A DNA stretch of 64,000 nt, from contig NZ_QDKO01000009.1 in assembly GCF_003094615.1 (NCBI RefSeq), forward strand, positions 620,001 through 684,000. Reading direction: 5' to 3'. Below are positions 1 through 64,000 of the stretch, in pieces (position 1 is the stretch's first letter; each line of letters opens with the position of its first letter). The notes beneath the pieces were generated by a model. It was not told the origin of the DNA, did no database searches, and worked only from the letters and a program-made list of their open reading frames with translations. The stretch is from Caulobacter radicis. Lineage in GTDB: Bacteria; Pseudomonadota; Alphaproteobacteria; Caulobacterales; Caulobacteraceae. The translations under genes and the position numbers were made by a program.

Positions 1-7
1 GCGAGTG

Positions 8-97
8 GTCCTCGTCCTTCGACGAGCTCAGGATGAGGACCATTGTCGGCTCGGCGTCTGAGAAACCTCATCCTGAGCCTGTCGAAGGACGAGGTTT
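8..97. repeat. Inverted pair of short palindromic intergenic repeats (family F)
   Basis: Two related elements lie head to head. The first (8-40) begins GTCCTCGTCCTTCGACGAGC and is itself partly palindromic. The second (64-96) is its reverse complement except for a few central bases. The motif TCCTTCGAC-AGGCTCAGGATGAG is a familiar dispersed repeat of Caulobacteraceae and Sphingomonadales genomes. The pair sits just 3' of the SdpI-like gene and could fold into a hairpin that protects or ends that transcript. Confidence 0.7.
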
Positions 98-102
98 TCG
101 TC

Positions 103-477
103 TCAAACGGCCTTGGACTTCGCCCGCAGCGACAGGCAGTAGCCGATCGTTACCACAAGCCCGGCCAGGATCGCGCCGCAGCCGCCCACGACCGCCACCT
201 CGAAGGGCGCGAACGCCCAGAGGCCGGCATAGACGAGCCCGCTCAAGGCCATCGACCAGCCGCCGACCCGATGGACCCGCCGCGCCCAGGCGCTGGGGAC
301 GAACCGCTTGGGCATGCGGTTGCCGAACCAGGCGACCATCAGGCCGATGGCGCCCATGACCAGCCGGTTGACGGTGTCGGTGTCGATATAGCCCAGTTTT
401 CGCGCCAGGCTGGCGGCCAGGGCCAGGACGACGATGCCGACGCCCCAGGCCAGATCGGCGATCACTTCCTTCTTCAT
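103..477 (-). CDS. SdpI-like integral membrane protein
   Basis: A 124-residue protein with about four hydrophobic segments (near residues 8-25, 36-50, 70-88 and 93-115). The stretch GNRMPKRFVPSAWARRVHR followed by GGW resembles the C-terminal half of SdpI, where an N-x-R-x-P motif, a Trp, and R-x-x-H-R-x-x-G recur. SdpI in Bacillus confers immunity to the SDP toxin and sequesters the ArsR-type repressor SdpR; proteobacterial homologues have no established role. Its start overlaps the stop of the upstream ArsR-type gene by four bases (ATGA), so the two are translationally coupled. This pairing of regulator and SdpI-like protein is the main support for the call; no toxin gene is visible nearby. 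Confidence 0.6.
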   Translation of the reverse strand: MKKEVIADLAWGVGIVVLALAASLARKLGYIDTDTVNRLVMGAIGLMVAWFGNRMPKRFVPSAWARRVHRVGGWSMALSGLVYAGLWAFAPFEVAVVGGCGAILAGLVVTIGYCLSLRAKSKAV

Positions 478-770
478 TCCGCAACCTCCTGCTTGGACGT
501 CGGCGCGTGCTCGCCGACGCCGAACGAGTGGACGAAGCCCAGCAGCGCCTCTTCGAGCACCGAGAGCTTCAGGTGATAGATCACCGACTTGCCGGCCTTT
601 TCGGCGTGCACCAGGTCGGCTTCCCGCAGCACCGCGAAGTGCGCCGACATGGTCGGCTTGGAGACGTCGAACTGATCGCTCAGCTCGCCGGCGCTCAGCG
701 GCCCCTTGCGCAGCAGCTGAAGCACCCGTCGGCGGGTGGGGTCGGAGAGGGCCTTGAACACCTGGCTCAT
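474..770 (-). CDS. ArsR/SdpR-family autorepressor
   Basis: A 98-residue winged-helix protein. It starts VFKALSDPTRRRVLQLLRKG, the canonical first helices of the ArsR fold, followed by the recognition helix region DVSKPTMSAHFAVLREADLV and the wing GKSVIYHL. There are no paired cysteines at the usual arsenic or zinc positions, so it is not an obvious metal sensor and fits the SdpR/autorepressor branch. It is the first gene of a two-gene operon with the SdpI-like membrane protein. The upstream region contains GATTAGCTAATC (779-790), a perfect 12-base palindrome about eight bases before the start codon, a plausible operator for this repressor. Confidence 0.85.
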   Translation of the reverse strand: MSQVFKALSDPTRRRVLQLLRKGPLSAGELSDQFDVSKPTMSAHFAVLREADLVHAEKAGKSVIYHLKLSVLEEALLGFVHSFGVGEHAPTSKQEVAE

Positions 771-778
771 GATAAGAC

Positions 779-790
779 GATTAGCTAATC
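779..790. promoter_or_regulatory. Candidate operator palindrome upstream of the ArsR-type gene
   Basis: The 12 bases GATTAGCTAATC are a perfect palindrome just upstream of the ATG of the ArsR-type repressor. ArsR/SdpR proteins bind AT-rich dyads overlapping their own promoter, so autoregulation is a reasonable inference from position and symmetry. No binding data are available. Confidence 0.45.
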
Positions 791-848
791 ATCGAAATGA
801 GTCAAGCGATGGTTGGCTTCGACCGGCTTGCCGCGCTAACACCCCGTC

Positions 849-1178
849 ATGGCGCGAACCAAGCTGAACCCTGAATTCGAGATCGAAGTCGACGGCGAGA
901 CCTATGTCTGGCGCCTGCAACGCACGCCGCACTGGTCGAAGGACCCGACGGAACGACACGGCATGGCCATCGCCGTGCACCACGTCGAGGGCAAGCGCGA
1001 GGTCGTCATCGAGTTTCCGCCCGGCGAGCAGCCTCGCTACGGCGCGCCGCAGCTGAAGACCGAGCAGGTGCCCAGGAAGCTGGTGGCGACCGCGATCGCC
1101 TCGGCCGTGGCGGCCGGCTGGGAGCCCTGGTCGCGCGGCAAGCCGGTGATCATCGCCGTGGACGCGAACGGAGGCTGA
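849..1178 (+). CDS. Small conserved hypothetical protein
   Basis: A 109-residue soluble protein with no signal peptide or membrane segment. It starts at an ATG in a short gap after the divergent ArsR-type gene. The N-terminal half looks like a beta-rich domain (FEIEVDGETYVWRLQR, then EGKREVVIEFPP), and the C-terminal half has a helix (KLVATAIASAVAAGWEP) and a final strand (KPVIIAVDANG). I do not recognise a named family. Codon use and third-position GC match the neighbours, so it is probably a real gene. It is monocistronic as far as can be seen. Confidence 0.65.
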   Translation: MARTKLNPEFEIEVDGETYVWRLQRTPHWSKDPTERHGMAIAVHHVEGKREVVIEFPPGEQPRYGAPQLKTEQVPRKLVATAIASAVAAGWEPWSRGKPVIIAVDANGG

Positions 1179-1561
1179 GGGCGTTCCTTAAAACCCTCTC
1201 TCTTTGAGAGAGGGAGGGGCCCGCCGCGCAGCGGTGGGAGGGTGAGAGGTTTTACCCTTGGCAGGAAACTCCACTGACGTGCCGCGCCGTGCAGGGCGCC
1301 GAGCATCGAAGTTTTCCCAACGTGGGCTTTGTTGCGACCCGGGTTTGGAGGCCGCGCCTTATCCGTTGAGATTGTAGCCTCTCACCCTCCCACGCCTGCG
1401 GCGTGGGCCCCTCCCTCTCTCAAAGAGAGAGGGATTACGGGGGGCGACGCAGGCTACTTCATTGGCAGGCGACAGGCGCTATCACAGGGCGCCCTCTGAC
1501 GGATTGACACCCGCCCACCGGCGTTCTCCGATGCTCGTCGTAGAAAGCGTGGCGGGGTTGC
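1179..1561. repeat. 383-base intergenic stretch with an inverted pair of family A repeats
   Basis: No credible gene here. Copies at about 1190-1253 and 1379-1436 are inverted relative to one another. Each carries an inner palindrome (CCTCTCTCTTTGAGAGAGGG) and a GC-rich block (GGGCCCGCCGC..GCGG or its complement). They could pair into a hairpin with arms of roughly 55 bases. The 125 bases between them look featureless. The remaining 3' part should hold the promoter of the sulfotransferase gene, but I see no clear -35/-10. Confidence 0.75.
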
Positions 1562-3574
1562 ATGCAGGGGCAGGTTTCGGAGCCGACGGGCAGTCTGGCC
1601 GATGCGCTGGGCCACGCCATGCGCCTGCTGTCGCGTGATCCGCAGCTGGCGCGCGAGCAGGCCCTGGCCATTCTCGAAGCGGTTCCCCGTCATCCCGGCG
1701 CGACCCTGATCCTGGCCGCGGCGCTGCGGCTGTCGGGCGAGCCGGCCGCCGCCCTGCCGGTGATCGATCCGCTGTCGCGGGCCCTGGCCAATGCGCCGGA
1801 CGTGCAGCTGGAGCACGGCCTCGTGCTGCTGGACCTGGGCCGCACCCAGGAGGCGGTGGCGGCGTTGCGGCGGGCGACGGCGCTGGATCCGAAGCTTGGC
1901 GAAGCCTGGCGGGCGCTGTCGGTGGGGCTGACGGTGCTGGGCGACCTGGTCGGCGCGCAGGCGGCCGGCGACCGGCAGGTGCAGGCCTCGGTGCGCGAGC
2001 CGGCATTGATCGCGGCGGCCACGGCCCTGGTCGAGGGCAGGCTGCCGGAAGCCGAGCACGGCCTGCGGGCCTATCTGGCGACCCGGCCCGACGAGCCGGC
2101 GGCTTTGCGGATGCTGGCCGAGGTGGCCGCGCGGCTGGGCCGCTACGAGGACGCCGAGCGGATCCTGACCCAGACCCTGGCCTTCGCGCCGGGCTTCACG
2201 GCCGCGCGGCACAACCTGGCGACCCTGCTCTATCGCCAGAACAAGACGCTGGAGGCGCTGGGCCAGCTCGACCTGCTGCAGGTCGCCGATCCGCGCCATC
2301 CGGCCTATGCCAACCTGCGCGCGGCCGCCCTGGTGCGGATCGGCGAATACGAGGCGGCGACGGCGATCTATCGCGAGGTGCTGTCGCGCCATCCCCACCA
2401 GCCCAAGGGCTGGATGAGCTATGGCCATGCGCTGAAGACCCTGGGCCGGCGGGCCGAGTGCGAGGCCGCCTATCGCAGGGCCGTCGAGCAGGCGCCGATG
2501 CTGGGCGAGGCCTGGTGGAGTCTCGCCAACCTCAAGACCCTGCGGTTCTCCGACGACGATTTCGCGGTGATGGAGGGGCAGCTGACCGGCGACGGCCTGG
2601 CCGACGAAGACCGCTTCCACCTGCACTACGCCCTGGGCAAGGCGCTGGAGGACGCCGGGCGCTACGAGCGGAGCTTCGGCCACTACGCCCGGGGGGCGCA
2701 GCTGCGCCGCATCCAGATCCGCTACGACGCCGACGAGACCACGGCCCATGCGGCCCGCAGCAAGGCGCTGCTGACGCCCGCCTTCTTCGCCGAGCGCCGG
2801 GGCTGGGGCGCGGCGGCGCCGGATCCGATCTTCGTCGTCGGCCTGCCGCGTTCGGGCTCGACCCTGATCGAGCAGATCCTGGCCAGCCACTCGCAGGTCG
2901 AGGGCACGATGGAGCTGCCCGACGTCATCGCCATCGCCAAGCGGCTGGGCGGGCGGCGAGGCGAGGGGCTGTATCCCGAGGCGCTGGCGACGCTGGACGC
3001 CGACGCCCTGCGAGCGCTGGGCGAGGAGTATCTCGAGCGCACGCGGGTGCAGCGCAAGACCGATCGGCCGTTCTTCGTCGACAAGATGCCCAACAACTTC
3101 GCCCACGCCGGGCTGATCCACCTGATGCTGCCCAACGCCAGGATCATCGACGCGCGGCGTCATCCGCTGGGCTGCTGCTTTTCGGGGTTCAAGCAGCACT
3201 TCGCGCGGGGCCAGACCTTCAGCTACGGCCTGGAGGACATCGGCCGCTACTACGCCGACTACGTGGACCTGATGGCGCACGTCGACGCGGTGCTGCCGGG
3301 GCGGGTGCACCGGGTGATCTATGAGGCGATGGTCGAGGACCCGGAGGGCCAGATCCGGCGTCTGCTGGACCATTGCGGCCTGCCGTTCGAGGATGCGTGC
3401 CTGAATTTCCACCAGAACGACCGCGCCGTGCGCACCGCCAGCTCCGAGCAGGTGCGCCAGCCGATTTTCAAGGACGGGGTCGACCAGTGGCGCAACTATG
3501 AGCCGTGGCTCGACCCGCTGAAGGCGGCGCTGGGGCCCGTTCTGGCCGCCTATCCGGACGCGCCTGTTATTTGA
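1562..3574 (+). CDS. TPR-repeat protein with C-terminal sulfotransferase domain
   Basis: A 670-residue cytoplasmic protein. Residues ~10-390 are tandem tetratricopeptide repeats (repeated patterns like A-x-x-L-x-x-G-x-x-x-x-A and P-x-x-x-A-x-x-x-L). From ~420 on there is a sulfotransferase domain of the Sulfotransfer_3 type: the 5'-phosphosulfate-binding loop reads PIFVVGLPRSGSTLIEQIL, and a later R-H-P (DARRHPLGCC) fits the 3'-phosphate-binding region. The enzyme should transfer sulfate from PAPS to an unknown acceptor; the TPR part probably binds a protein or peptide partner. Such fusions are common in Caulobacter and related oligotrophs, often near TonB receptors, as here. Single gene, with the receptor gene starting 127 bases downstream on the same strand. 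Confidence 0.85.
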   Translation: MQGQVSEPTGSLADALGHAMRLLSRDPQLAREQALAILEAVPRHPGATLILAAALRLSGEPAAALPVIDPLSRALANAPDVQLEHGLVLLDLGRTQEAVAALRRATALDPKLGEAWRALSVGLTVLGDLVGAQAAGDRQVQASVREPALIAAATALVEGRLPEAEHGLRAYLATRPDEPAALRMLAEVAARLGRYEDAERILTQTLAFAPGFTAARHNLATLLYRQNKTLEALGQLDLLQVADPRHPAYANLRAAALVRIGEYEAATAIYREVLSRHPHQPKGWMSYGHALKTLGRRAECEAAYRRAVEQAPMLGEAWWSLANLKTLRFSDDDFAVMEGQLTGDGLADEDRFHLHYALGKALEDAGRYERSFGHYARGAQLRRIQIRYDADETTAHAARSKALLTPAFFAERRGWGAAAPDPIFVVGLPRSGSTLIEQILASHSQVEGTMELPDVIAIAKRLGGRRGEGLYPEALATLDADALRALGEEYLERTRVQRKTDRPFFVDKMPNNFAHAGLIHLMLPNARIIDARRHPLGCCFSGFKQHFARGQTFSYGLEDIGRYYADYVDLMAHVDAVLPGRVHRVIYEAMVEDPEGQIRRLLDHCGLPFEDACLNFHQNDRAVRTASSEQVRQPIFKDGVDQWRNYEPWLDPLKAALGPVLAAYPDAPVI

Positions 3575-3688
3575 CCACCGGAAGACGGCGCTGCCGTTTT
3601 TGCAACAGTCCGGTGAATTGCGCGATCGCCAAGCTTTGCCGGATTGTCGGACTCACGACATTGGAAGAACGTCGTTCTCTCTGGGGCC

Positions 3689-3694
3689 AAGGAG
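3689..3694 (+). promoter_or_regulatory. Ribosome-binding site deciding a GTG start
   Basis: AAGGAG lies seven bases before a GTG at 3702. No comparable site precedes the in-frame ATG at 3726 or the far upstream ATG at 3600. I therefore place the receptor start at 3702, which also gives a signal peptide with a basic n-region. Confidence 0.7.
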
Positions 3695-3701
3695 TGAACA
3701 C

Positions 3702-6068
3702 GTGTCGATTAGGCGTTCAAAAACAATGCGGTCGGGCCTGCTGGTCACGGCCCTGATGTCGAGCAGCGCGCTTTGTGGGGCCGCGCTGGCGCAGGAAGGC
3801 GGGGTCGCTCTGGAAGAGGTGGTGGTCACCGCCCAGAAGCGCTCGGAGAACCTGCAGGACGTGCCGGTCAGCATCCAGGCGCTTGGCCAGGCCAAGCTGG
3901 AGCAGCTGGAGGTCGCCGACTTCGCCGACTACGTGAAGTTCCTGCCCAGCGTGTCCTTCCAGGGCTCGGGGCCGGGCTTCAACCAGGTCTACATGCGGGG
4001 CGTGGCCAGCGGCGGCGACGGCAACCATTCCGGCTCGCTGCCCAGCGTGGGCATCTATCTGGACGAGCAGCCGATCACCACGATCCAGGGCGCCCTCGAC
4101 GTCCACGTCTACGACATCGAGCGGGTCGAGGCGCTGGCCGGGCCGCAGGGCACGCTGTATGGCGCAAGCTCCCAGGCCGGCACCATCCGCATCATCACCA
4201 ACAAGCCCAGCACCGCGGGCTTCAAGGCCGGCTACAACATCGAGCTCAACAAGGTCGAGGCGGGCGGCACGGGCTACGTGGCCGAGGGCTTCGTCAACCA
4301 GCCGCTGTCGGACACCGTGGCCGTGCGCATGGTCGGCTGGAGCAAGCGCGACGCCGGCTACATCGACAACGTGCCCTCGACGCGGACCTATCCGACCTCG
4401 GGCGTGACCATCGACAACGACGGCGTCACCAGGAAGAACTACAACGAGGTCGAGACCCACGGCGCCCGCGCGGCGGTGAAGGTCGAGCTGGGCGAGAACT
4501 GGACGATCACGCCCCAGGTCATGGGCCAGGTGCAGAAGGCGGGCGGCTTCTTCGGCTTCGACCCCGACATCGGCGACCTGAAGGTCAGCCACTACTATCC
4601 GGAAAGCTCGGACGACCGCTGGTGGCAGGCGGCGATGACCGTCGAGGGCAAGATCAGCAACCTCGACATCGTCTATGCCGGTTCGTACCTGCAACGCACG
4701 ACCGACACCGAGCAGGACTACACCGACTACTCGTTCTTCTACGACACGCTGTACGGCTACGGCGCCTACTGGACCGACGACGCCGGCAACCCCGTGGATC
4801 CGTCGCAATACATCCAGGGCAAGGACCGCTACAACCGCATCAGCCACGAACTGCGGGTCAGCTCGCCGCAGGAAAAGAGCCTGCGCTTCGTCGCGGGCCT
4901 GTTCTACCAGCGCCAGGCGCACGGCATCCACCAGGACTACAAGATCGACGCCCTGGGCGAGTCGCTGTCGCCGTCGGGTCATCAGGGCACGATCTGGCTG
5001 ACCGAGCAGAAGCGCGTCGACCGCGACAGGGCCGCCTTCGGCGAGGTGTCGTTCGACATCCTGCCCAGCCTGACGGCCACGGCGGGCGTCCGCTTCTTCG
5101 AGGCCGACAATTCGCTGGTCGGCTTCTACGGCTACGGCGCGGGCTACGGCTCGACCGGCGAGCGGGCCTGCTTCAAGGGGCCGGTGATCTCAGGCTCGCC
5201 CTGCACCAACCTCGACAAGCGGGTGAAGGAGACGGGCAATACGCCCAAGCTGACCCTCACCTACAAGATCGACCCGGCCAAGCTGGTCTACGCGACCTAT
5301 TCGGAAGGCTACCGGCCGGGCGGCATCAACCGCCGCGGCACCCTGCCGCCCTACCTGTCGGACTATCTGAAGAACTACGAGCTGGGCTGGAAGACCAGCT
5401 GGGCCCAGAACCGCTTCCGCTGGAACGGCGCGGTCTATCTGGAGAAGTGGAACAAGTTCCAGTTCTCGATCCTGGGGGCCAACGGCCTGACCGAGATCAA
5501 GAACGCCAACGAGGCCGAGATCAAGGGCGCGGAAACCGACCTGACCATCGCGGTCGCCGAGGGCTTCACCGTCAACGCCGCGGCCGCCTACACCGACGCC
5601 AAGCTGACCGCCAACTACTGCGGAGCCACCGACAGCGCCGGCGTGCCGATCACCGACTGCCCCGTCGGCTCTATCGACTTCCCCGACGGCCCGCAGGCGC
5701 CCAAGGGCACACGGCTGCCGATCACGCCGAAGTTCAAGGCCAACCTGACCGCGCGCTACGAGTTCGACTGGAAGGACTTCGACACCTTCGTGCAGGCCTC
5801 GGCGGTGGGGCAGACCTCGTCCTATTCCGACCTGCGCACCGTCGAGGCGGCGATCCTGGGCAAGCAGCAGGGCTACATCACCTTCGACGTGTCGACGGGC
5901 CTGGCGCGCGACAGCTGGTCGCTGGCGGCCTTCATCACCAACCTGACGGACGAGCGGGCCAGCACCAGCCGGTTCGTGCAGTGCGCCGAGGCGGTCTGCG
6001 CCGACAAGGTCTACGTGATCCCCAACCAGCCCCGGACCTTCGGCCTGCGGTTCGGCCAGAAGTTCTGA
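3702..6068 (+). CDS. TonB-dependent outer-membrane receptor
   Basis: 788 residues from the GTG start. The signal peptide contains SIRRSKTMRSGLLVTALM and ends near ALAQ. The mature protein begins with the TonB box region EEVVVTAQKRSENLQDVPVS, typical of the large Caulobacter/sphingomonad receptor family, followed by a plug domain (residues ~50-160; VYMRGVASGG, PQGTLYGASSQAGTIRI) and a 22-strand barrel ending in the aromatic C-terminus FGLRFGQKF. It imports an unknown ligand across the outer membrane using TonB-ExbBD energy. The ligand cannot be read from the sequence. The permease and exported amidohydrolase downstream suggest a peptide or amino-acid derivative, but a hairpin separates them and linkage is only inferred. 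Confidence 0.9.
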   Translation: MSIRRSKTMRSGLLVTALMSSSALCGAALAQEGGVALEEVVVTAQKRSENLQDVPVSIQALGQAKLEQLEVADFADYVKFLPSVSFQGSGPGFNQVYMRGVASGGDGNHSGSLPSVGIYLDEQPITTIQGALDVHVYDIERVEALAGPQGTLYGASSQAGTIRIITNKPSTAGFKAGYNIELNKVEAGGTGYVAEGFVNQPLSDTVAVRMVGWSKRDAGYIDNVPSTRTYPTSGVTIDNDGVTRKNYNEVETHGARAAVKVELGENWTITPQVMGQVQKAGGFFGFDPDIGDLKVSHYYPESSDDRWWQAAMTVEGKISNLDIVYAGSYLQRTTDTEQDYTDYSFFYDTLYGYGAYWTDDAGNPVDPSQYIQGKDRYNRISHELRVSSPQEKSLRFVAGLFYQRQAHGIHQDYKIDALGESLSPSGHQGTIWLTEQKRVDRDRAAFGEVSFDILPSLTATAGVRFFEADNSLVGFYGYGAGYGSTGERACFKGPVISGSPCTNLDKRVKETGNTPKLTLTYKIDPAKLVYATYSEGYRPGGINRRGTLPPYLSDYLKNYELGWKTSWAQNRFRWNGAVYLEKWNKFQFSILGANGLTEIKNANEAEIKGAETDLTIAVAEGFTVNAAAAYTDAKLTANYCGATDSAGVPITDCPVGSIDFPDGPQAPKGTRLPITPKFKANLTARYEFDWKDFDTFVQASAVGQTSSYSDLRTVEAAILGKQQGYITFDVSTGLARDSWSLAAFITNLTDERASTSRFVQCAEAVCADKVYVIPNQPRTFGLRFGQKF

Positions 6069-6077
6069 TCGTCGATG

Positions 6078-6123
6078 GATGACGCGCCGCCTCCGCTTCG
6101 CGGCGGGGGCGGTTGCGCGTCCA
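6078..6123 (+). other. Intercistronic stem-loop
   Basis: GACGCGCCGCC (6081-6091) can pair with GGCGG-TTG-CGCGTC (6110-6121 region), enclosing a smaller CCGC/GCGG hairpin. There is no T-run after it, so it looks like an mRNA-stabilising or attenuating hairpin between the receptor and the permease gene and not a classic Rho-independent terminator. Confidence 0.45.
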
Positions 6124-6147
6124 GGGCGGGGGTGAAAGCATGGCCAT

Positions 6148-7455
6148 ATGAGTAGTTCGTCGCCCAAGGCCCTCGGCTTCTGGATGTGCAGCGCCCTGGT
6201 CGTGGGCAACATGATCGGCTCGGGCGTGTTCATGCTGCCCGCGTCGCTCGCCCCCTACGGCTGGAACGGGGTGCTGGGCTGGATCATCACCATCGCCGGC
6301 GGCCTTTGCCTGGCCTTCGTCTTCGCCCGTCTGTCGGCGGCCTTGCCGCGCGAGGGCGGGCCCTATGCCTACACCCAGGAGGCGTTCGGGCGGACGGCGG
6401 GGTTCGTCGTGGCCTGGGCCTACTGGATCTCGCTTTGGGTGGGCAACGCGGCCATCGCCACCGGCGCGGTCAGCTACCTGTCGGTCCTGGTTCCCGCCAT
6501 CGCCAAGACCCCAGGCCTGCACGCCCTGGTCACCCTCGCCCTGATCTGGGGCCTGATCGGCGTCAACTGCCTGGGCGCGCGCCTGGCCGGCGAGGTGCAG
6601 GTGGTGACCACGGTGCTCAAGCTCCTGCCGCTGGCGGCGGTGCTGGGCCTGTCGGCCTGGCTGCTGGGCCGCGACGGCGCGGCCGCCGTCACCGCGCCGC
6701 TGGACACCACGCAGCTGGGCGGGCCGGGCCTGGTCGCCGCCTCGGCCCTGACGCTGTGGGCGTTGCTGGGCCTGGAGTCGGCCACCGTGCCGGCCGACAA
6801 GGTCAAGGACCCGGCCCGCACCATCCCCCGCGCTACCCTGTTCGGCGCGGCCTTCACCGGCGTCGTCTACCTGCTGGTCTGCTCGGCGGTGGTGCTGCTT
6901 TCGCCCCCCGACGCCCTGAAGGCCTCCAACGCCCCCATGGCCGAGTTCATCGGCCGGTTCTGGGGTTCGGGCGCGGCCATGGCCGTGGCCGCCTTCGCCG
7001 CCATCAGCGCCTTCGGAGCCCTGAACGGCTGGGTGCTGCTGCAAGGCGAGATGCCTTACGCCATGGCCCGGGGCGGGGTGTTTCCGGCCGTGCTGGCCAA
7101 GTCGTCCAGCCGCGGAACGCCGGTGCGGGCGCACCTGGTCTCGGGCCTGTTCCTGACGGTGCTGGTGGCGATCAACTACGCCAAGTCGATGGCCGACCTC
7201 TTCACCTTCATCGCCCTGCTGGCCACCACGGCCTCGCTGTTCACCTATCTGGCCTGCGCGCTGGCGGCGCTGAAGTTGCAGCGGGACGGCCTGGTTCCGG
7301 GTTCGCGGCTGTTGACCGTGGTGGCGATCCTGGCCGGGCTCTACGCGGTCTTCACCCTGTTCGGGGCGGGCAGGGAGGCCGTCATGTGGGGCGTCGTGCT
7401 GCTGGCCGCCGGCTTCCCCGTCCATCTCCTGATGCGCCGGGCGGCGCGCACCTGA
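6148..7455 (+). CDS. APC-superfamily amino-acid permease/antiporter
   Basis: 435 residues with twelve predicted transmembrane helices. The N-terminal helix 1 region (ALVVGNMIGSGVFMLPASLA) carries the G-S-G substrate-binding signature of the APC fold, as in AdiC/CadB-type basic amino-acid antiporters. Helix 6 has the sequence SALTLWALLGLESATVPADK, also AdiC-like. It should move an amino acid across the inner membrane by proton- or exchange-coupled transport. The exported amidohydrolase follows after 10 bases, so the two are co-transcribed. If that enzyme releases Arg or Lys, this permease is the natural uptake partner. Substrate assignment is inference. Confidence 0.85.
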   Translation: MSSSSPKALGFWMCSALVVGNMIGSGVFMLPASLAPYGWNGVLGWIITIAGGLCLAFVFARLSAALPREGGPYAYTQEAFGRTAGFVVAWAYWISLWVGNAAIATGAVSYLSVLVPAIAKTPGLHALVTLALIWGLIGVNCLGARLAGEVQVVTTVLKLLPLAAVLGLSAWLLGRDGAAAVTAPLDTTQLGGPGLVAASALTLWALLGLESATVPADKVKDPARTIPRATLFGAAFTGVVYLLVCSAVVLLSPPDALKASNAPMAEFIGRFWGSGAAMAVAAFAAISAFGALNGWVLLQGEMPYAMARGGVFPAVLAKSSSRGTPVRAHLVSGLFLTVLVAINYAKSMADLFTFIALLATTASLFTYLACALAALKLQRDGLVPGSRLLTVVAILAGLYAVFTLFGAGREAVMWGVVLLAAGFPVHLLMRRAART

Positions 7456-7465
7456 GGACCGCTGC

Positions 7466-8773
7466 ATGATCACGCGCTCGATCCTGGCCGCCGGCGTCGC
7501 CGGCCTGGCGCTGCTGGCGGCGGGCGCCGCCGTCGCGCAGGTCTCGTACGTGCGGGCCGGCAGGCTGGTCGATCCGGTCGCCGGCAAAGTGCTGACCGAC
7601 CGGCTGATCCGCATCGAGGGCGAGCGGATCGTCGCCGTCACGGCCTGGACCGGCGCGCCGGCCGACGGCCCGGTGCGCGACTGGTCGGGCCTGACCGTGC
7701 TGCCCGGCCTGATCGACATGCACACCCACATCGTCGACCAGGAGCAGACCGAGAACATCGCCGAGCCGCTGCTGACCACGGCCGCCGAGCAGGCCTATAT
7801 CGGCGCGGCCCATGCCCGTGCGACCCTGATGGCCGGCTTCACCAGCGTGCGCGACGTGGGAACCTGGCGGGCGTTCGGCGACGTGGCGCTGAGGGACGCC
7901 ATCGACAAGGGCCTGGTCCCGGGACCGCGCATGTCGGTGGCCGGGGCCTATGTGACGACGCCGGGCGGGGGCGGGGAGGTGACCGGCATCGCCGCCGATG
8001 TCGGCATCCCGGCCGAGATGCGCCGGGGCGTCGTGGAGGACGTGGCCGACACCCATCGCAAGACGCGCGACATCCTGGTGCACGGCGCCGATTTCCTGAA
8101 GCTGATCGCCACCGGCGCGGTGCTGACCGTCGGCACCGAGCCCGGCCAGCTGGAACTTTCCAGGGAAGAGATCGAGGCCGCCGTCGAAGAGGCCGCCAAG
8201 CGCGGAACCTACGCCACCGCCCACGCCCACGGGGCCGAGGGGATCAAGGTGGCGGTGCGGGCGGGCGTGCGCTCGATCGAGCACGGCTCGCTGATCGACG
8301 ACGAGGGGATCGCCCTGATGAAGGCCCGCAGCGCCTGGCTGGTCGCCGACATCTACAACGGCGACTACATCGACGAGATCGGCACGAGGAACGGCTGGCC
8401 GGCCGAGACCCTGCGCAAGAACCGCGAGACCACGGACGCCCAGCGAGAGGGCTTTCGCAAGGCGGTGAAGGCCGGCGTGCGGATCGCCTACGGCACCGAT
8501 GCGGGCGTCTATCCGCATGGCCTGAACGCCCGGCAGCTGCCCTACATGGTCAGGTACGGCATGACGCCGATGCAGGCGATCCAGTCGGCGACGACCAGCG
8601 CCGCGGCCCTGATGGGCAAGGACAAGGACGTCGGCTGCGCCCAGGCCGGCTGCTACGCCGACCTGATCGCGGTGAAGGGCGACCCCCTGGCCGATGTCGG
8701 GGTGCTGGGCGAGGTGGCCAAGGTGATGAAGGGCGGCGTCGTCCACAAGGGTGAGGTGTTGCCGCAGAATTAA
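7466..8773 (+). CDS. Exported metal-dependent amidohydrolase (Xaa-Arg/Lys dipeptidase-like)
   Basis: 435 residues with a signal peptide ending near VAQ (residues 1-25). The amidohydrolase-superfamily ligands are complete: H86-x-H88 (LIDMHTHIVD), carboxylated K212 (ADFLKLIATG), H253 or H255 (ATAHAHG), H273 (SIEHGS) and D345 (AYGTDAGVYPHG), giving a binuclear zinc site. It belongs to the imidazolonepropionase-like branch that includes the C. crescentus protein Cc2672, which I recall as hydrolysing L-Xaa-L-Arg and L-Xaa-L-Lys dipeptides. That specificity is transferred by family resemblance only. Periplasmic location plus the adjacent permease fit a peptide-scavenging role. Confidence 0.85.
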   Translation: MITRSILAAGVAGLALLAAGAAVAQVSYVRAGRLVDPVAGKVLTDRLIRIEGERIVAVTAWTGAPADGPVRDWSGLTVLPGLIDMHTHIVDQEQTENIAEPLLTTAAEQAYIGAAHARATLMAGFTSVRDVGTWRAFGDVALRDAIDKGLVPGPRMSVAGAYVTTPGGGGEVTGIAADVGIPAEMRRGVVEDVADTHRKTRDILVHGADFLKLIATGAVLTVGTEPGQLELSREEIEAAVEEAAKRGTYATAHAHGAEGIKVAVRAGVRSIEHGSLIDDEGIALMKARSAWLVADIYNGDYIDEIGTRNGWPAETLRKNRETTDAQREGFRKAVKAGVRIAYGTDAGVYPHGLNARQLPYMVRYGMTPMQAIQSATTSAAALMGKDKDVGCAQAGCYADLIAVKGDPLADVGVLGEVAKVMKGGVVHKGEVLPQN

Positions 8774-8817
8774 CCGTTTCACCGCCGGCGCGGGTCGTGC
8801 ATTGTGCGCCGCAACTC

Positions 8818-8838
8818 AATGTTGCTGTGCAGCATTGA
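8818..8838. promoter_or_regulatory. Imperfect 21-base palindrome upstream of a small gene
   Basis: CAATGTTGCTGTGCAGCATTG is symmetric except at two positions and contains TGC-N3-GCA. It lies 65 bases before the small DUF2188-like gene. TGC/GCA dyads are bound by PhaR-type regulators of PHA metabolism in some Alphaproteobacteria; that link is speculative. Confidence 0.3.
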
Positions 8839-8902
8839 AACAGCTGTCGCGAAGCGGTCCGTGGGGGAAAGCTGGCGTCAGCCTCGATGCAGGAGCCTCC
8901 CC

Positions 8903-9148
8903 ATGGCCGACTCGAACCACTACTACGTCCGTCCCGTCGCCGGCGTCTGGCACGTGACCTGGAACGACTCGCCCGACCTGATCAGCTCGTGCCCCAGCCA
9001 GCACGAAGCCGTGGCCCTGGCCCAGCTGCTGGCCCGCCACATGACGAGCCAAGGCCGCTACGCCGAAGTGCACGTGGCCGAGCCCGAAGCCCGCCGCCCG
9101 ACCTGGGGCCGCAAGGGCCTGGCCGGCGCCGCCGCCGTCGCGGCCTGA
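8903..9148 (+). CDS. Small DUF2188-like protein
   Basis: 81 residues from the ATG at 8903, which is preceded by AGGAG seven bases upstream; longer in-frame starts lack such a site. The pattern HYYVRPVAGVWHVTW, then a helix HEAVALAQLLARHM and the strand YAEVHVAEPE, matches the small alpha/beta DUF2188 fold (a strand pair, one helix, one strand). No function is known for this family. A strong terminator follows immediately, and the gene seems to form its own transcription unit. Confidence 0.7.
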   Translation: MADSNHYYVRPVAGVWHVTWNDSPDLISSCPSQHEAVALAQLLARHMTSQGRYAEVHVAEPEARRPTWGRKGLAGAAAVAA

Positions 9149-9176
9149 TCCTTCCATTCGAATCTAGGCCGACTTG

Positions 9177-9210
9177 AAGCCGCTCCGACCGTGTCGGGGC
9201 GGCTTTTTCT
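9177..9210 (+). terminator. Rho-independent terminator
   Basis: Stem GCCGCTCCGAC (9179-9189) pairs with GTCGGGGCGGC (9193-9203) with one G-T pair, followed directly by TTTTTCT. It ends the small DUF2188-like gene's transcript. Confidence 0.9.
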
Positions 9211-9218
9211 TGTCTTGG

Positions 9219-9352
9219 CTCCTCCCCCGCCTGCGGGGGAGGGGGACCACGAAGTGGTGGAGGGGGCGAGACTGGGCGCCGTGCCAGCCGTCGCCCCCTC
9301 CGTCACGGCGCCGGTGGCGCCGCGCCACCTCCCCCGTTTTACGGGGGAGGAG
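9219..9352. repeat. Inverted pair of family C-like GC-rich repeats
   Basis: CTCCTCCCCCGCCTGCGGGGGAG at the left and its counterpart ending CCGTTTTACGGGGGAGGAG at the right. Between them are GTGGTGGAGGGGGCG and its complement CGCCCCCTCC. The whole could fold as one long hairpin. It lies between the convergent small DUF2188-like gene and the TetR gene. Confidence 0.75.
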
Positions 9353-9358
9353 CTGGGT

Positions 9359-9943
9359 TCAGCCCAGCCAGGCGCCGGCCGCCTTTTCCAGCGCCTTGAC
9401 CGCCTCGGCCGGCGAAAAGGTGCTGGGGTCCAGGCACAGCTCCAGCCACAGCCCGTCGACCATGGCCGTCAGGGCGATCGCCGCCAGCCGCCGATCATGC
9501 GCGCCGCAGTCGGCCAGCAGGGTCTCGAGCCGCGCGCGATAGGCGGCGTAGGACTGGGCGTGGATGGCGGCGATGCGCGGCTTGGTCTTCACCAGGCCCC
9601 AGAAGCCGATCCAGGCGGCCAGCAGGTCGGGATCCAGCACCGGCGGGGCGAAGCTGGCGGCGAGATAGGCCGACAGCCGCGCGCGGGGATCGTTTCCGGC
9701 GCCGGCCACGGCCGCCACCAGCGCCGCGTCGATCCGCAGGTCGACCGCCTCGTAGGCGGCGGCGATCAGGTCGTCGACGCCCTCGAAATAGTGCCGCAGC
9801 AGCCCGGCCGAGACCCCGGCCTGCGCGCAGATTGTCCGCACCGAGGCCGCGGCCACGCCCTGGCGGGCCAGCACGGCCTCGGCCGCCGCGACCAGGGCCT
9901 GGCGACGGACGTCGGGGGCTTCGCGGGTGAAGGGGGCGCGCAA
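9359..9943 (-). CDS. TetR-family (BetI-like) transcriptional regulator
   Basis: 194 residues. The N-terminal helix-turn-helix spans ~14-60 (ALVAAAEAVLARQGV, VRTICAQAGVSAGLLRHYF), with the GLLRHYF recognition helix typical of BetI-like TetR proteins. The C-terminal ligand domain has the BetI-type WIGFWG motif. There is no ATG: I use the TTG at 9943, which has a GGAGGG about eight bases upstream that lies inside the adjacent family B repeat. It follows the Rieske oxygenase gene on the same strand and is likely its regulator. BetI-type proteins sense choline-like compounds, so a quaternary amine inducer is a reasonable guess. Confidence 0.85.
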   Translation of the reverse strand: MRAPFTREAPDVRRQALVAAAEAVLARQGVAAASVRTICAQAGVSAGLLRHYFEGVDDLIAAAYEAVDLRIDAALVAAVAGAGNDPRARLSAYLAASFAPPVLDPDLLAAWIGFWGLVKTKPRIAAIHAQSYAAYRARLETLLADCGAHDRRLAAIALTAMVDGLWLELCLDPSTFSPAEAVKALEKAAGAWLG

Positions 9944-9949
9944 TGTTTA

Positions 9950-10059
9950 GCCCTCCCCCTCGATGGGGGAGGGTTGGGTGGGGGTGATACAGCCTTGCCG
10001 GCTGAACCGCCGCTCCACCCCCATCCCCGACCCTTCCCCCATCGAGGGGGAAGGGAGAA
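9950..10059. repeat. Inverted pair of family B repeats
   Basis: CCCTCCCCCTCGATGGGGGAGGG followed by TTGGGTGGGGGTGA, then about 30 bases, then the complementary CACCCCCATCCCCGACCCTTCCCCCATCGAGGGGGAAGGG. The pair can form a hairpin of nearly 40 base pairs in the Rieske-to-TetR message. Its left edge carries the likely ribosome-binding site of the TetR gene. Confidence 0.8.
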
Positions 10060-10068
10060 GAGCGCGGG

Positions 10069-11226
10069 TCACCACCACCCCTCCGGCGGTCGCGGCAGGC
10101 GGCTCTCGGGGATCAGCGCCCGCAGCTTGCGGCCGAAGCTGCGCAAAGACACCTCGCTGGTCGCCAGCGGGCCGGCCGTGAAGGTGCGCGAGGCCATGCC
10201 CTGCTGGACGCGGGCGACGAGCTCGGTGTCCTCGGCGTTGACCTGGCGGTTGATGCGCCAGTTCAGGTAGCGCGCGGCCTTCATCTCGCGCCGGTCGTCG
10301 GGCAGGGCGTAGGCGATCTCGCGGATCATGGTCCTGCCGGCCGAGACCGGAATGAACTGCATGAAGTCCACCTGGTCGGGATAGATGTCGAAGGCGAAGT
10401 TCGGCCAGAGCTTGAAATAGGTCCACAGCCGCTTGCGGTCTTCCGGCAGGTGCGGAACGTCGGGCAGGATATCCTGGTAGAGGCGCTCGGACGGGTTGTT
10501 CGACGGCTCGTCGATCAGCTGGCCCCACATCTTGTCGACATAGGTCTGCGCTTCGACGCCATAGCCCTTGCCGAACAGGCGGGTCAGGCCCGGATGGGCG
10601 ACGGGGATGTGCAGGCCGTCGGAATAGTTGTCGCTGATGTTCTTCCAGTTGACGTCGCGCGGCCGCAGGGTGACGCGGCCGAAGGGTTGCAGGTCCTCGA
10701 ACCGGTAGTGGGCGACCTCGTGCTCGTACGGAGCCATCATGTCCGCCACCGACGGGCCGTCGCCCTCCAGCCGCACGAAGACGAAGCCGCGCCAGATCTC
10801 GGTTTCCAGCTTCGCCAGCCCTTCCTTGGCCATGTCGAGCGCCGGGTAGTCGTCGCGCATCGGCACGCCGATCAGCCGGCCGTCCAGGTCGTAGGTCCAG
10901 GCGTGGTAGGGGCAGACGATGCGGCCGCAGCGGCCCGTCGGGCCGTCCAGCAGCCGCGCGCCCCGGTGGCGGCAGACATTGGCGAAGGCCCGCGCCCCGC
11001 CGTCCTTGCCGCGCACCACGACCAGGCTCTCGCCCACGAAGTCGAAGGTGTGGAAGTCGCCGGCTTTCGGAATGTCGTTGAGGTGGCAGACGATCTGCCA
11101 GGACGGCCGGAAGACCTTGTCCTGCTCCTCGCGGAAGAACCGCTCGGAGCCGTAGATCCAGCCGGGAAGGCCCCAGTCCGACAAAGGATCGGCGGAGAGG
11201 GGGTCGTGGTTGGAGATCATGTTCAT
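10069..11226 (-). CDS. Rieske non-haem iron ring-hydroxylating oxygenase, alpha subunit
   Basis: 385 residues. The Rieske [2Fe-2S] ligands are C85-x-H87 (NVCRHRGARLL) and C105-x2-H108 (IVCPYHAWTY). The catalytic domain has the mononuclear iron motif NWKNISDNYSDGLHIPVAHP with H206 and H211 and the bridging D203. Size and layout fit the group of Rieske demethylases/oxygenases acting on quaternary ammonium compounds (glycine betaine, carnitine, stachydrine) as well as aromatic dioxygenases. No reductase or ferredoxin gene is nearby, so electrons come from elsewhere. It is flanked by a phytoene-dehydrogenase-like flavoenzyme upstream and a BetI-like regulator downstream, all on one strand. A good SD (GGAGAGG) precedes the start. 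Confidence 0.88.
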   Translation of the reverse strand: MNMISNHDPLSADPLSDWGLPGWIYGSERFFREEQDKVFRPSWQIVCHLNDIPKAGDFHTFDFVGESLVVVRGKDGGARAFANVCRHRGARLLDGPTGRCGRIVCPYHAWTYDLDGRLIGVPMRDDYPALDMAKEGLAKLETEIWRGFVFVRLEGDGPSVADMMAPYEHEVAHYRFEDLQPFGRVTLRPRDVNWKNISDNYSDGLHIPVAHPGLTRLFGKGYGVEAQTYVDKMWGQLIDEPSNNPSERLYQDILPDVPHLPEDRKRLWTYFKLWPNFAFDIYPDQVDFMQFIPVSAGRTMIREIAYALPDDRREMKAARYLNWRINRQVNAEDTELVARVQQGMASRTFTAGPLATSEVSLRSFGRKLRALIPESRLPRPPEGWW

Positions 11227-11251
11227 CGCAAGACCTCTCCGGCCAAGGTGC

Positions 11252-11386
11252 GATCCCTCCCCCTTTGATGGGGGAGGGGCAGGGGTGGGGGTGACAGCGG
11301 GTCCGGAAGGGGCGCGGCCCGTGTGGCGTCCACCGCCGCGGTCACCCCGATCCCCGGCCCTTCCCCCATCGAGGGGGAAGGGAGAA
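11252..11386. repeat. Inverted pair of family B repeats
   Basis: Left arm CCCTCCCCCTTTGATGGGGGAGGG..GGGGTGGGGGTGAC, right arm GTCACCCCGATCCCCGGCCCTTCCCCCATCGAGGGGGAAGGGA. It occupies the whole gap between the flavoenzyme and Rieske genes, so it would be transcribed as a long hairpin inside that operon. Confidence 0.8.
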
Positions 11387-11398
11387 AGCGCGTGGCGG

Positions 11399-13024
11399 TC
11401 ACCGCCCCACCACGGCCAGCTTCACCGCCGTGGCGAAGTCCTTGTCCCGCAGGATCTCGCGGGCTGCGTTGCGGCCGGGATTGCCCGAGACGCCGCCGCC
11501 GGGATGCGTGCCCGCGCCGCACATGTAGAGGCCCTTGATCGGCGCGCGGTGGCTGGCGTGTCCCAGCAGTGGACGCGTGGCCCACAGCTGATCCAGGCTC
11601 ATGTGGCCGTGCATGATGTCGCCGCCGATCAGGCCGAACTTCCGCTCCAGATCGAGCGGCGACAGGATGACCCGCCCCAGCACCGAGGCCTTGAAGTTGG
11701 GGGCCCACTTGTCGACCGTGTCGATGATCAGGTCTGCGGCGGCCTCGCGCTCGTCGTCCCAGCCGCGACCATCGGGCAGCGTCGGTGCGAACTGCTGGCA
11801 GAACAGGCTGGCCACGTGCTGGCCGGGCGGGGCCAGGCTGGTGTCGAGCGTCGAGGGGATCAGCATCTCGACGATCGGCGCTTTGCTCATGCCGCCGGCC
11901 TTGGCGTCGCGATAGGCCGCGTCCATGTAGTCGAGGCTGGGGGCGATGACGATCCCGCTCTGGTGATGCTGGGCCACCGCCTTGCCGGGCAGGGACGTGA
12001 AGTCCGGCAGCTCCGACAGGGCGACGTTCATGCGGAAGGTGCCCGAGCCGTTCTTGTAGCCGTCGATCGCCTTCCTGAAATCGGCCGGCAGAGCCGATGG
12101 CGGCACCAGCTTCTTGTAGAGCAGGGCCGGATTGACGTTGGCGCTGACGATCGGGGCCATGATCTGGCGGCCGTCGACCAGTTGCACGCCCACGGCTTTG
12201 CCTCCGTCCACGTGCACCCCCTCGACGGGGGCGTTCAGCAGGATCTCGACCCCGGCCTTCTCGCAGGCCTTCGCCATGGCCTGGGTGATCGCGCCCATGC
12301 CGCCGACCGCGTGGCCCCAGGCGCCCTTCTTGCCGTTCACCTCGCCGAAGGTGTGGTGCAGCAGCACATAGGCCGAGCCCGGCGTGTCGGGGCTGGCGTA
12401 GTTGCCGACCACGGCGTCGAAGCCGAAGGCGGCCTTGACCGGCTCGCTCTCGAACCAGCCGCCCAGGAAATCCCGCGCGCTCTTGGTGAACAGGTCGAGC
12501 AGGTCACGCTTCCTCTCACGGGAGAGCATGGCCAGCCGCCCGCCCTGGCGCAGGGCGCGCAGGATCCCCGGCAGGCCGTCGCCGAGGTTGGGCGGAGTCT
12601 CCTGGGCGAGATCGCGCAGCACGTCGCCGATCTCGTCGAGCATGGCGTAGTAGGCCGGCAGGATCTCGGCGTCGCGGCGGCTGAACTTGCGGAACTCGGC
12701 TTGCGTGCGTTCCAGGCCGCCGCCGAGCTTCAGGTATTTGTCTTTGCTGATCGGCAGGAAGTTGGAGATCGGCCGTTCCAGGAAGGTCAGGCCGAACCCG
12801 TGCAGGTCCATGTCGGCGATGACGCGCGGATTGAGCAGGCTGACCGTGTAGCTGGCCACCGAGTTGCGGAAGCCTGGATGGAACTCCTCTGTAACCGCCG
12901 CCCCGCCGACCACGCCGCGAGCCTCGCAGACGGTGACCTTCATCCCGGCCCTGGCCAGGTAGAAGGCGCAGACGAGGCCGTTGTGGCCTCCGCCGATGAT
13001 CACGGCGTCACGGGTGTCGGTCAT
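11399..13024 (-). CDS. Phytoene dehydrogenase-like FAD-dependent oxidoreductase
   Basis: 541 residues. The N-terminal dinucleotide-binding motif is VIIGGGHNGLVCAFYLARAG (residues ~8-27), followed by the acidic end of strand 2 (VCEARGVVGGAAVTEE). The C-terminus has the conserved FAD-contact region GLYMCGAGTHPGGGVSGNPG. It matches the PYROXD2/phytoene desaturase-like (CrtI-related) family of flavin amine oxidase-fold enzymes, most of which have no known substrate. It probably oxidises a C-C or C-N bond of a small molecule. The Rieske oxygenase is the next gene downstream, and the pair may act in one catabolic route. No carotenoid genes are nearby, which argues against a pigment role. Confidence 0.85.
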   Translation of the reverse strand: MTDTRDAVIIGGGHNGLVCAFYLARAGMKVTVCEARGVVGGAAVTEEFHPGFRNSVASYTVSLLNPRVIADMDLHGFGLTFLERPISNFLPISKDKYLKLGGGLERTQAEFRKFSRRDAEILPAYYAMLDEIGDVLRDLAQETPPNLGDGLPGILRALRQGGRLAMLSRERKRDLLDLFTKSARDFLGGWFESEPVKAAFGFDAVVGNYASPDTPGSAYVLLHHTFGEVNGKKGAWGHAVGGMGAITQAMAKACEKAGVEILLNAPVEGVHVDGGKAVGVQLVDGRQIMAPIVSANVNPALLYKKLVPPSALPADFRKAIDGYKNGSGTFRMNVALSELPDFTSLPGKAVAQHHQSGIVIAPSLDYMDAAYRDAKAGGMSKAPIVEMLIPSTLDTSLAPPGQHVASLFCQQFAPTLPDGRGWDDEREAAADLIIDTVDKWAPNFKASVLGRVILSPLDLERKFGLIGGDIMHGHMSLDQLWATRPLLGHASHRAPIKGLYMCGAGTHPGGGVSGNPGRNAAREILRDKDFATAVKLAVVGR

Positions 13025-13097
13025 GCTCGCATCTCCCCCAGAAGCGTCTGGTGAGGAGGTTGCTATACGGGTGTAAAATAGTCCAGCGGCCCAAGAG

Positions 13098-13270
13098 AAA
13101 CCTCTCCCATAGGGAGAGGGAGGGGCCCGCCGCGAAGCGGTGGGAGGGTGAGGGGTTTCAGATTGCCGGGTTTTTGTGCGGGGGTCAGAGATTCCACCTG
13201 CCAGCGGTGAAACCTCTCACCCTCCCACGCCTGCGGCGTGGGCCCCTCCCTCTCTCAAAGAGAGAGGGAT
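13098..13270. repeat. Inverted pair of family A repeats
   Basis: Copies at 13098-13161 (AAACCTCTCCCATAGGGAGAGG..GGTTTC) and 13210-13270 (AACCTCTCACCC..CTCTCAAAGAGAGAGGG) are inverted around ~50 unique bases. They fill most of the 252-base gap between tyrA (which ends here) and the start of the flavoenzyme gene; the flavoenzyme promoter must lie within or just beside it. Confidence 0.75.
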
Positions 13271-13276
13271 CAAGAA

Positions 13277-14218
13277 TTAGTGCTTGCCCCGATCGCGCCC
13301 GAAGTTCGGTTCGGCGCTTTCCTGGCCGGCGGCGACGATGCCGCGCCGGATCGCCCGGGTGCGGGTGAAGTGGGCGTGCAGGGTGTCGGCGTCGCCCCAG
13401 CGGATGGCGCGGCTCATGGCCTGAAGGTCTTCGGTGAAGCGGCCCAGCATCTCCAGCACCGCGTCCTTGTTGGCCACGAAGATGTCGCGCCACATGGTCG
13501 GGTCGCTGGCGGCGATGCGGGTGAAGTCGCGGAAGCCCGAGGCCGAATACTTGATGACCTCGTTCTCGGTGACGTTCTCGAGGTCGGCCGCGCTGCCGAC
13601 GATGGTGTAGGCGATCAGGTGGGGCAGGTGGCTGACGACGGCCAGCACCAGGTCGTGGTGCTTCTCCTCCATCAGCTCGACCTGGGCGCCGAACGAGCGC
13701 CAGAAGGCCGACAGCTTGGCGACGGCGGCGGCGTAGGCTTCGTCCTCGCGGTCGGCCAGCGGGGTCAGGATGGTCCAGCGGCCTTCGAACAGCTCGGCGA
13801 AGCCGGCGTCGGGACCCGATTGCTCGGTGCCGGCGATCGGGTGGCCGGGGATCGGGAACACCTTGGAGAGCGCCGGCGCGCGGAAGGCCTCGGCGATGGT
13901 GGCCTTGGTCGAGCCGACGTCGGTCAGGGTGGCGCCGGCCTTGAGGTGCGGGGCGACGGCGGCCGCCACCTCGCCGATCGACAGCACGGGCGTGGCGATG
14001 ACGACGAGATCGGCGTCCTTGACCGCTTCGGCCAGGTCGCCGGTGACGTGGTCGGCCAGGCCGATCTCCAGCGCGCGGGCGCGGTGGGCCTCGCTGGCGT
14101 CGGCGATGGTGACCTCGCCGACCACGCCGTGGGCGCGCGCGGCCAGGATCACCGAGCCGCCGATCAGGCCGGCGCCGACGACAGTCATCTTGGGATAGAG
14201 CAGGCCGGTGGGGGACAT
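13277..14218 (-). CDS. tyrA: Prephenate/arogenate (cyclohexadienyl) dehydrogenase
   Basis: 313 residues from the ATG at 14218. It opens with a Rossmann motif (MTVVGAGLIGGSVILAARAHG), then the TyrA signature motifs VVIATPVLSIGEV, DVGSTKATI and FPIPGHPIAGTEQSG. The conserved active-site helix region EKHHDLVLAVVSHLPHLIAY contains the catalytic histidine. It oxidatively decarboxylates prephenate or arogenate with NAD(P)+ in tyrosine synthesis. It is the last gene of an operon CM-hisC-tyrA on the minus strand. A family B repeat separates it from the aminotransferase gene. There is no ACT domain at the C-terminus, so feedback control by tyrosine, if any, is not through ACT. Confidence 0.93.
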   Translation of the reverse strand: MSPTGLLYPKMTVVGAGLIGGSVILAARAHGVVGEVTIADASEAHRARALEIGLADHVTGDLAEAVKDADLVVIATPVLSIGEVAAAVAPHLKAGATLTDVGSTKATIAEAFRAPALSKVFPIPGHPIAGTEQSGPDAGFAELFEGRWTILTPLADREDEAYAAAVAKLSAFWRSFGAQVELMEEKHHDLVLAVVSHLPHLIAYTIVGSAADLENVTENEVIKYSASGFRDFTRIAASDPTMWRDIFVANKDAVLEMLGRFTEDLQAMSRAIRWGDADTLHAHFTRTRAIRRGIVAAGQESAEPNFGRDRGKH

Positions 14219-14235
14219 GGTTTGGATCTTATACG

Positions 14236-14355
14236 CCCTCCCCCTCGATGGGGGAGGGTTGGGTGGGGGTGAAGCGGCGGTCGGTCTGGTTGCGGCGGAA
14301 CGGTGGGTGGTCACCCCCATCCCCGACCCTTCCCCCATCGAGGGGGAAGGGGATT
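14236..14355. repeat. Inverted pair of family B repeats inside the aromatic operon
   Basis: Left CCCTCCCCCTCGATGGGGGAGGG-TTGGGTGGGGGTGA, right TCACCCCCATCCCCGACCCTTCCCCCATCGAGGGGGAAGGG. It fills the hisC-tyrA gap and would form a ~40 base-pair hairpin in the polycistronic message, possibly lowering tyrA expression relative to hisC. Confidence 0.8.
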
Positions 14356-14358
14356 CCA

Positions 14359-15495
14359 TCACTGCGCTACGAACTGCGCCAGCAGGTCGACCACGGCGCG
14401 GTTGTGCTCCTCGCGGCCGATGGTGATGCGGATCGATTCCGGCAGGCCGTAGTTGGCGACGGCGCGGACGAGGTAGCCCTTGCTGGCCAGGAAGGCCTCG
14501 GCGTCGAGAGCGGTCCTGCCTGGCGTCGTCGGGAAGTCGACCAGCACGAAATTGGCCGCCGACGGGGTGACCGTCAGGCCAAGGCCGCCCAGCTGTTGGG
14601 CCAGCCACGGACGCCATTGCTCGACCAGGGCCACCGAGGCGGCCTCGAATTCGCGGTCGGCCAGGGCGGCGATGGCGGCGTCCTGGCCGGGGATCGAGGT
14701 GTTGAACGGCGGGCGGATGCGCTCGATCGGATCGATGATGCCGAAGTCCGCATAGCCCCAGCCCACGCGCAGGGCGGCCAGGCCGTGGATCTTCGAGAAG
14801 GTGCGGGTGACGATGACGTTCTGCGTCTCGCGGGCCAGGGCCAGGCCGTCCTCGAAGCGCGGATCGGTGCAGAACTCGGCATAGGCGCCGTCCAGCACCA
14901 GGATCACCGATGGCGGCAGGGCCGCGTGGATCGCGCGGATCTCCTCGCCGGTCAGCCAGGTGCCGGTCGGGTTGGCCGGGTTGGCGATGAACACCAGGCG
15001 CGTGCGCTCGTCGACTTGCTTGATGGTCTCTTCCAGGTCGATGCGGCGGTTCGGCTCCTTGGCGAAGCGGACCTGCGCCTGGCAGGCGCGGGCGCCGATC
15101 GCATAGGCGGCAAAGCCGTGCTCGCCCTGGACGATGTTGTCGCCCGGCTCGAGATAGACCTGGCACAGCAGGGCGAAGATCTCGTCGCTGCCGTCGCCGA
15201 AGGTCAGGCGCTCGGGCTCCAGGCCGTAGCGATCGGCGACAGCGGCGCGCAGGGCGTTCGACTTGCCGTCCGGATAGACGTGCAGGCGGTCGACGGCGTC
15301 GCGATAGGCGGCCTTGGCCTTGTCGCTGCAGCCGAGGACGTTTTCGTTGCTGGACAGCTTCACCGGATGGGCGATCCCCTCGATCTTCGACTTGCCGCCC
15401 ACATAGGCGGCGATGTCGAGGATGCCCGGCTTGGGCAGCGGACGAGGCGAGGCGGAACGGTCGGAAGCGGTCATCACGGGTCTCAGGCGGGCCAT
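14359..15495 (-). CDS. hisC: Histidinol-phosphate/aromatic aminotransferase
   Basis: 378 residues. A class II PLP aminotransferase of the HisC family: VKLSSNENVLG near the N-terminus, GDGSDEIFALL, the conserved NPANPTGTW loop, the VLDGAYAEF motif with the PLP-contacting Asp/Tyr, and the lysine region TRTFSKIHGLAALRVGWGY with the Schiff-base Lys in FSK. In this operon with chorismate mutase and TyrA it most likely transaminates prephenate or 4-hydroxyphenylpyruvate/phenylpyruvate (the hisC2 role) and not, or not only, imidazole-acetol phosphate. I keep the 15495 start because AAGGG lies four bases upstream; the ATG at 15474 is an alternative. Confidence 0.9.
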   Translation of the reverse strand: MARLRPVMTASDRSASPRPLPKPGILDIAAYVGGKSKIEGIAHPVKLSSNENVLGCSDKAKAAYRDAVDRLHVYPDGKSNALRAAVADRYGLEPERLTFGDGSDEIFALLCQVYLEPGDNIVQGEHGFAAYAIGARACQAQVRFAKEPNRRIDLEETIKQVDERTRLVFIANPANPTGTWLTGEEIRAIHAALPPSVILVLDGAYAEFCTDPRFEDGLALARETQNVIVTRTFSKIHGLAALRVGWGYADFGIIDPIERIRPPFNTSIPGQDAAIAALADREFEAASVALVEQWRPWLAQQLGGLGLTVTPSAANFVLVDFPTTPGRTALDAEAFLASKGYLVRAVANYGLPESIRITIGREEHNRAVVDLLAQFVAQ

Positions 15496-15522
15496 GAGGC
15501 CCTTGCGAAAAACGGGGCCTTC

Positions 15523-16314
15523 TTACACGTCGAAGGGAACCGGCGCAGCCCCGATGACGCCGGTCAGCTGGCCTGGCGCGCGGGCCAGGCGCTCGTCGTT
15601 GCGCTGGTAGAAGCCCGACAGCGAAAAGAGCTTCAGGCCGCCGGCCTCGGCCAGCGGTTCGGCCGCCACGCCGTCGGCGCCCAGGGCCTCGACGATGGCG
15701 CCGGCGCTCTTCTGGCTATCGGTCACCCAGAAGGTCTGGTCGCCGCCGGTGGGCTCGACCTCGACCTGGGCCACGGCGAAGGCGGCCTGCGGACCCCAGC
15801 GGGTCAGGCAGGGCAGGGCGGCGAAGATGTTCAGCGTCGGTTCGGCCAGCAGGCGGCCCCACCAGGCGCTGCCCGGTTGCAGGCCCAGCACCGAGACGCC
15901 CCACGGCGTCTTGGCGGCGGCCAGGGCGTCCTTGTCGGCGGCGACCACGGCCATTGGCGGCGCGGCGCCGAAGCGCAGGCGGGCCAGCTCGACGGTGCGG
16001 CCGTCGCCCCAGACCGTCAGGTGGAACGGGCCCTGGCGCGACAGGCTGTCGGCCATCAGCTCGCGCCAGATGCGGATGACGAGGGCGTCGGGGGCGTGGC
16101 TGCGCTCCGCCGACAGCAGCTTGCGGACGATCAGGGCCTCGCGGCCGGGGCGCAGGCCAAAACCGGTGTCGCCGGCGGCCTGCTTGGCCGCGGCCACGGC
16201 GCGCGACAGGCCTGCCCGCTCGTCGATCAGCGCGAGCAGTTGGTTATCGATGGCGTCGATGCGCCATCGGACCTCGTCCAGCGAGGGCGGCGTCTCGTCC
16301 GCGTCGCGACCCAT
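15523..16314 (-). CDS. Chorismate mutase (AroQ type) with an uncharacterised C-terminal domain
   Basis: 263 residues from the ATG at 16314 (SD GGGGA five bases upstream; an ATG at 16344 is possible but has poor spacing). Residues ~10-95 are an all-helical AroQ chorismate mutase domain: LDEVRWRIDAIDNQLLALID with its conserved Arg, then RAGLSRAVAAAKQ, and R-P-x-R-E (LRPGREALIVRKL). It rearranges chorismate to prephenate. The remaining ~165 residues (from GPFHLTVWGDGRTVEL on) form an alpha/beta region, with FWVTDSQKSAG and LKLFSLSGFYQR, that I cannot assign. It looks like a degenerate prephenate-dehydratase/ACT-type regulatory part. First gene of the CM-hisC-tyrA operon. Confidence 0.8.
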   Translation of the reverse strand: MGRDADETPPSLDEVRWRIDAIDNQLLALIDERAGLSRAVAAAKQAAGDTGFGLRPGREALIVRKLLSAERSHAPDALVIRIWRELMADSLSRQGPFHLTVWGDGRTVELARLRFGAAPPMAVVAADKDALAAAKTPWGVSVLGLQPGSAWWGRLLAEPTLNIFAALPCLTRWGPQAAFAVAQVEVEPTGGDQTFWVTDSQKSAGAIVEALGADGVAAEPLAEAGGLKLFSLSGFYQRNDERLARAPGQLTGVIGAAPVPFDV

Positions 16315-16454
16315 GTCTATCCCCGAAAATGAGGGGCGGAACATAGTCCTTGCCGCGAAGGGTGCAATAGCCGCGTCGCCGGGGAAGGAAATTGCGTGGT
16401 TCGGTGGGGCGGATGAGCGCGGCGGAGGCGGCCGGATACGTGTCCGAACCTAAA

Positions 16455-16593
16455 CTCCCGTCATTCCCGCCCTTGTGGCGGGAACCCCTCTGTCAGCTGC
16501 AAGGGCGGATGAGGCGGCGTGCTGAGCACGTCGCTTGCACCTCACCTGCGAGCGGAACCAGGGTTTCCCGCCACAAGGGCGGGAATGACGGGA
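16455..16593. repeat. Inverted pair of family D repeats
   Basis: CTCCCGTCATTCCCGCCCTTG-TGGCGGGAACCC at 16455-16488 and its inverse GGGTTTCCCGCCACAAGGGCGGGAATGACGGGAG at ~16560-16593, around a ~70-base loop. The same family recurs at 40173-40312. It occupies the gap between the chorismate mutase and DUF2125 genes. I see no gene in 16315-16605. Confidence 0.8.
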
Positions 16594-16605
16594 GGATGTA
16601 AGAGA

Positions 16606-17625
16606 TCAGCGCGGCACATACACCTGCGGCGACGGACCCGTGTCGAACGGCCCCAGGCGCGTGCGGCCGTTCTGGAACTCCAGGGTGGCGCTGAGCGTCG
16701 GGTCCTTGCCGGCCGCCGCGGCGACCGCCGCCACCGCCGAGCGGGCGTCGGTGATGGCTTCGGCCGTGGTCGGCTTCTCGCGCACGGTGACGTCCAGCGC
16801 GCCTTGCAGGCGGCCGTTCTGGTCGACGGTCAGGGCGCCGGACCTGGCCTCGATCAGGGCGTCGCCGGCGGTCAGCTTGCCGCTCTCGACGGTGATGGCG
16901 CCGCCAGCGGCGGTCCAGTCACGGACGGCGTCCGTCCAGTTGTCGCCGCGCAGGGCCGGGGCCTTCGACAGGCGGGAGTCCCAGTAGAGCGAGGCGGTGC
17001 GGTCCTGGGCGATGCGGCCGAGCAGGCCGGTGAAGGCCACCTTGGCGCCGTCGGCCTTGAACAGGATCGCGCCCTGCTGGTCGGGGCCCGGGCGCAGGTG
17101 GAGCTGCAGAGCCTGCGTGGAGCTGATCGGGAACGGCTCGACGTCGGCGGCGGTGGTGAAGGCGAGCTTGGCGCCCTCGACCGAGATGCGCGGCGGATAC
17201 TGGTCGAAGCCGGCCAGGCTGGCGCGCAGGGCCTCGCCGGTGATCGTCACGTCGCCCTTCTCGGGACGGGTCAGCACGACGCCGGCCGGGGCGACGATGA
17301 TCCAGTGGCCGATACCGTAGATCATCGCCTCGCCCTTCAGCTGCGGCGCGCGCACGGCCCAGCCGGTGGGCTCGGCGACTCGGGCGTTCTCCAGCCGCAC
17401 GTCCAGGCGGAAGGGGAAGCCGGTGACCTCGCGCCTGGTCCACGACAGGTCGTAGCCCTCGGCCTTCATCTGGATCGAGGTCGCGTCCATGCGCTTGATC
17501 ATTTCGTTGCGCAGGTAGAACCAGCCGACGCTCCAGACGATGCAGACCAGGGCCGCGAGCACGAAAGGCAAGACGAGGCCGCGACGGCGGGGCTTGCGGG
17601 ACGGCGTCGGGTCGCTATGGGTCAT
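16606..17625 (-). CDS. DUF2125 family protein
   Basis: 339 residues. A basic N-terminus (SRKPRRRG) precedes one transmembrane helix (LVLPFVLAALVCIVWSVGWFY), so it is an inner-membrane protein with a large periplasmic part. The stretch MKAEGYDLSWTRREVTGFPFR is the typical DUF2125 signature (an aromatic G-F-P-F-R motif). The rest reads as repetitive beta strands. The family is alphaproteobacterial and lacks a known biochemical role; similarity to AsmA-like lipid-transport beta-structures is sometimes noted but not shown here. It is divergent from the ChaC gene, with fewer than 40 bases between the starts. Confidence 0.8.
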   Translation of the reverse strand: MTHSDPTPSRKPRRRGLVLPFVLAALVCIVWSVGWFYLRNEMIKRMDATSIQMKAEGYDLSWTRREVTGFPFRLDVRLENARVAEPTGWAVRAPQLKGEAMIYGIGHWIIVAPAGVVLTRPEKGDVTITGEALRASLAGFDQYPPRISVEGAKLAFTTAADVEPFPISSTQALQLHLRPGPDQQGAILFKADGAKVAFTGLLGRIAQDRTASLYWDSRLSKAPALRGDNWTDAVRDWTAAGGAITVESGKLTAGDALIEARSGALTVDQNGRLQGALDVTVREKPTTAEAITDARSAVAAVAAAAGKDPTLSATLEFQNGRTRLGPFDTGPSPQVYVPR

Positions 17626-17663
17626 GGGCGAAGGGGCTGTTCCGGTCGGTGAGGGGTTTGGGC

Positions 17664-18224
17664 GTGGCGAGCGAGCAGCCGCAAGGCGGCGATCGTTGGG
17701 TGTTCGGTTACGGATCGCTGATGTGGCGGCCCGGGTTCCCGTTCATAGACCGAAGAACCGCGGTTCTCCATGGGCGCAGGCGCGCCTTCTGCATCTATTC
17801 GGTGCATCACCGGGGCACCTACGAGCGGCCGGGCCTGGTGCTGGGCCTGGCGCCCGGGGGCTCGGTGCGCGGCGTGGCCTATCGGGTGGCGCAGGACGCC
17901 TGGCCCGAGGTCTACGCCTATCTGCGCGAACGCGAGCAGCCGACCGAGACCTATTTCGAGGCCTGGTCCAAGCTGCGCGTCGACGGGAACGGCGAGGTCC
18001 CGGCCCTGGTGTTCCTGTCGGACCGCGCGCACGGCCAGTGGGCCGGGGCGCTGACCCTCGAGCAGCAGGCAGAATTGATCGCCGGCGCCAGGGGCCTGTC
18101 GGGGCCGAACATCGACTACCTGCGCGATCTAGTCGGCCACCTGCGCGAGGACGGCGTGCGCGATCACGCCATGGAGGCGCTGCTGAAGATGGTGGAGGCG
18201 CGGGAGCTGAAATCCTCCCCCTGA
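17664..18224 (+). CDS. ChaC-like gamma-glutamylcyclotransferase
   Basis: About 186 residues. The motif WVFGYGSLMWRPGFPF is the substrate-binding Y-G-S-L signature of ChaC/GGCT enzymes, followed by RRRAFCIYSVHHRGTYERPG and GLVLGLAPGGSVRGVAYRV. ChaC-type enzymes cleave glutathione to 5-oxoproline and Cys-Gly. The GTG at 17664 has AGGGG at good spacing; the GTG at 17649 is an alternative. The last three residues (S-S-P) and the stop codon fall inside a family C repeat (from 18212), so the repeat has supplied the gene's 3' end. Confidence 0.85.
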   Translation: MASEQPQGGDRWVFGYGSLMWRPGFPFIDRRTAVLHGRRRAFCIYSVHHRGTYERPGLVLGLAPGGSVRGVAYRVAQDAWPEVYAYLREREQPTETYFEAWSKLRVDGNGEVPALVFLSDRAHGQWAGALTLEQQAELIAGARGLSGPNIDYLRDLVGHLREDGVRDHAMEALLKMVEARELKSSP

Positions 18225-18343
18225 AGGGGGAGGTGGCCCGAAGGGCCGGAGGGGGGGCTGCTGATCTCTAGGAGGTCGCTGACTCGGAAGTCACGTCCCC
18301 CTCCGTCGGCTTCGCCGACACCTCCCCCTTCGGGGGGAGGATC
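18212..18343. repeat. Inverted pair of family C repeats overlapping a gene end
   Basis: Left arm TCCTCCCCCTGAAGGGGGAGG then GTGGCCCGAAGGGCCGGAGGGGG. Right arm CCCCCTCCGTCGGCTTCGCCG then ACACCTCCCCCTTCGGGGGGAGGA. It lies between the convergent chaC-like and plsC genes, encodes the last residues of the former and abuts the stop of the latter. It probably serves as a shared hairpin for both transcripts. Confidence 0.8.
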
Positions 18344-19051
18344 TTAAATCCCTTCGTCTTCCAGCGCCTTGGTGGCGCCGTCGATCCGCGTCTGCAGTTC
18401 GCGCATGAACTCGCCGCGCTTGAGGCCGGCGGGGATGGGCGGCAGGTATTCGAAGACGATGACGCCGGGTTGCACGAGCAGGCTCTTGTGCAGCCAGTGC
18501 TGGCCGCAGTTCAGGGCCAGCGGGGTGACCGGCAGCTCCAGCTCGCGATAGAGCGCGGCGATGCCGGGCTTGTAGTCGCCGGGCTCGCCCACCTTGCCGC
18601 GGGTGCCTTCGGGGAAGATCACGACCTGGCGTGTCTCCTTCATGCGGTCGACACTGTCGCGCACCAGCTTCTTCAGGGCCGCCGAATGGCCGTCGCGGTC
18701 GACGACGATCATCCGGGCCTTCAGGCCGTGCCACCCGAACAGCGGCACCATCAGGAGCTCCTTCTTCATCACGAAGCAGGCGTCCGGCAGGATGGCGAAC
18801 TGGCTGAAGACGTCGAACATCGACTGGTGCTTGGCGGCCACCAGGGCCGGGCCGGTGGGGACCTGGCCCCGCACCTCGACCCGCACGCCCGCCAGGATGC
18901 GCAGGCCCAGGATCACGCCCCGCGACCAGATGCGCATGGCGGCGCGATTGACTGGGCGCGGCAGCGCCAGGGTCACCAGCATCAGTATGGCCATGGTCGC
19001 CGACCACAGCCAGAAGAACAGCTGGAACAGGAACGAGCGCAGATAGATCAA
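18344..19051 (-). CDS. plsC: 1-acyl-sn-glycerol-3-phosphate acyltransferase
   Basis: 235 residues from a TTG start at 19051 that overlaps the TGA of the ydcF-like gene (TTGA). An N-terminal hydrophobic segment (FLFQLFFWLWSATMAILML) anchors it in the inner membrane. The acyltransferase motif I H-x4-D appears as AAKHQSMFD, motif III as VVIFPEGTRGKVG, and the P-rich motif IV as ELPVTPLAL. It acylates lysophosphatidic acid to phosphatidic acid in phospholipid synthesis. Fourth gene of the ftsE-ftsX-ydcF-plsC run. The TTG start and overlap suggest its output is set by translation of the gene before it. Confidence 0.88.
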   Translation of the reverse strand: MIYLRSFLFQLFFWLWSATMAILMLVTLALPRPVNRAAMRIWSRGVILGLRILAGVRVEVRGQVPTGPALVAAKHQSMFDVFSQFAILPDACFVMKKELLMVPLFGWHGLKARMIVVDRDGHSAALKKLVRDSVDRMKETRQVVIFPEGTRGKVGEPGDYKPGIAALYRELELPVTPLALNCGQHWLHKSLLVQPGVIVFEYLPPIPAGLKRGEFMRELQTRIDGATKALEDEGI

Positions 19052-19698
19052 GAGTCTTTCCCCGTTGCCGACGTCTCGGCGGGCCCGGTCTCCGACGTCT
19101 CGGCGGGCTTGTCTTTCGGACCCAGGTTCAGGAACGCCTCGCGCCCCAGGATCGCCAGGTACTTGCAGTATTCTACGATCATCCGCCGGGCGGTGTGCGA
19201 GCGCTTCCACCAGCGACGGGCGTTCAGGCTCTCGGTGGCCACCGGATAGGCGGAGAGCTCGACGTCCGGCATGGTGGCGCGCAGCTCCAGCATCGAGCGC
19301 GGCATGTGGTAGTCGGCGGTGACGACGATCAGGCTCTTGTAGCCGCGGGCCTTGGCCCATTCGGCGGTCTCGCGGGCGTTGCCGACGGTGTCGGCGGCGG
19401 CGAACCCCAAGTCGACGCAGCAGTCATAGATCGGCTTGACCGCCTTGGTGACGTCCAGGACGTCGGCGCGGGTTGCCTCGCGGTTGACGCCGGAGATCAG
19501 CAGGCGCTTGCCCTTGCCGGCCTCGAGCAGCTTGGTGGCCGCCTCAAGGCGAAGGTTCGAGGCGCCGGTCAGCACCACGACGCCGTCGGCCACGGGCGGG
19601 TCGGCGGCCGGGGTCGAGCGCTCGACCCGCGAGGTGAAGGCCAGCAGGCCCAGCACCCAGATCATCACCACGATCAGGAAGGCGGCGATGCTCTTCAC
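19048..19698 (-). CDS. YdcF/ElyC/SanA-family (DUF218) membrane protein
   Basis: 216 residues from a GTG at 19698 overlapping the ftsX stop (GTGA). One N-terminal transmembrane helix (IAAFLIVVMIWVLGLLAFTS) is followed by a periplasmic DUF218 domain: DGVVVLTGASNLRLEAA, KRLLISGVNREATRADVL, NARETAEWAKARGYKSLIVVTADYHMPRSM. This S/A-D-Y-H-x-x-R pattern is the family hallmark. SanA/ElyC homologues act in peptidoglycan and envelope maturation in E. coli. Linkage to FtsEX and PlsC fits an envelope role. The C-terminus has a short repeat (PAETSETGPAETSATG). Confidence 0.85.
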   Translation of the reverse strand: MKSIAAFLIVVMIWVLGLLAFTSRVERSTPAADPPVADGVVVLTGASNLRLEAATKLLEAGKGKRLLISGVNREATRADVLDVTKAVKPIYDCCVDLGFAAADTVGNARETAEWAKARGYKSLIVVTADYHMPRSMLELRATMPDVELSAYPVATESLNARRWWKRSHTARRMIVEYCKYLAILGREAFLNLGPKDKPAETSETGPAETSATGKDS

Positions 19699-20588
19699 GG
19701 CATGTCCTTCAGCAGGCGGAGGGCCGCGGCGCGCGCGGCCAGCCCCGCGACCAGGGCGGCGATCAGCGGACAGGGCAGGGGCGCCAGGAGGTCGACCCAT
19801 GCCAGGGGCAGAACCGGGGTCAGGCCCGAGCCGCCCCCCGCCAGCCGCGCCGCGACGCCGACGATGACCGCCGCCGCGCCGCCGAGCAAGCCCGCGCTGG
19901 CGGCCATGGCCGCGAACCGGTTCTGGAACAGCCTGGCGATGAAGCCGGCTTCGGCGCCGGAATGGTGCAGCACCTCGATCACCTCGTGGCGGGCGGCCAG
20001 GCCCGCGCGGGTGGCGAAGGTGATGACGGCGGCCGTGGCGGCGGCGATCAGGCCGAAGACGCCCAGCGCCGCCCAGCGGGCCAGGCCCGCGCCGCGCTGG
20101 ATGTCGGCGATCCAGCGGCTGTGGTCGTCGACCACGGCGTCGACGGCGGCCTCGTGCAGGGCCTTGGTCAGGGCTTCGGCGGTGGCCGGGGCCTTGGGAT
20201 CGAGGTCGAGGGTGACCAGGCGCGGGGTCGGCAGGTCGGCGACCAGGGCGTCGCGGCCGATCCACGGCTCCAGCAGGGCCTCGGCCTTGTCCTTGGTGAG
20301 CGCCTGGGCCTGGACCACGCCCTTGACCCCGGCCAGGGTCTCGGCGGCGCGGGCGGCGGCGCTGTCGGGCGTCTCGCCGGCCTTGGCGCGGACGACGACG
20401 GTGGCCGAACCGGTCAGCTGCGAGGTCCAGCCCTCGGCGGCGCGGTTGGCGGCCAGGGCGGCCAGGGCGGTGAGGCAGGCCAGGAAGCACAGCACGGCGA
20501 CGACGAAGACCAGCGCCCCGTCGCGGGCGTCGCGCGGCGGCAGCAGCGGGCCGGGCTTCCAGCGGTTGATGTCGAACGGGCCGCTCAT
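19695..20588 (-). CDS. ftsX: Cell-division ABC transporter permease-like protein FtsX
   Basis: 297 residues with four transmembrane helices: one near 27-47 (ALVFVVAVLCFLACLTALAA), then three in the C-terminal half (~165-190, ~220-245, ~262-285). A periplasmic loop of ~110 residues lies between helices 1 and 2, as in FtsX. With FtsE it couples ATP hydrolysis to periplasmic murein hydrolase activation at the division site. Its ATG overlaps the ftsE stop by four bases (ATGA) and its own stop overlaps the next gene (GTGA). Confidence 0.9.
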   Translation of the reverse strand: MSGPFDINRWKPGPLLPPRDARDGALVFVVAVLCFLACLTALAALAANRAAEGWTSQLTGSATVVVRAKAGETPDSAAARAAETLAGVKGVVQAQALTKDKAEALLEPWIGRDALVADLPTPRLVTLDLDPKAPATAEALTKALHEAAVDAVVDDHSRWIADIQRGAGLARWAALGVFGLIAAATAAVITFATRAGLAARHEVIEVLHHSGAEAGFIARLFQNRFAAMAASAGLLGGAAAVIVGVAARLAGGGSGLTPVLPLAWVDLLAPLPCPLIAALVAGLAARAAALRLLKDMP

Positions 20589-21319
20589 CGCGCCTCGCCG
20601 GTGTCGACCAGGCGGCCGTGCTCGAGATGCAGAACGGGGCGGCCGGCGCGGGCCACCAGTTCCTCGTCGTGGGTGGCGATCAGCACCGTGGTGCCCAGGC
20701 GGTTGAGCTCGACGAAAAGGCGCAGCAGGCGCAGCGACATGGCCGGGTCGACATTGCCGGTCGGCTCGTCCGCCAGCAGGATGTCGGGCCGATCGACCAC
20801 GGCGCGGGCGATGGCCAGGCGCTGCTTCTCGCCGCCCGACAGGGTGGCGGGCAGGGCGTGCATCCGCTCGCCCAGGCCCACCCAGTGCAGAAGCTCGGCG
20901 ACGTCGTCGCGATAGGTGTTCGGCTTGCGGCCGGCGATGCGCAGCGGCAGGCCGGCGTTGTCGAACACCGACAGGTGCTCGAGCAGGCGGAATTCCTGGA
21001 ACACAACGCCGATGCGGCGGCGCAGGAAAGGCAGGTCGGCGGCCGGAACCAGGTTCACGTCGCGCCCGAACAGCTCGACGCGACCCCGTGACGCACGATG
21101 GGCCAGGTAGATCAGCTTGAGCAGCGAACTCTTGCCCGCGCCAGACGCGCCGGTGAGGAAGTGAAACGAGCCCGGGGCAAGGGAAAACCCGATGTCGCGC
21201 AGGGTTTCGGGACCCCGCCCGTAGCGCATGGAGACGCCTTCGAAACGGACCACGGGGACGGCGTCGGGGTCTTGATCTGCGCCGGTCCGCAAGGGTGTGT
21301 CGATGGGGTTTCTGGACAT
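20585..21319 (-). CDS. ftsE: Cell-division ATP-binding protein FtsE
   Basis: 244 residues. Full ABC ATPase set: Walker A GASGAGKSS, Q-loop VVFQEFRLL, signature LSGGEKQRLAIARA, Walker B ILLADEPTGNVD and switch ATHDEEL. The E-F-R-L-L after the Q-loop is the typical FtsE sequence. An extra ~22-residue N-terminal extension (TPLRTGADQDPDAVPVV) precedes the first strand. It energises FtsX. First gene of the minus-strand run ftsE-ftsX-ydcF-plsC, divergent from the zinc-ribbon membrane protein with a 57-base gap that must contain both promoters. Confidence 0.95.
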   Translation of the reverse strand: MSRNPIDTPLRTGADQDPDAVPVVRFEGVSMRYGRGPETLRDIGFSLAPGSFHFLTGASGAGKSSLLKLIYLAHRASRGRVELFGRDVNLVPAADLPFLRRRIGVVFQEFRLLEHLSVFDNAGLPLRIAGRKPNTYRDDVAELLHWVGLGERMHALPATLSGGEKQRLAIARAVVDRPDILLADEPTGNVDPAMSLRLLRLFVELNRLGTTVLIATHDEELVARAGRPVLHLEHGRLVDTGEAR

Positions 21320-21376
21320 CAGGGTTAAAATCGGCGACCTCCAATGCTGTAAAGCGGGGATGACCGATTCGCGGCC

Positions 21377-22348
21377 ATGATACTGACCTGTCCCGAGTGC
21401 GCCAGCCGCTATTTCGTCGACGACGCCAAGGTCGGTACGGCTGGGCGCGTCGTGCGTTGCGCCTCGTGCGGCGCGCGCTGGACCGCGCGTAACGAAACCG
21501 CCGCCGACGACGACCTGTTCGATGCGCCGCCCGCCGCGGGGGCGAACCCTGGGCCGGCCAACGACGCGGCCGTGTCGGCCACGCTCGACCCTCTGCACGC
21601 CCTCGATGACGAGCCAGAGCCGGAGCCGCCGGTCAGCGCCCTGCCGGGGGAGGAACTGCCCAAGGTGTTCCGGGCCCGCGCCGACGCCGAGCGCCGCCTG
21701 AAGGAAGCCAAGACCACCGGCATCGTCTGGGCCTCGATGGCCGCGTTCGTGGTGCTGGTGCTGGGCTGCGCCTGGGTCTTCAATCTGAACATCGGCAAGC
21801 TGATGCCCGGCACGGCCGGCGCCTACGCGATGATCGGCAAGCCGATCAACACCGTGGGCCTGATCGTCGAGGAAAGCAGCATCCGCGCCCAGCCCTCGAT
21901 GCAGGACGGCCGCGCCGCCCTGACGGTCACCGGCGTGATCCGCAACATCACCGAAAAGCCGGTCTCGGCCCCGCCGCTGCGCATCGCCCTGCTGAACAAG
22001 GGCCAGAAGCGTGTGGCCGGCCAGCTGGCCGCCGCCGCCGATCCGGTCATCCCGCCCGGCCAGACCCGCCACTTCTCGGTCACCCTGCTGAACCCGCCGT
22101 CCAGCGCCCAGATCCTGGAGGTCGGCTTCGCGGTCGAGAAGGGCGCCGCCCATGCCGTCAAGACGGGCTTGGGGCCCGCCAAGGCCGGCCACGGCGAGCC
22201 CGAACTGCGCGGCGCCCAGGACACGCCGACCACGGATCATGGCGCGCAGGAGGCCCATGGGGCCGATTCCGCGGCGGAAGGGGCTGGACACGGCGCCCCT
22301 GGTCATGAGACCGGAGCGGCCGAACCGGCCGCCGCCGACCATCATTGA
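21377..22348 (+). CDS. MJ0042-type zinc-ribbon, DUF3426-like membrane protein
   Basis: 323 residues. The N-terminus is a zinc finger, C-P-E-C-A...VVRCASCGARW (four cysteines within 36 residues), of the MJ0042/zinc_ribbon_5 type. A linker rich in Pro and Glu follows, then a single transmembrane helix (ASMAAFVVLVLGCAWVF, ~117-135) and a DUF3426-like domain with SMQDGRAALTVTGVIRNIT and ALLNKGQKRVAG. The tail is His/Ala/Gly-rich. Proteins of this layout are frequent in Alphaproteobacteria, often beside ftsE; no function is proven. It precedes the phosphoribosyltransferase gene by 15 bases, so the two may be co-transcribed. Confidence 0.8.
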   Translation: MILTCPECASRYFVDDAKVGTAGRVVRCASCGARWTARNETAADDDLFDAPPAAGANPGPANDAAVSATLDPLHALDDEPEPEPPVSALPGEELPKVFRARADAERRLKEAKTTGIVWASMAAFVVLVLGCAWVFNLNIGKLMPGTAGAYAMIGKPINTVGLIVEESSIRAQPSMQDGRAALTVTGVIRNITEKPVSAPPLRIALLNKGQKRVAGQLAAAADPVIPPGQTRHFSVTLLNPPSSAQILEVGFAVEKGAAHAVKTGLGPAKAGHGEPELRGAQDTPTTDHGAQEAHGADSAAEGAGHGAPGHETGAAEPAAADHH

Positions 22349-22363
22349 CCAAGATCCCCTGAC

Positions 22364-22894
22364 ATGACCGAGCTCCACCGCCCCGAAGTGCTCATTTCCG
22401 AGCAAGAAATCGCCGAGCGGGTGGAAGCCCTGGCCCGCCAGATCGCCCCGCGCATCGACGACGACACCGTCGCCGTCTGCCTGCTGACGGGTGGCCTGTG
22501 GTTCGCCGCCGACCTGACCCGCGCCCTGTGGAAGGCCGGCCGCAACGTCCGCTTCGACGCCCTGTGGCTGGCCTCGTACCATGACGAGCGCAAGAGCACC
22601 GGCCGCTGCGAAGTGCGCGCCGACCTGCAGCGCCCGCTGGTCGGTCGTCGCGCCCTGGTGGTCGACGACGTGTTTGACACCGGCCTGTCGCTGTCGGAGG
22701 CCGCGCGCCTGGTCAAGGACGCCGGCGCCAGCGAAGTGCTGACCGCGGTCTTCGCCCGCAAGCCCTGGCCGACCTCGCGCGGCATGGAGCCCGACTTCGT
22801 GGCCTGGGAAGCCCCGGCCCGCTACCTCGTCGGCTACGGCCTCGACGACGAAGGCAAGAGCCGCGGCCTGCCGTACATCGGCGCGCTGGACTGA
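22364..22894 (+). CDS. Hypoxanthine phosphoribosyltransferase-like protein
   Basis: 176 residues. Type I phosphoribosyltransferase fold with the PRPP loop ALVVDDVFDTGLSLSEA, the N-terminal LISEQEIAERVEALARQI typical of HPRT (Hpt), and the substrate loop LTGGLWFAADLTRAL. It should convert hypoxanthine or guanine plus PRPP to the nucleotide for purine salvage. Purine preference comes from overall resemblance to Hpt, and a xanthine-type specificity is not excluded. A strong bidirectional hairpin terminator follows. Confidence 0.82.
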   Translation: MTELHRPEVLISEQEIAERVEALARQIAPRIDDDTVAVCLLTGGLWFAADLTRALWKAGRNVRFDALWLASYHDERKSTGRCEVRADLQRPLVGRRALVVDDVFDTGLSLSEAARLVKDAGASEVLTAVFARKPWPTSRGMEPDFVAWEAPARYLVGYGLDDEGKSRGLPYIGALD

Positions 22895-22913
22895 TTTCAG
22901 TCTACCGAACGCA

Positions 22914-22957
22914 AAAACGCCGCGAGAGCTGATCGGCTTTCGCGGCGTTTTCGTTTT
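22914..22957. terminator. Rho-independent terminator
   Basis: AAAACGCCGCGA (22914-22925) pairs perfectly with TCGCGGCGTTTT (22940-22951), followed by CGTTTT. The A-run before and T-run after let it work on both strands, ending the phosphoribosyltransferase transcript and potentially mnmA read-through. Confidence 0.9.
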
Positions 22958-22961
22958 CTGG

Positions 22962-23084
22962 AACCTCCCCCTGTGGCGGAGGCGATCGCGTAGCGATCGG
23001 AGGGGGGCGGAAATCGGCTCTATTCAGCGGAAGCTGAGAACGGCCCCCCGCCGGCCTTCGGCCGCCTCCCCCAGAGGGGGAGGT
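22962..23084. repeat. Inverted pair of family C repeats
   Basis: Left CCTCCCCCTGTGGCGGAGGCGATCGCGTAGCGATCGGAGGGGGG. Right CCCCCCGCCGGCCTTCGGCC then GCCTCCCCCAGAGGGGGAGG. Between them is TCAGCGGAAGCTGA, which recurs inverted in the copy at 53273-53408. It sits between the convergent phosphoribosyltransferase and mnmA genes. Confidence 0.8.
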
Positions 23085-23094
23085 TTCTTCCGGA

Positions 23095-24321
23095 TCAGTC
23101 CATCGCCCGCTGCGTGGTCGCAATAAAACCGCCGCCGAGCACGCGTTCGGGATCGGCGGGGTCGTAGAGCACGCAGGCCTGGCCGGGGGCGACGCCTTCT
23201 TCCAGGACGTCGAACACCAGGCGCACGCCGCCGTCTTCCAGCGTCAGGCGTCCGGGCACGGGCTCGCGGGTCGAGCGCACGCGAGCCAGGACCGGCGCGC
23301 CGGCCTTGGCGGCCGCGATCAGGTCGTCCTCGCCGCCCAGCCAGTTGTCTTCCTTCAGGGTCAGCGCCTTGGTCAGCAGCGCCTCGCGCGGGCCGACCAC
23401 GACGTGGCGCTTGTCGGCGTCGATGCGCACGACGAACAGAGGCTCGCCCGTGCCGCCGCCGACATTGAGGCCGCGCCGCTGGCCGATGGTGTAGCGGGTG
23501 ACGCCCTCGTGACGGCCCAGCACCTTGCCGTCCAGGTGCACGATGTCGCCCGCTTCCGCGCCTTGCGGGCGGATGCGGTCGATGACCGTGGTGTATTTGC
23601 CTTCCGGTACGAAGCAGATGTCCTGGCTGTCGGGCTTGTCGGCCACCGACAGGCCCAGCGCGGTTGCGACGGCGCGGACCTCGGGCTTGGAGAAGCCGCC
23701 CAGCGGGAAGCGCAGGAAGTCGAGCTGGTCGCGCGTGGTGGCGAACAGGAAGTAGGACTGGTCCTTGGCCGGGTCGGCGGCGCGGCGCAGCTGCGGGCGG
23801 TTGCTGGCGGCGGTGAAGCCGCGCTGCACGTAGTGGCCGGTGGCCATGGCCTCGGCGCCCAGGTCGCGGGCCACGTCCAGCAGGTCGCGGAACTTGACGG
23901 TCTGGTTGCAGCGCACGCACGGGATCGGGGTCTCGCCGCGCAGATAGGCGTCGGCGAACTCCTCGATGACCTGCTCCTTGAAGCGGCTTTCGTAGTCGAG
24001 GACGTAGTGCGGGATGCCGATCCGCTCGGCCGCCATGCGCGCGTCCATGATGTCCTGGCCGGCGCAGCAGGCGCCCTTCTTGGAGATCGCCGCGCCGTGG
24101 TCGTAGAGCTGCAGGGTGACGCCCACCACGTCGTAGCCGGCGCGGGCCAGCAGGGCGGCGGTGACGGTCGAATCGACGCCCCCGGACATGGCCGCGACGA
24201 TCCGCGTGCCCTTGGGCAGGCCGACGGCACGCCTGGCGGCCTCGGCGGCGCGCGCGATCAGGGCGTCGCCGTCGGGAACGGGGGCGTGGGCGGGGTCGAA
24301 ACGGGCGAGGTCGGCGTCCAT
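23095..24321 (-). CDS. mnmA: tRNA-specific 2-thiouridylase MnmA
   Basis: 408 residues. The PP-loop is [18 protein letters not shown] (SGGVDS at 46-51). The catalytic cysteines are in [12 protein letters not shown] and in the GDSQDICFV-type motif ([13 protein letters not shown]). The C-terminal beta-barrel includes GQACVLYD. It thiolates U34 of tRNA-Lys, -Glu and -Gln with sulfur relayed from IscS. The N-terminal ~30 residues before the PP-loop are longer than in E. coli and Ala/Asp-rich. No sulfur-relay gene is adjacent. A hairpin lies just upstream of its start. Confidence 0.95.
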
Positions 24322-24371
24322 CGGCGCTATTTAGAGCCTCGACCCCGATTTTGCGAGGTGGAGCAGCGCCG
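24322..24371 (-). other. Nested hairpin in the mnmA leader
   Basis: Outer stem CGGCGCT (24322-24328) with AGCGCCG (24365-24371) encloses CCTCG (24337-24341) with CGAGG (24354-24358). The outer stem ends immediately before the mnmA start codon, leaving little room for a ribosome-binding site. Function not known; it could equally stabilise the flgL or mnmA message. Confidence 0.35.
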
Positions 24372-24386
24372 CAGGGTCCAAAGGCC

Positions 24387-25310
24387 CTACTTCAGCACGT
24401 TCAGCAGCGACGAGTTCTGCAGCGAGGCGAACACCTGGGCCGAGGCCTGCACGGCCAGCTGGGCGGCCTGCAGGCGGGTGACGGCCTCGGCCATGTCGAC
24501 GTCGACGACGCCGCCGATCATCACCGTCAGGCTGTCGGTCTGGTCCTGAAGCGAGACCTGGGCGTCCTCGAAGCGCTTCTGGTTCAGGCCGTTCTTGCCC
24601 TGGGCGGTGACCAGGTCCTTGTGGGCGCCGTCGAAGGACGGCAGCAGCCCCTTGAGGAAGGTCGACTGGGCGTCGGTCAGGTTGCCGGTGAACGGGCCGT
24701 TGGCGTCGACATAGGCCTGGACCTGCTTGAAGGCGTCGAACAGGTCGGTCCCCAGGGCGTCGCCCAGCACGCCGGTCGAGACCGTGGTCGACTCGTCGAT
24801 GCGGTTGGTCGTGACGTACTGGTCGTTCTGGAACAGCGAAGCGGTGCTGGGGGCCGCCGTCAGGTCGGCCATGGTCGTGGCCGTGGTGGTGGCGGTGTCG
24901 TTCTTGGCGCCCGAGAACACGTAGTAGCCGTTGGCCTTGGTGTTGAGGCCCTGCACGGCGTCGCCGAAGGCGTTCTGCAACTGCTGCATCAGGGTGGTGG
25001 CGTTGCCGGCGGCCAGGGCGTTGGCGATCGCCTCGCGGGCGCTGGTGGCCGAGTTGGCCAGGCGCTCGATGCCCATGTCCTGCATCTCCAGGCGGTTGGA
25101 GACGAGCTTGGTCTGGTCGAGGAAGCCGTCGATCTTGGCCTGGGCGCTCTTCATCGCCGTCAGCATCTCGGCGTTCTTGGAATAGCCCTTCAGGTCGCTG
25201 GCGACTTTCTGGCTGGAGACCTGCTCGCCGATCTGGTTCTGGCGCACCTGCGCCAGCATCAGGTTCGACGTCATCACGCCGTAGTTGCCGGAGGTGGAGA
25301 CACGGGTCAT
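24387..25310 (-). CDS. flgL: Flagellar hook-filament junction protein FlgL
   Basis: 307 residues. The N-terminus (MTRVSTSGNYGVMTSNLMLA) and C-terminal helix (DMAEAVTRLQAAQLAVQASA ending SLLNVLK) are the conserved coiled-coil termini of the flagellin/FlgL (HAP3) family, which pack in the D0 core of the filament junction. The central region is Thr/Ala-rich. It caps the hook-filament transition after secretion through the flagellar export apparatus. It follows flgK by eight bases on the same strand and is part of the class known in C. crescentus as the flaN operon. Confidence 0.9.
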   Translation of the reverse strand: MTRVSTSGNYGVMTSNLMLAQVRQNQIGEQVSSQKVASDLKGYSKNAEMLTAMKSAQAKIDGFLDQTKLVSNRLEMQDMGIERLANSATSAREAIANALAAGNATTLMQQLQNAFGDAVQGLNTKANGYYVFSGAKNDTATTTATTMADLTAAPSTASLFQNDQYVTTNRIDESTTVSTGVLGDALGTDLFDAFKQVQAYVDANGPFTGNLTDAQSTFLKGLLPSFDGAHKDLVTAQGKNGLNQKRFEDAQVSLQDQTDSLTVMIGGVVDVDMAEAVTRLQAAQLAVQASAQVFASLQNSSLLNVLK

Positions 25311-25318
25311 GGCGGACC

Positions 25319-27427
25319 TCAGATGATGTTCACGAGGACGTCGTACATGTCCTTGGTCGCCTGGATCAGGCGGGCCGAGGCGTTGAACGCCTGCTGGTAC
25401 GTCGTCAGATTGATGAGCTCTTCGTCGAGATTGACGCCCTCGTGCGACTGGCGCTGGGTGTCGACCTCGACCTTCACCGAAGCGGTGGCGTCCTTCTTGG
25501 ATTCGGCGGCGGCGGCCTTGCGGGCGATCGAGCCGGCGAAGTCGGCGCCATAGCGCAGCACGCTGCTGGTGGCCGCGCCGACGCCGCCAGCCGAAGAGAA
25601 GTTGACCGCGCTGTCGCCGGCCTTGGCCAGGGCCAGGGCGCCGCGGGCGTCGCCGACGGCCAGGGCCGAGGTCCCGGCGGCGGCCGTCAGGTCGAGCTTG
25701 GCGAAGGGCAGGCGGGCCGGGTTGCTGTTCATGGCCGCGTCGACCGTATAGCCCGAAGCCCGCGTGCTGCGCTCGGACGGGCCCAGGCCGAACAGCTGGC
25801 TCAGCGACGGGCCGCCGGCGCCGCGCTGGGTGCCGTCCTCGACCACCGACAGGGTCACCGGCGAGGCGCTGTTGGAGCCGAAGCTCAGCGCGCCCTTGGA
25901 GTCGAGGGCGAAGGTCCCGTACTGGCCCGCGCCGTCGCTGCGCGAGTTCAGGGCGTTCAGCATGTCCTGCATGGTGCCGCCGGCCGGCACGGTGACCTTC
26001 ACGTCGCGGATGCGGCCGCCCTCGATGTCGGTCAGGCGCAGGGTGATCTCCTCGCCCGGGGTGAAGCCGTGCGGCGAGGCCGTGGTCATGCCCGTCTCGT
26101 ACGGCGAGTAGCCGTTCTGGCGGACGATGTCGTTCATGCCGAAGAAGTGACTGAAGCCCTTGCCGGCCTTGGTCGACGGATTGGTCGGGTCGTCGGCGAT
26201 GGCCACGCCCAGGCCGCCGTTGGCCGACAGGCTGAGGGCGCCGTTCGAGAAGGTGGCCTGGCCGTCGGCGCCCAGGGCGCTGTTCAGCTGGGTCAGGAAG
26301 TTGGCTGGGGTGAAGGCCGGGCCGGCGACGCCGTCGACCGTCATCGAGCCGGCGCTGAAGTCCACCTCGATGCGGCGCTGGATGACGCCGGCCGAGTTGG
26401 TCAGGGCGATGGTGGTCTTGCCGGTGAAGCCGGTGAGGGCGGTGGTGGCGTCCAGGCCCGTGTCGCGGCCGGTCATGGTGGCCGGGGCGGGGACCGAGGA
26501 GTTGGCGTTCGAGGCGCGGTTCAGCTCCTCGGTGGCGCGGGTGACGAACTCGCCCAGCTGGTCCGACAGGGCCGGCAGCTCGGTGTTGCGCAGTTCCAGC
26601 AGGCCCTTGATCTCGCCGCTGCTGATATAGAGCGGGCTGGCCTGGCCGCCGCTGTTGGCCGAGGTGACCGTCAGGAAGCCGTTGGCGGTCGGCGACTGCT
26701 CGTACTTGATCACGGCCGCGCCTTCGCCGGCCAGGCTCATGCCCTCGGTCGAGCGGATCAGCACGCCGCCGTTGGCGCGCTGGCTGACCTGCACGTTCAT
26801 CAGCGACGACAGTTCGTCGATCAGGCCGCTCTGGATGTTCTCCGAGCCGGTGGCGTCGACGCCGGTGGTCTTGGCGCGGGTGATGTCGGCGTTCAGCTCG
26901 TCGATCTGCTTGAGCAGCACGTTCACGCGGTCGACGTCGGCCGAGATCTTGGTGTCGGCGTCCTTGCCCAGGCTGGAGAGGCCCGCGGTGACGCGGCTGC
27001 TCTCACCCAGGAAGTCCTCGACCTTGGTCAGGGCCTGGGCGCGCAGCAGCGACGAGGACGGCTCGTCGGCGGCCTGCGAGAAGGCGCTGAACACATCGTC
27101 GAGCATCGAGAAGAAGTTGGTCTTGGCGCTGGGGTCGCCGAACAGCTCCTGGGCGTTGTCCAGCGCGCTCGAGAGCGCGGAGGCGCGGCCGGCGTCCGAG
27201 GCGGCGTTCAGGCTGGCCGACTGCAGGAAGCGGTCGGTGGCGCGCTTGATGGCGTCGATGTTGACGCCCACGCCCATGCCGTTCGACACGAGGTTGGACT
27301 GGCTGATCGTCTTGCGGACGTAGCCGGCCGTGTTGACGTTGGCGATGTTGTCGGAAACGACGCGCATGCCCGTCTGGGCGGCCATCATCCCCGACGTCGC
27401 GGTGTTCAGGATGGTGTTCAGCGACAT
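25319..27427 (-). CDS. flgK: Flagellar hook-associated protein FlgK
   Basis: 702 residues from the ATG at 27427, which has AGGAG seven bases upstream (the longer in-frame start at 27457 lacks one). N-terminal SLNTILNTATSGMMAAQTGM and DNIANVNTAGYVRK are the flagellar rod/hook/HAP signature; the C-terminal GVNLDEELINLTTYQQAFNA is the typical HAP1 helix, here with N-L-D-E-E-L. It forms the first junction ring between hook and filament. With flgL it is transcribed leftward from the divergent hook control region and should be FlbD/sigma-54-dependent. Confidence 0.94.
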   Translation of the reverse strand: MSLNTILNTATSGMMAAQTGMRVVSDNIANVNTAGYVRKTISQSNLVSNGMGVGVNIDAIKRATDRFLQSASLNAASDAGRASALSSALDNAQELFGDPSAKTNFFSMLDDVFSAFSQAADEPSSSLLRAQALTKVEDFLGESSRVTAGLSSLGKDADTKISADVDRVNVLLKQIDELNADITRAKTTGVDATGSENIQSGLIDELSSLMNVQVSQRANGGVLIRSTEGMSLAGEGAAVIKYEQSPTANGFLTVTSANSGGQASPLYISSGEIKGLLELRNTELPALSDQLGEFVTRATEELNRASNANSSVPAPATMTGRDTGLDATTALTGFTGKTTIALTNSAGVIQRRIEVDFSAGSMTVDGVAGPAFTPANFLTQLNSALGADGQATFSNGALSLSANGGLGVAIADDPTNPSTKAGKGFSHFFGMNDIVRQNGYSPYETGMTTASPHGFTPGEEITLRLTDIEGGRIRDVKVTVPAGGTMQDMLNALNSRSDGAGQYGTFALDSKGALSFGSNSASPVTLSVVEDGTQRGAGGPSLSQLFGLGPSERSTRASGYTVDAAMNSNPARLPFAKLDLTAAAGTSALAVGDARGALALAKAGDSAVNFSSAGGVGAATSSVLRYGADFAGSIARKAAAAESKKDATASVKVEVDTQRQSHEGVNLDEELINLTTYQQAFNASARLIQATKDMYDVLVNII

Positions 27428-27440
27428 CAGCGATCTCCTG

Positions 27441-27458
27441 TCCGCTCGGCAAAGCACG
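27441..27458. promoter_or_regulatory. Candidate ftr (FlbD-binding) element, flgK side
   Basis: TCCGCTCGGCAAAGCACG. Its first 13 bases (TCCGCTCGGCAAA) recur exactly at 27679-27691 in the same gap. It lies about 130 bases downstream of the predicted flgK transcription start, where I recall ftr elements being placed for the C. crescentus flaN promoter. Identification is by repetition and position. Confidence 0.45.
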
Positions 27459-27478
27459 AACCACGCGACGCGACCTTG

Positions 27479-27497
27479 CCCGGCGAAACTTGCCGGG
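27479..27497. promoter_or_regulatory. Candidate ftr (FlbD-binding) palindrome
   Basis: CCCGGCGAAACTTGCCGGG: six-base perfect arms (CCCGGC/GCCGGG) around GAAACTT, sharing the CGGC-A-A core with the other two candidates. It is centred about 90 bases into the predicted flgK transcript. Confidence 0.55.
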
Positions 27498-27589
27498 TCG
27501 GCGTCGAGAGCGTCTCGTTTCCGTTGTGCAAACCGTTGAAATACAAGGCGTTGGGTTCCATGCGCCGTGCGGACGACGAGGAGGGGAGC

Positions 27590-27604
27590 GCAAGGATGGC
27601 GCCA
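27590..27604 (-). promoter_or_regulatory. Sigma-54 promoter for flgK-flgL
   Basis: Read on the minus strand: TGGCGCCATCCTTGC, matching TGGCAC-N5-TTGC at nine of ten consensus bases with the required GG-N10-GC spacing. The predicted start is near 27579, giving a leader of about 150 bases before the flgK ATG. Confidence 0.7.
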
Positions 27605-27678
27605 ACCCGGCCAGAAGCCCGGCTGCGACGCCCCGACGCGGCAAGGGACGCGGCGGGGGACGGGTCATTCTTTCCGTT

Positions 27679-27708
27679 TCCGCTCGGCAAAAACCTCCGC
27701 AACCTGCC
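27679..27708. promoter_or_regulatory. Candidate ftr (FlbD-binding) element upstream of fliK
   Basis: TCCGCTCGGCAAAAACC at the left and GCAACCTGCCGA at the right form a loose dyad (CGGCA/TGCCG). It is centred about 105-110 bases upstream of the predicted fliK transcript start, the normal distance for an enhancer of a sigma-54 promoter. Confidence 0.55.
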
Positions 27709-27744
27709 GAAATCAAAGGGTAAATCGGAAGTTAAAGTCTTTTG

Positions 27745-27757
27745 AATCAATAACTTG
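27745..27757 (+). promoter_or_regulatory. Integration host factor (IHF) site
   Basis: AATCAATAACTTG preceded by A matches WATCAA-N4-TTR exactly (A-ATCAA-TAAC-TTG). It lies in a short AT-rich island between the ftr-like element and the sigma-54 promoter, where bending would bring FlbD to the polymerase. Confidence 0.7.
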
Positions 27758-27773
27758 AAAGAAATTTCCGGGT

Positions 27774-27789
27774 TGGCCCGGCGATTGCT
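27774..27789 (+). promoter_or_regulatory. Sigma-54 promoter for fliK-flgD-flgE
   Basis: TGGCCCGGCGATTGCT matches TGGCACG-N4-TTGC[A/T] at all but one position. The predicted start is near 27801, 54 bases before the fliK ATG. Confidence 0.85.
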
Positions 27790-27854
27790 CAGGGGACGGC
27801 GGATCAAGGCGTGCTCCATCCGAGCCGTCGTCCAGCCAGAGCGTACCGACCCGC

Positions 27855-29498
27855 ATGACCGCGATCGCCGCCTCTCTTCCGCTCCCGACGCCCGCCCAGG
27901 GCGCCGCCGGCGCGTCCGACGCTTCGAGCGCCGGCGACGTCTTCGGCGCGCTGCTGGCCGCCAAGGGCGCGAGCGAAGAGACGACGCAGGAAAAGCCGGC
28001 CGCTCGTCCCGCGAGCGGAAACAAGGCGCAGGCCAAGCCCGCCGCCGCCGACCGCAAGGCTGACGACAGCAAGGCCGGCGACGAGACCGCCGGACAGGAC
28101 GCCGCCGCCGCCCAGGCCGGCGCGGCCGTCGTCGCCGCGATGAGCGCGCAGCAACAGCCCCAGCCCGTCGCCGCCGGCCAGGTCGCCGAGACCGCCGCCG
28201 TCGACGTCGCCGCCGTCGCCGAAACCGCGACCGCGGGCTCCACCGATCTTCTGGCCAAGGCCGCCGACCTGGTCGGCGACGTGGCCGCCACCGTTTCCGA
28301 CGTCGCCAAGCTGGCCGGCGCCGCTCCTGTCGCTGCCGCCGCCGAGACCGTGCAGGCCGCCGCCGACCTGGCGGCCGACACGGCCGCGCCGCAGGTCGAC
28401 GCCGAAACCGTTCTGCCGGTGGTCGCCGACGCGGCCGTCGCAGCCACGGACGTTCCGGTCATCGACCTGACCAAGCTGGCCGCCCAGCCGCAGGCCGCCG
28501 CGCCCGCCCAAACGCCCGCCGCGCCGAAGGCCGAGCCCCAGGTTCAAGCCCAGGCGCAGGCCGCCGCCGACGCCGCCCAGCCGGCCGCCGCCTCGCTGGG
28601 CGACGAGATCGTCAGCCTGAAGGCCGTGCAGGTTCCAGCCGACGACGCCGCCGCGACCACGGCGGCCGCGACGCCGGTCGACACCGCAGAGGTCGCCGCG
28701 CCGGCCGAGGCCCAGGCCGCGGCCGTCGAAACCGCCAAGCCCGCCGAGACCCAGGCGCTGACGCCCAAGACCGGCAAGGTCGAGGTCGCCGCCAAGGGCG
28801 AGGCCGTGGTCACGGCCCACGCCGTCGCCGCCGATCAGGCCGCCCACGACGCAGCGACCAACAGCGATAGCGGATCGCAAGGCGGCGGCGCCGACGCCTT
28901 CGCCCAGATGGCGACTGACGCCGCGCCGGTCGACGCCGCCGCGCCCAAGGCCGAGGCGACCTTCGCCCCGACCGTCCAGGCCCAGGCCGCTTCGACCGCC
29001 CAGGCGCCCGCCGAGACCATCGTGCGCGGCTCGCCCGAGACCGTCGCGGCCATGTCGGCCGAGATCGCCAAGAAGCTCGAGGCCAAGACCACCCGCTTCG
29101 ATATCGTCCTGACGCCGGAAGGCCTGGGCAAGGTCGACGTGCAGGTGCGCATCGGCGCCGAGGGCAAGCTGACCGCGACACTGGCCTTCGAAAACCCGCA
29201 GGCCGCCGCCGATCTGCGCCACCGCGCCGGCGAGCTGCGCCAGGCGCTGAGCCAGGCCGGCTTCGACGTCGCCGACAACGCCCTGAAGTTCGACGTGTCG
29301 AGCCAGGGCGGCAACGGCGGCCAGGGCCAGCAGCAGAACGCCTTCTTCGATTTCCAGGGCGGCGACCACGGTCGTCGCGCCTTCGCCGGCCGCGCCTTCG
29401 CGGGCGCCATGGCCGAAGACATTCCCACCCTTTCGGCCGCGTCGCTGATCCCGGGCTATCGCCTCGCGGATTCCGACGGCGTCGACGTCAAGATCTAG
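27855..29498 (+). CDS. fliK: Flagellar hook-length control protein FliK
   Basis: 547 residues, about a third alanine. The first ~390 residues are low-complexity Ala/Pro/Gln/Val sequence, as expected of the extended molecular-ruler part of FliK. Residues ~410-480 are the Flg_hook domain: RFDIVLTPEGLGKVDVQVRI, LTATLAFENPQAAADLRHRA, LRQALSQAGFDV. FliK measures the hook and switches the export gate to filament substrates. First gene of the operon called flbG in the older C. crescentus literature, downstream of a clear sigma-54 promoter. The extreme GC skew produces a long antisense open frame that I treat as a shadow. Confidence 0.9.
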   Translation: MTAIAASLPLPTPAQGAAGASDASSAGDVFGALLAAKGASEETTQEKPAARPASGNKAQAKPAAADRKADDSKAGDETAGQDAAAAQAGAAVVAAMSAQQQPQPVAAGQVAETAAVDVAAVAETATAGSTDLLAKAADLVGDVAATVSDVAKLAGAAPVAAAAETVQAAADLAADTAAPQVDAETVLPVVADAAVAATDVPVIDLTKLAAQPQAAAPAQTPAAPKAEPQVQAQAQAAADAAQPAAASLGDEIVSLKAVQVPADDAAATTAAATPVDTAEVAAPAEAQAAAVETAKPAETQALTPKTGKVEVAAKGEAVVTAHAVAADQAAHDAATNSDSGSQGGGADAFAQMATDAAPVDAAAPKAEATFAPTVQAQAASTAQAPAETIVRGSPETVAAMSAEIAKKLEAKTTRFDIVLTPEGLGKVDVQVRIGAEGKLTATLAFENPQAAADLRHRAGELRQALSQAGFDVADNALKFDVSSQGGNGGQGQQQNAFFDFQGGDHGRRAFAGRAFAGAMAEDIPTLSAASLIPGYRLADSDGVDVKI

Positions 29499-29509
29499 GA
29501 GCAAGCGTC

Positions 29510-30220
29510 ATGGCCACCACGACCAGCGCGACGTCCGGCACCTCGGTGATCGACAAGATCAACAACTCGAGGAACCAGCTGGCGAGCAGCGAAGAAACCT
29601 TCCTCAAGCTGCTGACCACGCAGATGAAGAACCAGGATCCGTTGTCGCCGATGGATTCCAACGCCTTCACCGGCCAGATCGTCCAGATGACGGGCGTCGA
29701 GCAGCAGCTGGTCACCAACGACCTGCTGGCGGCCCTGGTCGGCATGAACGACGGCGGCATCGCCGACGCGGTCAACATGATGGGCAAGCAGGCGACCGCC
29801 GAGACCGACACCTCGGTGCTCAAGGACGGCAAGGCCAACTGGAGCTACACCCTCGGCCGCAACGCCACCTCGGTGAAGATCGAGGTGCTCGACAAGTACG
29901 GCAACGTGGTCGCCACCAAGCTGCCCGACGACATGAGCAAGGGCGACCACACCTTCGAGTGGGACGGCAAGGACAGCACCAGCGGCGTCCAGCAGCCCAA
30001 CGGCGCCGCCTACACCCTGCGCGTCACCGCCCTCGACGGCGAAGGCACGAAGATCGCCACCACCTCCAAGGGCCGCATCGAAGGCATCGTGACCGCGGTG
30101 ACCAACGAGAGCGGCCAGAACATGGTCACCATCGACGGCGTCAAGGTGCCGATCAGCCAGGTGATCGGCGTCACCAATGCTCCGGACAAGACACCGGAAA
30201 CGCAGGCCGAGGCCGCCTAA
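29510..30220 (+). CDS. flgD: Flagellar hook-capping protein FlgD
   Basis: 236 residues. The N-terminal signature ETFLKLLTTQMKNQDPLSPM followed by FTGQIVQMTGVEQQL is diagnostic of FlgD. The C-terminal part has the FlgD Tudor-like/FnIII region (EVLDKYGNVVATK, GDHTFEWDGKDS, YTLRVTALDGEG). It caps the growing hook so FlgE can polymerise. GGAG lies seven to eight bases upstream of the ATG, and fliK ends 11 bases before. Confidence 0.94.
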   Translation: MATTTSATSGTSVIDKINNSRNQLASSEETFLKLLTTQMKNQDPLSPMDSNAFTGQIVQMTGVEQQLVTNDLLAALVGMNDGGIADAVNMMGKQATAETDTSVLKDGKANWSYTLGRNATSVKIEVLDKYGNVVATKLPDDMSKGDHTFEWDGKDSTSGVQQPNGAAYTLRVTALDGEGTKIATTSKGRIEGIVTAVTNESGQNMVTIDGVKVPISQVIGVTNAPDKTPETQAEAA

Positions 30221-30353
30221 GGCCTCCACGGAATGAACCGGGCGTCAGAATGACGCCGACGCGGTCCCCCACCGAGCCAGACGGCCGACCCGGGACCCAA
30301 ACGCAAACTGCGCTGAACCCCGCCAAACAAACCTCACGAGCAGGATTTCAGTC

Positions 30354-32033
30354 ATGTCCATCAACAGCGCCATGCTCTCGGGCGTCTCCGGTCTGGTCGC
30401 CAACTCGTCGGCCCTGGCCGCGATCTCGGACAACATCGCCAACGTCAACACCGTCGGCTACAAGCGCTCGTCGGCCAACTTCTCGACGCTGGTCACCTCG
30501 CAGAGCAAGAACAACACCTATAGCGCCGGCGGCGTGAAGGCTCTGACGCACCAGTTCATCAGCCAGCAGGGCCTGACCCAGTCGACGACCTCGAGCCTGG
30601 ACCTGTCGATCGCCGGCTCGGGCTTCTTCGTCGCCACCGAGAAGCCGGAAGGCCTGACCGCCACCGACACCCGCTCGTTCACCCGCGCCGGTTCGTTCCA
30701 GCTGGACAACCTGGGCTACCTGAAGAACGACGCCGGCCTGTATCTGCAAGGCTGGCTGGCCGATCCGGTCACCGGCATGATCACGCCCGACCCGTCGGAC
30801 CTGACCCAGCTGTCGTCGATCAACGTCGGCACCGTCGGCGGCACCGCCGAGAAGACCACGCGCGTCGGCGTCAACGCCAACCTGCGTTCGGAACAGGCCG
30901 TTTCGGCCGCGGCCAACGCCTCGGTCGCCAAGACCGCCGTGCCCGAGACCCCCGCCGGCACCGCCAACTACAACGTCGCCTACAGCCCCACGGGCAACGG
31001 CAACGAGTACGCCGTGTCGATCACGCGCGGCGGCGTGGCGTTCCAGTCGGGCGTGGCCACCTATGACCCGACCACGGGCGCCCTGACCGGCTACACGCCG
31101 AGCGGCTCCACGACCCCGAGCACGACTACCATCACCTCGGGCGGCGTGACCGTGAACCTGTCGGACCTCGGCCTGTCGACCAAGGCCCAGGCCGTCAGCG
31201 CCGGCGCCTACGATCCGACCACGCGTTCGATGTCGGACTACGCCGAAGACCCGACCACCGGCGTCAAGCCGGACTTCGAGATCCAGATCCCGGTCTCGGA
31301 CTCCAAGGGCGGCCAGCGCACCGTCACCCTGTCGCTGCTCAAGGGCCCCGGCCCGAACGAGTGGTTCGCCGAACTGCGCGCCAAGCCGGGCGACCTGGAC
31401 AACAACACCAACGGCCTGATCAGCTCGGGCAAGATCACCTTCACCACGGACGGCAAGCTGGCCTCGGTCGGCAACCTGTTCGGCGGCGTGACGCCGACGG
31501 CGATCAACATCGGCGCCTCCGACCCGACCGCCACCGGCACGGGCCCGCGCTGGGCCGACGGCCTGGGCATCGACGCCCAGGACATCCAGATCGACCTAGC
31601 CAACGCCGCCGGCGGCCTGACCCAATACAACAGCCAGTCGGTCGTGCAGTCGGTGAACACCAACGGCACCGCGTTCGGCAACCTGACCAATATCGAGGTG
31701 GATGAAGACGGCTACGTCTCGGCCATCTTCGACAACGGGGTGACTCGCCGGATCGCCCAGGTGGCCATCGCGACCTTCTCGAATCCCAACGGCCTGAAGG
31801 GCGTCAATGGCAACGCCTACCGCGTCACCAATGAAAGCGGCACCTACAGCCTGAAGACCCCGGGTCAGGGCGGCGCCGGTTCTCTGGCTCCTTCGACGCT
31901 GGAAGCTTCGACTGTCGACCTGTCGACTGAATTCACCGGCCTGATCACTACGCAACGTGCGTACTCGGCCTCGTCGAAAATCATCACTACCGCTGATCAG
32001 ATGCTGGAAGAACTTCTGAGCATTAAGCGCTGA
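30354..32033 (+). CDS. flgE: Flagellar hook protein FlgE
   Basis: 559 residues. N-terminus SINSAMLSGVSGLVANSSAL plus SDNIANVNTVGYKRSSANFS, and C-terminus EFTGLITTQRAYSASSKIIT with the final DQMLEELLSIKR, are the conserved D0 helices of hook proteins. An inserted Thr/Ser-rich domain accounts for the length, which fits Caulobacter FlgE better than the ~400-residue enteric protein. Third gene of the fliK operon; the 133-base gap after flgD shows no convincing sigma-54 site. A perfect hairpin follows the stop. Confidence 0.94.
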   Translation: MSINSAMLSGVSGLVANSSALAAISDNIANVNTVGYKRSSANFSTLVTSQSKNNTYSAGGVKALTHQFISQQGLTQSTTSSLDLSIAGSGFFVATEKPEGLTATDTRSFTRAGSFQLDNLGYLKNDAGLYLQGWLADPVTGMITPDPSDLTQLSSINVGTVGGTAEKTTRVGVNANLRSEQAVSAAANASVAKTAVPETPAGTANYNVAYSPTGNGNEYAVSITRGGVAFQSGVATYDPTTGALTGYTPSGSTTPSTTTITSGGVTVNLSDLGLSTKAQAVSAGAYDPTTRSMSDYAEDPTTGVKPDFEIQIPVSDSKGGQRTVTLSLLKGPGPNEWFAELRAKPGDLDNNTNGLISSGKITFTTDGKLASVGNLFGGVTPTAINIGASDPTATGTGPRWADGLGIDAQDIQIDLANAAGGLTQYNSQSVVQSVNTNGTAFGNLTNIEVDEDGYVSAIFDNGVTRRIAQVAIATFSNPNGLKGVNGNAYRVTNESGTYSLKTPGQGGAGSLAPSTLEASTVDLSTEFTGLITTQRAYSASSKIITTADQMLEELLSIKR

Positions 32034-32055
32034 TCATAGGTATTAACTTGTCTTA

Positions 32056-32086
32056 ATCAGAGTGTGTCACATCGATACACTCTGAT
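32056..32086 (+). other. Perfect stem-loop after flgE
   Basis: ATCAGAGTGT (32056-32065) pairs with ACACTCTGAT (32077-32086) around an 11-base loop. No T-run follows, so it may be a stabilising 3' hairpin for hook mRNA or a weak terminator. It starts 22 bases after the flgE stop. Confidence 0.6.
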
Positions 32087-32130
32087 GGCTGGAGGAAGTC
32101 CCTTGTTTAGGTCTTTCTTTACTACCGGAA

Positions 32131-32145
32131 TTAAGCCGTCGTTAT
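32131..32145 (+). promoter_or_regulatory. CtrA-type box upstream of sciP
   Basis: TTAAGCCGTCGTTAT fits the CtrA consensus TTAA-N7-TTAA with one mismatch, 57 bases before the sciP start. The AT-rich context is unusual for the window. A second TTAA-N6-TTAA (32043-32056) has the wrong spacing and is weaker. CtrA control of sciP is known in C. crescentus. Confidence 0.55.
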
Positions 32146-32201
32146 TCCCCGGCGCCTATATTCCTCGTCAACAGTGATGGTTGTGGGAAAGGCGTAAAGC
32201 C

Positions 32202-32483
32202 ATGTTGCAGCAGCAGCGCACGAACAGCCGGGGTGAAAAGTACGTCATCGGTCCGACCGGTGCGCCTCTTACCCTGTCGGATCTTCCGCCCCCGGAAACC
32301 CAGCGTTGGGTGATCCGGCGCAAGGCCGAGGTGGTCGCCGCCGTCCGCGGTGGTCTCCTCTCGCTCGACGAGGCGTGCGATCGTTACAAGCTGACCAACG
32401 AGGAATTCCTCGCCTGGCAGCAATCTATCGACCGGCACGGCCTGGCGGGTCTGCGGACCACCCGGCTTCAGCAGTACCGCTAA
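32202..32483 (+). CDS. sciP: CtrA inhibitor SciP (DUF1153)
   Basis: 93 residues from the ATG at 32202; an in-frame start 21 bases upstream lacks support. The sequence SRGEKYVIGPTGAPLTLSDL followed by TQRWVIRRKAEVVAAVRGG and the helix-turn-helix LSLDEACDRYKLTNEEFLAW is the full DUF1153/SciP protein. In C. crescentus SciP accumulates in swarmer cells and blocks CtrA from recruiting RNA polymerase, shutting down CtrA-activated flagellar and cell-cycle genes. Its place between the hook operon and fliF is the conserved Caulobacter arrangement. It is a single-gene unit with CtrA-type sites upstream. Confidence 0.95.
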   Translation: MLQQQRTNSRGEKYVIGPTGAPLTLSDLPPPETQRWVIRRKAEVVAAVRGGLLSLDEACDRYKLTNEEFLAWQQSIDRHGLAGLRTTRLQQYR

Positions 32484-32593
32484 ACGGCGGAAAAACTGAA
32501 AGGGCGCGAGGAGTTATGCTCCAGAAAGCGCCCGAACGGTCTGTTCAGCGGCCGCGCCTCCTGGGGCGCGGCCGCGACCATTTGGCGCCTATG

Positions 32594-32667
32594 GAGTCGG
32601 GTTCCGGCCTCAAATCTAAAGTCGGCGTTAACCATCGACTGGGTAAATCCTGCCTAGCGACGGCGGG
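32594..32667 (+). promoter_or_regulatory. Candidate fliF operon promoter region: GANTC, CtrA-type and ftr-like sites
   Basis: GAGTC at 32594-32598 is a CcrM methylation site. TAAAGTCGGCGTTAA (32617-32631) fits TTAA-N7-TTAA with one mismatch and continues into TTAACCAT (32628-32635), a CtrA-box octamer. CCTGCC-N7-GGCGGG (32649-32667) is a loose dyad, a possible FlbD (ftr4-type) site that would repress fliF late. The fliF start is at 32722. Early flagellar class II genes of C. crescentus are CtrA-activated; the individual boxes are my reading. Confidence 0.5.
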
Positions 32668-32721
32668 CTTCCATCCGTCTCGCTTGCGTTCCGTTCGGAC
32701 GCAGTTTGAGGGACAGGCCCA

Positions 32722-34386
32722 GTGGATAAATTCCTGAGCGCGATTCAGAAGTTCGGCGTCGGCCGACTGGCCGCCCTGGCGGGCGTCGCCGTCGGTTCCA
32801 TCGCCGTGCTGGCCGCGGTTGTGATGATGCTGGGCAAGCAGCCGAGCGAGCTGCTGTATTCGAATCTCGACCTCAAGGAAGCTTCGGCCGTCACCCAGGC
32901 GCTGGACCAGGCCGGCATCAAGTACGAGACCAAGGGCGACGGCTCGACCATCATGGTCGCCCGCGACAAGGTCAATTCCGCGCGCCTGCTGGTTTCGGGC
33001 AAGGGCCTCGTGACCTCGGGTTCGATCGGCTACGAGATCTTCGACACCGGCAACGCCATCGGCCAGACCGACTTCGTCCAGCAACTGAACCGCCAGCGCG
33101 CCCTGCAGGGCGAGCTGGAACGCACCATCCGCGGCTGGCAGGGCGTGCGCGACGTCCGCGTGCACCTGGTCCTGCCCAAGCGCCAGCTGTTCGAGGAGGA
33201 CGCCGAGCAGCCGTCGGCCGCCGTCACCATCGGCACCGCCGGCCGCGAGCCGTCGTCGGACATGGTCGCCGCCGTCCAGAACCTGGTCGCCGGCTCGGTC
33301 CCGGGCATGAAGCCCGAGCGCGTCAACGTCATCGACGACCACGGCAAGACTCTGTCGGCCGGCGGCGACGAGAGCCTGGCCGGCCGCCTGGCCCAGGACC
33401 GCAAGTCCGAGGCCGAGGCCCGCATCGGCAAGAGCGTCAAGGAAATGCTCGACGGCGTCCTGGGCCCGGGCAAGGCCCGCGTCACGGTCACCGCCGACCT
33501 CGACCTGAACCGCATCACCACCCAGGAAAAGCGTTACGATCCGGACGGCCAGGTCGTGCTGTCGGAAAGCACCAGCGCCAACAACGCCTCCGAGACCAAG
33601 AACGACGACACCGGCGGCGTCACCGCCACCCAGAACATCCCCGGCGCCGCGCCGGGCGGCCTGCAGCCGCTGGGTTCGACCTCGGGCGCCAACGAGACGA
33701 CGACCAACTATCAGAACTCCGAGACCGTCCGCACCGAAGTGGTCGAGCCGGGCGCCATGAAGAAGGTCGCCGTGGCCGTGGCCGTGGACGGCGTCACCGC
33801 CGCCCCGGGCAAGGACGGCAAGCCGGGCGCCTACACCCCGCGCACCGCCGAAGAGATCGCCCAGATCGAAGAACTGGTGAAGACCGCCATCGGTTACGAC
33901 GCCGCCCGCGGCGACCAGGTGAAGGTCACCAACATCCGCTTCCCGACCGCCGAGGACCAGGGGCTGGACGGCAAGGGCGGGCTGATGGCCGGCTTCGACA
34001 AGAACGACCTGATGCGCGTCGCCGAGATCGGCGTCCTGGCCATCGTCGCCCTGCTGATCCTGCTGTTCGCTGTGCGCCCGTTCATCAAGAGCCTGACCCA
34101 GCCGGCCGGCCAGCACCCGATCCAGCTGGCCCTGGGCCAGGGCGACCAGCCGGTCACCCGCCTGGTCACCCTGTCGGACGGCACCACCCAGCAGGTCGTC
34201 GTCGACCAGTCGGGCGAGCCGATCGCCATCGCCGGCCCGGTGTCGGACATCGACCAGCGCATCGACATCGCCAAGATCGAAGGCCAGGTGAAGGCCTCGT
34301 CGATCAAGCGCGTGTCGGAGTTCGTCGAGAAGCACCCCGAAGAGTCGGTCGCGATCCTGCGCAACTGGCTGCACGAGTCGGAGTGA
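32722..34386 (+). CDS. fliF: Flagellar M-ring protein FliF
   Basis: 554 residues from a GTG start. N-terminal transmembrane helix ([20 protein letters not shown]), then [20 protein letters not shown] and [20 protein letters not shown] (YscJ/FliF secretin-like domains), [19 protein letters not shown], and a second transmembrane helix near 430-455 ([20 protein letters not shown]). The C-terminal tail binds FliG. It assembles the MS ring in the inner membrane. First gene of the early operon fliF-fliG-fliH-fliN-flbD. Confidence 0.96.
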
Positions 34387-34390
34387 TCTG

Positions 34391-35407
34391 ATGAAGGCCG
34401 CCGTCACAGACATCGCCAAGCTGGCCGGGCCCGAAAAGGCCGCCATCGTCCTGCTCGCCCTGGGTGAAGATCACACCAAGATCTGGGAAGCGCTGGACGA
34501 CGAGGAGATCAAGGAAGTCTCCCAGGCCATGGCCAGCCTGGGCACGGTTTCGGCCAGCGTGGTCGAAGAGCTGCTGGTCGAGTTCGTCTCGGGCATGAGC
34601 TCGACGGGCGCGATCATGGGCTCCTACGAGCAGACCCAGCGCCTGCTGATGTCGTTCATGGCGCCCGAGAAGGTCGACCAGCTGATGGAAGAGATCCGCG
34701 GTCCGGCGGGTCGAACCATGTGGGACAAGCTGGGCAACGTGAACGAGGCGGTGCTCGCCAACTACCTGAAGAACGAGTACCCGCAGACCGTCGCCGTCGT
34801 GCTGTCGAAGGTGAAGAGCGACCACGCCGCCCGCGTGCTGGCCTGCCTGCCGGAAGACTTCGCGCTGGAATGCGTCACCCGCATGCTGCGGATGGAGCCG
34901 GTGCAGCGCGAGATCCTCGACAAGATCGAGCAGACCCTGCGGATCGAGTTCATGTCGAACCTGGCGCGCACCTCCAAGCGCGACAGCCACGAGATGATGG
35001 CCGAGATCTTCAACAACTTCGACCGCCAGACCGAGGCCCGCTTCATCGCCGCCCTGGAAGAGCGCAACCGCGAGGCGGCCGAGCGCATCCGGGCCCTAAT
35101 GTTCGTGTTCGAGGACCTGTCGAAGCTGGATCCGGGCGGCGTGCAGACCCTGCTGCGCGCCACCGGCAAGGAACAGCTGGCCCTGGCCCTGAAGGGCGCC
35201 TCGGACAAGCTGCGCGAGATGTTCTTCTCCAACATGTCCGAACGCGCCTCGAAGATCATGCGCGAGGACATGGAAAGCATGGGTCCGGTGCGTCTGAAGG
35301 ACGTCGACCAGGCCCAGGTCGCCATGGTCCAGATCGCCAAGGATCTCGCCGCCAAGGGCGAGATCATGCTGGCCGGTTCGGGCAGCGACGACGAGCTGAT
35401 CTACTGA
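34391..35407 (+). CDS. fliG: Flagellar motor switch protein FliG
   Basis: 338 residues with the three FliG domains. N-terminal [20 protein letters not shown]; a middle part with the E-H-P-Q-T-like [20 protein letters not shown] and LPEDF; C-terminal torque helix region with conserved charged residues ([38 protein letters not shown]). It binds FliF and transmits torque from the stator. A GGAG seven bases upstream sits inside the end of fliF; the genes are four bases apart. Confidence 0.96.
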
Positions 35408-35417
35408 GGCGCGCGGG

Positions 35418-36065
35418 ATGAGCAACCAAACCTATCAGCGCTTCGCCTTCGACACGGTCTTCGACGACCGTGGCGGGGTGGCCTACGAGGCCCCCAAGGT
35501 GAAGAAGAGCTTCACGCCCGAGGAGGTCGAGGCCGCCCGCGCCGAGGCCTTCGCCGAGGGCGAGCGTTCGGCCGTCGCCCGCGCCGAGCAGGAAGCCGCC
35601 CAGGCCATGAACGTCATCGCCCACGCCGTGCACGGCGCGATGTCGACCCTGGCGGCCGTCGCCCACGAGCACCGCGAGCACGCCGCCCGCCTGGCCCTGG
35701 CCTGCGCCAACAAGATCGCCGACGCGGCCCTGGACCAGTTCCCCGAGGCCCCGGCCTCGGCGGCCCTGCTGGCCCTGGCCCGCGAGGTCGAGGCCCAGCC
35801 CAAGCTTTCCGTCCGCGTCGCGCCGCACCTGGTCGAGCGCACCCAGGCGGCCCTGGAGCAGACCGCTCAGGCCATCGGTTTCCCGGGCGCGATCGTCGCC
35901 CGCGCCGACGGCGCCCAGCCGCCCGCCGCCTTCGTCCTCGACTGGGGCGACGGCCGCGCCGAATTCAATCCCGACGAGGCGGCGCAGCGCGTCGCCCAGG
36001 CTCTGGAAGCCGCCATCGCGGCCGAGGGCCTGCACGCCGAACCCCTGCTTCCTAGCGAAGGCTGA
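35418..36065 (+). CDS. fliH: Flagellar assembly protein FliH (FlbE)
   Basis: 215 residues. A long Ala/Glu-rich helix ([20 protein letters not shown], with repeated A-E-x-x-x-G-type spacing) followed by a C-terminal domain ([20 protein letters not shown], typical W-x-D/G-G end) matches FliH, the negative regulator and adaptor of the FliI export ATPase. In C. crescentus this gene is flbE. It lies between fliG and fliN, the conserved order. Sequence conservation in the family is low, so part of the call rests on position. Confidence 0.85.
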
Positions 36066-36070
36066 CCGCC

Positions 36071-36403
36071 ATGTCCGACGACCTGACCCTCAACGATTTC
36101 AACGGCGGCATGCTGGCCTCGGAAATCCCGGTCGAGCTGAGCGACAAGATCGCTTCCGACCTGGCCCCGGTGTTCGACGTTCCGGTCAACATCTCGGCCG
36201 TGCTCGGCCGCTCGAACATGTCGGTCGCCCAGCTGTTGCAGCTGCAGGCCGGCTCGATCCTCGAGCTGGACCGCAAGGTCGGCGAGGCGATCGACATCTA
36301 CGTCAACAACCGCCTGGTCGCCCGGGGCGAGGTCGTCGTCGTCGACGAGCGCCTGGGCGTGACCATGACGGAAATCATCAAGGACGGCGACGCCGCGGGC
36401 TGA
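36071..36403 (+). CDS. fliN: Flagellar motor switch protein FliN
   Basis: 110 residues. The C-terminal SpoA domain is clear: VFDVPVNISAVLGRSNMSVA, QLLQLQAGSILELDRKVGEA, DIYVNNRLVARGEVVVVDER, LGVTMTEII. FliN forms the lower C-ring with FliM and binds FliH. It starts five bases after fliH and is followed by a 95-base gap before flbD. Confidence 0.95.
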   Translation: MSDDLTLNDFNGGMLASEIPVELSDKIASDLAPVFDVPVNISAVLGRSNMSVAQLLQLQAGSILELDRKVGEAIDIYVNNRLVARGEVVVVDERLGVTMTEIIKDGDAAG

Positions 36404-36498
36404 TCGCCCGAGGCTCCCCGTCCACCCCAGTCCGCGCCTTCTGAAAGAGGGCGAAGCAGTAGAAGATCGGTCCGGAAGGGCCGCCCGGAGACAAGACA

Positions 36499-37884
36499 AT
36501 GCGCCTCTTGGTCGTTGGTAAACTGAACGGTCAGCTCTCGGTCGCCGTGAAGATGGCGATGAACGCCGGGGCCAAGGTTTCGCACGTCGAGACGACGGAG
36601 CAGGCGACCAACGCGCTGCGGGCCGGGCAGGGCGCCGACCTGATGATGGTCGACTATGGCCTCGACATCGCCGGCCTGATCGCCGCCAACGAGAGCGAGC
36701 GCATCCGGGTGCCGGTCGTGGCCTGCGGCGTCGACGCCGATCCGATGCGCGCCGCCGGCGCCATCAAGGCCGGGGCCAAGGAGTTCATCCCGCTGCCGCC
36801 GGACGCCGAGCTGATCGCCGCCGTCCTGGCCGCCGTCACCGACGACAACCGTCCGATGATCGCCCGCGACCCGAACATGGAGCAGGTGATCAAGCTGGCC
36901 GACCAGGTCGCGCCGTCGGACGCCTCGATCCTGATCACCGGCGAAAGCGGCTCGGGCAAGGAAGTGATGGCCCGCCACGTCCACGCCAAGTCGCGTCGGG
37001 CCAAGGCGCCGTTCATCAGCGTCAACTGCGCCGCCATTCCCGAGAACCTGCTGGAGAGCGAGCTGTTCGGCCACGAGAAGGGGGCTTTCACCGGCGCCCT
37101 GGCCCGCCGCATCGGCAAGTTCGAGGAAGCCAACGGCGGCACCCTGCTGCTGGACGAAATCTCGGAAATGGACGTGCGCCTGCAGGCCAAGCTGCTGCGG
37201 GCCATCCAGGAGCGCGAGATCGACCGGGTCGGCGGCACCAAGCCGGTCAAGGTCGACATCCGGATCCTCGCCACCAGCAACCGCAACCTGGCCGAGGCGG
37301 TCAAGGAAGGCGTGTTCCGCGAAGACCTGCTCTACCGCCTGAACGTCGTGAACCTGGCCCTGCCGCCGCTGCGCGAACGCCCCGGCGACATCATCAATCT
37401 GTGCGAGCACTTCGTGAAGAAGTATTCGGCCGCCAACGGCATCGACCTGAAGCCGATCTCGGCCGAGGCCAAGCGCCGCCTGATCGCCCACCGCTGGCCG
37501 GGCAACGTGCGCGAGCTGGAAAACGCCATGCACCGCGCGGTGCTGCTGTCGACCGGCGCCGAGATCGAGGAGTTCGCCATCCGCCTGCCGGACGGCCAGC
37601 CCCTGGCCCCGGCCCCCGACGCGGCCGTGGCCCGCGGCGCCTCGATGGCGGCGGCCGAAGCCGTGGCGAGCGCCGCGGTCGCCCGCAGCTTCGTCGGCCA
37701 GACCGTGGCCGAGATGGAGCAGACGCTGATCATCGACACCCTGGAGCACTGCCTGGGCAACCGCACCCACGCGGCCAACATCCTGGGCATCTCGATCCGC
37801 ACCCTGCGCAACAAGCTCAAGGAATACGGCGACGCCGGCGTCAACGTGCCCCCGCCGCAGGGCGGCGTCGGCGCGGCCGCCTAA
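36499..37884 (+). CDS. flbD: Sigma-54-dependent flagellar transcription activator FlbD
   Basis: 461 residues. Residues 1-115 are a degenerate receiver domain: strand 1 reads LLVVGKLNG without the acidic pair, though D52 (MMVDYGLD) is at the phosphoacceptor position. This matches FlbD, which is not controlled by a normal kinase but by FliX. The AAA+ domain has Walker A GESGSGKE (148-155), the sigma-54-contacting GAFTGA (195-200), Walker B GGTLLLDEISEM and the R-finger region FREDLLYRLNVV. The C-terminal Fis-type helix-turn-helix is NRTHAANILGISIRTLRNKL. It activates hook, FlgK/FlgL and flagellin promoters through ftr sites and represses fliF. Confidence 0.95.
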   Translation: MRLLVVGKLNGQLSVAVKMAMNAGAKVSHVETTEQATNALRAGQGADLMMVDYGLDIAGLIAANESERIRVPVVACGVDADPMRAAGAIKAGAKEFIPLPPDAELIAAVLAAVTDDNRPMIARDPNMEQVIKLADQVAPSDASILITGESGSGKEVMARHVHAKSRRAKAPFISVNCAAIPENLLESELFGHEKGAFTGALARRIGKFEEANGGTLLLDEISEMDVRLQAKLLRAIQEREIDRVGGTKPVKVDIRILATSNRNLAEAVKEGVFREDLLYRLNVVNLALPPLRERPGDIINLCEHFVKKYSAANGIDLKPISAEAKRRLIAHRWPGNVRELENAMHRAVLLSTGAEIEEFAIRLPDGQPLAPAPDAAVARGASMAAAEAVASAAVARSFVGQTVAEMEQTLIIDTLEHCLGNRTHAANILGISIRTLRNKLKEYGDAGVNVPPPQGGVGAAA

Positions 37885-37902
37885 ACCTCAAGTGTAGGAT
37901 CT

Positions 37903-37937
37903 GTTCGGCGCCCGCGACGATCGGTCCGGCGCCGAAC
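37903..37937 (+). other. Perfect stem-loop between flbD and flhA
   Basis: GTTCGGCGCC (37903-37912) pairs with GGCGCCGAAC (37928-37937) around 15 bases. It lies 18 bases after the flbD stop. No T-run follows, so termination would be weak. Just downstream, CTAATTTCGATTAA (37942-37955) resembles a CtrA box but with N6 spacing. Confidence 0.55.
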
Positions 37938-38026
37938 ATGGCTAATTTCGATTAAGGAGATGGCGGGCCGCCACAAATCGCTTCAAGCGGAACGGTTCCG
38001 TCCTAGACACAGCAGCAAGGCTTTCC

Positions 38027-40144
38027 ATGGCTGACGCCGCCGCCCCCAAGGCCGCTTCCTCGATCCCCAGCGCCAGGTCGCTGTGGGAGGGGATCCTGCG
38101 CGGCGAGATGGGCCTGGCCGTCGGCGTCGTGGGCATCATCGTCCTGCTGATCCTGCCGGTGCCGCCGGCGCTGCTCGACATCCTGCTGGCCGTGTCGCTG
38201 ACCGGCTCGGTGCTGATCCTGATGACGGCGGTGCTGATCAAGAAGCCGCTGGAATTCACCTCTTTCCCGACCGTCCTGCTGGTCGCGACCCTCTATCGCC
38301 TGGGCCTCAACATCGCCTCGACCCGCCTGATCCTGGGCAATGGTCACGAGGGCGGCCACGGGGCCGGGGCCGTCATCGCCGCCTTCGGCAACCTGATGAT
38401 GCAGGGCAACTTCGTCATCGGCGTGATCATCTTCATCATCCTGGTGGTGGTGAACTTCATGGTCGTGACCAAGGGTTCGGGCCGCATCGCCGAAGTGGCC
38501 GCGCGCTTCACCCTGGACGCCATGCCCGGCAAGCAGATGGCCATCGACGCCGATCTGTCGACGGGCCTGATCGACCAGGACCAGGCCAAGATCCGCCGCA
38601 AGGAGCTGGAGCAGGAATCGACCTTCTTCGGCGCCATGGACGGCGCCAGCAAGTTCGTGAAGGGCGACGCCGTCGCCGGCCTGATCATCACCGGCATCAA
38701 CATCGTCGGCGGCATCCTGATCGGCGTCGTCCAGCACAAGGTGCCGATGGGCGAGGCCGCCTCGACCTACACCCTGATGACCATCGGCGACGGCCTGGTC
38801 AGCCAGATCCCGGCCCTGATCATCTCGATCGCCGCCGGTCTGGTGGTGTCGAAGGCCGGCGTCGAGGGCAGCGCCGACAAGGCCCTGACCACCCAGCTGG
38901 CCATGAACCCGGTCGCCCTGGGCATGGTGTCGGCCTCGTCGGGCGTCATCGCCCTGATCCCCGGCATGCCGCTGCTGCCGTTCGCGGGCCTGGCCGTCGG
39001 CGCGGGCTTCCTGGCCTATCGCCGCGCCCAGCAGGCAAAGGAAGCCCCGGCCAAGGAGGCCGCCGCCGCGGCCGCGGCCGCCGCGGCCGAAGCGCCTTCG
39101 GAGCCCGAGGAAGAGCCGATCAGCGCGGCCCTGGCCATCGACGACGTCAAGATCGAGCTGGGCTACGGCCTGCTGACCCTGATCAACGACCTTGAAGGCC
39201 GCCGCCTGACCGACCAGATCCGCGCCCTGCGCAAGACCCTGGCCACCGAGTTCGGCTTCGTCATGCCGCCCGTGCGCATCCTCGACAACATGCGCCTGGC
39301 CAACCAGGGCTACGCCATCCGCATCAAGGAGATGGAGGCGGGTCTGGGCGAAGTGCGCCTGGGTCACCTGATGGCCATGGACCCACGCGGCGGCCAGGTG
39401 GAGCTGCCCGGCGAGCACGTGCGCGAGCCCGCCTTCGGCCTGCCGGCCACCTGGGTCGCCGACGACCTGCGCGAAGAGGCGACGTTCCGCGGCTACACGG
39501 TCGTCGATCCGGCCACGGTGCTGACCACCCACCTGACCGAGATCCTCAAGGAGAACATGGCCGACCTGCTCTCCTACGCCGAGGTGCAGAAGCTCCTGAA
39601 GGAGCTGCCCGAGAACCAGAAGAAGCTCGTCGACGACCTGATCCCCGGCGTCGTCAACGCCGCCACCATCCAGCGCGTGCTGCAGGCCCTGCTCAAGGAG
39701 CGCGTCTCGATCCGCGACCTGCCGCAGATCCTGGAAGGCATCGGCGAGGCCGCCCCGCACACCGCCTCGGTCACCCAGCTGGTCGAGCAGGTGCGCGCGC
39801 GCCTGGCCCGCCAGCTGTGCTGGGCCAACCGCGGCGAGGACGGCGCCCTGCCGATCATCACCCTGTCGGCCGACTGGGAGCAGGCCTTCGCCGAAGCCCT
39901 GATCGGGCCGGGCGAGGACAAGCAACTGGCCCTGGCCCCCTCGCGCCTGCAGGACTTCATCCGCGGCGTGCGCGACACCTTCGAACGCGCCGCCCTGCAA
40001 GGCGAGTCGCCGGTGCTGCTGACCAGCCCGGGCATCCGCCCCTACGTCCGCTCGATCATCGAGCGCTTCCGCGGCCAGACCGTGGTGATGAGCCAGAACG
40101 AGATCCACCCCCGGGCCCGCCTGAAGACGGTGGGGATGGTGTAG
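38027..40144 (+). CDS. flhA: Flagellar export gate protein FlhA
   Basis: 705 residues. The N-terminal half (to ~340) has eight transmembrane helices, with the FHIPEP-family cytoplasmic loop between (DALPGKQ-like DAMPGKQMAIDADL, then the I-R-R-K segment; the signature here reads RFTLDAMPGKQMAIDADL). The cytoplasmic domain begins after an Ala/Glu linker near 345-365 and includes IELGYGLLTLI. It forms the nonameric ring of the flagellar type III export gate. In C. crescentus this is flbF, with its own promoter, consistent with the 142-base gap after flbD. Confidence 0.96.
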   Translation: MADAAAPKAASSIPSARSLWEGILRGEMGLAVGVVGIIVLLILPVPPALLDILLAVSLTGSVLILMTAVLIKKPLEFTSFPTVLLVATLYRLGLNIASTRLILGNGHEGGHGAGAVIAAFGNLMMQGNFVIGVIIFIILVVVNFMVVTKGSGRIAEVAARFTLDAMPGKQMAIDADLSTGLIDQDQAKIRRKELEQESTFFGAMDGASKFVKGDAVAGLIITGINIVGGILIGVVQHKVPMGEAASTYTLMTIGDGLVSQIPALIISIAAGLVVSKAGVEGSADKALTTQLAMNPVALGMVSASSGVIALIPGMPLLPFAGLAVGAGFLAYRRAQQAKEAPAKEAAAAAAAAAAEAPSEPEEEPISAALAIDDVKIELGYGLLTLINDLEGRRLTDQIRALRKTLATEFGFVMPPVRILDNMRLANQGYAIRIKEMEAGLGEVRLGHLMAMDPRGGQVELPGEHVREPAFGLPATWVADDLREEATFRGYTVVDPATVLTTHLTEILKENMADLLSYAEVQKLLKELPENQKKLVDDLIPGVVNAATIQRVLQALLKERVSIRDLPQILEGIGEAAPHTASVTQLVEQVRARLARQLCWANRGEDGALPIITLSADWEQAFAEALIGPGEDKQLALAPSRLQDFIRGVRDTFERAALQGESPVLLTSPGIRPYVRSIIERFRGQTVVMSQNEIHPRARLKTVGMV

Positions 40145-40172
40145 GCCGGCTAGGGCTCGCTCTTCTCCTTTA

Positions 40173-40312
40173 ACTCCCGTCATTCCCTCCCTTGTGGCGG
40201 GAACCTCTGGCCTAGTACGCACGTGAGGAGCAAACGGCGTGCCTTGCACGCCGCCCCAATCACATTTGCGGCTGACAGAGGGGGTCCCGCCACAAGGGCG
40301 GGAATGACGGGA
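40173..40312. repeat. Inverted pair of family D repeats
   Basis: CTCCCGTCATTCCCTCCCTTG then TGGCGGGAACC at the left, GGTCCCGCCACAAGGGCGGG then AATGACGGGA at the right, around ~70 bases. Same family as 16455-16593. It lies between the convergent flhA and GNAT genes and probably marks the end of the flagellar cluster. Confidence 0.8.
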
Positions 40313-40326
40313 TAAAAGGGGTAGGC

Positions 40327-40821
40327 CTACGCCCCGAACGCCGTGTGATAGGTGACCGCGCCGCGCGGCGGGCGGCCCTTGAAGACCAGCCGTTGCAGGT
40401 AGGGCGAGGCTTCGCCGCCATAGGTCAGGGCCTCGTCGGCCACGAAGCCGAACCGCTCATAATATTTGGGCGAGCCCAGCAGCACGCAGCCGGCGGCGCC
40501 GCGCGCTTCCAGCTGTTTCAGGCCCTCGCGGATCAGGGCCTGGCCAAGGCCCGTACCCTGCTGGTCAGGGTTCACCGACACCGGGCCAAGCCCGTACCAG
40601 TCGCCCGACGAGACTTCGATATCGACCGGCGAGAAGGCGATGTGGCCGGCCACCTGGCCGTCGACCTCGGCCACCAGCGACAACGACAGCGCGCCCGCCG
40701 CGCGCAGGGCGGCGACGATCAGGGCCTCGGTCTGGCTGCTGTAGGGGCGGCCCAGGAAGGCGGCGGAGGTCACCGCGCCGATCGCGGCGACGTCTTCGGG
40801 GCGCTCGGGACGGATCAGCAT
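40327..40821 (-). CDS. GNAT-family N-acetyltransferase (YhbS-like)
   Basis: 164 residues. Motif A, which binds acetyl-CoA pyrophosphate, is LGPVSVNPDQQGTGLGQALI (Q-x-x-G-x-G). It is preceded by GHIAFSPVDIE and followed by CVLLGSPKYYERFGFV, the K-Y-Y-x-R-F-G-F pattern of the YhbS subgroup. Acceptor unknown. It lies three bases after the AAA-ATPase gene on the same strand, so the two are one operon. Cytoplasmic. Confidence 0.85.
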   Translation of the reverse strand: MLIRPERPEDVAAIGAVTSAAFLGRPYSSQTEALIVAALRAAGALSLSLVAEVDGQVAGHIAFSPVDIEVSSGDWYGLGPVSVNPDQQGTGLGQALIREGLKQLEARGAAGCVLLGSPKYYERFGFVADEALTYGGEASPYLQRLVFKGRPPRGAVTYHTAFGA

Positions 40822-40824
40822 GGC

Positions 40825-41358
40825 TCAGGCTTCCAGGGTGGCGAGGACGAAGTCGGCGCGGGCGGCGACCGAAGTCCTTGGCAGGACGACGACCTCGTAG
40901 TCGAGGGCGGGCAGGGCCGCTTCCAGGCGGCCATATTCTTCCATCGCCGCGTCGAAGCCGTGGCGGCGCTCGGCGTCGGCGACGTGGATCTCGGGCCAGG
41001 GCGGGGCGAGGAAGACGCGGCGGTGATAGCGGTGGGCGCGATCCAGCGCCCGCAGGCCGGGCTCGCCGGTGGCGGCCTCTAGGGCGCTGGCCGCGTCGAC
41101 CAGTCCGCGATCGAAGAACACCCAGCCGTGCAGCCCGCGCGCGGCCTCGCGATCGGCGAGGGCCAGCTCGACGGCGCGACGGGCGAAGGCGGCGGGGTCG
41201 TTCCAGGGCAGGGCGCGGTCGTCGGGTCCTTGCGCCTGCCGGACGACGCGGCGGCCAGGCTCCTCGACGACGGCGTAGCCGCGGGCGGCCAGCTGCGCCA
41301 GCAGGCTGGACTTGCCGCCGCCCGAGCAGCCGGTGATCAGGACGAAGTTGTCGGCCAT
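40825..41358 (-). CDS. AAA family ATPase (AAA_28-type P-loop protein)
   Basis: 177 residues. Walker A is VLITGCSGGGKSSLLAQLAA near the N-terminus. The following YAVVEEPGRRVVRQA and the Walker B-like WVFFDRGLVDAA (F-F-D-R-G) match the AAA_28 group of small kinase-like ATPases. The middle LAPPWPEIHVADAERR resembles thymidylate/nicotinamide riboside kinase-like lids. Probably a nucleotide or small-molecule kinase, but the substrate cannot be told from sequence. Followed by the GNAT gene after three bases. Confidence 0.8.
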   Translation of the reverse strand: MADNFVLITGCSGGGKSSLLAQLAARGYAVVEEPGRRVVRQAQGPDDRALPWNDPAAFARRAVELALADREAARGLHGWVFFDRGLVDAASALEAATGEPGLRALDRAHRYHRRVFLAPPWPEIHVADAERRHGFDAAMEEYGRLEAALPALDYEVVVLPRTSVAARADFVLATLEA

Positions 41359-41385
41359 GGGTCGTCCTCCGGCCGGGATCTTGGT

Positions 41386-41562
41386 CTAGCGGGTCATCCA
41401 GGGGCGCGACTTGCCGGTAGGCGCGACGGCGTCGGCCTTGTCGACCTTGCCGCTGGAAGCCTTGGGGCCATGGCCGTGGCGGCCCTGGGCGGCCTTCTTC
41501 AGGCGCAGGGCGCGCTGCATCGGGGTTTCGTTCGGCGGGGCGTCGTTGGTCTCGTTGCTCAT
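41386..41562 (-). CDS. Small basic hypothetical protein (58 residues)
   Basis: A short gene upstream of the AAA-ATPase gene: ATG at 41562, stop TAG ending at 41386. It starts MSNETNDAPPNETPMQRALR, continues with LKKAAQGRHGHGPKASS and ends SRPWMTR. It is rich in Lys, Arg, Ala and Pro, with no membrane segment, so it is probably unstructured apart from one helix (PMQRALRLKKAAQ). Codon use is the normal high third-position GC. The gap to the AAA gene is 27 bases, so it may lead that operon. I recognise it only as the kind of short basic protein conserved in Caulobacterales; function unknown. Confidence 0.6.
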   Translation of the reverse strand: MSNETNDAPPNETPMQRALRLKKAAQGRHGHGPKASSGKVDKADAVAPTGKSRPWMTR

Positions 41563-41601
41563 CGGCGCGCTTTAGCACGCCGCGACGCCCCGCGCCCGCG
41601 C

Positions 41602-42036
41602 TTAGTGACCTCCGGACCGATCGGGGTGCGGAACCTTCGCTACGTCGGCGGCCGTCACCGGCTTGGCGTAGGCGTTGCCGAAGTGGGTGCGGACATAGGT
41701 GACGACCTGCGCGATCTGGTCGTCGTCCAGCGTGCCGGCGAAGGGCGGCATGCCGCCCTGGCCGCGCACCACCACCATGGAGACGTAAGGGCCGGCGGCC
41801 AGCTTGGGGTTGCCGGCCAGGGCGGGAATCGTCCCCGCGCCGGTCCCGCCCTTGGCGTCGGCCATGTGGCAGGCCTGGCAGACGGCCTCGTAGACCTGCT
41901 GGCCGGTGATCGGCTTTTGCACGCGCACCACGCCGCCGCCGGTGTCGCCGCCCGGCGGGGCCTGGGCGACGGCGGGGATGGCGCAGGCGAGGGCGGCGAT
42001 GAGCGCCGACGCCGCGGCGAGAACGGGACGGGTCAT
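41602..42036 (-). CDS. Exported c-type cytochrome
   Basis: 144 residues. Signal peptide 1-25 (ALIAALACAIPAVAQ), then a single haem motif C53-Q-A-C-H57 (YEAVCQACHMADAKGG) and the distal Met at ~96 in GQGGMPPFAGTLDDDQIAQV. This is a class I cytochrome c, periplasmic. Its start lies two bases after the stop of the flavin amine oxidase gene, so the two are co-transcribed and probably work as dehydrogenase and electron acceptor. Confidence 0.88.
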   Translation of the reverse strand: MTRPVLAAASALIAALACAIPAVAQAPPGGDTGGGVVRVQKPITGQQVYEAVCQACHMADAKGGTGAGTIPALAGNPKLAAGPYVSMVVVRGQGGMPPFAGTLDDDQIAQVVTYVRTHFGNAYAKPVTAADVAKVPHPDRSGGH

Positions 42037-42038
42037 GC

Positions 42039-43631
42039 TCAGGCCTCCAGGGCGCGCTTGTGCAGGCGGGTGATGGCGTCCAGCGACGAGAGCAGGGCGC
42101 CCTCCATCCAGCAGCCGACGTAGGAGGCGTGCTCGCCGGCCAGCACGATCCGCCGGTCCATGGCCACCAGGGTCTGGTAGTGCTGCTTGCGGGTCTCCTC
42201 GGTCCAGCGGGCGCAGCAGCCCAGCGCCCAGGGCACGCGGCTCCAGGCCACCGAGGCGCCGTTCGAAAATTCCTTGCGATAGCTCTGCGGGTGCAGCACC
42301 GAGCCCTGTTGCAGGGCGACCTCGATGCGCTGCTGCGGCGTCATGCCGGCCAGGCGATAGGCCCCCATCTCGCGGGCGAAGGCCCCCAGCAGCACGGCCG
42401 GCCCGTTTCCGAACAGGTTGTTGTTGGGGTAGGAGATCAGGGCGATCTCCTGGTCGGTGAAGCTGTGGCCGCCGTAGATGGAGTCTTCCTCCTCCCAGAA
42501 CCGCCGCTTCATCTCCAGGCCGATCTTCACCTGGCCGGAATAGGGCACGGCCTTGATGGCGGCGGCCAGGTCGTCGCTGATCTCGCTGTCGATCTGGCCG
42601 AGGATGGAAAGCGGAATGGTGCAAACACACCAGTCCGCCTTGGCCGTCTCGACCTTGCCCGTGGCGGTGTCGGAGAAGGTGACGGCCACGCCCTTGTCAT
42701 CCTGGGCGATCTTCGTGACCTTGGCGTTGAAGGTGACGAGGCCCTCGACCTGTTTGGCGAAGGCCTTGCCGATCATGTCCATGCCGCCGACGGGCTGGAA
42801 CATGGTGGTCTGCATCTCGTGGCCCATGAAGAAGGCCATCGAGGTCCAGACCTGCGGGTCGAGCACGTCGTGCAGGGCGTAGAGGTCGGACGGGATCGGC
42901 GCACCGTCGATCCCGCCGCCCGGCGGCCGCTCATAGCCCCGGTGGGCCGAGCTGCGCAGGCCCTTGGCGTAGCGATAGTCGCCATCGAGCATGCCCCAGC
43001 CCTTCAGGGCCTCCAGCAGCTTCTCGCGGTCCTCGGGCGTGACCGCGTCGTCCAGCGCCTTGGTGTTGATCGATTTCGCCAGCAGCTCGGCGACATTGCC
43101 CTCGAAGTCGGCCGCCGCGGCCTTGAAGCGCACCGGCTTGCCGTCGAACGCGGTCGAGGAATGGACGAAGGTGTTGTGGTTGAACTGGATGAAGGGCTCC
43201 AGCGCCACGCCGAATTGCTTGCAATAGTGAAGCAAGGTCCGGTGATGGTGCGGGATGCGCCAAGGGCCGGGGTTGAAGTAGTTGCCGGCCGCAAAGCCCA
43301 CCTTCTGGGTCGCGCCGCCCAGCTCGGTATAGGTGTCGCCGCCTCGCAGAGACCAGTTTCGGCCGCCCGCGCGGCCCTGGTATTCGAGGATCCGCACCTT
43401 GTAGCCGGCGCGGGTCAGCTCATAGGCGGCCAGCAGGCCGGCCAGGCCCGCCCCCAGCACCAGCACCGAGGCGCCGGGCCTTGCGCCCGCGAGGTTCGGC
43501 GGGCCGTGAAACTGGGTCTCGGCGGCGTGGCCGAGGGTGGTCATGGCCTGGTACAGCGCCGCCGTCCCGCCCACCTGGGCGATGGCGGTCAAGAGCTGTC
43601 TTCTGGTTGGTACGCGGACTCCGTCTGGCAT
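42039..43631 (-). CDS. Tat-exported flavin monoamine oxidase/dehydrogenase
   Basis: 530 residues from the ATG at 43631. The N-terminus has a twin-arginine type motif (VPTRRQLLTAIAQ, R10-R11). The FAD site is VLVLGAGLAGLLAAYELTRA with the Rossmann end EYQGRAGGRNW, the G-G-R-x-W of flavin amine oxidases. The C-terminal flavin-binding part is IVLAGEHASYVGCWMEGALL. It is of the MAO/L-amino-acid oxidase family, likely in the periplasm. The adjacent cytochrome c suggests it passes electrons to the respiratory chain and not directly to oxygen, as found for the nicotine enzyme NicA2 and its cytochrome. The amine substrate is unknown. Confidence 0.86.
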   Translation of the reverse strand: MPDGVRVPTRRQLLTAIAQVGGTAALYQAMTTLGHAAETQFHGPPNLAGARPGASVLVLGAGLAGLLAAYELTRAGYKVRILEYQGRAGGRNWSLRGGDTYTELGGATQKVGFAAGNYFNPGPWRIPHHHRTLLHYCKQFGVALEPFIQFNHNTFVHSSTAFDGKPVRFKAAAADFEGNVAELLAKSINTKALDDAVTPEDREKLLEALKGWGMLDGDYRYAKGLRSSAHRGYERPPGGGIDGAPIPSDLYALHDVLDPQVWTSMAFFMGHEMQTTMFQPVGGMDMIGKAFAKQVEGLVTFNAKVTKIAQDDKGVAVTFSDTATGKVETAKADWCVCTIPLSILGQIDSEISDDLAAAIKAVPYSGQVKIGLEMKRRFWEEEDSIYGGHSFTDQEIALISYPNNNLFGNGPAVLLGAFAREMGAYRLAGMTPQQRIEVALQQGSVLHPQSYRKEFSNGASVAWSRVPWALGCCARWTEETRKQHYQTLVAMDRRIVLAGEHASYVGCWMEGALLSSLDAITRLHKRALEA

Positions 43632-43836
43632 TGTGCTCGGCCCTATCCCCTTCGCCGCCGCCCGCGACGAGGCGGCGCTGGGCCGAGCTAAGCAGGGCGT
43701 CTGTCGCCCCCGCCGCCCACTTTGTTCGCGGGGCGAGCGGATGGGTTCGGAGATCACGGTTCCGCAGCGTTCGGACGATGGGGCTGCGCAGGAAACGGGC
43801 AGGACTGGGCGTTGATCGACTCACCGCCTCAAGTTC

Positions 43837-43985
43837 GTCATCCCGGGCGGAGGTCCGCGAAGCGGACTGTAGACCCGGGACCCAGGGGACTGGGTGCAGC
43901 GTTAGGGCGCTGCTCAGGCCGTGGCCGGCGCATCGCGTTGGCCCCTGGATCCCGGCTCTGCGCTTCGCTTCGGCCGGGATGACGG
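43837..43985. repeat. Inverted pair of family E repeats in a 365-base gap
   Basis: CGTCATCCCGGGCGGAGGTCC..GACCCGGGACCCAGGG at the left and CCCCTGGATCCCGGCTCTGCGCTTCGCTTCGGCCGGGATGACG at the right. This is a well-known type of dispersed repeat in Caulobacteraceae and Sphingomonads. The rest of 43632-43996 shows no gene; the amine oxidase promoter must be at its left end. Confidence 0.75.
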
Positions 43986-43996
43986 CTTGTGGGGGC

Positions 43997-44638
43997 TTAA
44001 GGAACCTCAGGCGCCGCCCACGGCTGGAACGCCTCGCGGGTCTTCAGCCTAGCGTAATAGGCCTCGACGGCCGGCAGGGCGTCGCGATCGATGGGCGAGG
44101 CGGCCCAGCGGTGGACCGAGACGCCCAGCACCACGTCGGCCAGGGTGAAGGTCTCGCCGGCGGCGAAGGCGCCGGTGCGGTCCAGCTGGCGATCGAGCAG
44201 GGCCATGGCGCCGTTCCAGGCGCGGACGCTGGCGGCGATCTGGGCCGGATCGTCGAAGCCGGGCATGCGGCGCACGAGGCCTGCGAAGGCGTAGCGCCAG
44301 GCGGTGTTGAGCTCGGTGGCCTGCCAGTCCATCCACTGCTCGACGGCGGCGCGGCCACGCGGCTCGGTCGGCAGAAGGGCCTCGCCGCCGACATGGCGCG
44401 AGGCGAGATAGCGGCAGATGGTGTTCGACTCCCACAGCGGCCCGTGCTCGTCGATGATCACCGGCACCAGGGCGTTGGGATTGAGCGCCAGGAAGGCCGG
44501 ATCGCTCGTGGGGGCGTAGCCTGTGCCCCAGTCCTCGCGCTCGTAGGCGAGATCGAGCTCGCCGCAGGTCCACAGCACCTTGCGGACGTTCAGCGACGAG
44601 GTGCGGCCCAATATCTTGAGCACAGTGATCTTGAGCAT
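43997..44638 (-). CDS. Glutathione S-transferase family protein
   Basis: 213 residues from the ATG at 44638, which has GGAGG at good spacing; the longer start at 44704 does not. N-terminal thioredoxin-like domain with KILGRTSSLNVRKVLWTC and the glutathione cis-Pro/Ser motif ALVPVIIDEHGPLWESNTIC. C-terminal helical domain with the N-capping FTLADVVLGVSVHRW. The active residue is a Ser in RTSSLNVRK. Typical soluble bacterial GST; substrate not known. Divergent from the TonB receptor gene with 120 bases between. Confidence 0.9.
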   Translation of the reverse strand: MLKITVLKILGRTSSLNVRKVLWTCGELDLAYEREDWGTGYAPTSDPAFLALNPNALVPVIIDEHGPLWESNTICRYLASRHVGGEALLPTEPRGRAAVEQWMDWQATELNTAWRYAFAGLVRRMPGFDDPAQIAASVRAWNGAMALLDRQLDRTGAFAAGETFTLADVVLGVSVHRWAASPIDRDALPAVEAYYARLKTREAFQPWAAPEVP

Positions 44639-44721
44639 GCGGGCCTCCGTGGCGCCGCGATTTCTAGCATTTCGGGCGCGGCGGCCGGCGGAGAAAATCT
44701 GCAAGGCGCGGCGGGCGGCGA

Positions 44722-44750
44722 CTCGTTATGTAGTCGAGTTACATAACGAG
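44722..44750. promoter_or_regulatory. Perfect 11-7-11 palindrome at the TonB-receptor operon
   Basis: CTCGTTATGTA (44722-44732) and TACATAACGAG (44740-44750) are exact inverted repeats around GTCGAGT. The right arm runs into the GAGGGG ribosome-binding site (44748-44753) of the receptor gene, whose ATG is at 44759. It is the only long perfect AT-containing palindrome in the region. It could be a repressor operator or an mRNA hairpin that hides the ribosome-binding site. It is not a match to a Fur or Zur box that I can recall. Confidence 0.7.
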
Positions 44751-44758
44751 GGGATTTC

Positions 44759-46786
44759 ATGCTGTTTCGCTCCGTACTGCTCGCCGGTTCGCTGCTGGCC
44801 GGCGCCGCCCACGCCCAGGGCGACGTCTATGCGCTGGGCGAGGTGCAGGTAACCGCGCGCAATGCCGCCGGCGAGACGGTGGGCGGCAGCACGGTCAAGG
44901 GCGAGGCTCTGCGCAAGTTCGACAAGGCCAGCGTCGACCAGGCGCTCGACCTGATCCCAGGCGCGGCGGCGGGCGCCAGCGGCGGCTCGCGCAACGAGCG
45001 GCTGGTGTTCATCCGCGGTTTCGACCGCTTCCAGACCACCCTGTCGATCGACGGCGTGCGGGTGTTCCTGCCGGCCGACAACCGTATCGACTTCGCGCGC
45101 TTCCTGACGGCGGATCTGTCGGAAGTGCAGGTCTCCAAGGGCTATGTCTCGGTGCTGGACGGTCCGGGCGGCCTGGGCGGGGCCATCAATCTGGTCACCC
45201 GCAAGCCCTCGCGGCCCTTCGAAGGCGAGATCCGGCTGGGCGCGGGCTTCGACGGCGACGGCTCGCTGAACAGCAACACCGTGTCGGGCCGCATCGGCGG
45301 CAAGACCGACCGCTTCTACGTCCAGGCCAGCGGCGCGCGCAGCGAGCGCACCCACTGGCGGCTGCCCGACGACTACAAGACCACGGCGCTGGAGAACGGC
45401 GGCAATCGCGACCACTCCGAAAGCGAGGACTGGCGGGTCAACCTCAAGGCCGGCTTCACGCCCAACGCCACCGACGAATACTCGATCACCTACACCCGCC
45501 AGGAGGGCGAGAAGAACGCGCCCTATCACGTCACCGATACGGCCAGCACCCGCTACTGGTCCTGGCCCTACTGGAACATCGACAGCCTGGCCCTGTTGAC
45601 CCGCACGAAGATCGCCGACAACGCGGTGCTGAAGGCCCGCGTCTATCGCAACAGCTTCGAGAACGCGCTCTACTCCTTCGACAACGCCCGCCAGAACAGC
45701 CAGACCCTGGGGCGGGCGTTCCGCTCCTACTATGACGACGTGGCCTATGGCGGGAACCTGGAGCTGGACGTCGACGTCACCGCCAGCAACACCCTGAAGG
45801 CCGCCGCCTTCTATCGTCGCGACGAGCACGTGGAGTGGCAGCAGAGCTTCGCCCCCGCCGCGACCGAACCGCGCCAGACGGTGATCGAGGACACCACCTC
45901 GGTCGCCCTGGAGGACACCCAGCGCTTCGGCGACAAGGTCGACCTGGTGGTCGGCGTGTCGCGCGATCGCCGCGACCTGGTCACCGCCCAGGACTACAAC
46001 TCGAACGCCTTCGTCTTCTATCCGCTGACCGACGACGTGGCCTGGAACGGCCAGGCGGCCCTGGTCTGGCGGCCGCTGCCCGACGTGCAGCTGCACGGCA
46101 GCGTCTCGTCGCGCGCCCGCTTTCCGACCCTGTTCGAGCGCTACAGCGCCCGCATGGGCCAGGCCGTGCCCAATCCGGACGTCAAGGCCGAGCGGGCGAT
46201 CAACTACGAGCTGGGCGGTTCGGTCGACTTCACCCCGCTGCTGAAGATCGAGGGGGCGGTGTTCTACAGCGACGTGCGCGACGCCCTGATCCTGATCCCG
46301 GTGGCGCTGGGCCCGCCCTACGGCACGGTCAACCAGACCAAGAACGCCGGCGACGGCGAGTATTACGGCCTGGAAGGCGCGGCGACCTTCAAGGCCGGCG
46401 ACCATCTGACCCTGGGCGGCAACTATACCTACCTGCACCGCAAGCTGACCGACCCGACCAACGCCGCCTTCCGTCCGACCGGCACGCCGGACCACAAGCT
46501 GTTCCTCTATGCCGACTGGACGCTGAACGACCGCCTGTCGCTGACGCCCAGCGTGGAGGCGGCGTCGAAGCGCTGGACGGTGACCTCGAGCTCGCTGGTC
46601 AGCCCCGCCCGCTACTACCGCACCGGCGGCTATGTGCTGGCCAATCTGACGGCCCAGGTGACGGTGACGCCGAAGATCGACGTCATCCTCGGGGCCCGCA
46701 ACCTGCTGGACCAGAAGTACCAGCTGGTCGACGGCTTCCCCGAGGAAGGCCGCAACTTCCGCGCCGACCTGCGGGTCAAGTTCTGA
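44759..46786 (+). CDS. TonB-dependent outer-membrane receptor (operon with MauG-like enzyme)
   Basis: 675 residues. Signal peptide 1-19 (MLFRSVLLAGSLLAGAAHA). Mature N-terminus with the TonB box-like ALGEVQVTARNAAGE, plug domain motifs FIRGFDRFQTTLSIDGVRVF and VLDGPGGLGGAINLVTRKP, barrel ending NFRADLRVKF. It is closer to siderophore/metal-chelate receptors than to the long sugar-type receptors, but the ligand is unknown. First gene of a three-gene operon with a small exported protein and a di-haem peroxidase, 11 bases and then 16 bases apart. A perfect palindrome overlaps its ribosome-binding site. Confidence 0.9.
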   Translation: MLFRSVLLAGSLLAGAAHAQGDVYALGEVQVTARNAAGETVGGSTVKGEALRKFDKASVDQALDLIPGAAAGASGGSRNERLVFIRGFDRFQTTLSIDGVRVFLPADNRIDFARFLTADLSEVQVSKGYVSVLDGPGGLGGAINLVTRKPSRPFEGEIRLGAGFDGDGSLNSNTVSGRIGGKTDRFYVQASGARSERTHWRLPDDYKTTALENGGNRDHSESEDWRVNLKAGFTPNATDEYSITYTRQEGEKNAPYHVTDTASTRYWSWPYWNIDSLALLTRTKIADNAVLKARVYRNSFENALYSFDNARQNSQTLGRAFRSYYDDVAYGGNLELDVDVTASNTLKAAAFYRRDEHVEWQQSFAPAATEPRQTVIEDTTSVALEDTQRFGDKVDLVVGVSRDRRDLVTAQDYNSNAFVFYPLTDDVAWNGQAALVWRPLPDVQLHGSVSSRARFPTLFERYSARMGQAVPNPDVKAERAINYELGGSVDFTPLLKIEGAVFYSDVRDALILIPVALGPPYGTVNQTKNAGDGEYYGLEGAATFKAGDHLTLGGNYTYLHRKLTDPTNAAFRPTGTPDHKLFLYADWTLNDRLSLTPSVEAASKRWTVTSSSLVSPARYYRTGGYVLANLTAQVTVTPKIDVILGARNLLDQKYQLVDGFPEEGRNFRADLRVKF

Positions 46787-46797
46787 GGAGCCCCGCC

Positions 46798-47322
46798 ATG
46801 CGTCTTGCCCTGATCCTCGCCGCCGGCCTCGCCCTTACTGCGCCCGCCGCCCTGGCCCAGACCCAGCCGGACGCGGCTTGCGCGCCCGGCGTCGAGGCCG
46901 GCCTGCCGCCGGAGCTTTCGGCCTGGGCGGCCAAGTCGCCATTGACGGCTGCGACCTCGGTCGCGGACCTGCCAAAGGTCTCGCTGGCGCCCGGCCAGGC
47001 CTATGCCGCCACGCTGTCGCCGACGCCGGACGTGGCCTACGCCGTCCAGCCGGAAAAGCCCGGCGGCACGGTCAGCAAGGGCGGCCTGTTCTCGCTGAAG
47101 GTCGACACGGCCGGCTCCTATGTGATCGCCCTGGGGACCGGCGCCTGGATCGACGTGCTGAAGGACGGCGCGGCCCAGCGCTCGACCGCCCACGGTCGGG
47201 GGCCGGCCTGCTCGACCGTGCGCAAGATGGTGACCTTCGATCTTTCGCCCGGCGACTACCTGATCCAGATCTCGGCCAACGCCCAGGCCGAGCTGCCGAT
47301 CATGGTCGCCCGCAAGCCCTGA
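46798..47322 (+). CDS. Small exported protein with a conserved-looking Cys pair
   Basis: 174 residues from the ATG at 46798. Signal peptide 1-20 (LALILAAGLALTAPAALAQ). The mature protein is beta-rich, with C28, C138, H132 and two tryptophans (W43, W117); the C-terminal part reads CSTVRKMVTFDLSPGDYLIQ. A C28-C138 disulfide is likely in the periplasm. I do not recognise a named family. Its position between a TonB receptor and a MauG-type di-haem enzyme recalls the partner protein MbnP in methanobactin operons, although I cannot show homology; a tryptophan here could be the oxidised target. That role is inference. Confidence 0.7.
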   Translation: MRLALILAAGLALTAPAALAQTQPDAACAPGVEAGLPPELSAWAAKSPLTAATSVADLPKVSLAPGQAYAATLSPTPDVAYAVQPEKPGGTVSKGGLFSLKVDTAGSYVIALGTGAWIDVLKDGAAQRSTAHGRGPACSTVRKMVTFDLSPGDYLIQISANAQAELPIMVARKP

Positions 47323-47338
47323 CGTGACGGGGAGGGGC

Positions 47339-48355
47339 GTGAAGCTGGAAGCCTACGGCAAGGCGCTGGCCCTGGCGGCTTGTCTGCTGCTGAGCGCCGC
47401 CTTCGCACCCGCCGCCGTCTCGGGCTTCGACTGGAAGCTGCCGGCGGGCGTCGCCCCGCCGCCGGTTCCGGCCGACAATCCGATGTCGGACGCCAAGGTC
47501 GCGCTGGGGCGCAAGCTGTTCTACGAGGCCGACCTCTCCATCGACGGCACGATGTCGTGCGCCACCTGCCACGAGCAGCGGCGCGGCTTCACCGACAGCA
47601 ACCGCACCCATCCCGGCGTGCATGGCGACCCGGGACGGCGCAACATCCAGACCCTGGCGAACGTCGGCTACTTCCGCGCCCTGACCTGGGGCGATCCGGG
47701 CGTGAAGACGCTGGAGGCCCAGGCCCTGATCCCGATCGCCGGGGCCAAGCCGGTCGAGATGGGCTTTGCCGGCCAGGAGGCGGTGCTGACCGCGCGTCTG
47801 GCCGGCCAGGCCTGCTATCGCAGGATGTTCGGCGAGGCCTTTCCCGAGGTTGGCGGCGAGGTCAGCATGGTGACGATCGCCAAGGCCCTGGCCGCCTTCC
47901 AGCGCACGCTCGTCTCGTTCGACAGCCCCCATGATCGGCGCAAGCGGGGCAAGGCCGTCGCGGTGTCGGCCGAAGCCGAGCGCGGCGAGCGGCTGTTCAG
48001 GGCGAACTGCGCGAGCTGCCATGCCGGCCCGCTGTTCACCGACGCCGACAAGGCCCGCTTCCACCGCATCGACGCGCCGTTCACCGGCGACCAAGGCCTC
48101 GCCGACGTCACCGGCGAGGCGACCGACGCCGGCCGCTTCCGCACGCCTTCGTTGCGGAACGTGGCGCTGAGCGCGCCTTACCTGCACGACGGCTCGGCCC
48201 CTACGCTGGAGATAGCGATCCGCCGGCATCGCGTGGCGATGCGGCTGGGGGATCGACAGGTCGCGGACCTCGTCGAGTTCCTGGGTACGCTGACCGACGA
48301 GGCCTTCGTCACCGATCCGCGGTTTTCCCTGCCTGAGCCTGGGTGCGGACCCTAG
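47339..48355 (+). CDS. Di-haem cytochrome c peroxidase/MauG-family protein
   Basis: 338 residues from the GTG at 47339 (GGGGAGG just upstream; the GTG at 47324 is an alternative). Signal peptide to ~27 (AYGKALALAACLLLSAAFAP). Two haem motifs: C74-A-T-C-H78 (MSCATCHEQRRGFTD) and C224-A-S-C-H228 (NCASCHAGPLFTD). The MauG/CcpA signature SAPYLHDGSAPTLEIAIRRH follows at the C-terminus. It is a periplasmic peroxidase or a MauG-like protein-modifying oxidase. Third gene of the TonB receptor operon. Its stop overlaps the stop of the convergent Reb gene (CTAG on both strands). Confidence 0.88.
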   Translation: MKLEAYGKALALAACLLLSAAFAPAAVSGFDWKLPAGVAPPPVPADNPMSDAKVALGRKLFYEADLSIDGTMSCATCHEQRRGFTDSNRTHPGVHGDPGRRNIQTLANVGYFRALTWGDPGVKTLEAQALIPIAGAKPVEMGFAGQEAVLTARLAGQACYRRMFGEAFPEVGGEVSMVTIAKALAAFQRTLVSFDSPHDRRKRGKAVAVSAEAERGERLFRANCASCHAGPLFTDADKARFHRIDAPFTGDQGLADVTGEATDAGRFRTPSLRNVALSAPYLHDGSAPTLEIAIRRHRVAMRLGDRQVADLVEFLGTLTDEAFVTDPRFSLPEPGCGP

Positions 48356-48888
48356 TCTTCCGGAAGGGTCCCCGCCGCAGCCGCCAGGGCGGCTGCGGCC
48401 GCGGCTTGGGCTTGGGCTGCGGCCTGGGTCTGGGTCATGGCGGCTTGCAGGGCTTGGGCGGCTTGTTGCATCGCCGCCTGCACTGCCGCGTTCGCCGACG
48501 CCATGGCGGCCTGGACGGCTTGGTTGGCCGCCCGCATCGCCGCTTCCTGCGCGGCTATGGCGGCCTGGATGGCCTGTTCCGTCACCGCCTCGGAAGGTTC
48601 GCTCGGCGGTGCAGGCGGGGCGGCGGCGAAGATTTCCTTCGTCGCCTCGCCGGCGCTGGCGGTGTCGACCGAGAGCAACGTCGAGATGCCCTGCGTCGTC
48701 GAGGCCTGCATCGTCTCATAGGCCTGCTGCTGGCTTTCCGTCGCATTGTGGGCGGCGTTCGCCAGGGCCTGGGCGGTCGCCTGGAACAGGTTGCCCATGG
48801 CTATGGCGGGCGCGTCGCCCAAAACCTTGGTGTTCACCTGGCTGACGGAGTCGGTGATCTGGTCGTTGACGTTGGTCGGGAAGGCCAT
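48352..48888 (-). CDS. RebB-family R-body protein with a hendecad-repeat tail
   Basis: 178 residues. Residues 1-77 are a RebA/RebB domain: NDQITDSVSQVNTKVLGDAP, AIAMGNLFQATAQALANAAH, QQQAYETMQASTTQGISTLL, SVDT. Such proteins polymerise into R-bodies, ribbons that unroll on a pH drop (Caedibacter toxin delivery). Residues 108-162 are five 11-residue repeats, four ending A-A-M (RAANQAVQAAM, ASANAAVQAAM, QQAAQALQAAM and relatives), followed by poly-Ala. Hendecads form long amphipathic helices. Family members are usually ~80-120 residues and come in clusters; this one is alone. It starts downstream of the lepA terminator and should have its own promoter in 48889-48920. Confidence 0.85.
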   Translation of the reverse strand: MAFPTNVNDQITDSVSQVNTKVLGDAPAIAMGNLFQATAQALANAAHNATESQQQAYETMQASTTQGISTLLSVDTASAGEATKEIFAAAPPAPPSEPSEAVTEQAIQAAIAAQEAAMRAANQAVQAAMASANAAVQAAMQQAAQALQAAMTQTQAAAQAQAAAAAALAAAAGTLPED

Positions 48889-48920
48889 GGTCGTCTCCGT
48901 GCTGGATCAGGCGGCCTTCA

Positions 48921-48962
48921 AACGAAAACCGCGGCTCATCCCTATGAATGGCCGCGGCTTTC
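48921..48962 (-). terminator. Terminator of lepA
   Basis: On the minus strand, AAAGCCGCGGC (48962-48951 region) pairs with GCCGCGGTTTT and runs into TTTTCGTTT. One base bulges. The A-run on the other side could also act for plus-strand transcripts. Confidence 0.8.
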
Positions 48963-49011
48963 AGAATAGGAAATTTCGCACAAGGCGGGGGAGGGCAGGG
49001 CCCTCCGCCGA

Positions 49012-50820
49012 TCAATCCTCGTCCATCTTCAGGGCGGCGATGAAGGCTTCCTGCGGGATCTCGACCTTGCCGAACTGGCGCATCCGCTTCTTGCCTTCCT
49101 TCTGCTTGTCCAGAAGTTTGCGCTTCCGGCTGGCGTCGCCGCCGTAGCACTTGGCGGTCACGTCCTTGCGCAGGGCGCGGACGGTTTCGCGGGCGATGAT
49201 CCGGCCGCCGATCGCCGCCTGGATCGGGATGACGAACATGTGCTGCGGGATGAGTTCCTTCATCTTCTCGCACATGCCGCGGCCGCGGCTTTCGGCGCGG
49301 CTGCGGTGGACCAGCATCGACAGGGCGTCGACGGGCTCGCTGTTGACCAGGATCGACATCTTCACCAGGTCGCCAGCGCGGTAGTCCTCGAGCTGGTAGT
49401 CGAAGCTGGCGTAGCCCTTCGAGATCGATTTGAGGCGATCGTAGAAGTCGAACACCACCTCGTTCAGCGGCAGGTCGTAGATGACCATGGCGCGGTTGCC
49501 GACGTAGGACAGTTCGCGCTGCATGCCGCGACGGTCCTGGCAAAGCTTGATGACGCCGCCCAGGAACTCGTCCGGGGTGAAGATCGTCGCCTTGATCCAG
49601 GGCTCGGCGATCTCCTCGATCTGCATGACGTCCGGCAGGTCGGCCGGGTTGTGCAACTCGATCTCTTCGCCGTTGCGCATCTTGATCTTGTAGACCACCG
49701 ACGGGGCGGTCGCGATCAGGTCGAGGTCGAACTCGCGCGACAGGCGCTCCTGGATGATCTCCAGGTGCAGCAGGCCCAGGAAGCCGCAGCGGAAGCCGAA
49801 GCCCAGCGCGGCCGAGCTTTCCATTTCGAAGGTGAAGCTGGCGTCGTTCAGGCGCAGCTTGCCGACGGCGGCGCGCAGGTCCTCGAAGTCGGCGGCGTCG
49901 ACCGGGAACAGGCCGCAGAACACCACCGGCACGACTTCCTTGAAGCCCTTCAGCGGCTCGGCCGTCTGCTTCTTCTCGTCGGTGATGGTGTCGCCGACGG
50001 CGGCGTCGGCCACTTCCTTGATCGAGGCGGTGAAGAAGCCGACCTCGCCCGGGCCCAGCAGCGCCACGTCGGTGGCCTTGGGCGTGAACACGCCGACCTT
50101 GTCGATGCGGTGGGTGGCGCCGGTCTGCATCATGCGGACCTGCTGGCCGGCCTTCAGCGTGCCGTCGAAGATCCGCACCAGCACGACGACGCCGAGATAG
50201 GCGTCGTACCAGGCATCGACCAGCAGGGCCTTCAGCGGCGCGTTGACGTCGCCCTTGGGGGCGGGCAGGCGGGTGACGATGGCTTCCAGCACGTCGGGGA
50301 TGCCGATGCCGGTCTTTGCCGAGCACTCGACGGCGTCGCTGGCGTCCAGGCCGATGACGTCCTCGATCTGGGCCTTGACCCGATCGACGTCGGCGGCCGG
50401 CAGGTCGACCTTGTTGAGGACCGGAACGATCTCGTGGTTGTTGTCGATCGCCTGGTAGACGTTGGCCAGGGTCTGGGCCTCCACGCCCTGCGAGGCGTCG
50501 ACGACCAGGATCGAGCCTTCGCAGGCGGCCAGCGAGCGCGACACTTCGTAGGCGAAGTCGACGTGCCCGGGGGTGTCCATCAGGTTCAGGACATAGGTCT
50601 CGCCGTCGGCGGCCTTGTAGTTCAGGCGCACGGTCTGCGCCTTGATGGTGATGCCGCGCTCCTTCTCGATGTCCATGTTGTCGAGGACCTGGGCGCTCAT
50701 CTCGCGCGCGGTCAGGCCGCCCGTGGTCTGGATCAGGCGGTCGGACAGGGTCGACTTGCCGTGGTCGATGTGGGCCACGATCGAGAAATTGCGGATTTTA
50801 TCCAGGGGCGTAGAGCTCAT
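49012..50820 (-). CDS. lepA: Elongation factor 4 (LepA)
   Basis: 602 residues, the normal length. GTPase motifs: G1 [15 protein letters not shown]3 DTPGHVDF, G4 [10 protein letters not shown]5 CSAKTGIG. The LepA-specific C-terminal domain is present ([20 protein letters not shown] then [14 protein letters not shown]). It acts on the ribosome in translation. The gene starts at the ATG at 50820; the long upstream open frame is antisense to murC and is not coding. Divergent from murC with a 102-base gap. Confidence 0.97.
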
Positions 50821-50922
50821 GCGCGTGCGTCTATCACATTTGAACCGCTTCGCGAGGGGGCGTGACGGGTTTGCGTCATCGACCCCGTTCACGGCGGCCG
50901 TCAAATCGTCTAATCCGACCCG

Positions 50923-52341
50923 ATGATCCAGCGTCGACGACCCGTCCCCTTCGAACTCGGCCCCGTGCACTTCATCGGCATCGGCGGCATCGGCATGTCC
51001 GGCATCGCCGAGATCATGATCCGCATCGGCTACACCGTGCAGGGCAGCGATGCGAAGGCCAGCGCCAATACCGAACGGCTCGAGAAGCTGGGCGCGCGCA
51101 TCTTCGTGGGCCACGACGCGGCCAATGTCGAAGGCGCCTCGGCCATCGTCTACTCGACGGCGGTGAAGGCCGATAATCCCGAGATGGTCGCCGGCCGCGA
51201 AAAGCGCCTGCCGCTGGTTCGCCGCGCCGAGATGCTGGCCGAGCTGATGCGCCTTCAGTTCTCGGTGGCCGTGGGCGGCACGCACGGCAAGACGACGACG
51301 ACCTCGATGGTCGCGGCCCTGCTCGACGCCGGGGGCCTCGACCCCACGGTCGTCAATGGCGGCATCATCAACGCCTACGGCACCAACGCCAAGGTCGGCG
51401 AGGGCGACTGGATCGTCGTCGAGGCCGACGAAAGCGACGGCTCGTTCCTGAAGCTGAAGTCGACGGTGGCCATCGTCACCAATATCGACGCCGAGCACCT
51501 GGACCACTGGGGCGACTTCGACGCGGTCAAGCGCGGCTTCCAGGACTTCATCGAGAACATCCCGTTCTACGGCTTCGCCGCCGTCTGCACCGACCATCCC
51601 GAAGTGCAGGCCCTGACCTCGCGCATCGAGAACCGCCGCCTGGTGACCTATGGCGCCAATCCGCAGGCCGAGGTCCGCGTCTCCAACATCGAGATGGGCC
51701 CGGAAGGCGCCAGCTTCGACATCGCCATCTCGCCGCTGGAAGGCGAGACGATCCGTTACGAAGGCCTGAAGATGCCGATGGCGGGGCACCACAACGTGCT
51801 CAACGCCACCGCCGCCGTGGCCGTGGCCCGCGAGCTGGGCGTTGACGCCGAGGCGATCCGCGCGGGCCTGGCGGCCTTCGGCGGGGTCAAGCGCCGGTTC
51901 ACGACGACGGGCGTGGCCAATGGGATCCGCGTGGTCGACGACTACGGCCACCACCCGGTGGAGATCGCCGCCGTGCTCAAGGCCGCCCGCGCCGTCAGCC
52001 AGGGCAAGGTGATCGCCGTGGTCCAGCCGCACCGCTACACCCGCCTGCGCGACCTGATGACCGAGTTCTCCAGCTGCTTCAACGACGCCGACACGGTGGT
52101 CGTCGCCGACGTCTACACGGCTGGCGAGCAGCCGATCGAGGGCGTCGACCGCGACCACCTGGTCGAAGGCCTCAAGAAGTTCGGCCACCGCCGCGCCCTG
52201 CCGCTGGAAAGCCCGGCCGCCCTGCCGGCGCTGATCGCCGCCGAAGCTGTGAGCGGAGACCTGGTCGTGCTGCTGGGGGCCGGGGACATCACGTCCTGGG
52301 CCTATGCCCTGCCGGGTCAGCTGGAAGCGCTGGCGAAGTAG
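50923..52341 (+). CDS. murC: UDP-N-acetylmuramate-L-alanine ligase
   Basis: 472 residues. Mur-ligase family: N-terminal Rossmann-like [20 protein letters not shown]-binding [18 protein letters not shown], the central [20 protein letters not shown] and the [11 protein letters not shown] motif of the C-terminal domain. It adds L-Ala to UDP-MurNAc in the cytoplasm, the first peptide step of peptidoglycan synthesis. Followed by murB seven bases later. In many proteobacteria this pair sits inside the division/cell-wall cluster; here the neighbours are lepA and a symporter. Confidence 0.97.
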
Positions 52342-52348
52342 GCGTCCG

Positions 52349-53272
52349 ATGACCTGGAAGACCAATCTCCCCGCCGTGCGCGGCAAGCTGCTGATCGACG
52401 AGGCCCTGGCCCCGTTCACCTGGTTCCGCGTCGGCGGGCCGGCCGACGTGGTGTTCCTGCCGGCCGACGAGCAGGACCTGGCTGATTTCCTTAAAAGCCT
52501 GGATCCGGCCGTGCCGGTGATGGCCATTGGCGTCGGCAGCAACCTGCTGGTCCGCGACGGCGGCGTCGAGGGCGTGATCATCCGCCTGGGCAAGGGCTTC
52601 AACACCGTCGAGGCCCTGGGCGACAACCGCATCAAGGCCGGCAGCGCCGTGCCCGACGCCATCCTGGCCCGCAAGGCGGCCGAGGCCGGCATCGCCGGGC
52701 TGGAGTTCTATGCCGGCATCCCCGGCACGATCGGCGGGGCGGTGATCATGAACGCCGGCTGCTACGGCTCCGAGACCGTCAATGTCGTGAAGTCCGTGCG
52801 GGTCATGGACCGTGCGGGCGTGGTGCGCGAGCTGTCGGTCGACGACCTGCACTACACCTATCGCCACAGCGCCCTGCAGGACGGCGACACGGCCATCGTG
52901 CTCGACGCGACCTATGAAGGGACCGCCGACGAGCCGGCCGCGATCAAGGCGCGCATGGCCGAAATCACCAGCCGTCGCGAGACCACCCAGCCGATCCGCG
53001 AAAAGACCGGCGGCTCGACCTTCAAGAACCCGCCGGGCCACTCGTCGTGGAAGCTGGTCGACGACGCCGGCTGGCGCGGCAGGCTGTTCTCCGTAAGTGG
53101 GAAGGAGGGGGGAGCGATGTTCAGCCCCCTGCACAGCAACTTCCTGATCAACACCGGCGAGGCCACCGCGGCCGATCTCGAAGGCCTGGGCGATACGGTC
53201 CGCGCGGACGTTCTGGCCAAGACCGGCGTCCAGCTGGACTGGGAAATCAAGCGGATCGGGCGCACGGCCTAA
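52349..53272 (+). CDS. murB: UDP-N-acetylenolpyruvoylglucosamine reductase
   Basis: 307 residues from the ATG at 52349. FAD-binding PCMH fold: [57 protein letters not shown], and the catalytic Ser region [19 protein letters not shown]. It reduces the enolpyruvyl ether to UDP-MurNAc with NADPH. Follows murC; no ddl or ftsQ after it, as the next gene is convergent. Confidence 0.97.
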
Positions 53273-53408
53273 GATCCTCCCCCTCTGGGGGAGGTGGCCC
53301 GGAGGGCCGGAGGGGGGACGTTTTCAGCTTCCGCTGATGGCGGCCGATTTCGCAGCCGCTTCCCCCTCCGTCGGCTTCGCCGGCACCTCCCCCTTCAGGG
53401 GGAGGGTC
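53273..53408. repeat. Inverted pair of family C repeats
   Basis: Left ATCCTCCCCCTCTGGGGGAGG then TGGCCCGGAGGGCCGGAGGGGGG. Right CCCCCTCCGTCGGCTTCGCCGG then CACCTCCCCCTTCAGGGGGAGG. The inner TCAGCTTCCGCTGA matches the inverse of the copy at 22962-23084. It lies between the convergent murB and symporter genes. Confidence 0.8.
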
Positions 53409-53411
53409 CTT

Positions 53412-54713
53412 CTAGACGTCCTTCTTCGACAGATATTCCTCGACGTCGATCTCCTTCTCCCACCGTGCCACGGCCGTGGCGATCGACAGGTCGCACGTCA
53501 CGTTCGGCACGGTGCGGATCATGTCGAGGATGCGGTCGAACGGCAGGATGAAGCCGACGATGATCGCCGTCTGGGTAGGGCCGACGCCGATGGTGGCCAG
53601 CACCGCGGCCAGCACGAACAGCGAGCCCGACGGCACCGGCGCCACGCCCATGGCCACGATGGTGGTGGTGATCGCCACCAGGGCGTAGTCGGCCAGGGTC
53701 AGCGGCACGCCGAAGGCCTGGGCGGCGAACATGGTCAGCATGGCCACGTACATCGCCGTGCCGTCCATGCCGATGGTGGCGCCCAGCGGCAGGACGGTCG
53801 ACGAGATCGACGGCTTGATCCCCAGGTTCTCTTCGGCCACCCGGATCGCCACCGGCAGGGTCGCCGAGCTGGACGAGGTGGAGAAGCCGACCAGGATGGC
53901 GTCCATGCAACCGCGATAGAACGGCAAGAGCGGCAGCCAGGCGCCCAGCCGCACCACGGCGGCGTGGGTGACGAAGGTCTGGATCGCCGCGCCGATGATC
54001 ACGCAGACCCCCAGCTTGGCGACATGCAGGAAGGTCTCGGGCCCGTTCGTGCCCGTGACCACGGCGATCAGGGCGAACACCCCGAACGGCGCGGCCTCCA
54101 TCACGAAGCCGACGATGCGCAGCATCACCTCGCTGGCGCTGGCCAGAAGTTTGGCGACCGGCTCGCCGTCCCTGCCCGCGACGATCACCCCGGCCCCGAC
54201 CAGCACGGCGAAGAAGATGATCGCCAGGGTCTCGCCCTCCGCCAGGGCCTTGATCGGGTTGAGCGGCACGATGCCGATGAAGAGCTCGGCCGGCGATTTG
54301 GGCGGGGCCACGGCCTGGGGAGCGGCGTTGTGCAGGTCGGCGCCGACGCCGGGGCCCAGCAGGGTGGCGATGGTCAGGCCGATGCTGACCGCGATCAGCG
54401 TGGTCAGCACGTACATGGCGATGGTCTTGACGCCGATGCCGCCCAGCCGCCGGGCGTCGCCCAACTGGGCCACGCCCGAGGCGATGATCACGAAGACCAG
54501 CGGGGCCACCATCATGCGGATCAGCCGCACGAAGATGTCGCCCATCCATTTGAGGCTGGTCGCGCCTTCGCCCCAGAAGTAGCCGACCACGGCGCCCAGA
54601 ACGAGGGCGGCCAGGATCCGTTTCCACAGCGAGATCCCGAACCAGGCCTGCAGCGGGTTCCTGCGGCCAGGCGGCGAAGGCGGGGGCGGCGCGTCGGCGA
54701 GGGCGTCGGTCAT
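53412..54713 (-). CDS. Dicarboxylate/amino acid:cation symporter (DAACS family)
   Basis: 433 residues from the ATG at 54713; a longer in-frame start at 54800 has no support. Eight transmembrane helices and two hairpins. The serine-rich hairpin FSTSSSSATLPVAIRVAEE and the helix 7 motif GMDGTAMYVAMLTMFAAQ (N-M-D-G-T in GltP and DctA) are diagnostic. It imports glutamate, aspartate or C4-dicarboxylates with H+ or Na+. The G-M-D-G-T variant replaces the usual Asn. Single gene. Confidence 0.92.
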   Translation of the reverse strand: MTDALADAPPPPSPPGRRNPLQAWFGISLWKRILAALVLGAVVGYFWGEGATSLKWMGDIFVRLIRMMVAPLVFVIIASGVAQLGDARRLGGIGVKTIAMYVLTTLIAVSIGLTIATLLGPGVGADLHNAAPQAVAPPKSPAELFIGIVPLNPIKALAEGETLAIIFFAVLVGAGVIVAGRDGEPVAKLLASASEVMLRIVGFVMEAAPFGVFALIAVVTGTNGPETFLHVAKLGVCVIIGAAIQTFVTHAAVVRLGAWLPLLPFYRGCMDAILVGFSTSSSSATLPVAIRVAEENLGIKPSISSTVLPLGATIGMDGTAMYVAMLTMFAAQAFGVPLTLADYALVAITTTIVAMGVAPVPSGSLFVLAAVLATIGVGPTQTAIIVGFILPFDRILDMIRTVPNVTCDLSIATAVARWEKEIDVEEYLSKKDV

Positions 54714-54800
54714 GACGCCAGAGCACGGCGTTATGCGAGTTGGGTCAAGTCCCCGCGCTTGGTTCCGCCGACCGGTGCTTGGCGCCGCCGCTGATCGCAA

Positions 54801-54834
54801 CCTCTCCCAGAGGGAGAGGGAGAGGGAGAGCTGC
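54801..54834. repeat. Short hairpin and GGGAGA tandem repeat
   Basis: CCTCTCCCAGAGGGAGAGG can pair CCTCTCC with GGAGAGG, and the GGGAGA/GGAGAG unit is repeated about three times. It immediately follows the epimerase stop codon and may end that transcript. Nothing else in 54714-54834. Confidence 0.45.
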
Positions 54835-55848
54835 TCACAGCCACAGCCCCTCGGCGTCGACGCCGTCCCCCCAGAACCCCGCCGTCGGCGGGGTGATGCG
54901 GCCGTCCACGACCCGCAGACCGCCAGGATGATCCTCCTTCAGCCACCAGGGGCCGTCGAGGTCGGCGAAGGCGCATTCGGCCGCCAGGTGCAGGGCCGGG
55001 GCTATGGCCAGGGACGAGGCGACCATGCAGCCGGTCATCAGGGTGAAGCCCAGGCCCTTGGCCGCGCGCAGCATGGCCAGCGCCTCGGTCAGGCCGCCGG
55101 ACTTGTCGAGCTTGAGGTTCACCGCCTGGTAGCGCGCGCGCAGGGCCGGCAGGTCGGCGGCGGTGTGCACCGACTCGTCGGCGCAGATCGGGAAGGGCGG
55201 GGCGTAGCCTTCGAGCGCGGCGTCGGCGCCGGCCGGCAGGGGCTGTTCGACCAGGGCGATGTTCAGGCGCGACAACTGGTCTTCAAGGCCGCGCAGGATG
55301 TCGAAGGTCCAGCCCTCGTTGGGGTCGACGATCAGCGCGGCGTCCGGCGCGGCCTGGGCGACCGCCGCCAGGCGGGCGGCGGGATCCTCGGCCGACAGCT
55401 TGACCTTGACCAGCGGCGCTTCGGCGACCTTGCGGGCGGCCTCCGCCATGGCCTGCGGCGTATCGAGGCTGATGGTGACGGCGGTGACCAGGGCGGGCGG
55501 GATGGCGAGGCCCGTGGCGGCGGCGACCGAGACGCCCGACGTCTTGGCCCGCAGGTCCCAGATCGCGCAGTCCAGCGCGTTGCGCGCCGCGCCGGCCGGT
55601 AGCAGGGCCAGGGCCTCGGACAGATCGCCGCCCATGGCGAGCAGGCGGGCGGCGGGGGCCAGTTGCGCCTCGACGCCCTGCACCGTCTCGCCGTAGCGGG
55701 CGTAGGGCACGCTCTCGCCGCGACCGACATGGCCGCCGTCGGCGATCTCGACCACCACCACGTCGGCGGCGGTCTTGACCCCGCGCGAGATGCGGAACGG
55801 GGCGGCGAGCGGATGGCTGACGGGGCGGACGGCGACGAGGCGGCTCAT
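54835..55848 (-). CDS. L-Ala-D/L-Glu (dipeptide) epimerase, enolase superfamily
   Basis: 337 residues. Enolase-superfamily muconate-lactonising fold. The general bases are in VKVKLSAED (K-x-K) and LKLDKSGGLTEAL. The metal ligands are in LIVDPNEGW, LVEQPLP and ICADES, and the substrate-specifying D-x-D is in FADLDGPWWL, the mark of dipeptide epimerases such as YcjG. It converts L-Ala-D-Glu from murein turnover into L-Ala-L-Glu so it can be degraded. The nearby murC and murB fit a peptidoglycan context though they are not in one operon. Confidence 0.88.
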   Translation of the reverse strand: MSRLVAVRPVSHPLAAPFRISRGVKTAADVVVVEIADGGHVGRGESVPYARYGETVQGVEAQLAPAARLLAMGGDLSEALALLPAGAARNALDCAIWDLRAKTSGVSVAAATGLAIPPALVTAVTISLDTPQAMAEAARKVAEAPLVKVKLSAEDPAARLAAVAQAAPDAALIVDPNEGWTFDILRGLEDQLSRLNIALVEQPLPAGADAALEGYAPPFPICADESVHTAADLPALRARYQAVNLKLDKSGGLTEALAMLRAAKGLGFTLMTGCMVASSLAIAPALHLAAECAFADLDGPWWLKEDHPGGLRVVDGRITPPTAGFWGDGVDAEGLWL

Positions 55849-55888
55849 GCCCCTGGCTTGGCGCCGTTCGAAGCGTTTGGCGAGAGGA

Positions 55889-56110
55889 TCACTGCCTGGA
55901 GAAGCGCGGGATCGGCGAGTCGGCGCGGCGCTCGGCCATAACCCGCAAGGCCAGGCGCGGACGGATGACGAAGAGGCCGGCCCAGACCAGCAGCACGCCG
56001 GCGTAGCTCACGGATCCCCAGAGCCCGGCGGGGCGGCCCGGACGGGTCCGGCGAACGGAGGCGCTGCGGACAGGAGCGTCGAAGAACTGGGTCATGGCGA
56101 TGTCGGTCAT
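55889..56110 (-). CDS. Small single-pass membrane protein
   Basis: 73 residues. The ATG at 56110 is preceded by GGAGG at five bases, a strong site that supports a real gene. It has one transmembrane helix (SVSYAGVLLVWAGLFVIRP) with basic residues on both sides (VRRTRPGRPAG before, RPRLALRVMAERR after). No family recognised. It is 40 bases upstream of the epimerase gene on the same strand, so it may be co-transcribed. Confidence 0.55.
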   Translation of the reverse strand: MTDIAMTQFFDAPVRSASVRRTRPGRPAGLWGSVSYAGVLLVWAGLFVIRPRLALRVMAERRADSPIPRFSRQ

Positions 56111-56224
56111 GGCTTCCTCCGTGGACGCTTTCGACCCTGCGCCTTGGGTGCGTCAGAACTGGACGTATAGCCGAACGGCCCGTGCATCCTTATGTCATGG
56201 GCGCAACACGCCTTTGGAGTTCCA

Positions 56225-56536
56225 ATGTCGAAGCCCGTCACCATCAACATCCCGCACGAACTCGGCGTGGCCGAGGCCAAGCGACGGATCGAGAACGGCT
56301 TCGAACAGCTGGGCGCGCAGATCCCCGGAGGCCTGGCCAACGTCACCAAGGCCTGGCGCGACGACGTGCTGGACTTCTCGGCCCTGGTCATGGGTCAGAA
56401 CATCACCGGCAAGCTGAACGTCGCCGCCAACGTGGTGATCGTCGAGGTCGTGCTGCCGGGCCTGCTGGGCATGATCGCCGGCAAGATCACCGGCCAGGTC
56501 AAGAAGCAGGGCACGCTGCTGCTCGAGAAGAAGTAG
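56225..56536 (+). CDS. Polyhydroxyalkanoic acid system family protein
   Basis: 103 residues from the ATG at 56225 (GGAG five bases upstream); the ATG at 56192 is unsupported. It matches the PHA_gran_rgn family: KPVTINIPHELGVAEAKRRI, then NVTKAWRDDVLDFSALVMGQ, ITGKLNVAANVVIVEVVLPG and the hydrophobic LLGMIAGKITGQVKKQG. Members occur near PHA granule genes but their role is not established. No PHA synthase or phasin is in this window. Confidence 0.8.
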   Translation: MSKPVTINIPHELGVAEAKRRIENGFEQLGAQIPGGLANVTKAWRDDVLDFSALVMGQNITGKLNVAANVVIVEVVLPGLLGMIAGKITGQVKKQGTLLLEKK

Positions 56537-56628
56537 TCGCCGACCTGCACCGAATATCCACGCCGCCTTCATCGGTCTTCGTGGCAGGGTGAGGCAAGGT
56601 TCCGGCCCTGGAGACCGGGAGCGCGGTG

Positions 56629-57180
56629 ATGGACCTGCCTGTGAAGCCGAGAAACCTGAGAGCCGCCGGCTGGGGGCTTGCGGCGCTGCTGCTGGCCGCG
56701 CCCTGGCTGGCGATGCGGGTCACCGACGAGGTGGTCTGGAGCCCGTGGGACTTCGCCCTGTTCGCCGCCATGCTGGGCGGGGCGGGCCTGATGCTGGAAC
56801 TGGCGGCGATGCGTACGCGCGATCTGGCCTATCGCGCCGGAGCGGTGCTGGCCGTCGGCGCCGCCTTCCTGATGATCTGGGCCAGCCTGGCGGTCGGCAT
56901 CGTCGGAAACGAAGGCGATCCGATCAATCTGGCCTATCCCGGCGTCGTGGCGCTGGCCCTGGCGACGGCCGCCGCATGGCGGTTCAGGGCCGAGGGGCTC
57001 GCGAAAGCCATGCTGGTCGCGGCCGCGGCCCTTGCGGCCATCGCTGTCTTCGCCCTGTCGACGGGGCGCGGCGGATCGCCGGGCGCCCTGGTCGAGATCC
57101 TGGCCGCCAACGGCGTTTTCGCCGCATTGTTCGCGGCGGCTTTCCTGCTGTTCCGCCTGGCCGCACGGCGCGGCGGCTAG
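56629..57180 (+). CDS. Multi-pass hypothetical membrane protein
   Basis: 183 residues from the ATG at 56629 (GGAG seven bases upstream); a GTG three bases before is equally in frame. Five hydrophobic segments, including GWGLAALLLAAPWLAMRVTD, FALFAAMLGGAGLMLELAAM and AVGIVGNEGDPINLAYPG (a loop with the G-x-x-G-N-E pattern seen in a widespread uncharacterised family). Inner membrane, no known function. Its end is 10 bases from the convergent DUF983 gene. Confidence 0.75.
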   Translation: MDLPVKPRNLRAAGWGLAALLLAAPWLAMRVTDEVVWSPWDFALFAAMLGGAGLMLELAAMRTRDLAYRAGAVLAVGAAFLMIWASLAVGIVGNEGDPINLAYPGVVALALATAAAWRFRAEGLAKAMLVAAAALAAIAVFALSTGRGGSPGALVEILAANGVFAALFAAAFLLFRLAARRGG

Positions 57181-57190
57181 GCCATCCTGC

Positions 57191-57604
57191 TCACAGCCGT
57201 CGCGGATCGTGGTCGTGGCGGCCCAGGCTCTCGAACTTGCCTTCCTCGGCCTTGTTGACGAACTGCGAGGCCACCAGCCAGGCCTTCACCGGACGCAGGG
57301 TGGCCAGGCAGCCGAGGATCAGGGCCGGGAACACGGTCACGAAGTGCACCCAGATCGGCGGGCGATAGACCACCTCGACCCAGGCGAAGGCGAAGGTCAC
57401 CAGTATGCCGACGCCGCTCATCACGAAGAAGGCCGGGCCGTCGGCCGGTTCGGCGAAGCCGTAGTCCAGGCCGCAGTGGTCGCAGGACGGAGCCAGCGCC
57501 AGGAAGCCCTTGAACAGCTTGCCCTCGCCGCAGCGCGGGCAGCGCTGGCGCAAGCCGCTGACGATGGGCGAGGGCGGATCGAAAAACTCGTGTCCGGGCG
57601 TCAT
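57191..57604 (-). CDS. DUF983 family zinc-ribbon membrane protein
   Basis: 137 residues. N-terminal zinc ribbon C-P-R-C-G and C-D-H-C-G (LRQRCPRCGEGKLFKG, PSCDHCGLDY), then two transmembrane helices (AFFVMSGVGILVTFAFAWVE and VHFVTVFPALILGCLATL) with the D-G-P-A-F-F motif that defines DUF983. Common in Alphaproteobacteria, often near cytochrome oxidase genes, not here. Divergent from the MocR-type regulator, sharing a palindrome-bearing intergenic region. Confidence 0.85.
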   Translation of the reverse strand: MTPGHEFFDPPSPIVSGLRQRCPRCGEGKLFKGFLALAPSCDHCGLDYGFAEPADGPAFFVMSGVGILVTFAFAWVEVVYRPPIWVHFVTVFPALILGCLATLRPVKAWLVASQFVNKAEEGKFESLGRHDHDPRRL

Positions 57605-57630
57605 GACCCCTACCTACAATCCGAAAATTG

Positions 57631-57660
57631 ATCCATACATTGTGCATTAAATGTATGGAT
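57631..57660. promoter_or_regulatory. Perfect 10-10-10 palindrome between DUF983 and MocR genes
   Basis: ATCCATACAT (57631-57640) and ATGTATGGAT (57651-57660) are exact inverted repeats around TGTGCATTAA. The dyad ends six bases before the regulator's ATG. MocR proteins autoregulate and bind dyads or direct repeats at their promoters, so this is the likely operator, possibly also controlling DUF983. Confidence 0.65.
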
Positions 57661-57665
57661 AAGTG

Positions 57666-59006
57666 ATGGCCGACGCAAGAGACGCTGTTCTTCCGGCGGG
57701 CGCCGCATGGCTGCGGCGGGTCGCCGCGGGCGAGGGGCCGATCTATCGCCGGGTGTTCGAGGCCCTGCGCGCGGCGGTCGCGGACGGCGAACTGTCGGCC
57801 GGCGAACAGCTGCCGCCGCAGCGGACGGTGGCGGCCCTGCTGGGCGTCGACTTCACCACCGTCACCCGGGCCTACGCCCTGGCCCGCGAGCAGGGACTGG
57901 TCGAAGGCGCGGCCGGGCGTGGCACCTTCGTGCGTCGGCGGGCGGGCGAGGAGGAGGCGGGCCTGGTCGACCTGTCGATGAACCTGCCGCCGCCGCCGCA
58001 GGGGCTGTCGCTGGCGGCCCTGCTGCGCGAGACGACGGCGGGCGTGCTGGCCCGCACCGATCCGGCGACCCTGATGGCCTATCACGCCGGTCCGGGCTCT
58101 CTGGCCCAGCGGGCGGCCGGCGCGGCCTGGATGGCGCCGGGGCTGGGCGCGGTCGATCCCGAGCGGGTGGTCGTCTGCGCGGGCGCCCAGGCGGCCCTGT
58201 CGGCGATCCTGGCGGTCGAGACCGCGCCGGGCGACGCGGTGATCGTCGAGGCCCTGACCTATCCCGGCCTGCTTGCGGCCCTGGCCGCGCGCGGCGTCCG
58301 CGCCGTCGCCTGCCCGATGGACGGGGAGGGGATCGTTCCCGAGGCCCTGGCCGAGCTGCTGGCGGCCACCGGCGCGCGCCTCGTGGTCGTCACGCCCACC
58401 TGGCAGAACCCGACCACGGCGACCATGAGCGCGGGCCGGCGGGCGGCGGTGGTCGAGGCCTGCGCGCGGGCGGGCGCCCGCATCGTCGAGGACGACGCCT
58501 ACGGCCGGCTGCCGGATCCGGCGCCGACCGCCCTGGCGGCGCTGGCGCCGGAACGGGTGTGGCATGTGGCCACCCTGGCCAAGGCCCTGACGCCGGGCCT
58601 GCGCATCGCCTATGTGGCTACGCCCGACGCGGCGGCGGCCGGGCGCCTGGCCGCCGCCGGCCACGCCCTGTGCCAGATGCCCGCGCCGCTGATGGCGGCC
58701 GTCGCCACGACATGGATCCGCGACGGCACGGCCGAGGCGATCCTGGCCGGCGTCCGCGCCGAGGCGGCCGCGCGCCGGATGCTGGCCGCCCAGATCCTGC
58801 CCGAGGCGACGGGGCCCGAGGGCTGCCTGCATGTCTGGCTGGATCGCGCGGCGAGAGGCTCGGCCGAGGGCCTGACGCTGGCGCCGGCCTCGCTGTTCGC
58901 CGCGCCCGGCGTCGCGGCTGAAGGCGCGCGGCTGTCGCTGGGCGCGCCGGGCAAGCAGGCGGTGCTGGCCTCGGCGCTGAGACGCCTGGCCGGCTCGCTG
59001 GCCTGA
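57666..59006 (+). CDS. MocR/PdxR-type transcriptional regulator (GntR wHTH + aminotransferase-like domain)
   Basis: About 446 residues from the ATG at 57666; the adjacent in-frame GTG at 57663 is an alternative. Residues ~20-88 are a GntR winged helix (YRRVFEALRAAVADGELSAG, LLGVDFTTVTRAYALAREQG, GRGTFV). The rest is a fold-type I aminotransferase domain with NPTTATMSAGRRAAVVE, EDDAYGRLPDP and the PLP lysine in HVATLAKALTPGLRIAYV. Such proteins use PLP or its adduct as effector to control PLP synthesis, GABA or transport genes. No pdx gene is adjacent, so its target is unknown; DUF983, divergent, is a candidate. Confidence 0.9.
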   Translation: MADARDAVLPAGAAWLRRVAAGEGPIYRRVFEALRAAVADGELSAGEQLPPQRTVAALLGVDFTTVTRAYALAREQGLVEGAAGRGTFVRRRAGEEEAGLVDLSMNLPPPPQGLSLAALLRETTAGVLARTDPATLMAYHAGPGSLAQRAAGAAWMAPGLGAVDPERVVVCAGAQAALSAILAVETAPGDAVIVEALTYPGLLAALAARGVRAVACPMDGEGIVPEALAELLAATGARLVVVTPTWQNPTTATMSAGRRAAVVEACARAGARIVEDDAYGRLPDPAPTALAALAPERVWHVATLAKALTPGLRIAYVATPDAAAAGRLAAAGHALCQMPAPLMAAVATTWIRDGTAEAILAGVRAEAAARRMLAAQILPEATGPEGCLHVWLDRAARGSAEGLTLAPASLFAAPGVAAEGARLSLGAPGKQAVLASALRRLAGSLA

Positions 59007-59011
59007 CGCGC

Positions 59012-59042
59012 AAGAAAAAGGGCGGACCCGAAAGCCCGCCCC
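59012..59042 (-). terminator. Terminator of the RND efflux operon
   Basis: On the minus strand GGGGCGGGCTTTCGGGTCCGCCC is followed by TTTTTCTT. The stem is CGGGC/GCCCG-type pairing of GGGCGG and CCGCCC. It lies eight bases after the permease stop and immediately after the convergent MocR-type gene. Confidence 0.8.
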
Positions 59043-59049
59043 ATGATCG

Positions 59050-62000
59050 TCAGTCCCGCGTGACCAGCACCGGCTCTTCCTGGTGCGTTCCGTGGCCCGG
59101 ATGGTGGTGGGAGTGGCCGAAGACCTTTCCCAGCATCCTGGTCGACCAGTTCTTCAGCTGGTCCATGAACACGAACACCACCGGGATGTAGAGCAGCGAC
59201 AGGAAGGTCGAGGTGATCAGGCCGCCGATGACGGTGATCGCCATCGGGGCCCGGAACTCGACGTCGGCGCCGAAGCCGACGGCCACCGGCACCATGCCCG
59301 CGCCCATGGCCACGGTGGTCATCAGGATCGGGCGGGCCCGCTTGTGGGCGGCGTCGATGAGGGCCTCGCGCCGGGTCATCTTGCCGTCCTTCATCGCCAT
59401 GATCGCGTACTCGACCAGCAGGATCGAGTTCTTGGCGGCGATGCCCATCAGCATCAGGATGCCGATCAGGCTCGACATCGAGAAGCTGCTGTTGACCAGC
59501 TTCAGCAGGGCGAAGGCGCCGCCGATGGCCAGGGGCAGGGCGGCCATGATGGTCACCGGGTGGGCGAAGCTGCGGAACAGCAGCACCAGCACGACGTACA
59601 TCAGCAGCAGGCCGGTGAAGAGCGCCATGGCGAAGCCGGTGGCCATCTCGGCCATGAACTCGGCGTCGCCGGCCGCCACCTCCTTGACGCCGGGGGGCAG
59701 CTTCTTGACCGAGTCCAGGGCGTGCACCAGCTTGCTGGCCTCGCCGACCACGATGCCGTCGAGCTCGGCGGTGATCTCGGCCACGCGCGAGCGGTCCTGG
59801 CGGCTGATCTGCGAGGGGCCGGCGCCGAAGCGGATGTCGGCCACCGCGTTCAGCGGCACAGAGGCGCCGGTGGACGACGGCACCTTCAGCGTCTCCAGCA
59901 CCGACAGGTCCTCGAGGGCGTTCTGCGTCAGGCGCAGGCGGATCGGCACCTGGCGGTCGCCCAGGTTATACTTGGGCAGGGACTGGTCGATGTCGCCGAT
60001 GGTCGCCACTCGCACGGCCTGCGAGATCGCGCCGGCCGAGACGCCCATGCGGGCGGCCTGGTCGGGACGCGGGGTGACGATGATTTCCGGACGGGCGATC
60101 GACGCGGTATTGACCACGTTGGCCAGGCCCGGGACCGTGCGCATCTCGGCCTCGACCTTGCGGGCGGCGGCTTCCAGTTCGGGACCGTCGTCCCCGACCA
60201 GCCGCAGGGTGTAGCTGCCGCCGTCGCCGGGACCGCCGCCGCTGTTGTTGCCCGCGCCGATGCGTGCGCCGGGGATGGCCTTGAACTGGTCGACCATCAG
60301 GCGGCTGAACTGCTGCTGGTTCATCCGCTCGCCCTTCGGCACGAGGTCGGCGGTGATCCGCGCCTTGTTGACCCCGTCGTTGCCGACCGAGGCGTAGACG
60401 CTCTTGACCTCAGGACGGGCCTTCAGTTCGCGGGTGACGCGCTCGGCGATGGCGTCGGTCTCGTCCAGCGTGGCGCCGGGCGGCAGCTCGATCGAGAACG
60501 GCGCGCGGCCGCGGTCGGCCGCCGGCTGGAACTCGAAGGGCAGGCTCTTGGCCAGCATCACCGAGCCGACCAGGATCGGGATCGCCATCAGGGCGACCTT
60601 CCACTTGTTGTTCAGCGCCCAGCCCAGGCTCTTGAGGTAGCCGTCCATCCAGAACGGATCGGTGTCGGGCTTGTGGTGGGGCTTGAGCATGTAGGCGCCC
60701 ATCAGCGGCGTCAGCATGCGGGCGACCAGCAGCGAGAACAGCACCGAGACGCAGGCGGCCAGGGCGAAGGCCTTGAAGAACTGGCCGATGATCCCCGGCA
60801 TGAAGCCGGTGGGCGCGAACACCGCCACGATGGTGAAGGTGGTGGCCACCACGGCCAGGCCGATCTCGTCGGCGGCTTCCATGGCCGCGTTGTAGGGCGA
60901 CTTGCCGCCGCGCATGTGGCGGACGATGTTCTCGATCTCGACGATGGCGTCGTCGACCAGGATGCCCACGGTCAGCGACAGCGCCAGCAGGGTGACGCCG
61001 TTCAGCGACTGGCCCAGCGGCGCCATGATCGCGAATGTCGGCAGCAGCGACAGCGGGATGGCCACCGCCGCCAGGAAGGTGGCGCGCCAGTCGCGCAGGA
61101 ACAGCAGCACCACCAGCACGGCCAGCACCGCGCCCAGGATCAGCGCTTCCATCGAGGCCCAGTAGCTTTCCTCGATGTATTTCACGTTCGAGGTGATCTC
61201 GGAGATCGTCAGCTCGGGATGTTCCTTGTCGAGCTTCTCGATCGCGTGGCGGACCTTCTCGGCGACCTTGACCTCGCTGGCGCCGCGCGAGCGGACCATG
61301 TTGAAGGTCACGACTTCCTGGTTGTCGAAGCGGGCGCGGTTGCGCGGCTCGGCCCAGCGGTCGGTGACCTCGCCCAGGTCGCCCAGGCGCACGGTGCCGC
61401 CGGAGGGCAGCGGGATGCGGGTCTCGCGCAACTGGTCCACCGAACCGGCCGCGCCCAGCGTGCGGATGGCGCGCTCGGAGCCCGAGACCGTCACCCGGCC
61501 GCCGGGCAGGTCGGCGTTGGTGCTGGCCAGGGCCTGGCTGACCGAGGCGGCGGTGACGCCGCGCGATGACAGGCGGTCGGGGTCCAGCGCCACCTGGATC
61601 TCGCGGCTGACGCCGCCCAGGCGGTTGACCTCGCCGATGCCGCGGATCGCCAGCAGGGTGCGGGCCACGTCGTTGTCGACGAACCAGCTGCGCTGCTCGG
61701 GCGTCAGGCCGGGAGCCTGGACCACGTAGGTGATCAGCGGGTCGCCAGAGATGTCGATGCGGGTGACGTTGGGGATCTGCATGTCCTGCGGCAGGGCGGA
61801 CTGCAGGTTCGACATGGCGTTGCGCACGTCGTTGGTGACGCGCTCGTGGTCGACGCCCAGCTCGAACTCGATGAAGGTCGAGGAGAAACCGTCGCCGACC
61901 GTCGAGGTGATGTGGCGCACCTGGCCCAGGCCCGCGATCGAATCCTCGATCAGGCGGGTGACCTGGGTCTCGAGCTCGCTGGGCGCGGCGCCCGGACGCG

Positions 62001-62157
62001 AGGCCGACACCACCACCAGGGGCAGGTCGACGTCGGGGTTGTTGTTGATCCGCATGCTGTTGAAGCCGACGATGCCGGCCAGGGTCAGCATGACGAACAG
62101 CATGAGGACGGGGATCGGGTTCTTGATCGCCCAGCGCGAGATGTTGTTGGTGTCCAT
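59050..62157 (-). CDS. RND-family efflux permease (HAE1/AcrB type)
   Basis: 1035 residues. N-terminal helix [20 protein letters not shown], large periplasmic loops and a second-half duplication. The proton-relay aspartates are in TM4: [20 protein letters not shown] (the D-D pair matching AcrB D407/D408). The RND motif [20 protein letters not shown] and the C-terminal [20 protein letters not shown] are typical. It forms the trimeric inner-membrane pump with the membrane-fusion protein encoded just upstream (9 bases). No outer-membrane channel gene is in the window. Drug or solvent specificity cannot be read. Confidence 0.93.
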
Positions 62158-62166
62158 CGTCTGGCC

Positions 62167-63303
62167 CTAGCGCTTGACGGCGGACAGCGTCGGGGCGGGC
62201 TGGTGGACGGCCACCCGCACGGCGTCGCCGTCGCCCAGGAAGCCCGCGCCCTGCACGACCACTTCCTCGCCGGCCGAGACGCCGGTGACGGCGGTGACGT
62301 CGCCGGTGCGGGCGACGATGCCGATCTTGCGGAACTGGGCCTTCCTGTTGCGGTCGACCATGAACACGCCCGGCTGGTTCTGGCGGTAGAGGATCGAGGC
62401 GCTGGGCACCACGGGCGAGGCCTGGTCGCCGGCCTGGATCTGGGCGCGGGCGAACATCCCCGGGCGGAAGGCGCCCATCGCCGTCAGGGCGATGCGAGCC
62501 ACGCCCAGGCGGGTCTGCGGGTCGACTTCCGAGGTGACGAGGCGCACCGCGCCGTTCGCCTGGCCGACCTGCTCGGAGGTGATGACGGCGGGCATGCCGG
62601 CCTTGACGACCCCGAGGTCGGTCTCGGGCAGTTCGGCGTCGAGCTCCATGCGGCCGTCGCGGACGATGCGGAACAGCTCGGCGCCGGCGTTGACGATCTG
62701 GCCCTTGGTGACGCTGCGGCGGACGATCAGGCCCGAGACGGGCGCGCGGATCGAGGCCTGGGCGACGCGGGCGGTGGTCTCGCCCCGGGCGGCCTCAGCG
62801 GCGGCCACCTGGGCGGCGGCGGTGGCCTGGCGGGCGGTGGCGGTGTCGAGCGAGGCCTGCGACAGGAAGCCCTTGGCCAGCAGCTCGCGCGAGCGCTTCA
62901 GCGAGGCCTCGGCCTCGGCGAGGGTGGCGCGGGCGCTGGCGACCGAGGCTTCCTGCTGGCGCAGCTGGGCGCGCAGGAGGGTGTCGTTGAGCGCGACTAG
63001 CACCTGGCCCTGGCGGACGAACTGGCCTTCCTCGGCATTGACGGCGGTGGCGGTCAGGCCGCCGGTCTCGGCGCCGACCGGCACCTCTTCCCAGGCCGAG
63101 ATGGTGCCCGAGGCGTTGATCACGCGCGGCAGCGGCAGGACGGCGACCGGCGCGACGCTGACGGTCTGGGCGGCGACGGGCTTCTTGCCCTTGGCCTCGG
63201 CCTTCTTGTCCTTGCCGCAGGCGGAAAGGCCGGCGGCCGCGACCGTCAGAACCAGGGCCAGCGCTGTCGTGCGCCCGATCGACCCCTTGAACCCGTAACC
63301 CAC
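62167..63303 (-). CDS. RND efflux membrane-fusion lipoprotein
   Basis: 378 residues. Signal sequence with lipobox LSAC (C29), so a periplasmic lipoprotein. HlyD/AcrA-type domains: barrel-sandwich VGAETGGLTATAVNAEEGQF and VRQGQVLVALND, a helical hairpin (LRAQLRQQEASVASARATLA), then RAPVSGLIVRRSVTKGQIV. It links the permease to an outer-membrane channel. First gene of the pump operon. No regulator adjoins on its own strand except the GntR-type gene 94 bases upstream. Confidence 0.9.
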   Translation of the reverse strand: MGYGFKGSIGRTTALALVLTVAAAGLSACGKDKKAEAKGKKPVAAQTVSVAPVAVLPLPRVINASGTISAWEEVPVGAETGGLTATAVNAEEGQFVRQGQVLVALNDTLLRAQLRQQEASVASARATLAEAEASLKRSRELLAKGFLSQASLDTATARQATAAAQVAAAEAARGETTARVAQASIRAPVSGLIVRRSVTKGQIVNAGAELFRIVRDGRMELDAELPETDLGVVKAGMPAVITSEQVGQANGAVRLVTSEVDPQTRLGVARIALTAMGAFRPGMFARAQIQAGDQASPVVPSASILYRQNQPGVFMVDRNRKAQFRKIGIVARTGDVTAVTGVSAGEEVVVQGAGFLGDGDAVRVAVHQPAPTLSAVKR

Positions 63304-63397
63304 GACATGCCCCTTTTTCGTCAGATTCCCAGCAGGGACTTCTAGACGAGAAACGAAGTTCGACGAGTTAAATCGGGGTAAGGCGCGGAAGCGGGGG

Positions 63398-64000
63398 TCA
63401 GGCTTCCTTGCGAGCCGCCTGCGCGTCGGTGGCCGAGGCCGCGCGGATCAGTTCCAGCACGTCGACGATGATCGCCTGCATGGCGGTCTGGGCGGCCACG
63501 GCGTCGCGGGCGATGATCGCTTTGGCCACGTCCTCGTGCGAGGGGATCGAGGCCGTGCGGCCCTTGATGCGGTTGGTGAAGCGGATCGAGATCCGCAGCG
63601 CCGTGTTCACCAGCTCGTGCAACTCGCTGTAGAACGGGTTCTTGGTCGCGCTGAGGATGGCGATATGGAAGGCGATGTCGGCGGCCAGCGGGTCGTCCTC
63701 GCCCTCGCCGGCGGCCTTCATCCGGGCCAGGCCCTTGCGGATCCCTTCCAGGCCCGCCTCGTCGGCGTTGCGCGCGGCGAGCGCGGCGGCCACCGGCTCG
63801 ATGCCCAGCCGCATCTCGGTGAAGTCAGACAGCAGCTTCAGCGAGAACTTGCGTTCCAGCAGCCAGCGCAGCACGTCGGGATCGAGCAGGTTCCAGTTGG
63901 CTTCCGGCTCGACCACCGTGCCGTGGCGGGGGCGGGCGCTGAGCAGGCCCTTGGCGGTGAGCATCTTCACCGCCTCGCGCGTCACCGTGCGGCTGGCGCC
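63398..64000 (-). CDS. GntR-family (FadR/FCD type) regulator, truncated by the window end
   Basis: The visible ~200 residues run from the recognition helix of the winged helix (GASRTVTREAVKMLTAKGLL, then the wing ARPRHGTVV) through the helical FCD ligand domain (FTEMRLGIEPVAAALAARNA, DIAFHIAILSATKNPFY with a metal-type His, and SHEDVAKAII). The first ~45 residues lie beyond base 64000, so the true start is not in view. FadR/FCD members sense sugar acids or carboxylates; the ligand is unknown. It ends 94 bases before the pump operon on the same strand, and no control over it can be claimed. Confidence 0.88.
   Translation of the reverse strand, partial: GASRTVTREAVKMLTAKGLLSARPRHGTVVEPEANWNLLDPDVLRWLLERKFSLKLLSDFTEMRLGIEPVAAALAARNADEAGLEGIRKGLARMKAAGEGEDDPLAADIAFHIAILSATKNPFYSELHELVNTALRISIRFTNRIKGRTASIPSHEDVAKAIIARDAVAAQTAMQAIIVDVLELIRAASATDAQAARKEA

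Follow-up and report, generated by a model that had tools for sequence, protein, structure and literature searches.

A pair of adjoining genes on the reverse strand of the analysed window, a 64,000-nucleotide stretch of a Caulobacter radicis contig, probably (at a likelihood of about 0.68) encodes a periplasmic, cytochrome-c-dependent L-amino-acid dehydrogenase. The first gene (42039-43631) codes for a 530-residue flavin amine oxidoreductase of the L-amino-acid oxidase (LAAO) type, recognized by Pfam, by structure match and by its Tat motif. The second gene (41602-42036) codes for a 144-residue monohaem class I cytochrome c, recognized by Pfam and carrying what looks by eye like a Sec-type signal. 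The pairing of the two genes is strongly conserved, beyond chance. A preliminary description of this DNA had spoken of an amine or amino-acid dehydrogenase. The amino-acid side is favoured by the LAAO type of the enzyme; the amine side appears less likely, since three LAAO residues are invariant among homologues and RidA is found in many relatives.

The flavoprotein reading frame is uninterrupted, and its translation contains P-T-R-R-Q-L-L close to the N-terminus, with the twin-arginine motif T-R-R-Q-L-L at residues 9-14 (43590-43607, reverse strand). The Pfam family Amino_oxidase (PF01593) matches the protein at 1.2e-55 and 190.1 bits, against a curated cut-off of 19.8, over model positions 1-438 of 443. 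The cytochrome has a hydrophobic N-terminus, a single haem-binding motif, CQACH, in its translation (residues 53-57; 41866-41880, reverse strand) and a likely ligand in Met96 (GGMPPF); it matches Pfam Cytochrome_CBB3 at 1.5e-14. A Tat motif and a cytochrome signal peptide had been claimed in the preliminary description, and motif and hydrophobicity bear out both export signals. Both proteins are predicted to reside in the periplasm. The 2-base spacing reported between the genes agrees exactly with the coordinates: the TGA stop codon of the flavoprotein gene is at 42039-42041 and the ATG of the cytochrome gene at 42034-42036. A Shine-Dalgarno-like GGAGG of the cytochrome gene (42044-42048, reverse strand) lies inside the 3' end of the oxidase gene, 7 bases before the ATG. 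No stable RNA hairpin was detected by folding score at the flavoprotein/cytochrome junction (z -0.04). Third-position G+C is 0.92 in both genes of the pair and 0.94 in the neighbouring TonB receptor gene. Near relatives with named loci include C. endophyticus and C. zeae, by locus title, at 98% identity.

The intergenic region 5' of the flavoprotein gene contains a stretch (43835-43985) that by eye resembles a repeat-type element with inverted halves. Divergent from the pair, on the forward strand (44759-48355), are genes for a TonB-dependent receptor, a secreted-looking protein of about 180 residues, whose frame begins near 46800, and a dihaem MauG/CCP-like protein; these genes are present at 4 or 5 of the 80 named loci considered below.

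By sequence and fold, the flavoprotein is an enzyme of the R. opacus LAAO type. Among the best 60 of 95 sequence matches in the structure database, R. opacus LAAO (2JAE) ranks first, with 312.7 bits over residues 52-528 (E 4.9e-92) and 34-35% sequence identity; none of these 60 is labelled NicA2. An AlphaFold2 model of the flavoprotein (mean pLDDT 78.4, pTM 0.77) had 2JAE as its top Foldseek match (E 3.2e-45), and VIA-align of the model and 2JAE gave a Z of 45.7 with 467 aligned residues at 2.4 A. In contrast, Pnao (7U6L) matched the window protein with 28.9 bits and a best stretch, residues 47-107, that covers the FAD motif only. This argues against close kinship with Pnao and points to another branch for the NicA2/Pnao enzymes. 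Three residues that we take to belong to the active site of R. opacus LAAO, an Arg (presumably the main carboxylate anchor), a Lys and a Trp, have aligned counterparts in Arg125, Lys369 and Trp508 of the window protein. The three are invariant in 119/119 non-redundant homologues and unchanged in 82/82 rows of a second alignment. The window protein differs from R. opacus LAAO in having Phe418 in place of the LAAO Tyr, which we assume to be a carboxylate-binding residue, and Cys507 in place of the adjacent Ala. The R. opacus enzyme bears an oxidase name, and we know of no cytochrome partner for it.

Conservation of the pairing was analysed in two samples. A cytochrome gene borders the enzyme gene at 79 of 80 named loci drawn from a separate collection; it lies downstream at 64 of them and upstream at 15 (12 titled Novosphingobium and 3 Sphingomonadales). 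At the single exception the enzyme frame is broken off at the contig end (locus L096). The preliminary description had held that a cytochrome missing from most neighbourhoods would speak against its proposal, and these loci are the reverse of that. It had also suggested following co-occurrence across genomes. Among 61 congeneric genomes, tallied from two match lists (enzyme matches of at least 83%, cytochrome matches of at least 62%), 28 have both genes, 33 have neither and 0 have one alone, so that presence and absence are concordant in 61/61; in all 28 genomes with two genes the enzyme and cytochrome matches lie within about 36 nt. The counts from the 61 genomes and the 80 loci are not independent, because the samples overlap and the genomes are related. 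A second congeneric enzyme, 41-44% identical, has an adjacent cytochrome match (E 1e-10) in 36/37 genomes, the exception being genome G030. Exactly one haem motif is present in 95/96 partner cytochromes. A Tat-like RR motif was found in 94/97 homologues with a nearby cytochrome-profile match and in 20/22 without one; it is therefore no discriminator, and a Tat signal alone is no sign of a dehydrogenase.

As a control, other neighbours from the window were counted at the 80 loci: the TonB receptor and GST at 5 each, an AAA ATPase, the MauG-like protein, FlhA and a flagellar regulator at 4 each, and a frame from the LepA region at 1, all counts being lowered by some loci that are too short to span the whole flank. 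Other window genes were considered as partners and rejected, each recurring in only 1-5 of the 80 loci.

The cytochrome link was mapped onto a tree of 74 rows whose root, placed on the long branch of R. opacus LAAO, is unsure. One 55-row group (SH-aLRT 92) has an adjacent monohaem cytochrome in 54 rows, 53 of them by profile and one, L069, by direct reading, where the profile missed a CAACH frame 178 nt downstream. The group's one exception, L128_5, is a tandem enzyme copy without a cytochrome of its own. No cytochrome was detected by profile, at the score used, in the sister group of 18 rows (SH-aLRT 88). On direct reading, three of its members, L166, L169 and L171 (36-38% identity), proved to carry a gene for a dihaem c4-like cytochrome, placed between the enzyme gene and RidA; the profile, built on the window cytochrome, had missed these genes or scored them low. 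After this reading 15/18 rows of the sister group are without a haem gene. This mostly haem-free group allows oxidase and dehydrogenase to be set side by side inside one subfamily, a comparison provided by nature. When nine plasmid rows were added, the monohaem-linked rows and L128_5 formed a 62-row group with a support of only 67, maybe because of a long Thiodictyon branch within it. In this 83-row tree the gene order changed at least two times among cytochrome-linked rows with the link retained.

One simpler statement about the relatives was discarded. Relatives of less than 40% identity cannot be said to lack a cytochrome, given the dihaem genes of L166, L169 and L171 and an adjacent cytochrome of the 33%-identical Thiodictyon enzyme. 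The dihaem pairing may have arisen separately or share its origin with the monohaem pairing, as the AU test, with the nested tandem copy L128_5 included in the held group, leaves a single origin of linkage unrejected (p 0.144). Tandem enzyme genes are present in a Sphingomonadales MAG (L121) and a Pseudomonadota MAG (L128); in the latter the next cytochrome is about 1.6 kb downstream of the copy that has none of its own.

A link that is merely positional, with both genes inherited together in a stable operon, would fit the shared ancestry that makes the congeneric counts non-independent. We regard it as barely credible: the link persists across Alphaproteobacteria, Betaproteobacteria and Deinococcus and has survived two or more changes of gene order, while the other neighbours tested vary, and in three relatives the slot between enzyme and RidA is occupied by another kind of cytochrome, a dihaem one.

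The enzyme may alternatively be an ordinary oxygen-using oxidase whose cytochrome has a separate task, such as peroxide handling or independent oxidase feeding. R. opacus LAAO and the venom LAAOs, its closest relatives of solved structure, are named oxidases, and the window protein retains Lys369, the counterpart of the lysine associated with oxygen activation; according to PMC12224317, almost every known dehydrogenase of the superfamily retains that lysine as well. The near-obligate pairing and the placement of haem-gene-free relatives mostly (15/18 rows) in a separate sister group argue against an oxidase, as do two published results. In the tests described in PMC12224317 (Akram 2025), an adjacent cytochrome gene predicted dehydrogenase function and was the stronger predictor of it, and the Gluconacetobacter diazotrophicus pathway treated below depends on ccm, as reported in PMC5053998. 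The first source also describes a B. anthina FAO with an adjacent cytochrome whose oxygen rate is comparable to its cytochrome rate, and clade 1 FAO pairs with only modest reaction with their own cytochromes. Taken together, we consider an oxidase with an unrelated cytochrome improbable.

The NicA2 analogy drawn in the preliminary description is sound as a precedent for the mechanism. NicA2/Pnao with CycN and the clade 1-3 FAO dehydrogenases, as described in PMC9396064 and PMC12224317, likewise consist of a Tat-type FAO and an adjacent, separately exported cytochrome c. By this analogy, the window enzyme would transfer electrons to its partner cytochrome and react poorly with oxygen. In the scheme that we propose, the flavoprotein would fold with FAD in the cytoplasm and be exported by Tat, and the cytochrome would be exported by Sec and have its haem attached by the Ccm system. 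In the periplasm an L-alpha-amino acid, or a close analogue, would donate a hydride to FAD, and the resulting imino acid would hydrolyse to a keto acid and ammonia, a step that RidA, found with a signal-like start in many relatives, may assist. The FADH2 would be reoxidised by the partner cytochrome c in two steps of one electron each, and the cytochrome would pass the electrons to a terminal oxidase; with electrons leaving by this route, no hydrogen peroxide would be made. The same genome encodes three COX1, one CcmE and one TatC. Oxidase names in this protein family imply hydrogen peroxide production. If the proposed scheme is true, many "flavin monoamine oxidase family" annotations point to the wrong acceptor, and if the lineage uses cytochrome c, its bacteria draw energy from periplasmic amino acids.

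The predicted substrate class is L-amino acids, judging from the active-site alignment. For the window enzyme an alpha-amino acid is less certain than for the family, because of Phe418 and the lack of a RidA gene nearby. Across the 119 homologues the Tyr position is occupied by Phe in 43 (window protein included) and by Asn in 1. When homologues are ordered by closeness, the Phe-Cys combination is found in 35 of the nearest 37 and Tyr-Cys in the other 2. The next 24 contain Tyr-Cys in 15, Tyr-Ala in 3, Phe-Cys in 3, Phe-Gly in 2 and Asn-Gly in 1, and the following 30 contain Tyr-Ala in 22, Tyr-Gly in 5, Phe-Gly in 2 and Phe-Ala in 1. The farthest 28 have Tyr in all.

RidA-family genes are found at nine places in the genome, none of them near the window pair. 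One adjoins a paralogous enzyme-cytochrome pair (C9:462905-465506), in which the second enzyme of the genome (C9:463947-465506) stands in the row enzyme-cytochrome-RidA; the third enzyme (C36:45724-47226) has no cytochrome match and is followed by RidA. RidA genes adjoin many relatives of the enzyme and are listed in at least 5 of 12 annotated plasmid loci of at least 47% identity. Inspection by eye of 13 of 70 RidA-like frames revealed a hydrophobic, signal-like N-terminus in 12, one of these being lipoprotein-like. Among 79 close rows, which include duplicate loci and some flanks of only 1.5 kb, a RidA frame lies within 3 kb in 4 and never in the operon of the pair; 3 of these 4 frames are on the opposite strand, 1.2-2.1 kb upstream.

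With Phe replacing the pocket Tyr and RidA not directly adjoining the pair, the window branch may have a different substrate. The enzyme could be a cytochrome-dependent dehydrogenase acting on something other than an ordinary L-alpha-amino acid: an amine, an amino alcohol or a modified amino acid. The shift from Tyr with Ala or Gly (27/30 middle-distance homologues) to Phe with Cys (35/37 non-redundant close homologues), the Cys that replaces Ala/Gly in the window branch and in many sphingomonad relatives, and an operon without the RidA that many relatives have would all fit such an enzyme. Against it stand the Arg aligned with the carboxylate anchor, invariant in all homologues, and the coexistence of Cys with Tyr in 15 of the 24 intermediate relatives. 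The proposed association of Phe418 with RidA absence was dropped, as it lacks significance once the tree is taken into account (median p = 1 over 5 independent pairs), and the window enzyme could share RidA supplied by other operons of the genome. We consider a substrate outside the ordinary L-alpha-amino acids unlikely, though a real contender, and retain the L-amino-acid dehydrogenase as the preferred reading.

Both the general principle (NicA2, Pnao, Akram 2025) and the gene cluster (Rodrigues 2016) are already in print. The survey of Akram 2025 was seeded on NicA2, and its main text contains neither "amino acid oxidase" nor "LAAO" (PMC12224317). The cluster is lao-cccA-ridA of G. diazotrophicus (GDI2456-2454; Rodrigues 2016, PMC5053998), which resembles the window pair in its Tat-type LAAO-like flavoprotein and adjacent cytochrome c and differs in having ridA as a third gene, absent from the window pair. 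As reported in PMC5053998, Tn5 insertions in lao abolished IAA, and mutants in cytochrome c maturation (ccm) made 5% of wild-type IAA in work of 2004 cited there. The function of the cluster rests in that report on lao mutants and transcripts; its authors suggest that the cytochrome might assist LAAO, leave the role open and state that Caulobacter crescentus and Xanthomonas share this gene arrangement. Residues 9-195 of the window protein have 65.8% identity to a fragment encoded on an Acetobacter plasmid, a hint that the enzyme of acetic acid bacteria belongs to the window lineage; on this basis GDI2456 too may be placed there. If a cytochrome-dependent dehydrogenase is the true reading, it would explain why auxin formation in G. 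diazotrophicus needs cytochrome c maturation, and the 2004 observation would get a testable mechanism, with the cytochrome as electron acceptor of a tryptophan-oxidising enzyme. Chlamydomonas LAO1 with LAO2/RidA (PMC10805672) is likewise a periplasmic LAAO working with a RidA protein; in contrast to the proposed scheme, hydrogen peroxide is made, and the cluster as described there has no cytochrome. Our literature search, which fell short of most subscription journals, found neither a report of an LAAO-type enzyme passing electrons to cytochrome c nor a biochemical test of such transfer in this lineage.

Matches were found, at the thresholds used, in 49/119 genomes of the family, 23/387 of the class and 29/397 of the phylum. 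A plasmid search yielded 37 records with an enzyme match, of which 17 were examined, the Acetobacter one (2 kb) being too short to judge. A haem ORF is adjacent in 13/13 examined plasmid enzymes of at least 47% identity, upstream in two, both from Deinococcus, and in 1/3 of those below 37% identity (Thiodictyon, 33% identical). The enzyme-cytochrome link extends over Alpha- and Betaproteobacteria and Deinococcus. On a plasmid of Dinoroseobacter shibae (L184), coxB, ctaD and an oxidase assembly gene precede the pair on the same strand; on one of Roseinatronobacter (L193) the pair again follows on the same strand, behind ctaD, a small gene and one more gene for a cytochrome. These two Rhodobacterales have the genes of a putative enzyme-to-terminal-oxidase route lined up in a single row.

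We tentatively suggest, at somewhat less than even odds, a broader reading: the pair would belong to an additional lineage of respiratory flavin dehydrogenases, LAAO-type and distinct from the NicA2-centred clades, present in Pseudomonadota and Deinococcus, with a retooled pocket in the window branch. Its chain would consist of a Tat dehydrogenase, a private cytochrome c, sometimes replaced by a dihaem c4-like cytochrome, and often an exported RidA. The pocket change, Tyr to Phe beside Cys in the Caulobacter/Phenylobacterium branch, would serve a different substrate.

A further arrangement was observed on a plasmid of Metabacillus dongyingensis (L196, 2474-5737), where a 36%-identical enzyme without a cytochrome is followed on the same strand by a Rid hydrolase, TatA and TatC, as if the export machine were travelling with the enzyme.
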